Origin: a virus
Length of the DNA: 21,542 bases
IMG/VR virus record: IMGVR_UViG_3300021185_001347
Span: 1-21,542 of that record
Reading direction: 5' to 3' (one strand)
The notes beneath the pieces were generated by a model. That model ran no database searches. It was given only the letters and a program-made list of their open reading frames with translations, and was not told the origin of the DNA. The translations under genes were made by a program, and so were the position numbers. Every line of letters starts with the position of its first letter. Within the stretch, counting starts at the first letter, position 1. This document shows positions 1 through 21,542 of this stretch, one piece after another.

Positions 1-6
1 GAAGAG

Positions 7-222
7 ATGCGTACAGGCTTGACATCTAGTCAGCAAAGTAAAGTACATGAAGCAACCGGTGATCTTATGCGGCTAGAGCTAAATATGAGAGCAATGTTGC
101 GGAAGCAAGGCATTTCCTGGACTTACATTGATGGTCAAGAAATGTATGTAACAACTGAAAAGAAAATTGAGCTGCTACGTGCGGCAGGCGTTCCTGAAGC
201 TAGTCTTGAAAGGATGGTTTAA
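7..222 (+). CDS. Hypothetical protein, possibly 5'-truncated by the window
   Basis: A 71-residue reading using the first ATG. The frame is also open through the two codons before it (Glu-Glu) to the window edge, so the true start may lie upstream. The protein is mixed and mostly helical in look, with no signal peptide or membrane segment. It ends LRAAGVPEASLERMV. I recognise no family. Its stop overlaps the ATG of the next gene by one base (TAATG), which supports it being a translated member of the same operon. Confidence 0.6.
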   Translation: MRTGLTSSQQSKVHEATGDLMRLELNMRAMLRKQGISWTYIDGQEMYVTTEKKIELLRAAGVPEASLERMV

Positions 223-488
223 TGTCTAACAAACCAGAATACATTGTTGAGCTTGAACTGGCTATTGACACAGACAGTATTGAAGAAGTCTCGCAGCTTA
301 CAGAAGCCATGGACTGCTTTGATCTTGAAGTCGTAGGCATTGCTGAAGGCGTAGGACCAATAGCGGGTGACCCTTTGTTCTTTATTAAAGGCAAAGAAAG
401 AATGATAATAGAAATGTTTCGTGTGTTCGCTGAGCTTAGCGACGACGAAGTAATTGACCTAATGGAGACAGCTCATGCAGTGCACTAA
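222..488 (+). CDS. Hypothetical acidic protein
   Basis: 88 residues, strongly acidic, no Cys-rich motif and no membrane helix apparent. The start is fixed by the TAATG overlap with the upstream gene, with AAAGGA shortly before it. The last 14 bases overlap the next gene. The pattern of alternating hydrophobic stretches (YIVELELAID, DLEVVGIAEG) suggests a small alpha/beta fold. No family recognised. Its place in a run of coupled short genes ahead of the nucleotide-metabolism cluster suggests an early accessory protein; that is inference. Confidence 0.65.
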   Translation: MSNKPEYIVELELAIDTDSIEEVSQLTEAMDCFDLEVVGIAEGVGPIAGDPLFFIKGKERMIIEMFRVFAELSDDEVIDLMETAHAVH

Positions 489-723
489 GTTAGCAGAACA
501 GTTTGCAGATCACTTTGAAGCTTACATGGATGAAATGGTTTATGACTTTATGCTTGAGGCTATGATGCCTGCGTTAGTGCCTATGGTTACTGTCGCTCGA
601 GGGCTTAATGGCAAAGAACTTTCAGACGAAATGGAAGCAAGCATAACAGATTCCGCAATGGAAATCTCGAAAGATATTTTGAATGAGCTAGTTAGAGAAC
701 AAGCTTCAAGAAACTACAGATAA
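475..723 (+). CDS. Hypothetical helical protein
   Basis: 82 residues, rich in Met, Glu and Ala, predicted by eye to be almost entirely helical. The ATG at 475 has GGAG at 464-467 (7-base spacing), inside the end of the upstream gene, so the two are probably translationally coupled. No family recognised. The next gene follows after 12 bases. Confidence 0.65.
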   Translation: MQCTKLAEQFADHFEAYMDEMVYDFMLEAMMPALVPMVTVARGLNGKELSDEMEASITDSAMEISKDILNELVREQASRNYR

Positions 724-735
724 GGGAATAAAACA

Positions 736-957
736 ATGGCTAAGAAAAAATCAGGTAATAACTACACCTCTAAAGGTTTATATCCAACAGTGTCTAAGAA
801 CTGGCCAGGTGCCAAGACAAGCGAATGGGATAAGCTACAAAACAAGTTTAAAGCATGGCAAGAGAATCGTCCCGTGTCTGACGCAACACTGTTAGCTTAC
901 GGTGCTCGTAACTCAGGCGAAACTATCCGCTTTAATGAGCTAAAGAAAGCTAAATAA
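736..957 (+). CDS. Hypothetical basic protein
   Basis: 73 residues with Lys-rich ends (MAKKKSGNN at the start, NELKKAK at the end), so a nucleic-acid-binding role is possible but unproven. AGGGAA lies before the ATG. The TAA abuts the ATG of the dCMP deaminase gene with no gap, which points to coupled expression with that enzyme. No domain recognised. Confidence 0.65.
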   Translation: MAKKKSGNNYTSKGLYPTVSKNWPGAKTSEWDKLQNKFKAWQENRPVSDATLLAYGARNSGETIRFNELKKAK

Positions 958-1365
958 ATGCCTAATCAATCTAAACAAGATGAGATGTACATGGATATAG
1001 CTCGACGCATTGCCTCTGAGTCATATGCTACGAGAGCTAAAGTCGGCTGCGTTATAGTAAAAGGTACTAACATCTTGGCTATTGGCTGGAATGGTATGCC
1101 AAGCGGCTTTGCTAATGCGTGCGAAGTATCTAACGAAACAAATCCGTATGTCTTGCACGCTGAAAGCAACGCTATCGCTAAACTTGCTCGCAGTACACAG
1201 AGCTCAGAAGGCTCAACTGTGTATGTAACACTATCACCCTGTCTTGACTGTGCTAAGCAGCTCTATCAAGCAGGCATAACAAGACTCGTATATCTAGACG
1301 CCTACCGATGCGAGTCGGGACTTACATTCCTTAAAACAGCTGGCGTAGAAGTGGAACAATTATGA
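958..1365 (+). CDS. Deoxycytidylate (dCMP) deaminase
   Basis: 135 residues, close to the size of phage and ComEB-type dCMP deaminases, which convert dCMP to dUMP in the cytosol. The zinc-site motifs of the cytidine/deoxycytidylate deaminase family are intact: H67-A68-E69 (His ligand and catalytic Glu) and P94-C95-x-x-C98. The N-terminal segment Y23-A-T-R-A-K-V-G-C and W44-N-G-M-P-S-G also fit the family. The ATG directly follows the previous stop, and its own TGA overlaps the next ATG (ATGA). Downstream lie a DUF1599-like gene and a thymidylate-synthase-fold enzyme, so it sits in a pyrimidine-nucleotide cluster. It has the same function as T4 cd. Specificity for dCMP rather than cytidine is inferred from family resemblance. 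Confidence 0.93.
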   Translation: MPNQSKQDEMYMDIARRIASESYATRAKVGCVIVKGTNILAIGWNGMPSGFANACEVSNETNPYVLHAESNAIAKLARSTQSSEGSTVYVTLSPCLDCAKQLYQAGITRLVYLDAYRCESGLTFLKTAGVEVEQL

Positions 1366-1982
1366 TTAATAAAAAAGAAGAAGAAATTAGGTTCTTTATT
1401 TTTAAGACCTCTAACGATATCGCTGAAGAGTTCGGCAATGAGTATAGAGAAAACATGCAGCAAAGCGGTGTTAATAAACTACGTGACTACATGGTTTATC
1501 CTGAAGCAATTGACTGGAAAATCCGTGAATTCTACGGTCTTGACGGCGATGCGTGCTTTGATGCTATGGGTATCTTCGATGAAGTTGCTGACATTCAGTA
1601 CGGCATCATGGAACGCGCTGAGTGGGTTATGATGTATCAGTGGTTTGAAGAGAATATCGGTATGAACACTTATGACATACCTGCACCTAAAGCAAACCCA
1701 GCACCTGCACGTCGTGCTGAAGAAGTTCTATATGAGTGTGCTGACTTAATGCAAAAGAAAGGTGCAGCATACAATGGCTTCCCGCAAGCAGAGTACTACC
1801 CGTACGGCTTACGTGATATCTGGTATATGTGTTTCACTAAGGTCAAGCGTCTCGAGTCACAGATTGTGAGAGACGGCGAACATAACTTTGAAGGTATTGA
1901 AGACAGTGCACGCGACTTAATTAACTATGCGGCATTTCTTGTCGAATACGCTGAAGGCAAAATGCAAGGTCAGGAGAAATAA
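1362..1982 (+). CDS. DUF1599-like (nucleotide-modification-associated domain 1) protein
   Basis: 206 residues in two parts. The N-terminal ~105 residues are helical and aromatic-rich, and I do not recognise them. A Pro/Ala linker (about 107-117) leads to a C-terminal domain (about 118-198) with KKGAAYNG (132-139), the Lys-rich K160-V-K-R-L-E and E180-D-S-A-R-D-L-I-N-Y-A-A-F. This order of KGxxY, KxxRL and E/DxxxDxxNYA is the signature I associate with DUF1599, a helical family found near phage DNA-modification and nucleotide genes. The enzymatic role of that family is not settled. Neighbours are dCMP deaminase (4-base overlap upstream) and a TS-fold enzyme. Assignment of the C-terminal domain is moderately sure; function is inference. 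Confidence 0.6.
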   Translation: MINKKEEEIRFFIFKTSNDIAEEFGNEYRENMQQSGVNKLRDYMVYPEAIDWKIREFYGLDGDACFDAMGIFDEVADIQYGIMERAEWVMMYQWFEENIGMNTYDIPAPKANPAPARRAEEVLYECADLMQKKGAAYNGFPQAEYYPYGLRDIWYMCFTKVKRLESQIVRDGEHNFEGIEDSARDLINYAAFLVEYAEGKMQGQEK

Positions 1983-2554
1983 TGACAATTAAACATGAAG
2001 CTTTTGTTTACCAATGGCAAAACATTTGTAATGCTAGAGCCTACGTCGGCTTTCACATCGGTCACCCAGATGATGGCTACGTGGCTAGCAGCAAAGACTT
2101 CCTAGTTGATTACAAGGCAGATCCTAAATGTTTCGAGCGCACAATACTAGCATACGGCTCAGCCCGTGAAATGCAAGCGTTCGAGACAGGCTGGCTGCGA
2201 GCAATCAACGCAAGACAAGATAAGTTGTACTACAATAAGTGGAACAATGACACTGAATACACAGAGAACGGCTTAGCCTTCGAACACCAACGCGACTTTG
2301 TACAAGGCAAACTAGTAAGCGCTCAGATACAAGCAGGCGTTGCTAAAAGTAAAAAGGCAGCAAAAGAGTTCTACGTGATTTACGTTGACGATCAAATGAT
2401 TAACTGTAATCCCGACTGGATTAGCAGATCAGATGATAAACGAATACAAGAGATGGTAGGCCAAACAGTAGGCTGTACGCTAACATGGCGCGGCGGCTTT
2501 GCTTACTTCGGTCCAGCTAACTTAAACTTAATTGAAGGTGAAAATAATGATTAA
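1982..2554 (+). CDS. GIY-YIG-type endonuclease-like protein
   Basis: 190 residues. The first ~90 residues fit a GIY-YIG nuclease domain: VYQW at 9-12 in place of GIY, YVGFHIG at 21-27 for YIG, then HPDDGYVASSKDF, FERTILAYGSAREMQAFETGWL (candidate metal-binding Glu68) and YYNKWNN at 83-89. The HPDDGY...SS...EM...E order is the one seen in phage GIY-YIG proteins that cut DNA or act as homing nucleases. The C-terminal ~60 residues are unrecognised. The start is the TAATG overlap at 1982 with AGGAG just upstream. It lies between two nucleotide-pool genes in an unbroken operon, so it may be a free-standing homing nuclease or a host-DNA nuclease. The weak GIY motif lowers confidence. Confidence 0.65.
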   Translation: MTIKHEAFVYQWQNICNARAYVGFHIGHPDDGYVASSKDFLVDYKADPKCFERTILAYGSAREMQAFETGWLRAINARQDKLYYNKWNNDTEYTENGLAFEHQRDFVQGKLVSAQIQAGVAKSKKAAKEFYVIYVDDQMINCNPDWISRSDDKRIQEMVGQTVGCTLTWRGGFAYFGPANLNLIEGENND

Positions 2555-3254
2555 AAACACAGTACAAGATGTCCGTGACGCTTTCTGCATGAAATACGTT
2601 GAAGGTGATTTCATTGACACAATTAAAGCAGGCAAGATGCTTGAAATACAAGGCTTGACCTTCGTTGCCGATGAAGATAACATCTTCGGTAAGATTAACT
2701 ACGATTACGCTGAAGCTGAACTTGAGTGGTTTAAGTCAATGTCGCGTAACGTAGACGGCTTATTCCACATGTGGGGTAAGAAAGTTCAGATCTGGGATAT
2801 TATCGCTGATAACAACCGTAATGTTAACTCTAACTACGGCTACTTAGCAATGCACCCAGACAACGGCTCACAGATAGATAAAGTGATAGCTACGTTAAAG
2901 CGTGATAGAACCTCACGTCAAGCAGCAGCGATCTACACTCGTCCGTCAATTCATGAAGAGTGGAATCAAGATGGCATGTCCGATTTCATTTGCACTAATG
3001 CAGTAATGTACAACATCCGTGATGGCGTACTCGAAACAACAGTGCAGATGCGTTCTAACGACATCATCTTCGGTTTCCGTGCTGATATGCATTGGCATAA
3101 GTGGTGTTCAGACATGGTTGCAGACCAACTCGGTGCTGAGCGTGGCGACATCCATTGGCAAGTTGCCTCGGCACACGTTTACTCACGCCACTTTAAGCTG
3201 ATTCAGCAGTACATGGACGATCGCTACGAAAACTTCATGGAGCCTAACTGCTAA
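2547..3254 (+). CDS. Thymidylate synthase-fold enzyme, probable dCMP (hydroxy)methylase
   Basis: 235 residues from the ATG at 2547, which has GAAGGTG upstream; a TTG at 2532 is a poorer alternative. From the catalytic Cys to the HxY motif the protein aligns without gaps over 64 positions to my recollection of E. coli ThyA: C149, D159-G160, R169-S170-x-D172, G176, G200-D201, W204, H210-x-Y212. The ThyA Asn177 that reads the uracil ring is here Asp180 (GFRAD instead of GLPFN). Asp at this site is the hallmark of T4 gp42 dCMP hydroxymethylase, and Asn-to-Asp in TS shifts preference to dCMP. The phosphate-binding pair SRR is SRQ (123-125). It therefore probably transfers a one-carbon unit from methylene-tetrahydrofolate to dCMP. 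Whether the product is hydroxymethyl- or methyl-dCMP cannot be read from sequence. It overlaps the previous gene by 8 bases. Confidence 0.85.
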   Translation: MIKNTVQDVRDAFCMKYVEGDFIDTIKAGKMLEIQGLTFVADEDNIFGKINYDYAEAELEWFKSMSRNVDGLFHMWGKKVQIWDIIADNNRNVNSNYGYLAMHPDNGSQIDKVIATLKRDRTSRQAAAIYTRPSIHEEWNQDGMSDFICTNAVMYNIRDGVLETTVQMRSNDIIFGFRADMHWHKWCSDMVADQLGAERGDIHWQVASAHVYSRHFKLIQQYMDDRYENFMEPNC

Positions 3255-3445
3255 TGATTGTAGGCACAATAACTAAAAAGTTCCGTAAAGGTCTTTTTGA
3301 TTACTACATGGAAGAAGGCTATCAGCAGTTCGTTGATGGTCTTCTTACTGACTCAGAGTGGAACGCTTGGTCTTGGCACTGTTACAGGTTCTTAGACGAA
3401 GTGTACTCTGATGAAGAGGAATTACAGGAGCACTTGTATGTTTAA
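3254..3445 (+). CDS. Hypothetical small acidic protein
   Basis: 63 residues, rich in aromatic and acidic residues (DYYMEEGYQQFVDG, WNAWSWHCYRFLDE, SDEEELQEH). The start is set by a TAATG overlap with the TS-fold gene. No family recognised. Coupling with the nucleotide cluster suggests co-expression only. Confidence 0.65.
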   Translation: MIVGTITKKFRKGLFDYYMEEGYQQFVDGLLTDSEWNAWSWHCYRFLDEVYSDEEELQEHLYV

Positions 3446-3566
3446 TCGTATAATGGCAACCCTTTGTTTTCCTGCGGTTGCTATAGTAGCACTAATGGAC
3501 TCAGAAATGAACAACAAAGGGTTTATAACAAACTTTAAAATAATAGCAGGTATGAAAGATGCTTAA
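3438..3566 (+). CDS. Small protein with a hydrophobic N-terminal segment
   Basis: A 42-residue ORF beginning MFNRIMATLCFPAVAIVALM. AGGAG at 3426-3430 sits 7 bases before the ATG, and the gene overlaps both neighbours by 8 bases, as expected for a real member of this operon. Residues about 5-20 are hydrophobic enough for a membrane segment or an uncleaved signal; the remainder is polar. Function unknown. Confidence 0.5.
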   Translation: MFNRIMATLCFPAVAIVALMDSEMNNKGFITNFKIIAGMKDA

Positions 3567-3963
3567 ACAAGTATACGCGTTTAATAGCGAAATACGTAAA
3601 GAAACTCAACCAACTAAACCACAACAAATGACTATTCAGCAACACCATGCTAGAGCTATCTTCTTATCTGAAGAGTGCCTAGAGTTTGCTGAAGCAACAA
3701 CACCTGAAGGCGAGCTTGACGCTCTTATCGATATCATTTATTTCGCTATTGGCGGTATGTATGAAATGGGTTTAAGCGAAAAGCAAGTTCAAGAAGCCTT
3801 TAGTAAAGTACACATGGCTAATATGAAGAAAGTGGCAGGCGCAAAGCTGCGTGCTGCTGGTATTGAAGTGACAGATGCGGCTAAGCCTGATGATTGGCTT
3901 GAGCCTGATTTGTCTGTCTATTTTAAATGTTGCGGCTGCGGAGGCTGTGACGGAAAGGAATAA
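3559..3963 (+). CDS. MazG-like nucleotide pyrophosphohydrolase
   Basis: 134 residues, all-alpha NTP pyrophosphatase type. Acidic metal-binding residues appear in two helices: S37-E38-E39-C-L-E42-F-A-E and E52-L-D54-A-L-I-D58-I-I-Y, followed by a helix GGMYEMGLSEKQVQEAFSKVHMANMKK typical of the phage phosphoribosyl-ATP pyrophosphohydrolase-like branch. Such enzymes cut (d)NTPs to (d)NMP and pyrophosphate. Beside a dCMP-directed TS-fold enzyme, a dCTPase role like that of T4 gp56 is attractive but inferred. The C-terminus carries a Cys-rich tail, C124-C-G-C-G-G-C130, unusual for the family and possibly metal-binding. It overlaps the previous small ORF by 8 bases. Confidence 0.8.
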   Translation: MLKQVYAFNSEIRKETQPTKPQQMTIQQHHARAIFLSEECLEFAEATTPEGELDALIDIIYFAIGGMYEMGLSEKQVQEAFSKVHMANMKKVAGAKLRAAGIEVTDAAKPDDWLEPDLSVYFKCCGCGGCDGKE

Positions 3964-3964
3964 C

Positions 3965-4360
3965 ATGTTCGTAATTGATGATGTTGTAGCTGATATATTT
4001 AAACATATCGGTGGTGTCCTATTCCACGAAATTGAGTCTGAGCGCTTATTACTCATTAACGCCGAGGTTGAAGACTTCGACATGAATGATGAGGCTCAGG
4101 CTTACTGTGGGTTTGCAGATACAGAAATCTGTGATGGCTTAGAGTTCCGCTCTTATGAAATTGGTTTCAAGAGCGTGCTACTTAAAGACCTAAGTGCTTT
4201 TAAGCGAATGGTCTGCCATGAACTTGTGCACGTCATGCAAAATGAGCGTGGCGATGAGTTCGACTATGACTTACCCTACCCCGATCAACCCCACGAGTTA
4301 GAAGCATACGATCTCGAAAACTGGTTGTTGTTCGAATATAACTTAAAAGGAAAATATTAA
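3965..4360 (+). CDS. Small HExxH putative metalloprotein
   Basis: 131 residues from the ATG at 3965, preceded by GGAA; the frame is open further upstream, but that would overlap the MazG-like gene by about 90 bases. It has a clear zinc-metallopeptidase motif C84-H85-E86-L-V-H89-V-M-Q, followed after about 20 residues by P109-H-E111-L-E113-A-Y, which could supply a third ligand. The spacing HELVHV...ELEAY resembles small phage proteins annotated as putative metallopeptidases. No signal peptide is present, so it would act in the cytosol. Substrate unknown. Its TAA overlaps the exonuclease ATG (TAATG). Confidence 0.6.
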   Translation: MFVIDDVVADIFKHIGGVLFHEIESERLLLINAEVEDFDMNDEAQAYCGFADTEICDGLEFRSYEIGFKSVLLKDLSAFKRMVCHELVHVMQNERGDEFDYDLPYPDQPHELEAYDLENWLLFEYNLKGKY

Positions 4361-5097
4361 TGCAAGGTATTATAGACGCTGACGTGTTAGTCCACTGGGC
4401 TGCACGAGGTTCAGCAACACCCGAAGACGCAGTACAGATGCTAGATGATCTTATGATCGATGCTCTGGAAGGCTCCTGGTGTGATCAAGACAATGTTAAG
4501 ATTGCTGTTAAAGGCAAAGGTAACTATCGCAAAGATGTTGCCGAAAATTATAAAGCAAACCGCAAGGGTCTCGATGACGAGCTTAAGCAAAAGCTATCCG
4601 CTGTTCACAGTCGGTTAGTCAATCACTATGGTGCTATCCCAGCGGATGGCATGGAAGCTGACGACTTAGTCCGCATATGGGCTAACGAAGCTATTGAAGC
4701 AGGCGAAGAATTTATTGTCATTGCCGAAGATAAAGATCTCAAGTGTATTCCAGGTCGTCACTATAATCCTAAGAAAAAGATTATTGAGTGGCAATCAGAA
4801 GACCAAGCAGACTTCCTTTATCACCAACAGTTACTAACAGGCGATAGCGCTGACAACATTAAAGGCTTATACCGTGTCGGTCCTAAGAAAGCTCAGGCTT
4901 ACTTAAACGAAGCACCTATGGGCGAACGTATGTCTAAGGTTATTGAAGTATGGCAAGAGCGTCAGCCAGATGACTGGTTTGAATGCCTTGATGTCTGCGG
5001 CAAGCTTATTACAATTTTGCCGTATCATGGTTATGTGTTTAACCTGCAGGAGATTATCGATGCCAGCGCGCAAGAAAATATTCAAGCAGAAGTTTGA
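4360..5097 (+). CDS. 5'-3' exonuclease (T7 gp6 / FEN-like)
   Basis: 245 residues, short for a FEN-type nuclease but typical of phage gp6-like proteins. Acidic metal sites occur in the family order: I-I-D7-A-D9, E99-A-D101-D102, A-E-D124-K-D126-L, and T160-G-D162-S-A-D165-N-I-K-G, which leads into a helix-three-turn-helix region GLYRVGPKKAQAYL. The arch-like NYRKDVAENYKANR (55-68) provides the Arg/Lys that contact the phosphate. It would remove RNA primers and chew host or recombination intermediates from 5' ends. The ATG overlaps the previous stop, with AAAGGA upstream. It overlaps the resolvase gene by 38 bases. Confidence 0.9.
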   Translation: MQGIIDADVLVHWAARGSATPEDAVQMLDDLMIDALEGSWCDQDNVKIAVKGKGNYRKDVAENYKANRKGLDDELKQKLSAVHSRLVNHYGAIPADGMEADDLVRIWANEAIEAGEEFIVIAEDKDLKCIPGRHYNPKKKIIEWQSEDQADFLYHQQLLTGDSADNIKGLYRVGPKKAQAYLNEAPMGERMSKVIEVWQERQPDDWFECLDVCGKLITILPYHGYVFNLQEIIDASAQENIQAEV

Positions 5098-5422
5098 CGT
5101 TAAACCATTATCAGCTAACAAGATGTTCTATCGTGCTAAGCAGCTAACTAAAGAATATCGTATGTTTAGAGAGTTCATGTATGAAGAGGTTGCTGACCGC
5201 AAGGCATGGCCTTTTAAACCTGAAGACGAGCTTGACTTTGATGTTAAAGTCGGGCTCAGCTCTAAGCTTGCTGATGTAGATAACTGTATTAAACCATTAC
5301 TCGACACCTTTCAGCTGTTGTTCGAATTCAACGATAAGTACGTATTTAAAGTAACTATCGAGAAAGAACACGTTAAGAAAGGCCAAGAGTATATTAAAGT
5401 AGAAGTTAAGGAGTTTAAATAA
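5060..5422 (+). CDS. RusA-like Holliday junction resolvase
   Basis: 120 residues from the ATG at 5060, chosen because AGGAGA at 5048-5053 gives 6-base spacing; an open frame continues upstream inside the exonuclease gene. The RusA core is visible: L70-A-D72-V-D74-N-C-I-K78-P-L-L-D82-T, then F-N-D92-K-Y-V and a basic T-I-E-K-E-H-V-K-K segment. E. coli RusA uses Asp70, Asp72, Lys76 and Asp91, and the spacing here is nearly the same. It would resolve branched DNA before packaging, a job done by endonuclease I in T7. Its stop overlaps the next ATG. Confidence 0.85.
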   Translation: MPARKKIFKQKFDVKPLSANKMFYRAKQLTKEYRMFREFMYEEVADRKAWPFKPEDELDFDVKVGLSSKLADVDNCIKPLLDTFQLLFEFNDKYVFKVTIEKEHVKKGQEYIKVEVKEFK

Positions 5423-5610
5423 TGTGGAAACTTATGATTCTTGCATTTGCCATAATCTATCCAATCTATGCCTACACGCTACACGTAGAAGGTACTGCAG
5501 AACCATATAACTATATCTTAACCGGTATGGCTAGCATGATTCTAGTTGACGTAATTATAGCAATTTCGATTGCATTTATTGTAGTGTTTAGTAGGGAGCA
5601 AAATGACTGA
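5422..5610 (+). CDS. Small two-helix membrane protein
   Basis: 62 residues with two hydrophobic segments, about 3-20 and 32-56, separated by a polar loop (HVEGTAEPYN), ending in a short charged tail SREQND. It has AAGGAG upstream and TAATG coupling to the RusA-like gene. It overlaps the primase-helicase start by 8 bases. Topology would allow a holin-like role, but the location inside the replication block and the absence of an endolysin nearby argue for caution. Confidence 0.65.
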   Translation: MWKLMILAFAIIYPIYAYTLHVEGTAEPYNYILTGMASMILVDVIIAISIAFIVVFSREQND

Positions 5611-7294
5611 TTCGCATATTGTAGAGAAAAACCAACCATGCGGAGAGTGTGGCTCATCAGACGCCGTACAGGTTTACTCTGATGGCCATGCATTCTGCTA
5701 TTCTTGTAACCATAACTATAAGGATTACAATGCATATATTGAAGAAAACAATGTACAGCCAGAACCTAAGAAGCAGAAAGCTATGACAGCGTTTGTGCCT
5801 CAGCTTTCTCTCGAAGAAATTGCGTCGCTCGGTAATAAAGGCTTTAGGGAACGTCTAATTGACAAACGTGTAACAGCACACTTCGGTGTTACCGCAGGCA
5901 TGTCAGGCGATACTATTACTGAGCACTATTATCCGTACACTATTGCGGGTAAGCTAAGTGCGTTTAAAAAGCGTGTTGTAGCAACTAAAGAGTTTCAGAT
6001 TGTTGGCGAATTTAAAGACGTTGAACTGTTCGGCCAGTCTGTATTTCGTGAAGGCGGCAAACGTGTCGTACTAACCGAAGGCGAACTCGATGCTATGTCT
6101 TACGCTCAGGCGTGCTTACAAGAGTCTAACCAGATTTATCCGGTTGTCTCAATGCCATCTGCTACAGGCATTAAAGCTGTTAAGAACAATCGTGCTTGGC
6201 TGCGTTCGTTTGATGAAGTCATTCTGTGGCTCGATAACGATGAAGCAGGCGAGAACGGCTTAAAGGCTGTTGCAAAGGCTATCGGCTTTGATAAAGTAAA
6301 AGTTGTCAAAGGCGTTGAAAAAGATTGTAATGATGTTTTAATTAAGCATGGTACTAAAGAGTGTATGCGTCACGTATGGGATGCGTCACCTTATTCACCT
6401 GCAGGCATCATTGCTGATAAAGAAGTACTGTGGGAACAGCTGGAAGAGTATGATAACATTGTTAGCGTGCCTTATCCAGAGTGTCTTACAGGACTTAACG
6501 AAAAGCTTAAAGGCATGCGTCCAGGCGAAATTACGCTATGGACATCAGGCACAGGCAGCGGTAAATCTACTCTGTTGCGTGAAATCATGCTTCACTTACT
6601 GGAGACAACAGATGAGAAAATCGGTTTGGTTGCTCTTGAAGAAGCTCCTGCGGAATCTGCTCGTAAACTTGCCGGTATGGCTATTAACAAAAATCCTGTT
6701 AAAGAGCCTATCCCCAAAGACGAGCTTCGGCAGGGATTTGATAAAGTGTTTGGTAGTAATCGCGTCGTGGTACTTGATCATCACGGTTCTATGAACGATG
6801 GTTCTATCGTAGACACTCTCGAAGCTATGTGTGTCATGGGTGCTAAGTACCTATTCGTTGACCACATCACTATCCTCGTATCAGAGGGTGCTGACGGTCT
6901 AACAGGTAACGAAGCTATTGATAAGGTCATGAATGACTTATTGTCTGTTGCTAAGCGCCATAACGTATGGATTGGCTTAGTTAGTCACTTACGTAAAATG
7001 ACTACCGCAGGCTCTTCATTCGAAGACGGCAAGTTAGCATCGCTCGACGACATTCGTGGCTCAGGCTCGATCAAACAGATATCATTCGATATTCTAGCGT
7101 TTGCTCGTAACCTACAGGCACAAACTGAAACTGAGCGTAATACTATTCGTATGGCTGTTCTTAAGTCTCGTTACACTGGCTTGACCGGTGATTGCGGTAC
7201 TGCAGTCTATAACTATGATACCGGTCGCCTAACTTACGGTGGCTTTGCTCCACAAACAGATGGTGCTAAAGGTGTCTTTGACATTGAAATATAG
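5603..7294 (+). CDS. T7 gp4-like DNA primase-helicase
   Basis: 563 residues, close to T7 gp4 (566). Domains in order: a zinc-binding domain with C13-x-x-C16 and C32-x-x-C35; TOPRIM primase with TEG159-160-E-L-D-A (158-164) and acidic L-D211-N-D213; a linker; then a RecA-type DnaB-family helicase with Walker A G316-T-G-S-G-K-S-T323, E346-E347 as candidate catalytic Glu, and Walker B Y-L-F-V-D420-H. It would synthesise primers on single-stranded template and unwind the fork ahead of a phage DNA polymerase, not found in this window. The start is the ATG at 5603 after AGGGAG, overlapping the membrane-protein gene. Confidence 0.95.
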   Translation: MTDSHIVEKNQPCGECGSSDAVQVYSDGHAFCYSCNHNYKDYNAYIEENNVQPEPKKQKAMTAFVPQLSLEEIASLGNKGFRERLIDKRVTAHFGVTAGMSGDTITEHYYPYTIAGKLSAFKKRVVATKEFQIVGEFKDVELFGQSVFREGGKRVVLTEGELDAMSYAQACLQESNQIYPVVSMPSATGIKAVKNNRAWLRSFDEVILWLDNDEAGENGLKAVAKAIGFDKVKVVKGVEKDCNDVLIKHGTKECMRHVWDASPYSPAGIIADKEVLWEQLEEYDNIVSVPYPECLTGLNEKLKGMRPGEITLWTSGTGSGKSTLLREIMLHLLETTDEKIGLVALEEAPAESARKLAGMAINKNPVKEPIPKDELRQGFDKVFGSNRVVVLDHHGSMNDGSIVDTLEAMCVMGAKYLFVDHITILVSEGADGLTGNEAIDKVMNDLLSVAKRHNVWIGLVSHLRKMTTAGSSFEDGKLASLDDIRGSGSIKQISFDILAFARNLQAQTETERNTIRMAVLKSRYTGLTGDCGTAVYNYDTGRLTYGGFAPQTDGAKGVFDIEI

Positions 7295-7302
7295 GAGTTA
7301 CT

Positions 7303-7584
7303 ATGCCGTACATCGCTGAAGCAGGTCGGTCTAAACTAACCTACTCGCCATCACCTATAAACGCAGGTGAAATGCAATACGTTATCGCTAAGATGATACA
7401 GAAGTATCTTGAACGTAAAGCAGAAGAAAACGGTGAAGTACGCTACCAAGATATGAACGACATCATGGGTGCCTTAGCTGGTGCCCAGATGGAGTTCTAT
7501 CGTGAAGTAGTTGTGCCTTACGAAGACAAAAAGATTGAAGAGAACGGATTTGTCTATGACCCATCCGCTTACATTAAACGATAG
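7303..7584 (+). CDS. DUF6899-like conserved phage protein
   Basis: 93 residues with the pattern MPYI near the start, AGEMQYVIAKMI (21-32), YQDMNDIMGALAGAQMEFYREVVVPYEDKKIEENG toward the end. This order is what I recall for a small phage family listed as DUF6899, often near replication genes; no function is known to me. AGGAG lies before the ATG. It follows the primase-helicase by 8 bases and is probably in the same transcript. Confidence 0.65.
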   Translation: MPYIAEAGRSKLTYSPSPINAGEMQYVIAKMIQKYLERKAEENGEVRYQDMNDIMGALAGAQMEFYREVVVPYEDKKIEENGFVYDPSAYIKR

Positions 7585-7597
7585 AAGGGAAATCAGT

Positions 7598-8224
7598 ATG
7601 TCTATCATTATACCATCACCAGCAGTAGTTCCTGTTCCTGCTAAGGAAGCTTCCGAAACACCTCAGAAGTTTGAAGAGCGTAAGCCTGGTCTTGTTCTGT
7701 ATAACAACGGTGTTCTTTACATGGATAAAGAGTTCAACCAAGAGAACTGTATGCCATTAGTAAAGGCTATTGTTGAATACAACATGCTGCCTAAATCAGA
7801 GCAGCCTGAAGAAATTAAGCTGTTCATTAACTCACCAGGTGGTGCTGTACATTCAGCGTTCCATCTGATCGACACTATTAAGATGTCTAACATTCCTGTA
7901 TCTACTATTGCTATGGGTTTAGCTGCATCATGTGGTGTCTTGCTCCTTATGTCAGGCGTTAAAGGCAAGCGCTACGTTACTCAAAACACTTCTGTTATGT
8001 CGCATCAATACGCGTGGGGAAGCAGAGGCAAAGAGCACGAGCTTATGGGCAAGATTAAAGAGTTTGAGATGTCATCATTCCGTATGATTGAGCACTATAA
8101 GAAGTGCACAGGCAAGACCGAGAAGTATATCCGTAAGCACTTGCTACCGGAAACAGATCAGTGGTTGTCGCCTGAAGAAACAGTCAAACATGGTATTGCT
8201 GACGAAATCATTACAACCTATTAG
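7598..8224 (+). CDS. ClpP-like serine protease
   Basis: 208 residues from the ATG at 7598, with AAGGGA upstream; the frame is open further back into the previous gene but that is less likely. A ClpP/crotonase fold is clear: the oxyanion-loop motif S79-P-G-G82, nucleophile in G-L-A-A-S111-C-G-V-L-L-L, His in M-S-H136-Q, and Asp in E-T-D187-Q-W-L-S-P-E-E-T, matching the ClpP catalytic triad. In phages such proteins are often head-maturation proteases, but here it lies among replication genes, so it may instead degrade host or early phage proteins, possibly with a host Clp ATPase. The 25-residue Pro/Ala-rich N-terminus is not part of the fold. Confidence 0.85.
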   Translation: MSIIIPSPAVVPVPAKEASETPQKFEERKPGLVLYNNGVLYMDKEFNQENCMPLVKAIVEYNMLPKSEQPEEIKLFINSPGGAVHSAFHLIDTIKMSNIPVSTIAMGLAASCGVLLLMSGVKGKRYVTQNTSVMSHQYAWGSRGKEHELMGKIKEFEMSSFRMIEHYKKCTGKTEKYIRKHLLPETDQWLSPEETVKHGIADEIITTY

Positions 8225-8236
8225 AAAGGTTAACCA

Positions 8237-8614
8237 ATGTTACCTATCGGATCGAAAGTTGAAATCTACTGGAACTTGCATAAAGCTTGCTATAGTGTTA
8301 GACACAAAGGCAAAGTAGTAATGCACACCATGAAGATCGCTTTGAAAGACGTAAGCTTCTCTGTACAACCTGCAGGTCGGCAAAAAGTCTTAAAAGAGAA
8401 GGTAAAGAATGTTCATGCATTTGTAAGAGGTACTTACTGTGGCGATAATATAGAGTCCGTATGGAACGCAACTTCGCTAGTAACTTACAACCCTTACAAG
8501 TATGACAGCTTTGTTAATAAAGTAACTAACGAACCAGTATACGCAGCTGAGTGTGTACTGTTATCAGGAAATGATGCTGGCGTGCCACAGATGCTCGCTA
8601 GCCTAGGAGAATAA
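8237..8614 (+). CDS. Conserved phage-type hypothetical protein
   Basis: 125 residues. The segment IGSKVEIYWNLHKACYSVRH, KDVSFSVQPAGRQKVLKEK and KNVHAFVRGTY looks like an arrangement that recurs in phage hypothetical proteins, with beta-strands and conserved Trp-Asn-Leu-His-Lys. I cannot assign a function. The start has AAAGG 10 bases upstream. It is followed by one base and then the next ATG, so the genes are coupled. Confidence 0.65.
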   Translation: MLPIGSKVEIYWNLHKACYSVRHKGKVVMHTMKIALKDVSFSVQPAGRQKVLKEKVKNVHAFVRGTYCGDNIESVWNATSLVTYNPYKYDSFVNKVTNEPVYAAECVLLSGNDAGVPQMLASLGE

Positions 8615-8615
8615 C

Positions 8616-8903
8616 ATGTTTAAAAGAATAATTAATACGCTTAACCCAGTGTTAGCCTCTCGTGAGCCTAGCGTTGATAAAGTAGTAATGGAAATACAAG
8701 ACAACCTCGTCTTTACAGGCGCTGAAGATGACTTATATGACGCTACAGTTGAAATGCTTGCTCAGCTTGCATTATCACACGAAGCTTATGAAGTCATGAA
8801 TTCTTATGTGCTTTCAGAGAAAACACGCTGTGAAATTGAAGATAGAGTGTTAGACAGAGTAGCTCAACGCTTGTCAGATAGGCTTTCTAATACAGCTAGT
8901 TAA
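8616..8903 (+). CDS. Hypothetical helical protein
   Basis: 95 residues, mostly helical, with a C-terminal stretch KTRCEIEDRVLDRVAQRLSDRL that could form an amphipathic or coiled-coil helix. AGGAGAATAAC precedes the ATG. It is the last gene before a perfect hairpin at 8909-8936. No family recognised. Confidence 0.65.
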   Translation: MFKRIINTLNPVLASREPSVDKVVMEIQDNLVFTGAEDDLYDATVEMLAQLALSHEAYEVMNSYVLSEKTRCEIEDRVLDRVAQRLSDRLSNTAS

Positions 8904-8908
8904 AGAAC

Positions 8909-8936
8909 AATCCCCTAATAATTGCGTTAGGGGATT
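8909..8936 (+). terminator. Hairpin, probable terminator
   Basis: Perfect 10-base inverted repeat AATCCCCTAA / TTAGGGGATT with an 8-base loop, starting 6 bases after the stop at 8903. It is followed by ACTTTA rather than a strong T-run, so termination may be partial, or it may be an RNA-processing or mRNA-end-stabilising hairpin. Confidence 0.65.
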
Positions 8937-8954
8937 ACTTTAAAGGACTATCCC

Positions 8955-9149
8955 ATGGCAAAACATGATCGAAGCGTGGGTAGTGAAAGCTTTATGTCAG
9001 TCAAATGGCATAGGCAACACTGTCCATCTTGTAAGAAAACTTACGAATTTTTAGCACTAGGTGTAGACCGACGTAGGTCAACACTCAAGTGTCAACTTTG
9101 CGATTCCCCTGAAGCGGGAACGGAAAGTGAGCTCCCTGTAAAGGGTTGA
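8955..9149 (+). CDS. Zinc-ribbon small protein
   Basis: 64 residues with two CxxC knuckles, C23-P-S-C26 and C46-Q-L-C49, 19 residues apart, consistent with one structural zinc. The flanks are basic (VKWHRQH, GVDRRRSTLK), so nucleic-acid or protein binding is likely. AAAGGA lies about 8 bases before the ATG. It is the only gene between two terminator-like hairpins, so it may be expressed separately or by read-through. No specific family recognised. Confidence 0.7.
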   Translation: MAKHDRSVGSESFMSVKWHRQHCPSCKKTYEFLALGVDRRRSTLKCQLCDSPEAGTESELPVKG

Positions 9150-9155
9150 GCTCTG

Positions 9156-9199
9156 CCCGGCGGCTACCATCCTCCCTTCTGGTAGTCGTCGGGATTTTT
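9156..9199 (+). terminator. Rho-independent terminator
   Basis: A 13-base-pair GC-rich stem, CCCGGCGGCTACC (9156-9168) with GGTAGTCGTCGGG (9181-9193), with two G-U pairs and a 12-base loop, followed by ATTTTTAT. It closes the zinc-ribbon unit and insulates the ribonucleotide-reductase operon downstream. Confidence 0.85.
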
Positions 9200-9238
9200 A
9201 TCAAATGAAGGAGTATTAACTTATAAAAGGAGTAATCG

Positions 9239-11242
9239 ATGAAAGTGGAATATCACGGAATCGAACTAGACTTATCGCGCGATGCACTATTCGCCGATTA
9301 CGCGCGTGGAATGATTATGGACTTCTACGCTATTGAAACTGAAGAAAACATACAGCAGGTATTTGCTCGAGCAGCAATCGCTTGGTCTGCATTTAAAGGA
9401 AAAACTGACTATGCACTCGCACAACGTCTATATGATGGTGTTAGCCGCAAACACTTTATGTTCGCTAGTCCAGTATTATCGAATGCGCCATGCCCCGCAA
9501 CAGGAGAAAAGAGAGGTCTTCCGATCTCTTGTTTCCTTACTTATGTACCTGACACCATTGAAGGCCTTATCGATCATAGTAGCGAGCTACGTTATCTTTC
9601 TGTTTTTGGTGGCGGTGTTGGCGGACATTGGTCCGATGTTCGGAGTGTGTCTGACAAAGCCCCTGGGCCTATTCCATTCCTGTCAACAGTAGATGCTGAT
9701 ATGACTGCTTACCGCCAAGGTAAGACACGTAAAGGCTCTTATGCAGCGTACATAGACGTAACACACCCTGACATTCAGGAATTTATGAACATACGTATTC
9801 CAACAGGTGATACTAATCGTAAATGCCTTAACTTACATAACGCTATTAACTTAACTGACGACTTTATGAAAGCAGTTGTTGATGGTAAAACATACGAGCT
9901 TATTGATCCTGCTAAAGGACCAACAGGTGAATTCCTTAGCGCTCGTAAAGTGTGGCAACAGATTCTTGAAGTACGCTTCAGAACAGGTGAGCCATACCTT
10001 AACTTTATTGATACAGCTAACAGCGGCTTACCTCAGACTATGAAAGATAAAGGTCTTAAGATACACGGTTCTAACTTGTGTAACGAAATTCACTTACCTA
10101 CAGCACCTGATCGTTCGGCTGTTTGTTGCTTATCATCTGTTAACCTAGAAAAGTATGACGAGTGGAAAGGCACAACGTTAGTTAAAGACATTATTATAAT
10201 GCTTGATAACGTCATTGAGTACTTCATTGAGAATGCTCCTGATGCTATATCACGTGCTCGTTACTCAGCTCAGCAAGAACGCTCTCTCGGTCTCGGTGCT
10301 ATGGGTTTTCACTCATACTTAATGAGCAAAGACTTAGCGTTTGAATCAGAAGCCGCTGCCTCACACAATCACATTATGTTTGGCACTATAAAGCAGCAAG
10401 CTGTTGCAGCTACTGAACAACTAGCTAAGATGCGTGAAGAAGCACCCGACATGATCGGTACTGGTAGACGTAATGCACACTTACTTGCGGTTGCACCTAA
10501 TGCATCCTCTGGTTTGTTGCTGTCAACCTCACCTTCTATCGAGCCGCTAAAGGCTAACGCTTACACTCACCGTACTCGTGCTGGTTCATTTTTAATTAAG
10601 AACCCACATCTTGAAACTTTGCTTACTAAGCATAAGCGTAACGATGAAGAGACATGGCAGAGCATTATTGTTAATAAAGGTTCTGTACAGCAGCTTAAGT
10701 TTCTATCTGATAAAGAAAAGAATGTATTTAAGACATCATTCGAGTTAGATCAGCTTATGGTTGTTAAGCATGCAGCACACCGACAGCAGTTTATCTGTCA
10801 AGGTCAGTCTGTTAATCTGTTCTTCTTACCTGGTGTGTCTCGTGACTACGTTAATCGCGTACACTTAGACGCATGGCTGCGTGGACTTAAAGGTCTATAT
10901 TACTTGCGCACAGAGGCTAAGCAGAGAGCAGAGAACGTAGGTGACAAGGTAGAACGTTTAGCGTTAACTGATGCTAACCAGACTATTATATATGGTAAGC
11001 CTGGTTGTCCGTTCTGTGAGAAAGCTAAGACTTGGTTTGAAGTTCGCGGTATTGAATACGAATATGTTGATATCGAAGAGCTCGGTAAGACTGCCGCTGA
11101 AGTTACAGGACGTAAAGACGTTAAATCAGTGCCTCAGGTTTATATCGAAGGCAAATACATAGGTGGTTACTCTCAGCTATCAGCTTACGGAGACAAGCCT
11201 ATAGAACAGGATGGTGATGAATGCCTAGCATGTGAAGGATAA
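9239..11242 (+). CDS. nrdA: Class I ribonucleotide reductase alpha subunit with internal glutaredoxin domain
   Basis: 667 residues. It reduces ribonucleoside diphosphates to deoxyribonucleotides with NrdB as radical source. No N-terminal ATP-cone is visible, so dATP inhibition through that domain is unlikely. Core residues correspond to E. coli NrdA: C98 (C225), N279-x-C281-x-E283 (N437, thiyl C439, E441), C296 (C462), P420-N-A-S-S and the radical-transfer pair Y554-Y555. From about 581 to 650 there is a glutaredoxin domain, Y-G-K-P-G-C590-P-F-C593, S-V-P-Q-V-Y-I and G-G-Y. The protein then ends with C662-x-x-C665, the swinging redox tail expected of NrdA. Thus the glutaredoxin sits between core and tail. 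Start: ATG at 9239 with AAGGAGTA at 9227-9234; a second AAGGAGTA occurs at 9208-9215 before a five-codon MKEY frame. Confidence 0.95.
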   Translation: MKVEYHGIELDLSRDALFADYARGMIMDFYAIETEENIQQVFARAAIAWSAFKGKTDYALAQRLYDGVSRKHFMFASPVLSNAPCPATGEKRGLPISCFLTYVPDTIEGLIDHSSELRYLSVFGGGVGGHWSDVRSVSDKAPGPIPFLSTVDADMTAYRQGKTRKGSYAAYIDVTHPDIQEFMNIRIPTGDTNRKCLNLHNAINLTDDFMKAVVDGKTYELIDPAKGPTGEFLSARKVWQQILEVRFRTGEPYLNFIDTANSGLPQTMKDKGLKIHGSNLCNEIHLPTAPDRSAVCCLSSVNLEKYDEWKGTTLVKDIIIMLDNVIEYFIENAPDAISRARYSAQQERSLGLGAMGFHSYLMSKDLAFESEAAASHNHIMFGTIKQQAVAATEQLAKMREEAPDMIGTGRRNAHLLAVAPNASSGLLLSTSPSIEPLKANAYTHRTRAGSFLIKNPHLETLLTKHKRNDEETWQSIIVNKGSVQQLKFLSDKEKNVFKTSFELDQLMVVKHAAHRQQFICQGQSVNLFFLPGVSRDYVNRVHLDAWLRGLKGLYYLRTEAKQRAENVGDKVERLALTDANQTIIYGKPGCPFCEKAKTWFEVRGIEYEYVDIEELGKTAAEVTGRKDVKSVPQVYIEGKYIGGYSQLSAYGDKPIEQDGDECLACEG

Positions 11243-11246
11243 TATA

Positions 11247-12197
11247 ATGTCAATACTTGAACAATCACAGGTCTACAGACCTTTTAAATACCCACAGTTT
11301 GTGGAACTAACTAAAACACATGAAGAGATTCACTGGGTCGGCGACGAAGCTGACCTTAGTGAAGACGTACAAGACTGGAAGACAAAGCTATCCGCAGGCG
11401 AAAAAGAATTCGTCACACAGATTCTTAAACTCTTTACTCAGTCAGACGTAGCGGTTGGCGATAACTATCACAACCACTTAATCCCTCGTGTTAAGAACAA
11501 CGAAGCTCGTGTTATGCTAGCATCCTTTGCTAATCGTGAAGGTGAGCATCAGCGTGCTTACTCTCTGTTAAATGACACTCTTGGCTTGCCTGAAGAGATC
11601 TACTCTGAATTCTTAGAGTACTCTGAAATGGCTGACAAGGTTGATCACATGACAGAGAATGACTCTACTACACAGTCTGGCTTAGCTCTTACTATGGCTA
11701 AATCAGTGCTTAACGAAGGTGTATCACTCTTTGCTTCTTTCGTAATGTTGCTTAATATGCAGCGCTACGGTAAGATGAAAGGCATGAACACTATTGTTGA
11801 GTGGTCTATTAGAGATGAGACTATGCACGTTGACGGTATTGCTCAGCTATTCAGATTATTCTGTGAAGAGCATCCACGTATTGTTAACGATGAGCTTAAG
11901 TCAAAGATTTACGATATGGCTCGACTGACTGTTAAACTGGAAGATAAGTTTATTGACTTAGCTTTCGCTAAACATGAGATCGAAGGTCTTAGTAAAGAAG
12001 AAGTAAAGAAGTACATTCGCTATGTAACTGACAGACGTCTGATTCAGCTAGGACTTAAAGGAAACTATAAAGTAAAAGAAAACCCACTGCCGTGGCTTGA
12101 CTGGATTCTTAATGGCACTAGCCATGATAACTTCTTTGAAAAGAGAGTTACTGAATACAGCATTGGCGGTATGGACGGAGAATGGGGTTGGTCTTAG
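11247..12197 (+). CDS. nrdB: Class I ribonucleotide reductase beta subunit
   Basis: 316 residues from the ATG at 11247, with AAGGA at 11235-11239; a GTG at 11232 is less likely. Di-metal ligands match the class I pattern: D67, E98 and H101, E157, E191 and H194 (R-D-E-T-M-H). Y105, four residues after H101, is the tyrosyl-radical site (E. coli Y122), so it looks like the classical radical-bearing type. The C-terminal tail YSIGGMDGEWGWS would dock on NrdA. It begins 4 bases after the nrdA stop, as expected for stoichiometric expression. Confidence 0.95.
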   Translation: MSILEQSQVYRPFKYPQFVELTKTHEEIHWVGDEADLSEDVQDWKTKLSAGEKEFVTQILKLFTQSDVAVGDNYHNHLIPRVKNNEARVMLASFANREGEHQRAYSLLNDTLGLPEEIYSEFLEYSEMADKVDHMTENDSTTQSGLALTMAKSVLNEGVSLFASFVMLLNMQRYGKMKGMNTIVEWSIRDETMHVDGIAQLFRLFCEEHPRIVNDELKSKIYDMARLTVKLEDKFIDLAFAKHEIEGLSKEEVKKYIRYVTDRRLIQLGLKGNYKVKENPLPWLDWILNGTSHDNFFEKRVTEYSIGGMDGEWGWS

Positions 12198-12198
12198 A

Positions 12199-12229
12199 CC
12201 TTCCCTTTCTTTTCAATTTAATAGGAAGG
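12199..12229 (+). promoter_or_regulatory. Possible hairpin covering a ribosome-binding site
   Basis: CCTTCC (12199-12204) is complementary to GGAAGG (12224-12229), which is part of the Shine-Dalgarno AGGAAGGAG of the next gene. The 19-base pyrimidine- and T-rich loop makes the hairpin weak. It could lower translation of the downstream gene after nrdB. Confidence 0.3.
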
Positions 12230-12235
12230 AGCATT

Positions 12236-12457
12236 ATGTCTCTAACAAGCGATAAGATTAAAGAAGAAATTAGAATACGTTTTGACGCGCTAGAAGACGC
12301 AGCACATGCAGATCAGCATATAAGTGATCCTAAAGGCTTTCTTGTTATACTTACAAGAGCAAGAATGTATCACCGCTTTCTAGATGATGAACACAACGAT
12401 TTCCTACATGGTTGTCAGCACATGTACGAAACTCAAACAAGTTGGCACTCTAACTAA
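12236..12457 (+). CDS. Hypothetical protein downstream of nrdB
   Basis: 73 residues from the ATG at 12236, chosen for the strong AGGAAGGAG 5 bases upstream. Helical, with charged residues and several His and Tyr (RARMYHRFLDDEHNDFLHGCQHMYETQ). No family recognised. In the same transcript as nrdAB by position. Confidence 0.65.
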   Translation: MSLTSDKIKEEIRIRFDALEDAAHADQHISDPKGFLVILTRARMYHRFLDDEHNDFLHGCQHMYETQTSWHSN

Positions 12458-12470
12458 AGGAATTAAACAG

Positions 12471-12650
12471 ATGATTAAATTCGCAGTATACTCAGCAACA
12501 GGCTTTCTTGCAGCAGCTCTTTATTACGGTAAAGTCACACTGATGCAGATTAAAAGCTTTGTCTTAGACTCTTATAACGTTGTTATGCCTTATATTATGT
12601 CTGCTATCGATTATATTACTACTGTTGCCTCAACTGCTCCTGTAGCATAG
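12471..12650 (+). CDS. Small membrane-associated protein
   Basis: 59 residues from the ATG at 12471, with AAAGGA about 9 bases upstream; an upstream in-frame extension overlaps the previous gene and is disfavoured. Residues 4-22 (FAVYSATGFLAAALYYGKV) form a membrane segment, and the rest (VLDSYNVVMPYIMSAIDYITTVA) is amphipathic. No family recognised. Confidence 0.55.
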   Translation: MIKFAVYSATGFLAAALYYGKVTLMQIKSFVLDSYNVVMPYIMSAIDYITTVASTAPVA

Positions 12651-12651
12651 T

Positions 12652-12951
12652 ATGGCTAAGACTTTCACGTTAGATTACTTCGCTGAAAAGGCAATCGAAG
12701 AGAACATTAATATGATTGTCCCATGGTATTTGATGGCTGCTTGTGCTTATTACAAGGAGGACAGTCCGATACTATCAGACGATCTCTTTGATAACATGGC
12801 GAAAAAGATGCTAAATGAGTACGACACCATCGAGCATTATCACAAAGAACTAATCACAAAAGAAGATCTTTCAGCAGGCACTTACTTAGGAAAATATCCT
12901 GAGCGTGTCGCTGGCGGTCTTCGAGCATTAAGAAAGACATACAGAATATGA
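12652..12951 (+). CDS. Stand-alone protein resembling domain Ia of NAD-dependent DNA ligase
   Basis: 99 residues. A-Y33-Y34-K-E-D37-S-P39-I-L-S42-D43-D-L-F46-D47 closely matches the Y-Y-x-x-D-x-P-x-x-S-D-x-x-Y-D signature of LigA domain Ia, which binds the nicotinamide half of NAD+. Downstream HYHKELITKEDLSAGTYLGKYPERV resembles what I recall of small phage proteins with this signature. No adenylation domain (KxDG) is present here or nearby. It could be an accessory to a ligase encoded elsewhere, or a repurposed NAD-binding module. The ATG follows the upstream stop after one base, and its TGA overlaps the next ATG. Confidence 0.6.
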   Translation: MAKTFTLDYFAEKAIEENINMIVPWYLMAACAYYKEDSPILSDDLFDNMAKKMLNEYDTIEHYHKELITKEDLSAGTYLGKYPERVAGGLRALRKTYRI

Positions 12952-13142
12952 AAAATTATAATCAAAAACTAGACCGCAGTACAGTTCGGCTGCTAGCAAA
13001 TCGTAAACAAAACACTGTAATTGTGCTTATTAATTTAAGCAATTCTAACACAATGGGTGTGTACGAATCGTATGAACAAGCTGTCACTGCTTATGAAACT
13101 GCGCCTTTTCCGGCACATTTAGCAGTTGCTAACAAAGGCTAA
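12948..13142 (+). CDS. Hypothetical small protein
   Basis: 64 residues, coupled to the previous gene by an ATGA overlap. The pattern NTVIVLINLSNSNTMGVYESYEQAVTAYETAPFPAHLAV suggests two strands and a helix, like small proteins with a repeat-type alpha/beta fold. No family recognised. Confidence 0.6.
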   Translation: MKNYNQKLDRSTVRLLANRKQNTVIVLINLSNSNTMGVYESYEQAVTAYETAPFPAHLAVANKG

Positions 13143-13209
13143 AAAAGTTGCTTTTAACAGCAAATAACTTATTTACCAGTGAAATACATCATAAAGGGAA
13201 CTAAAAACA

Positions 13210-13350
13210 ATGAAAGTATCTGAAATGACAAGATCACAGCAACGACGCTGGGGTATCAGAACTCAAAATAACTCGAATAAAAAGACAACTTTAGGCGAAG
13301 TTATTGCAGCCCAAATCGCTAAAGAGCTTGGCGAGAAAGCTAACAAATAA
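13210..13350 (+). CDS. Small basic hypothetical protein
   Basis: A 46-residue ORF beginning MKVSEMTRSQQRRWGIRTQN, with AAGGGA 10 bases upstream. The N-terminal half is basic and Gln/Arg-rich, the C-terminal half (LGEVIAAQIAKELGEKANK) is a likely helix. No competing ORF occupies this stretch, which supports it. The 67 bases before it hold no gene and no convincing promoter. Confidence 0.5.
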   Translation: MKVSEMTRSQQRRWGIRTQNNSNKKTTLGEVIAAQIAKELGEKANK

Positions 13351-13383
13351 ACAAGATTTGTTAAACAAAATAAGGGAAATATT

Positions 13384-14235
13384 ATGTTAAAATTGATTAA
13401 GAGTTTTGCGCTAGCCGCAATTTTAGTAGTAAGCTTTACGGCAGCAAGTGTTGCTCAAAGAAACTTACCTATAGAAGCAGAGCCGCAATATAAGATCATT
13501 GTGCTCACAGCTAACAACACGCCTACTATTGCAGTTCAAGGTGAGTTCGCAGCTGGCATAACTAAAACTCTACGTAAAGTAATTAACAAATACCCACACA
13601 TTACTACGATAGCATTCCAGTCACCTGGTGGAAACGCCAATGAAGCCTTTGATATGGCTCAATTACTTAACGAGAAGAAGTGGACTACAATTGTACCACA
13701 AGGTAGAATCTGTTTGTCTGCTTGCGCTATTGCCTTTATGGCAGGTTCAGAATACATTGTAGAAGGAATTCTAGGCTACCACAATGCGTGGATTCCATCT
13801 GAGCAGTCAGTATACACAAAGAAAGAGTTTAACGAAGGGTTTAACTTAGCGCAGCTTATCGGTGGTCAAACACTTTATTACAAGGCTGCTAACGGCTTTG
13901 TCTTTGATTTTGCGCTACAAGTACTATACAAAACATCACCTACAAAGTTCGCTGTGTTTACAGAAACAAAGCAGTTCTATAACCAAATGGTTTCAGATAG
14001 AGATGACTTTACTACGTATCACGAACAGAAGGGTCAAGTGCCTGTCTGGGATAATAGGATGATGGGAACAATAGCTACTGCATTAATTGAGAAAGAAACG
14101 GCAAATCCTACGTTCTTTATCAGTGACGTTATCGAAATCGTAGATCAACCTTGCGAGGAGATAAGCAATGAAATACAACAAAACAAACGGTCACAGCCAG
14201 CGTCAACAGGCTATCTGGCTATTACAAATGGCTAA
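13384..14235 (+). CDS. Exported ClpP/crotonase-fold protein
   Basis: 283 residues with a clear Sec signal peptide: K3, hydrophobic 8-20, and an A-S-V-A-Q site giving cleavage after about A24. The mature part has a ClpP-like core: hydrophobic strand ITTIAFQ then S80-P-G-G83-N-A-N-E-A, and R-I-C110-L-S112-A-C114-A-I-A-F-M-A-G with candidate nucleophile S112 followed by G-Y-H133 in the His position. This resembles periplasmic ClpP-like proteins of proteobacteria (COG3904 type). The two Cys flanking the Ser could form a disulfide in the periplasm. A phage gene for an exported protease-like protein may act in envelope modification, superinfection exclusion or lysis; no evidence decides. RBS AAGGGAA precedes the ATG. 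Its last 68 bases overlap the next ORF. Confidence 0.75.
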   Translation: MLKLIKSFALAAILVVSFTAASVAQRNLPIEAEPQYKIIVLTANNTPTIAVQGEFAAGITKTLRKVINKYPHITTIAFQSPGGNANEAFDMAQLLNEKKWTTIVPQGRICLSACAIAFMAGSEYIVEGILGYHNAWIPSEQSVYTKKEFNEGFNLAQLIGGQTLYYKAANGFVFDFALQVLYKTSPTKFAVFTETKQFYNQMVSDRDDFTTYHEQKGQVPVWDNRMMGTIATALIEKETANPTFFISDVIEIVDQPCEEISNEIQQNKRSQPASTGYLAITNG

Positions 14236-14308
14236 AGACAAAGGCGAAGGACAAACACGTCCACAAAAAGGCAACAATAAGCCTAAAAAGCGTCATTCAG
14301 CTAGTTAA
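14168..14308 (+). CDS. Small basic protein overlapping the exported ClpP-like gene
   Basis: 46 residues, very basic and Gln/Asn-rich (begins MKYNKTNGHSQRQQAIWLLQ, ends KPKKRHSAS). AGGAG about 8 bases before the ATG is one of the better ribosome sites here. It overlaps the upstream gene by 68 bases in another frame. The basic tail suggests nucleic-acid binding, which is inference. Confidence 0.5.
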   Translation: MKYNKTNGHSQRQQAIWLLQMAKDKGEGQTRPQKGNNKPKKRHSAS

Positions 14309-14338
14309 AGGATAAAGGTATATCCTAACCAGTTAAAT

Positions 14339-14414
14339 GCTGTTTTAGCTCAGTTGGTAGAGCAGGGCATTAGTAATGCTCAGGTCGGCGGTTCGAGTCC
14401 GTCAAGCAGCACCA
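14339..14414 (+). tRNA. tRNA-Thr, anticodon AGU, CCA encoded
   Basis: A full cloverleaf can be folded: acceptor GCTGTTT/AAGCAGC (one G-U), D-stem GCTC/GAGC with loop AGTTGGTA, anticodon stem GGGCA/TGCTC, loop TTAGTAA with AGT at 14372-14374, short variable loop, T-stem GGCGG/CCGTC and loop TTCGAGT, then A73 and CCA. G1-C72 and C2-G71 are the acceptor identity pairs of threonyl-tRNA, and the body closely resembles bacterial tRNA-Thr. Position 34 is A, rare for bacterial tRNA-Thr. The encoded CCA suggests a host whose tRNAs carry it, or phage self-sufficiency. Confidence 0.93.
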
Positions 14415-14443
14415 CATTCACGTTCGGAGGCGTGATTCGTCAG

Positions 14444-14466
14444 GCATGACGTTAAACATGCTTTTT
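14444..14466 (+). terminator. Rho-independent terminator after tRNA
   Basis: GCATG / CATGC stem with loop ACGTTAAA, followed by TTTTT. A further 5-base-pair hairpin (TCACG 14418-14422 with CGTGA 14431-14435) lies between it and the tRNA, so it may end the tRNA-bearing transcript. The stem is short, so termination may be partial. Confidence 0.55.
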
Positions 14467-14493
14467 ATTCAGATTATCTCAAAGGAGATTATT

Positions 14494-14679
14494 ATGTACA
14501 CACTATTCGTAATCATTATTGCGTTTGTGCCTGTTGAAAACAACCATCGGTTTGTCACAACTATTGAGCACTCGTCAGGTTATGAAAGTTTAGAAAAGTG
14601 TATTGATTCAGCTTACAGAATTAATATAGAGCATACGTATGACGTAACTGCTCACAGCTTTAAATGTAAGCCTAACTAA
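14494..14679 (+). CDS. Small protein with N-terminal hydrophobic segment
   Basis: 61 residues from the ATG at 14494, chosen because AAAGGAG lies 6-7 bases upstream; the longer in-frame version would start within the terminator. The N-terminus MYTLFVIIIAFVPVENN is a short membrane or export signal. The rest holds two Cys (EKCIDS and FKCKPN) that could pair if exported. Function unknown. Confidence 0.6.
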   Translation: MYTLFVIIIAFVPVENNHRFVTTIEHSSGYESLEKCIDSAYRINIEHTYDVTAHSFKCKPN

Positions 14680-14689
14680 GGAGACTTAA

Positions 14690-14926
14690 ATGCCAGAATT
14701 AACATTTGCTATCAGAGATTCTTTTCGTGCAACAATCGAAGACCTACAAAACTCTATCAGTCGTAATGACGAAATGTACCACAAAACTGGTGATCCTAAC
14801 TTCGCTAAGTTTAGAGACGATAATGTCAGAGCTCTTACAGATATTAAAGAGTATATTCTTAAAAGAGAAAGAGAAGAAGCAGAACGCTATCCAGATGGCG
14901 AAACACAGATGGAGCTACCGTTATGA
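14690..14926 (+). CDS. Hypothetical helical protein
   Basis: 78 residues, charged and mostly helical (DSFRATIEDLQNSISRND, NVRALTDIKEYILKRER), AAGGAG before the ATG. It overlaps the next gene by 4 bases (ATGA). No family recognised. Confidence 0.65.
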   Translation: MPELTFAIRDSFRATIEDLQNSISRNDEMYHKTGDPNFAKFRDDNVRALTDIKEYILKREREEAERYPDGETQMELPL

Positions 14927-15150
14927 TTGATCACTCACGTAACCTAGAGATGTCTAGAATGGCATCACTCGAAGCAGCCGTAGAAAACATACCTCTCTTA
15001 AAGGCTAAAATAGCACAACTAGAAAGAGCGCTAGAAGATATAACAGCTGCTTATCGTTTGCTAGAAAGAGAAAAGCTAGCATACCAAACAGAGTTAAATG
15101 AAGAGAGACACGGCAAGAAAGTTCCCTCTTCTATGCTTAATGGACTATAG
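14923..15150 (+). CDS. Coiled-coil hypothetical protein
   Basis: 75 residues, with heptad-like spacing of Leu/Ile from about 14 to 60 (LEAAVENIPLLKAKIAQLER followed by LEDITAAYRLLEREK), typical of a dimeric coiled coil. Coupled to the previous gene by an ATGA overlap. Function unknown; small phage coiled-coil proteins include lysis accessory and regulatory factors. Confidence 0.65.
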   Translation: MIDHSRNLEMSRMASLEAAVENIPLLKAKIAQLERALEDITAAYRLLEREKLAYQTELNEERHGKKVPSSMLNGL

Positions 15151-15159
15151 GAGATCACA

Positions 15160-15252
15160 ATGAAGACCGATTTCAGAGTAATGCTAGAAGCAGTAGCTCT
15201 AGTAGGATTAGGTATGCTACTTATGGTAGTAGTACTAAAGGTAATACTTTAA
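15160..15252 (+). CDS. 30-residue single-pass membrane peptide
   Basis: A short polar start (MKTDFR) followed by one hydrophobic helix VMLEAVALVGLGMLLMVVVL. AGGAG lies 8 bases before the ATG and immediately after the previous stop. Too short for family assignment, but the site and composition support translation. Confidence 0.5.
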   Translation: MKTDFRVMLEAVALVGLGMLLMVVVLKVIL

Positions 15253-15261
15253 GGAGACAGA

Positions 15262-15354
15262 ATGAGCACATTCACTTACTACACGCTAATGACAATGATT
15301 GTTATAGTTAACCTCATTATTTGGCACGGATTATTACATTCCATTATGGGATAG
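15262..15354 (+). CDS. 30-residue membrane peptide
   Basis: Hydrophobic throughout (begins MSTFTYYTLMTMIVIVNLII) with AAGGAGA 5 bases before the ATG. It starts 9 bases after the previous micro-gene. It is the last gene before the long hairpin and the gene-free region. Function unknown. Confidence 0.5.
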   Translation: MSTFTYYTLMTMIVIVNLIIWHGLLHSIMG

Positions 15355-15371
15355 TATTAACTTGATAAAAA

Positions 15372-15425
15372 ACCCTCAGATACTTTAGGACATCCCGTAT
15401 GGGATATCTTAGAGTGTCTGAGGGT
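15372..15425 (+). terminator. Very long hairpin with tetraloop
   Basis: Bases 15372-15396 pair with 15401-15425 across a GTAT loop: 25 positions with three G-U pairs and one C-A mismatch. It begins 17 bases after the last small gene. A T7 run follows at 15442-15448. It could terminate transcription, or be an RNase III-type processing site or a DNA-level cruciform next to the candidate origin. Confidence 0.75.
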
Positions 15426-15655
15426 ATAAGTCTTAACCTTATTTTTTTCGAAGTGAAGAAGAGAAGAGAGATAGTATAAGAGAGAACACGCTATGCGCTC
15501 ACTAATAATATCACTCTAACTGCACTTACCTGATAGCTTTTTATATAATAACTACTAACAACTACCATATGAAGTAACGCATATTGGTGTTTATTATTAG
15601 TCTTAGCATAGTTAACCTCTCATAGTTATTCTACTAAGTATACTATAGAGATAGC

Positions 15656-15708
15656 TACTAGTTAATTACTACTAGTTAAGACTACTAGTTAAGACTCCTA
15701 GTTATAAC
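15656..15708. repeat. 13-base tandem repeat array, about four copies
   Basis: Units TACTAGTTAATTAC (15656), TACTAGTTAAGAC (15670 and 15683, identical) and TCCTAGTTATAAC (15696). Each contains CTAGTTA; ACTAGT within most units is itself palindromic. Confidence 0.75.
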
Positions 15709-15783
15709 ATAGGGTATAGCCTAAGGTAATAACCTATGGGTAATAACTTATAGGGAATAACTTAAGGTATATAACCTATAGGG
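15702..15783. repeat. Degenerate AT-rich iterons ending in AGGG
   Basis: Six consecutive units of about 12-16 bases: TATAACATAGGG, TATAGCCTAAGG, TAATAACCTATGGG, TAATAACTTATAGGG, AATAACTTAAGG and TATATAACCTATAGGG. They share TAAC/CTATAGGG and carry near-palindromic cores such as CCTATAGG. The TATAGGG core also recalls single-subunit phage RNA polymerase promoters. Confidence 0.65.
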
Positions 15784-15965
15784 TCTTCTTCAGAGCCCTC
15801 TCTTCTTTAACTAGCTGAATCGACAAACATGATACAGCTAAATAAAGAAATGATATATAATGTCTTAGGAAGAAATATCAATTAACGCCACTAGCTACCA
15901 AAGAGACATACTCCCTGAAGTCTGCTAGCCGTTATCCTACACATTATCGCTATACCTCAGGCTAC

Positions 15966-16050
15966 ACACACAGTATAACCCACAGCAAGCCGACATATAC
16001 GGTGCTATCTCGTGGTCATACACACAGTATAACCCACGGTAAGCCGACAT
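15966..16050. repeat. 31-base direct repeat, two copies 54 bases apart
   Basis: Copies at 15966-15996 and 16020-16050 begin ACACACAGTATAACCCAC and end AAGCCGACAT, differing at two positions. ACAGTATA recurs at about 16056 and AAGCCGAC at 16204, as partial copies. Confidence 0.8.
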
Positions 16051-16203
16051 GGCGCACAGTATACCTCGAGCTATGCGGCATGCTAGGCGCCGGGTGCGGG
16101 CTGCCTATGCGCGGTGCCAGGTGTTGGCCCACCCCCGTTTTAACTCCGGGGATGACTAACGGCGCTGCCGGTGCTGTCGAGGAACTGAGGCAAGCTCCTA
16201 TTA

Positions 16204-16237
16204 AAGCCGACGATAAACGACGCTGACGCTTCGGCTT
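16204..16237 (+). other. Hairpin at the end of the GC-rich island
   Basis: AAGCCGA (16204-16210) pairs perfectly with TCGGCTT (16231-16237) across a 20-base loop. A smaller CCCCG/CGGGG hairpin lies at 16133-16151. No T-run follows, so these look structural rather than terminators. Confidence 0.4.
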
Positions 16238-16285
16238 GTGCTGTTATATAGCATTAATTAAGTCAGCTCATTACAGGAGACCATT

Positions 16286-16333
16286 ATGGCATATCCATGT
16301 AAGAAGATTAAAAAAGGTGGACGCAGAAAGTAA
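16286..16333 (+). CDS. Possible 15-residue basic micro-peptide
   Basis: MAYPCKKIKKGGRRK, with ACAGGAGA 6-10 bases before the ATG. The good ribosome site and strongly basic sequence suggest translation, but length prevents a firm call. It may be a leader peptide. Confidence 0.35.
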   Translation: MAYPCKKIKKGGRRK

Positions 16334-16347
16334 CTTTACTCAGCTCT

Positions 16348-16375
16348 GCCTTAACCTTAATCGAACCATTAAGGC
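16348..16375 (+). other. Small hairpin between the micro-ORF and HNH gene
   Basis: GCCTTAA (16348-16354) or CCTTAA (16355-16360) can pair with TTAAGG(C) at 16369-16375, giving two alternative 6-7-base-pair stems. A T5 run comes only about 20 bases later. A weak terminator or a regulatory switch is possible. The rest of 16376-16462 shows nothing clear. Confidence 0.3.
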
Positions 16376-16462
16376 CACCGCCTGCCCGCCTAGCTTTTTA
16401 TATCGTATTTTAAAAAAGTGGATGACGAGTGGGGGTGGTTTTTTACTATTTAGGAGCCGATT

Positions 16463-16744
16463 ATGGCAATATGTAAAGATAACCGTAACCGCAAAAGAAA
16501 GTACATTTGGGACTATAAAGAAGCCCGAGGTTGTGCTGAATGTGGTTACAATGAGCATCCTGTTGCTCTCCAGCTAGATCATATCGATCCTGCTCTTGGT
16601 AAACACAGAAGACTTCGCTCTTCAGGTTGGGATGACCTATCCTGGTCCGACTTAGAAGAAGAACTAACCAAGTGTCAAGTACTCTGTGCCAATTGTCATG
16701 CTATTAAGACATACAGAAACAAAGACCACTTACCACGCAATTAG
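16463..16744 (+). CDS. HNH endonuclease
   Basis: 93 residues. Zinc knuckles C24-A-E-C27 and C75-A-N-C78 frame the HNH core: L-Q-L-D39-H40-I-D-P and C71-Q-V-L-C75-A-N77-C78-H79-A-I-K-T, the order seen in small free-standing phage HNH nucleases. It would nick or cut double-stranded DNA with a divalent metal. TAGGAG lies about 8 bases before the ATG. Its place just after the candidate origin region and before the virion genes suits either a homing nuclease or a factor in DNA processing; terminase-linked HNH proteins exist, but no terminase is visible here. Confidence 0.85.
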   Translation: MAICKDNRNRKRKYIWDYKEARGCAECGYNEHPVALQLDHIDPALGKHRRLRSSGWDDLSWSDLEEELTKCQVLCANCHAIKTYRNKDHLPRN

Positions 16745-16756
16745 GAGACTCAAACT

Positions 16757-16807
16757 ATGCTCGATGTAATATTTCTAGCAATCGTAGTAGCATTTTTCGT
16801 CTTATAA
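16757..16807 (+). CDS. Possible 16-residue hydrophobic peptide
   Basis: MLDVIFLAIVVAFFVL, preceded by TAGGAGAC 8-12 bases upstream of the ATG. Nearly all hydrophobic, long enough to span a membrane once. Very short, so confidence is low. Confidence 0.35.
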   Translation: MLDVIFLAIVVAFFVL

Positions 16808-16856
16808 CTTAACCGTCGTCGATACTCTGTATCGCGTATTAGAAGGGAACAGCACA

Positions 16857-16964
16857 ATGGAAACTTTTCTAGCTATCCTGTTTGTTATCACCTGTGGATT
16901 GCTTTTAGCTTCCAATGAGGTTGACAAATGGCTAACTAAGCTTATTAATAAAGAGCTGGGTTAG
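16857..16964 (+). CDS. 35-residue single-pass membrane protein
   Basis: METFLAILFVITCGLLLASN followed by a charged helix EVDKWLTKLINKELG, so one membrane segment (4-19) with a cytosolic amphipathic tail. AAGGGA about 9 bases before the ATG. No family recognised; a lysis or membrane-regulatory role is only a guess. Confidence 0.5.
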   Translation: METFLAILFVITCGLLLASNEVDKWLTKLINKELG

Positions 16965-16971
16965 TACTACT

Positions 16972-17008
16972 GGTTCACATGAGCCATGACTAACGGTTCA
17001 CATGAGCC
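16972..17008. promoter_or_regulatory. Repeated palindromic element, operator-like
   Basis: GGTTCACATGAGCC occurs exactly twice (16972-16985 and 16995-17008), 23 bases start to start, about two helical turns. Each copy is a near-palindrome with central ACAT. It lies just upstream of a terminator, between the early genes and virion genes. Confidence 0.5.
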
Positions 17009-17017
17009 GTAACTACT

Positions 17018-17065
17018 GGGAACTGACTCGTCGTGCGTTAGCACGCGGTAAGTCCCATTTTTTAT
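17018..17065 (+). terminator. Rho-independent terminator before virion genes
   Basis: Outer stem GGGAACT (17018-17024) with AGTCCC (17051-17056), one bulged A, and inner stem CGTGC (17032-17036) with GCACG (17041-17045), followed by ATTTTTTATT. It separates the upstream genes from the virion genes. Confidence 0.85.
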
Positions 17066-17246
17066 TAAAATTCCAAAACGGAACCGAATTCCCGCAAGGG
17101 ATGTCGCGCAGACTGTAGAAAATCCGGAAATCTTCTATAGACTGTGAACGCATTGTAGTACGCTAGCGCGGAAGTGATGCACAAAGGTGTTGTAGTAACC
17201 TAACCAGGTGAAGTGGCACGAAATATTGACCATTATGGAGAAAACA
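17066..17246 (+). promoter_or_regulatory. Leader region expected to hold a virion-gene promoter
   Basis: About 180 bases without a gene, between the terminator and the next ATG, so a promoter is expected here. I see no convincing sigma70 -35/-10 pair. It holds a CCC-GCAA-GGG mini-hairpin (about 17092-17101) and an 8-base-pair stem CTGTAGAA (17113-17120) with TTCTATAG (17133-17140), flanked by direct repeats of AGACTGT (17110 and 17139). Confidence 0.3.
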
Positions 17247-17546
17247 ATGGCAGATACACCAACAAAATTTATATTTAGAGATCCTGCTGATTTATATACC
17301 GGTGGGTATACATCGCAGATCCGTCACCCTGATACTGCTCGTGGCTCTAACCAGCGCGGTATCATTCAAGTTGTCATGACTGATGGCAGCGCCGAATTTC
17401 AAGGCAAGGTAAACCAGAATGCCCCGTGGATTACTGTTAAAACCTACACGACTGACGCAATTGAAGAAGCCGTGCTTATGCCTCATATGAGAATCGTAGC
17501 TACAGGAACGACCACTTGTAAAGTTTATCTCTCAGAATCTAAATAA
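17247..17546 (+). CDS. Small probable virion-associated protein
   Basis: 99 residues from the ATG at 17247, with GGAG 6 bases upstream; an in-frame ATG at 17208 lacks a ribosome site. The sequence is rich in beta-strand patterns and Thr/Val (GIIQVVMTDGSAEFQGKVNQ, WITVKTYTTDAIEEAVLMPH, TTTCKVYLSE), as in small head-decoration or fibre-associated proteins. I do not recognise a family. It precedes the fibre gene by 25 bases and opens the late transcript after the terminator. Confidence 0.7.
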   Translation: MADTPTKFIFRDPADLYTGGYTSQIRHPDTARGSNQRGIIQVVMTDGSAEFQGKVNQNAPWITVKTYTTDAIEEAVLMPHMRIVATGTTTCKVYLSESK

Positions 17547-17571
17547 ATGATCTTTAAAGGAGATATGACAC

Positions 17572-20500
17572 ATGTTTAATAACATTATTCCAGAAAGCGC
17601 TGAAGTTGTTGTCTCAGCATCTCAGCCCGCTAACGTGTCTGAAGGCTTAATTTGGTTCAACCCTACTACGTCGCAAGCAATGATCTACGCAAGTGGTGCT
17701 TTTGTTGCGATGACAGCAGGTTCAACTGCTCTTCAGAGAGACATTTATGTTGCCGGTACGCCTTCAGGTACGTACGATGGTAACCTTACGACATTTCCGT
17801 CAAATTACGTAGTAGCTACTCCCCATTCTGCTGTAGAAGTATACATGAATGGTATCCACATGACACAAGGTGTGGACATTACTGCTAATACCGGAACTAC
17901 TATTGTATTCGCTACTCCCGTAGCTGCTGCTGATGAGATTGTTTGCGTTTCTTATGGAGACGTTGAAAACACTATCGTCGGTATATCATACGGTGATCCC
18001 GAAGTACAAACTTACTTAACAAATAACAACTATGCTACAGCAACTGATGTGGCAACTGCTGTTACTAACCTTATTGATGCAGCTCCTGGCTCTCTCGATA
18101 CTCTTAACGAGATTGCAGACTCTCTCAATAACGATAATGACTTCGCAGGTACAATGACTACCCAGCTTGCTACTAAGTTCGCTTCTGCTGACTTTGATAG
18201 CACTTTTGACACACGTTTGGCAACAAAGACTACTGCTGACGTTGCAGAGGCTACCGCTGATAATAAATATGTCACAGACTTACAGCTTGCTAAGCTTATC
18301 GGTATCGAAGATGCTGCTACGGCAGACCAGACAGATGTCGAGATTAAGACTGCATATGAAAACAACGCAGATACCAACGCTTTCACTGATGCAGATCACA
18401 CGAAGCTAGATGGTATCGAAGCCGCAGCGACTGCTGACCAAACTGGTGCTGAGATTAAAGCTCTGTACGAAGGTGAAGCAGACACTAACGCATTCGTAGA
18501 TGCTGATCGTACTAAGCTCGATGGTATTGAAGATGCTGCTACAGGTGATCAAACAGCTACTGAAATCGAAAGCTTGTATGAAAGCCAAGCAGATACTAAT
18601 AAGTTTACCGATGCGGATCACACTAAGCTTGACGGCATTGAAGCCTTAGCTACTGCTGATCAAACAGACTCTGAGATTCGTGCTGCTGTAGAAGCTGCTA
18701 ACGACTCTAATGTCTTTACTGACGCTGACCACACAAAGCTTAATGGTATCGAAGATGCGGCTACCGCCGATCAGACCGACGCAGAAATCCGTACCGCTGT
18801 TGAAGCAGCCACTGATTCTAATGTCTTTACTGATGCTGACCATACAAAGCTTGATGGCATTGAAACAGCTGCAACCGCTGATCAGACTGGTGCTGAAATC
18901 CGTACTAGCCTTTTCGCTGAGTCAAACACTAACGTTTTAACAGACGCTTTGCTTACTAAGCTGACTAATATCGAAGCTACTGCTACTACTGATCAAACTG
19001 ATGCAGAAATCAAGACTGCTTATGAGAATAACTCAGATACTAACGTATTCGATGATGCCGCTCAGGTTAAACTAGCAGCTATTGAAGCTTCTGCTACTGC
19101 AGATCAGACTGGTGCTGAAATTAAGTCTTTGTATGAAGCAGAGGCAGATACTAACGCGCTTACTGATGCTCGTGTTACTGTTGTTGATGCTGTTACATCT
19201 TATGGTGTTACATTCAGCCAGTCAACTGACGCTTCAGCTGCTCGTACTACTCTTGGTCTTGGCGACGTTGCAACCACTGCTATTGCTGATTATGCTACTG
19301 CAGCCCAAGGTTCAACTGCTGATACAGCTTTACAAAACCTTACAACTACTGCTATAGGTACTCTACAGGACGTTACCGTTGCCTCCGTGGCTGACGCTGA
19401 CGTACTTCAGTACAACACTGCAGCAGGCGTATGGCAGAACAAAAGCTTGTCTAACGCTGGTTTCTCTACTGTTGCTACTTCAAACAGCTACACAGATCTA
19501 GATAACCTACCAACTATCACAGCTGCTGGTCAAGCGCTTATTGACGACGCAGATGTTACTGCTCAGCGTACAACTCTCGGTCTTGCTACCGTTGCTGTTA
19601 GTGCTGACTATAGTGACCTGGTTAACACACCAACAAACGTAAGTACTTTCACTAACGACGCTAACTACTTAGTAGCTGCTGACGTTGCTAACTCACTACT
19701 TGATGGCGACTTCACTTCAGCAGGCGTTATGAAGACTGACGGTTCTGGAGTTTACACTACTGAAGTATTGGCTACTGTCGCCTCTTCTGGTGATTACACA
19801 GACCTTTCAGGTGTTCCTACTAACGTTTCTGCGTTTACTAACGATGCTACTTATCAGACAGCTGCTCAAGTTACTGCTTCTATAGCTACTGTTATTGATG
19901 CTGCTCCTGCGGCACTTGACACTTTGAATGAGCTAGCTGCTTCATTAAACGATGATGCTGACTTTGCTGGCTCTATGACAACTGCTTTAGCTGCTAAGGT
20001 TGACGACAGCCAAATCTCTACATTTGCCTTGACTTTCCTTGACGATGCTGATGCTGCTGCCGTTCGCGCTACCCTTGATGTTGACCAAGCTGGTGCAAAC
20101 CACTCTGTTGACGTAACTCTAGCTGGATCTTATGACTACTTGACTCTTTCTAACCAGGAAATCACTCTGGGTCAGATCGATGCAACTACTGACATTTCTG
20201 GTCTAGGTACTATGGCTGTTGAAACCGCTACTGACTATGTAGCTACAGCAGACCTTAGCGAGCTAGTAGACGATCGCGTAAGTACTCTTATCGTTGCAGG
20301 TGATAACATCACTTCTACATACGATGATACTGCAAACACTTTGACTATTGCTGCCGAAGGTAGTAGCATTATCGAGAACGTTAAGAACGTATCCGGTAGC
20401 TTGCTTACTGCTGGTACTGTAGTTTATCAGTCTGGTTCTACAGGAACTGTTGCTGAAGTACAACCTGCGGATAACACATCTGCTTCTACTATGCCTGCTA

Positions 20501-21534
20501 TTGGTGTTATCCTTGCCGATATCGCTATTTCTGCAGAAGGTGAAGCGGTTCTTATCGGTAAGATGCAAGGTATGGACACATCTAGCTTCTCAGCTGGTGA
20601 CACTCTGTACGTTGGTACTTCTGGTGCATTGACTGCAACTAAACCTGCAGGCGAAGGCGCTCTTGTTCAGAACTTTGCTAAAGTTAATAAAGTACACTCT
20701 TCTAACGGTGTAATTATTGTTACTGGTGCAGGACGTGCTAACGCTACTCCTAACCTTAACTCTGGTAACATATTCCTTGGTAACAGCAGCAACGAAGCTG
20801 TAACCGCTAGCCTAGACTCTTCTGTTACGGCTGCTGGGTTTATCAAGGATTACACACCGACTGAAGCTGAAGTTACCGCACACCAAGCTGCACTCACTAT
20901 CACTGAGTCTCAGATTTCTGATCTGAATCACAGAGAAGAGTTGCATGACTTAGATGATGTTAACATTCAGTCTGTTACTGATGGCCAAGTGCTTGTTTAC
21001 AACGCGTCTCAGTCTCGTTTTGAAAACGCAGACAGCGAGGCAGTTGAAAGAACTGTTACTGAATTTGTTGTAGGAACTAACTCTGGTGCGTACACTAGCG
21101 GTTCTACTACTGAGTTCCCTGTAGCTTACCAAACTGGCAAGATTACAGTGTATGTAAACGGCGTTCGCTTAGGCACTTCAGATTTTACTGCTTCTAACAA
21201 CACTAGCGTAGTTCTGAGTGTTGCTGCCAACGTAGGCGATGAAATTGCTCTTGAAGCATTCTCAGCGGCTAACGTAATAGACACCACGCCTAACTACACT
21301 ACTGTTACAGCCACTACTGGTGCTATCACAACAGTTAACTCTACTACTGTTAACGCTACTACTGTAGACGCGACAACTGTAGAAGCTGACGTGGTTGACT
21401 TAGGTAACTGGACTTTACAGCAGGATAGCAATGGTGATCTACTAATTAAAGTTGGTGGAGTAAACACAGCTAAGATTGACGCATCTGGTAACTTATCGGT
21501 AATCGGTAACGTATCAGCTTACGCAACACTGTAA
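17572..21534 (+). CDS. Giant tail fibre protein with 37-residue repeats
   Basis: 1320 residues, Ala/Thr/Asp-rich, almost without Cys. Order: an N-terminal module LIWFNPTTSQAMIYASGAFVAM (27-48); a VYMNGIHMTQGVDI...DEIVCVSYG module (90-129); APGSLDTLNEIADSLNNDNDFAG (171-193), repeated near 777-799; from 252 to 510, seven repeats of exactly 37 residues starting DQTxxEI and ending KLDGIExxATA, plus part of an eighth; then YTDLxxxPT...FTNDAxY repeats (about 644-770); later beta-rich regions with VYVNGVRLGTSDF near 1190; and a short end VIGNVSAYATL. Such repeats are typical of trimeric fibre shafts that carry host-receptor tips. AAAGGAG lies about 10 bases before the ATG. Thr codons are mostly ACT. 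The stop is 8 bases before the window end. Confidence 0.9.
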   Translation: MFNNIIPESAEVVVSASQPANVSEGLIWFNPTTSQAMIYASGAFVAMTAGSTALQRDIYVAGTPSGTYDGNLTTFPSNYVVATPHSAVEVYMNGIHMTQGVDITANTGTTIVFATPVAAADEIVCVSYGDVENTIVGISYGDPEVQTYLTNNNYATATDVATAVTNLIDAAPGSLDTLNEIADSLNNDNDFAGTMTTQLATKFASADFDSTFDTRLATKTTADVAEATADNKYVTDLQLAKLIGIEDAATADQTDVEIKTAYENNADTNAFTDADHTKLDGIEAAATADQTGAEIKALYEGEADTNAFVDADRTKLDGIEDAATGDQTATEIESLYESQADTNKFTDADHTKLDGIEALATADQTDSEIRAAVEAANDSNVFTDADHTKLNGIEDAATADQTDAEIRTAVEAATDSNVFTDADHTKLDGIETAATADQTGAEIRTSLFAESNTNVLTDALLTKLTNIEATATTDQTDAEIKTAYENNSDTNVFDDAAQVKLAAIEASATADQTGAEIKSLYEAEADTNALTDARVTVVDAVTSYGVTFSQSTDASAARTTLGLGDVATTAIADYATAAQGSTADTALQNLTTTAIGTLQDVTVASVADADVLQYNTAAGVWQNKSLSNAGFSTVATSNSYTDLDNLPTITAAGQALIDDADVTAQRTTLGLATVAVSADYSDLVNTPTNVSTFTNDANYLVAADVANSLLDGDFTSAGVMKTDGSGVYTTEVLATVASSGDYTDLSGVPTNVSAFTNDATYQTAAQVTASIATVIDAAPAALDTLNELAASLNDDADFAGSMTTALAAKVDDSQISTFALTFLDDADAAAVRATLDVDQAGANHSVDVTLAGSYDYLTLSNQEITLGQIDATTDISGLGTMAVETATDYVATADLSELVDDRVSTLIVAGDNITSTYDDTANTLTIAAEGSSIIENVKNVSGSLLTAGTVVYQSGSTGTVAEVQPADNTSASTMPAIGVILADIAISAEGEAVLIGKMQGMDTSSFSAGDTLYVGTSGALTATKPAGEGALVQNFAKVNKVHSSNGVIIVTGAGRANATPNLNSGNIFLGNSSNEAVTASLDSSVTAAGFIKDYTPTEAEVTAHQAALTITESQISDLNHREELHDLDDVNIQSVTDGQVLVYNASQSRFENADSEAVERTVTEFVVGTNSGAYTSGSTTEFPVAYQTGKITVYVNGVRLGTSDFTASNNTSVVLSVAANVGDEIALEAFSAANVIDTTPNYTTVTATTGAITTVNSTTVNATTVDATTVEADVVDLGNWTLQQDSNGDLLIKVGGVNTAKIDASGNLSVIGNVSAYATL
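18325..19180 (+). repeat. 111-base in-frame repeats of the fibre gene
   Basis: Seven units of 111 bases start at 18325 and run to 19101, with a partial eighth from 19102. Every unit starts with codons for Asp-Gln-Thr. Protein identity is high while third positions vary, so the array is old or selected against exact recombination. A half unit (VTDLQLAKLIGIEDAATA) precedes the first copy. Confidence 0.85.
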
Positions 21535-21542
21535 ATAGTTGA

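Follow-up and report, generated by a model that had tools for sequence, protein, structure and literature searches.

A predicted dCMP hydroxymethylase of the T4 gp42 family in an uncultured phage lineage with T7-type replication genes

The question raised by this locus is whether a viral protein with the thymidylate synthase (TS) fold serves thymidylate synthesis or the modification of cytosine and, in the latter case, which modified nucleotide it would produce. The DNA analysed, hereafter the window, is a stretch of 21,542 nucleotides (21.5 kb) from IMG/VR record IMGVR_UViG_3300021185_001347, and the protein, P0001, is encoded on the + strand at 2547–3254. An earlier note on this DNA had proposed a cytosine-directed TS-fold enzyme, making either hydroxymethyl- or methyl-dCMP: the cytosine-directed reading is supported by the sequence and fold of the protein, by its place in a tree, by its active-site residues and by the genes around it, and P0001 is, very probably, a dCMP hydroxymethylase of the T4 gp42 type, providing hydroxymethyl-dCMP (hm-dCMP) for cytosine-modified DNA. 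Statements on function rest on homology and genomic context, the source being a fragment of an uncultured virus.

The ORF starts with ATG and encodes 235 amino acids; its match to Pfam family PF00303 (E 1.5e-19) is far beyond chance, in line with the fold first assigned to it. A search of the PDB with P0001 returned a T4 dCMP hydroxymethylase chain at the top (E 1.3e-50), with ThyA at about 1e-8, and the top phage matches are mostly annotated gp42 genes, with identities up to 47%, in a search matching 1422 phage records, thymidylate synthases among them. Since P0001 is 41–44% identical to gp42 (EC 2.1.2.8; PDB 1b5d, 1b49, 6a9b), and only 23–24% to ThyA, the former is the proper reference, and, judged by sequence, P0001 is a gp42-family protein, something beyond a ThyA with a single unusual residue. 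The gene is under purifying selection, with a dN/dS of 0.12 relative to its homologue in the related contig L169 (IMGVR 3300007539_000534).

Fold and phylogeny lead to the same family. The AlphaFold model of P0001, obtained with 36 sequences in input, has a pLDDT of 92.6, and Foldseek ranks four T4 dCMP hydroxymethylase entries on top (TM 0.88–0.90, rmsd 1.5–1.7 A), the best being 1b5d (TM 0.90, rmsd 1.5 A), followed by ThyA, MilA and AfhB, at a TM of about 0.7. AfhB of phage HY126 (PDB 9iqc/9iqu) is a flavin-dependent dCMP hydroxylase, whose product is 5-hydroxy-dCMP; it shares the fold, with dCMP bound, and is recovered by both Foldseek and phmmer. That P0001 is an enzyme of this kind is nevertheless extremely improbable, as identity is about 24% and TM about 0.7, versus 41% and 0.90 for gp42, and most of the checked T4 folate-site residues (Y56, I81, W82, F174, R177) are retained. 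In a maximum likelihood tree of 47 proteins, the complete set of 40 gp42-like rows, to which P0001 and T4 gp42 belong, is united in one 100/100 group; outside it fall E. coli ThyA and, together with ThyA, the enzymes of the XP12 group and those of the type found in Pelagibacter phage Kolga, the exact placement of ThyA and Quartz, both long branches, being unsure.

Twenty-five positions of T4 gp42, taken mostly from the ternary-structure paper (PMC6400193), were checked in P0001: 21 are identical, one is conservatively changed (T4 V85 to Ile) and three differ. The identical ones, in T4 numbering, are N53, Y56, E60, I81, W82, S94, Y96, R123, S144, D145, C148, T149, R168, S169, D171, F174, R177, D179, H216, Y218 and R220. 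They include the catalytic pair of the TS fold, namely Cys149 (T4 C148, ThyA C146; codon at 2991–2993, + strand) and Glu58 (T4 E60). The hydroxylation-site residues Ser94, Tyr96 and Asp145, whose roles in the T4 enzyme are described in PMC6400193, are retained as Ser95, Tyr97 and Asp146. Similarly, the pair Ser169 and Arg123, whose equivalents favour deoxyribose over ribose according to work on MilA (PMC5175136), is retained as Ser170 and Arg124.

From Cys149 to His210-x-Tyr212 (ThyA H207-x-Y209) P0001 aligns with ThyA with zero gaps, just as the earlier note had stated, and within this stretch ThyA Asn177 corresponds to Asp180 (T4 D179; codon GAT at 3084–3086, + strand), the cytosine-reading residue (PMC6400193, PMC8670742). 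Alignment with both the ThyA and the gp42 families thus places Asp, not Asn, at the base-contact site. Thr150 occupies the position of His147 in ThyA and of Pro in XP12-group enzymes. These two residues, together with the identity values given above, weigh against an ordinary or relaxed thymidylate synthase, converting dUMP into dTMP and perhaps fed by the deaminase encoded nearby, a reading that has the TS fold in its favour, as well as the frequent labelling of gp42 homologues as 'thymidylate synthase' in database records, but which we regard as highly improbable.

Asp at TS position 177 is by itself sufficient to shift ThyA towards dCMP methylation (PMC8670742), and XP12-group phages pair a TS homologue of the Asp type with a deaminase and a fusion of MazG and Nmad1, two domains also encoded around P0001. 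Both facts favour a dCMP methyltransferase of the kind of Xanthomonas phage XP12, producing 5-methyl-dCMP. Against it, P0001 lies within the gp42 clade, and not with ThyA, and combines Thr150 with Asp146 of gp42; moreover, no dihydrofolate reductase (DHFR) gene was recognised in the window, the surroundings of P0001 included, although methylation would use up tetrahydrofolate. An XP12-type enzyme is therefore improbable. Of the two products left open by the earlier note, hydroxymethyl-dCMP is clearly favoured, because of the gp42 clade, the gp42 hydroxylation residues and the lack of a recognised adjacent DHFR gene, and methyl-dCMP is disfavoured.

The three positions differing from T4 are K28, R59 and R124, replaced by Ile26, Ala57 and Gln125, respectively, so that substrate and folate binding may differ in P0001. 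The last replacement turns the phosphate-site SRR motif of T4 and ThyA into SRQ (Ser123-Arg124-Gln125, codons at 2913–2921, + strand), a change already remarked upon and confirmed by alignment, though not unique to P0001. Arg124 is invariant in 91 out of 91 aligned proteins, while the adjoining second position is R in 86, Q in 4 and H in one; this second arginine is thus usual in the family, but not defining. Gln is also found in L169 and in Micrococcus phage Kurnik, judged by its size and gene neighbours to be a non-T4-type phage, whose gp42-like enzyme shares 44–46% identity with P0001 and has a deaminase gene nearby; unlike in the window, no Nmad1 was found in the whole Kurnik record.

As is the case for T4 gp42, P0001 is located among phage nucleotide-metabolism genes. 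Four genes on the + strand overlap end to start: a dCMP deaminase (958–1365), an Nmad1/DUF1599 protein (1362–1982), a conserved 190-aa protein (1982–2554) and the hydroxymethylase itself; a 63-aa ORF follows and then, at 3559–3963 on the + strand, a MazG/PRA-PH-like nucleotide pyrophosphohydrolase. The deaminase matches phrog_174 (E 6e-56) and, in the PDB, best the deoxycytidylate deaminase 4p9c (E 7.6e-35); it is only 34–37% identical to that of roseophage DSS3_VP1, and its sequence is compatible with either dCMP or dCTP as substrate. The 190-aa protein, directly upstream of the hydroxymethylase, resembles GIY-YIG proteins weakly, with weak matches to SegE_GIY-YIG and to homing endonucleases. 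Further downstream, both ribonucleotide reductase subunits are encoded on the + strand, the large one, with a C-terminal glutaredoxin, at 9239–11242 (PF02867, E 2e-101; PF00462, E 1e-14) and the small one at 11232–12197 (PF00268, E 2e-70). This setting recalls the results of MetaGPA, in which Asp177 in TS marks cytosine-modified contigs, with PRA-PH and dCMP deaminase as TS partners (PMC8670742).

The Nmad1 assignment rests on phrog_1485 (E 1e-10), with the domain at about residues 110–203, and on PF07659, matched by 18 of the 21 aligned homologues. The protein also features an extra helical part of about 100 amino acids, N-terminal to the domain (1362–1690), which, among the aligned homologues, has a counterpart only in L169.

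T4 gp56, the dCTPase of that phage, gave no tblastn match in the window, which differs from T4 in having MazG and Nmad1, as well as T7-type replication genes. The MazG-like protein (PF01503, E 4e-10) is a candidate dCTP-removing enzyme and matches the gp56 family profile weakly (hhalign probability 78% over 52 columns). Nmad1 was also considered as a diverged MazG or gp56 and rejected: profile comparisons with both gave nothing, the PDB profile search returned no credible match, the AlphaFold model has a pTM of 0.48 and its fold matches all have E >1. Of the two proteins, MazG appears the better candidate for the role of gp56. Neither an hm-dCMP kinase (T4 gp1), among the examined ORFs, nor a glycosyltransferase was recognised in this 21.5-kb genome fragment.

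By analogy with the T4 enzyme, Cys149 would attack C6 of dCMP, with Asp180 reading and protonating the cytosine ring; methylene-tetrahydrofolate would donate the one-carbon unit after activation through Glu58, and a water near Asp146, Ser95 and Tyr97 would finish hydroxymethylation, yielding 5-hydroxymethyl-dCMP and tetrahydrofolate. It is highly probable that hm-dCMP is the product of the enzyme. The MazG-like neighbour probably removes dCTP, the deaminase may feed dUMP towards dTTP and ribonucleotide reductase would supply deoxynucleotides, so that hm-dCTP could replace dCTP in phage DNA, and the DNA thus modified would be protected against host nucleases. That virion DNA carries modified cytosine is, overall, likely.

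The association of gp42-like enzymes with these partners was surveyed in 79 gp42-like IMG/VR loci; as similarity to the query guided their choice and they are partly redundant, the counts are descriptive. Within 1 kb, 66 loci have Nmad1 and 56 a deaminase; 46 have MazG within 4 kb, and 5 have gp56 anywhere in the fetched DNA. Within a second set of 79 loci, selected by primase with the same bias, redundancy and descriptive value, Nmad1 occurs in only four, exactly those in which a TS homologue, of the Asp type and ThyA-like, was detected. Nmad1 and gp56 do not strictly exclude each other: 26 hand-chosen whole records, of which those of CRP-7, DSS3_VP1 and Kolga were included for reasons other than a gp42 gene, comprise 14 with Nmad1 only, 5 with gp56 only, 2 with both (G009 and G016, those of loci L047 and L070) and 5 with neither. 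Exclusion is a tendency, not a rule.

Pelagibacter phage Kolga (L006, 9023–9808) and loci L142, L148, L150 and L152 encode, in the same locus as Nmad1, a ThyA-like TS whose residue at position 177 is Asp, and a cytosine-directed TS-fold enzyme is predicted in this phage and its relatives.

An operon of similar content, with MazG, Nmad1, a cytosine-type TS homologue and a deaminase, is found in the XP12 group (Bradleyvirinae/Pamexvirus). In phage XP12 all cytosine is replaced by 5-methylcytosine (PMC9206674); in place of the Xp12 record, MT664984, the group was represented by DLP4, PaMx28, Mallos and others. A MazG-Nmad1 fusion lies beside a TS of the Asp177 type in 11 out of 11 XP12-group and related phages, drawn from phage records beyond the loci surveyed above (L177–L187: DLP4, PaMx28, PaMx74, Mallos, ZQG1, DoCa5, A1432, Elanor, YB23, V45iii and Donnerlittchen). 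The operon differs from that of the window in that MazG and Nmad1 are fused, the TS homologue is ThyA-like and expected to be a methylase, and most of these enzymes adjoin a DHFR gene. Annotations of the fusion protein vary, from HAD hydrolase to DNA-binding protein, pyrophosphohydrolase or hypothetical protein.

A more general scheme may tentatively be put forward, which we consider possible, but doubtful. MazG and Nmad1/DUF1599 would be a general pair of partners for phage TS homologues replacing cytosine, both hydroxymethylating (gp42) and methylating (XP12), and would exclude dCTP, or pass modified dCMP onward, in place of T4 gp56; under this scheme, hydroxymethylcytosine (hmC), perhaps further tailored, would take the place of all cytosine in the present lineage, with its T7-type replication genes.

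The lineage is marked by a T7-type primase-helicase (5603–7294, + strand), with Toprim and DnaB_C domains, which is 52% identical to that of Roseobacter phage CRP-7, 45% to that of Kolga and 44% to that of DSS3_VP1. L169 has the same gene order, with 75–86% identity in module genes, which are under purifying selection (dN/dS 0.07–0.14), and carries, upstream, a T7-type DNA polymerase and an RNA polymerase. Its DNA polymerase is apparently split into adjacent exonuclease and polymerase ORFs (L169 4470–5342 and 5343–6407). Among the 79 gp42-like loci a T7-type DNA polymerase was found in the fetched DNA only in L011, the same contig as L169 and hence of the window's own lineage. In two loci sharing 64% primase identity with the window, L091 and L093, a 35% identical homologue of the 1982–2554 gene lies directly upstream of the homologue of the 3965–4360 gene, with no hydroxymethylase between them, indicating that the genes in between were gained or lost. 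A 32-base pattern near the start of the window was found in no other viral contig, and a megablast of phage records gave no match.

The primase-helicase and exonuclease and, through L169, the polymerase are related to those of DSS3_VP1, of the Naomviridae, phages with dU-DNA, and DSS3_VP1 likewise has a deaminase in the same module. In contrast, DSS3_VP1 makes dU-DNA, in which dU replaces dT, and relies for this on a dCTP deaminase together with a dTMP phosphatase (PMC12697855), and gp42 has no match in its replication region; related replication modules thus appear to carry different base-replacement strategies. Gene 64 of DSS3_VP1, taken at one point as the dTMP phosphatase and as evidence on dU-DNA, was dropped, its L169 homologue matching a gp2.5-like ssDNA-binding family.

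Homologues of gp42 are common and known outside T4-type phages, and the disguise of cytosine is a known strategy. With the locus described here, hydroxymethylation of cytosine in the manner of T4 would reach a lineage whose replication module is of the T7 type and which is not known to employ such a disguise; no report of a dCMP hydroxymethylase in a T7-type phage or podovirus was found in the open-licence literature. An Asp-type TS homologue with Nmad1, MazG and deaminase may constitute a small gene set predicting cytosine replacement in uncultured phages, with Nmad1 as a conserved partner, for which a description of the biochemistry was not found in the literature.

Some further features of the two contigs are worth recording. 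Upstream of the hydroxymethylase module, L169 encodes a nucleoside 2-deoxyribosyltransferase-like protein (6676–7134), followed by an AlkB-like 2OG-Fe(II) oxygenase (7134–7742); the pair might have modified nucleotides as its substrates or have nothing to do with them. In the window, inspection of the sequence points to a ClpP-like protein beside the primase (7511–8224), and a second ORF (13384–14235) matches protease and head-maturation-protease families. A 99-aa protein (12652–12951) matches NAD-dependent DNA ligase over its N-terminal NAD-binding domain only. About 2 kb, at 15150–17200, are occupied by short ORFs, the longest of 113 amino acids, among them that of an HNH endonuclease (16463–16744). 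Finally, a tRNA-Thr gene with anticodon AGT lies at 14339–14414; to our knowledge, this anticodon is unusual in bacteria and phages.

Follow-up and report, generated by a model that had tools for sequence, protein, structure and literature searches.

Among phages with a T7-type RNA polymerase of their own, replication origins have been described mainly for T7 and close relatives. In T7, the promoters phi1.1A and phi1.1B mark the primary origin, with phiOL, phi6.5, and phiOR serving as secondary origins, and the origin promoters are oriented in the same way as the T7 genes. A search of literature that lacked most subscription papers found nothing relevant to an origin similar to the one proposed here, a result of little weight. 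Among the promoters of other single-subunit RNA polymerases, that of Syn5 has been mapped and reads ATTGGGCACCCGTAA (PMC3950665).

The analysed window is a 21,542-base piece of an uncultured IMG/VR virus, a marine phage, and carries all of its genes on the plus strand. The gene order runs from a dCMP deaminase, a thymidylate synthase-like protein, a MazG-like protein, a 5'-3' exonuclease, and a RusA-like protein through a T7-type primase-helicase, ClpP, a ribonucleotide reductase NrdA-glutaredoxin (NrdA-Grx), NrdB, and tRNA-Thr to a gene-free stretch of ~1.1 kb, which is followed by an HNH endonuclease and a long tail-fibre gene. The window had no DNA-level match to any phage record. Based on its primase-helicase (PHROG 239, E = 9e-143), the closest cultured phages are Roseobacter phage CRP-7 (52%), Pelagibacter phage Kolga (45%), and DSS3_VP1/PM1 (44%), and a search through the ORF at 13384–14235 found no relatives. 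A 5.3-kb contig, L005 (IMGVR_UViG_3300009608_000286), encodes proteins 98–100% identical to those of the window and thus represents the same phage in another record. The relatives that bear the repeat array described below are uncultured fragments throughout and, with the window, give three independent cases: the window itself, L007 with its near-copy L167, and L168. Two further contigs, G002 and G025 (IMGVR_UViG_3300017950_000014), are 99.5% identical in their overlap and represent a single phage species, of which they cover ~67 kb in total.

The relatives encode a complete T7-type RNA polymerase (PF00940, E ~1e-76, open frames of 802–819 aa) and a DNA polymerase of the polymerase I type (PHROG 17, E = 4e-104), and no own RNA polymerase gene lies within the window. 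The gene set of a T7-type origin was thus found, with the primase-helicase in the window and both polymerases only in the relatives. Besides the ordinary RNA polymerase gene, a structural-region ORF of 1500–1900 aa in G025 (17492–23164), G004–G006, and G031 weakly matches PF00940 and possibly encodes a virion-carried RNA polymerase.

The original prediction had described two adjoining repeat arrays, four CTAGTTA units running into six units of a second type, in a gene-free region. In agreement with this setting, no ORF of at least 50 aa was found between 15151 and 16001, and the four CTAGTTA units were located at 15658, 15672, 15685, and 15698 (spacing 14/13/13). Tandem Repeats Finder (TRF) recovered both repeat sets, the first at 15655–15704 (period 13, 3.8 copies, score 77) and the second at 15716–15782 (period 14, 4.9 copies, score 76), but these form one ten-unit array in a single register, with unit starts at 15655, 15669, 15682, 15695, 15708, 15720, 15733, 15747, 15761, and 15775. 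In this register, C is the first base of all ten units, and TAA or TTA are the last three bases of most. The six units of the second set are present but degenerate, since TAACCTATAGGG occurs exactly once and once more with one mismatch. The self-identity of 15639–15785 at lags 11–15 peaked at 0.46, a value reached by none of 2,000 dinucleotide shuffles (mean 0.34, maximum 0.44), which confirmed that the repeats are real and beyond chance. Matches to the position weight matrix of the unit are densest in the window at 15601–15756, and the units showed no excess of dyad symmetry in the window. The array thus provides the tandem repeats in one register that are expected of an iteron origin; a cognate initiator gene, also expected there, had no candidate in the window, and a 123-aa gene beside the array of the relatives had neither a family match nor a homologue in the window.

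Ten matching units are also present in both L007 and L168 at the corresponding genome position, which in L007 lies 8.4 kb past the primase-helicase gene and ~4–5 kb past NrdB. Taken alone, the periodicity of these two arrays is weaker, being reached by 8 and 70 of 2,000 shuffles, respectively. The units of the window and of the relatives share an identity of 0.57 in phase, compared with 0.17–0.35 in other phases, and the arrays of L007 and L168 differ by indels of 13 and 14 nt, one whole unit each. The exact window array pattern had no matches in viral contigs, and the pattern of the array flank retrieved only the known family and coding coincidences. G006 and the DSS3 phages lack a ten-unit array.

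Because the relatives encode a T7-type RNA polymerase, a promoter-like motif was sought de novo across gene-free stretches. The leading motif in those of the window, ATWCAGCTAGTTAAAG, occurs at the four sites listed in Table 1, three of which are exact. With up to three mismatches allowed, the window contained five matches as opposed to 0.92 expected (reached by none of 100 shuffles). The same pattern had no further intergenic match in viral contigs, and sigma-70 promoters were fewer in the window than in shuffles. At the minus-strand copy, no minus-strand gene is annotated or plausible; since nothing on this strand could be its gene product, the putative antisense promoter would serve the array or its RNA. 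By analogy with other marine phage promoters, the leftward transcript would start at G15805.

Table 1. Positions of the repeat array, the promoter-like motifs, and the flanking elements in the window.
Feature	Position	Strand	Basis and remarks
Promoter-like motif ATACAGCTAGTTAAAG before ORF 8955 and NrdA-Grx (9239)	8890..8905	+	Counterpart at L007 11510
Promoter-like motif ATTCAGCTAGTTAAAG before tRNA-Thr (14339) and small ORFs	14295..14310	+	Motif search
Strong hairpin, inverted repeat I2, 25-nt arms, 84% complementary	15372..15425	-	Repeat search; not listed by the pattern scanner
Purine-rich GAAGTGAAGAAGAGAAGAGAGAT; complement of the 5' end (GAAGAGAG) of the predicted leftward RNA	15453..15475	+	Sequences and predicted folds
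Possible extra degenerate units (CATAGTTAACC, CATAGTTATT, CTACTAAGTATA, CTATAGAGATAG)	~15607..15654	.	Sequence reading and dense unit matches at 15601–15756; weak
Array of ten AT-rich units of 12–14 bp in one register (CTACTAGTTAAGA ... CCTATAGGG)	15655..15783	.	TRF, shuffle test, phase test; GC ~31%
Promoter-like motif ATTCAGCTAGTTAAAG, leftward into the array	15805..15820	-	Exact 16-mer in common with +14295 and +8890
Weaker divergent promoter-like motif ATACAGCTAAATAAAG, rightward, two mismatches	15832..15847	+	Degenerate counterparts at L007 18857 and G025 5346

L007 and its kin carry the motif as TTCAGCRCCATAAAGA, which L007 has at 5398, at 11510 (55 bp before NrdA), and at −18746, besides a weaker copy at 18857. 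By position, the sites of the window and L007 pair as 8890/11510 before NrdA, 15832/18857 on the right-hand side of the array, and −15820/−18746 facing the array, and the minus-strand motif facing the array is orthologous in L007, L167, and L168. In G002 and G025, six strong intergenic TTCAGCRCCATAAAGA sites are in sense orientation, five of them 21–155 bp upstream of a gene, and the single antisense site faces the array; these orientation statistics rest on few sites. The DSS3 phages DSS3_PM1 (MN602267) and DSS3_VP1 (MN602266) contain ~15 copies of an analogous motif, ATAGGKKRCGTTAAAGARG, which are nearly all in sense orientation and represent a candidate promoter, and the motif of the distant G004–G006 is GAACCCGTTAAATTAACCCTA. 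On the minus strand of the DSS3 phages, only weak or coding matches to their promoter motif were obtained, and an antisense promoter was found neither in these phages nor in G006. The DSS3 motif, ATAGGGTGCGTTAAAG, closely resembles the mapped Syn5 promoter ATTGGGCACCCGTAA (PMC3950665), and this likeness supports reading it as a promoter. The putative promoters of these marine phages are likewise compact (~15–16 bp) with an AT-rich end, ...GTTAAAG or ...GTAAG, and appear to differ in the core, which is CAGCTAGT in the window and CAGCRCCA in its relatives. We thus infer that ATWCAGCTAGTTAAAG and TTCAGCRCCATAAAGA are promoters of the phage RNA polymerase, and for three marine phage groups, among them the cultured DSS3 phages, the motifs supply sequences on which the RNA polymerases can be tested.

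Several other repeats were observed in these genomes. Between the divergent motifs of L007, at 18753–18847, and also in L167, four G-rich 23-bp repeats, ACTTGGGGTGGTACTGAGGGTAG, are present; they are absent in the window, where the divergent motifs are 11 bp apart. In the GC-rich gene-free stretch downstream of the window array, CACAGTATAACCCACRGYAAGC occurs three times at 15966–16076, and parts of it recur in L007. Another gene-free stretch of the window contains two copies of the 23-bp repeat GGTTCACATGAGCCATAACTAAC (16972–17015). CRP-7 (L003) carries an intergenic array of ACCTTGATATA units with a period of 11 in its early region, at 1441–1530.

For each promoter, the downstream DNA was ranked by its duplex stability against all stretches of the same genome. 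Since the motif length, the length of the compared stretches, and the set of relatives were picked with the data in view, the ranks and counts are descriptive. In the window, the DNA downstream of the antisense promoter belongs to the weakest 0.8% at 150 bp and the weakest 0.2% at 300 bp, whereas the other three promoters all rank at 22% or worse at 150 bp and at 37–98% at 300 bp. The rank varies with length, and at 60 bp the antisense promoter stands at 7.2%, behind 15847. In L007 and G025 it reaches only 1–6% because both genomes are AT-rich throughout, and in G025 the promoter at 23193 outranks it at 60 bp. Easily opened AT-rich DNA downstream of a promoter-like motif, as in a T7-type origin, was thus found. 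The more distant G004 and G005 each have one promoter that leads into the weakest DNA (at 250 bp, 0.1% in G004 and 0.2% in G005), with AT-rich repeats right after the motif at 62735–63080 in G004 and at 64857–64947 in G005, the latter with GACGTC; in G006, no promoter stands out by downstream instability. When the 17 promoters of T7 were ranked at 60 bp as a control, phiOL (0.2%), phi1.1B (0.4%), phi6.5 (0.9%), phi10 (1.6%), and phiOR (1.7%) took the lead, of which phi10 is not known to be an origin. A simple computed test, a promoter followed by the weakest DNA, thus recovers the T7 origins.

The array, the dispersed motif, its lone antisense copy facing the array, the conservation of this arrangement, the weak duplex, and the T7-like replication genes, all established by computation, would best be explained by a T7-type origin, with DNA synthesis primed by the leftward transcript within the AT-rich, iterated DNA, and we consider the chances of this interpretation about even. 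Judged from sequence, the motif would act as promoter and its transcript as primer, and replication would start at the locus. The phage single-subunit RNA polymerase would start at the leftward promoter (15820–15805) and enter a stretch of ~300 bp that is AT-rich and unusually unstable, with the ten 12–14 bp repeats at its start. The RNA would then remain paired, or the T7-like DNA polymerase would take it over to prime the leading strand, and the T7-like primase-helicase would enter on the opened strand; the repeats might either ease unwinding or bind a phage protein. The original prediction of origin iterons appears to fit the evidence better than any rival, but the promoter beside the array would also be part of the proposed site. 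Cumulative GC skew, which had been suggested as a check, has a peak near the array in the window but runs straight through the array in G025, and was uninformative. A tentative and more specific version, which we regard as doubtful, is a hybrid origin in which a dedicated antisense T7-type promoter, used for priming only, fires into an iteron array bound by a putative phage initiator; if true, transcription priming and iteron recognition would act at one site.

A transcript without a gene to encode might also be a product in its own right, and the leftward promoter might make a folded non-coding RNA, with the array as RNA body, that acts on phage or host RNA, for example in an early-to-late switch. 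The predicted leftward RNA is stabler than shuffles in L007 (z = −4.5) and L168 (z = −5.9), and its 5' end can pair with a purine/pyrimidine block beyond the array in all four phages, so that pairing of the GAAGTGAAGAAGAGAAGAGAGAT type flanks the array in the relatives too. The hairpin to the left of the array is followed at once by TTTTTT on the minus strand, with a plus-strand T-run only ~20 nt later, and could end the leftward transcript. However, the folding of the window array is at chance level (z = −0.4), L007 and L168 pair different partners and share only the closing stem, and the plus strand folds equally well, as would repeats of near-palindromic units in general. A fold kept across the relatives, as in a structured RNA, was not found, and a comparison with Rfam gave only the tRNA above threshold in the window and nothing credible in L007, which makes this explanation unlikely. 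The proposal that the TATAGGG ends of the units are tandem start sites of the phage RNA polymerase was not supported and is hardly credible. Despite a superficial likeness to the end of the T7 promoter, CTATAGGG, a search for TATAGGG before other phage genes found copies in the window only inside the array (15749 and 15777), none of the relatives has it in its array, and a T7-type promoter is longer than the 12–14 bp from one unit to the next; the distinct motif ATWCAGCTAGTTAAAG, dispersed between genes, fits the promoter role. A putative promoter and a repeat array are thus both present, but the promoter lies beside the array and not inside its units.

The location of the array between the replication and structural modules would also suit a packaging or genome-end site, where the array would bind the small subunit of the terminase or border a terminal repeat, like the short repeats near the T7 ends. 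Contig G002 stops at the array and G026 just past it, and 1.7 kb separate the terminase gene of DSS3_PM1 from the gap that corresponds to the array region. Tandem repeats are a common place for contig breaks, however, the contigs of the window, L007, and G025 continue through the array, and the terminase-like gene of G025 is 9 kb off; as a packaging site would moreover predict no antisense RNA polymerase promoter, we regard this function as quite improbable. An operator, at which a phage regulator would bind the array and control the divergent pair 15820/15832, would fit with repeats that adjoin two divergent promoters, with a second, G-rich array (4 x 23 bp) between them in L007, and with the tolerance of the array for indels of unit length. 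Against it, a regulator was not found, the 123-aa neighbour gene of the relatives offering no recognisable candidate, T7-type promoters are not usually repressed via distal arrays, and the ten units extend over 130 bp downstream of the predicted start and not upstream; the operator is likewise quite improbable.

The proposed transcription-primed origin resembles described systems in part. As at iteron origins of the plasmid Rep or lambda O type, tandem units in one register adjoin AT-rich DNA, but no initiator gene was found, the units are short and degenerate, and a putative RNA polymerase promoter is included. The Naomviridae DSS3_VP1 and DSS3_PM1 possess a related primase-helicase, T7-like RNA and DNA polymerases, and, as here, an intergenic promoter-like motif at a module boundary; unlike here, their promoter motifs are all sense except for weak matches, and the ten-unit array is missing. 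With T7, this family shares a T7-type DNA polymerase, primase-helicase, and RNA polymerase, and, as at the T7 primary origin (phi1.1A/phi1.1B and an AT-rich stretch), the putative promoter leads straight into the least stable DNA. The T7 origin has two sense promoters and CYTTAAG at +6, +19, and +28 after phi1.1B, without a ten-unit array, whereas the promoter proposed here is antisense to all genes, faces ten units, and ends the replication module; such an antisense promoter would split priming from gene expression and thus make the two roles separately testable.
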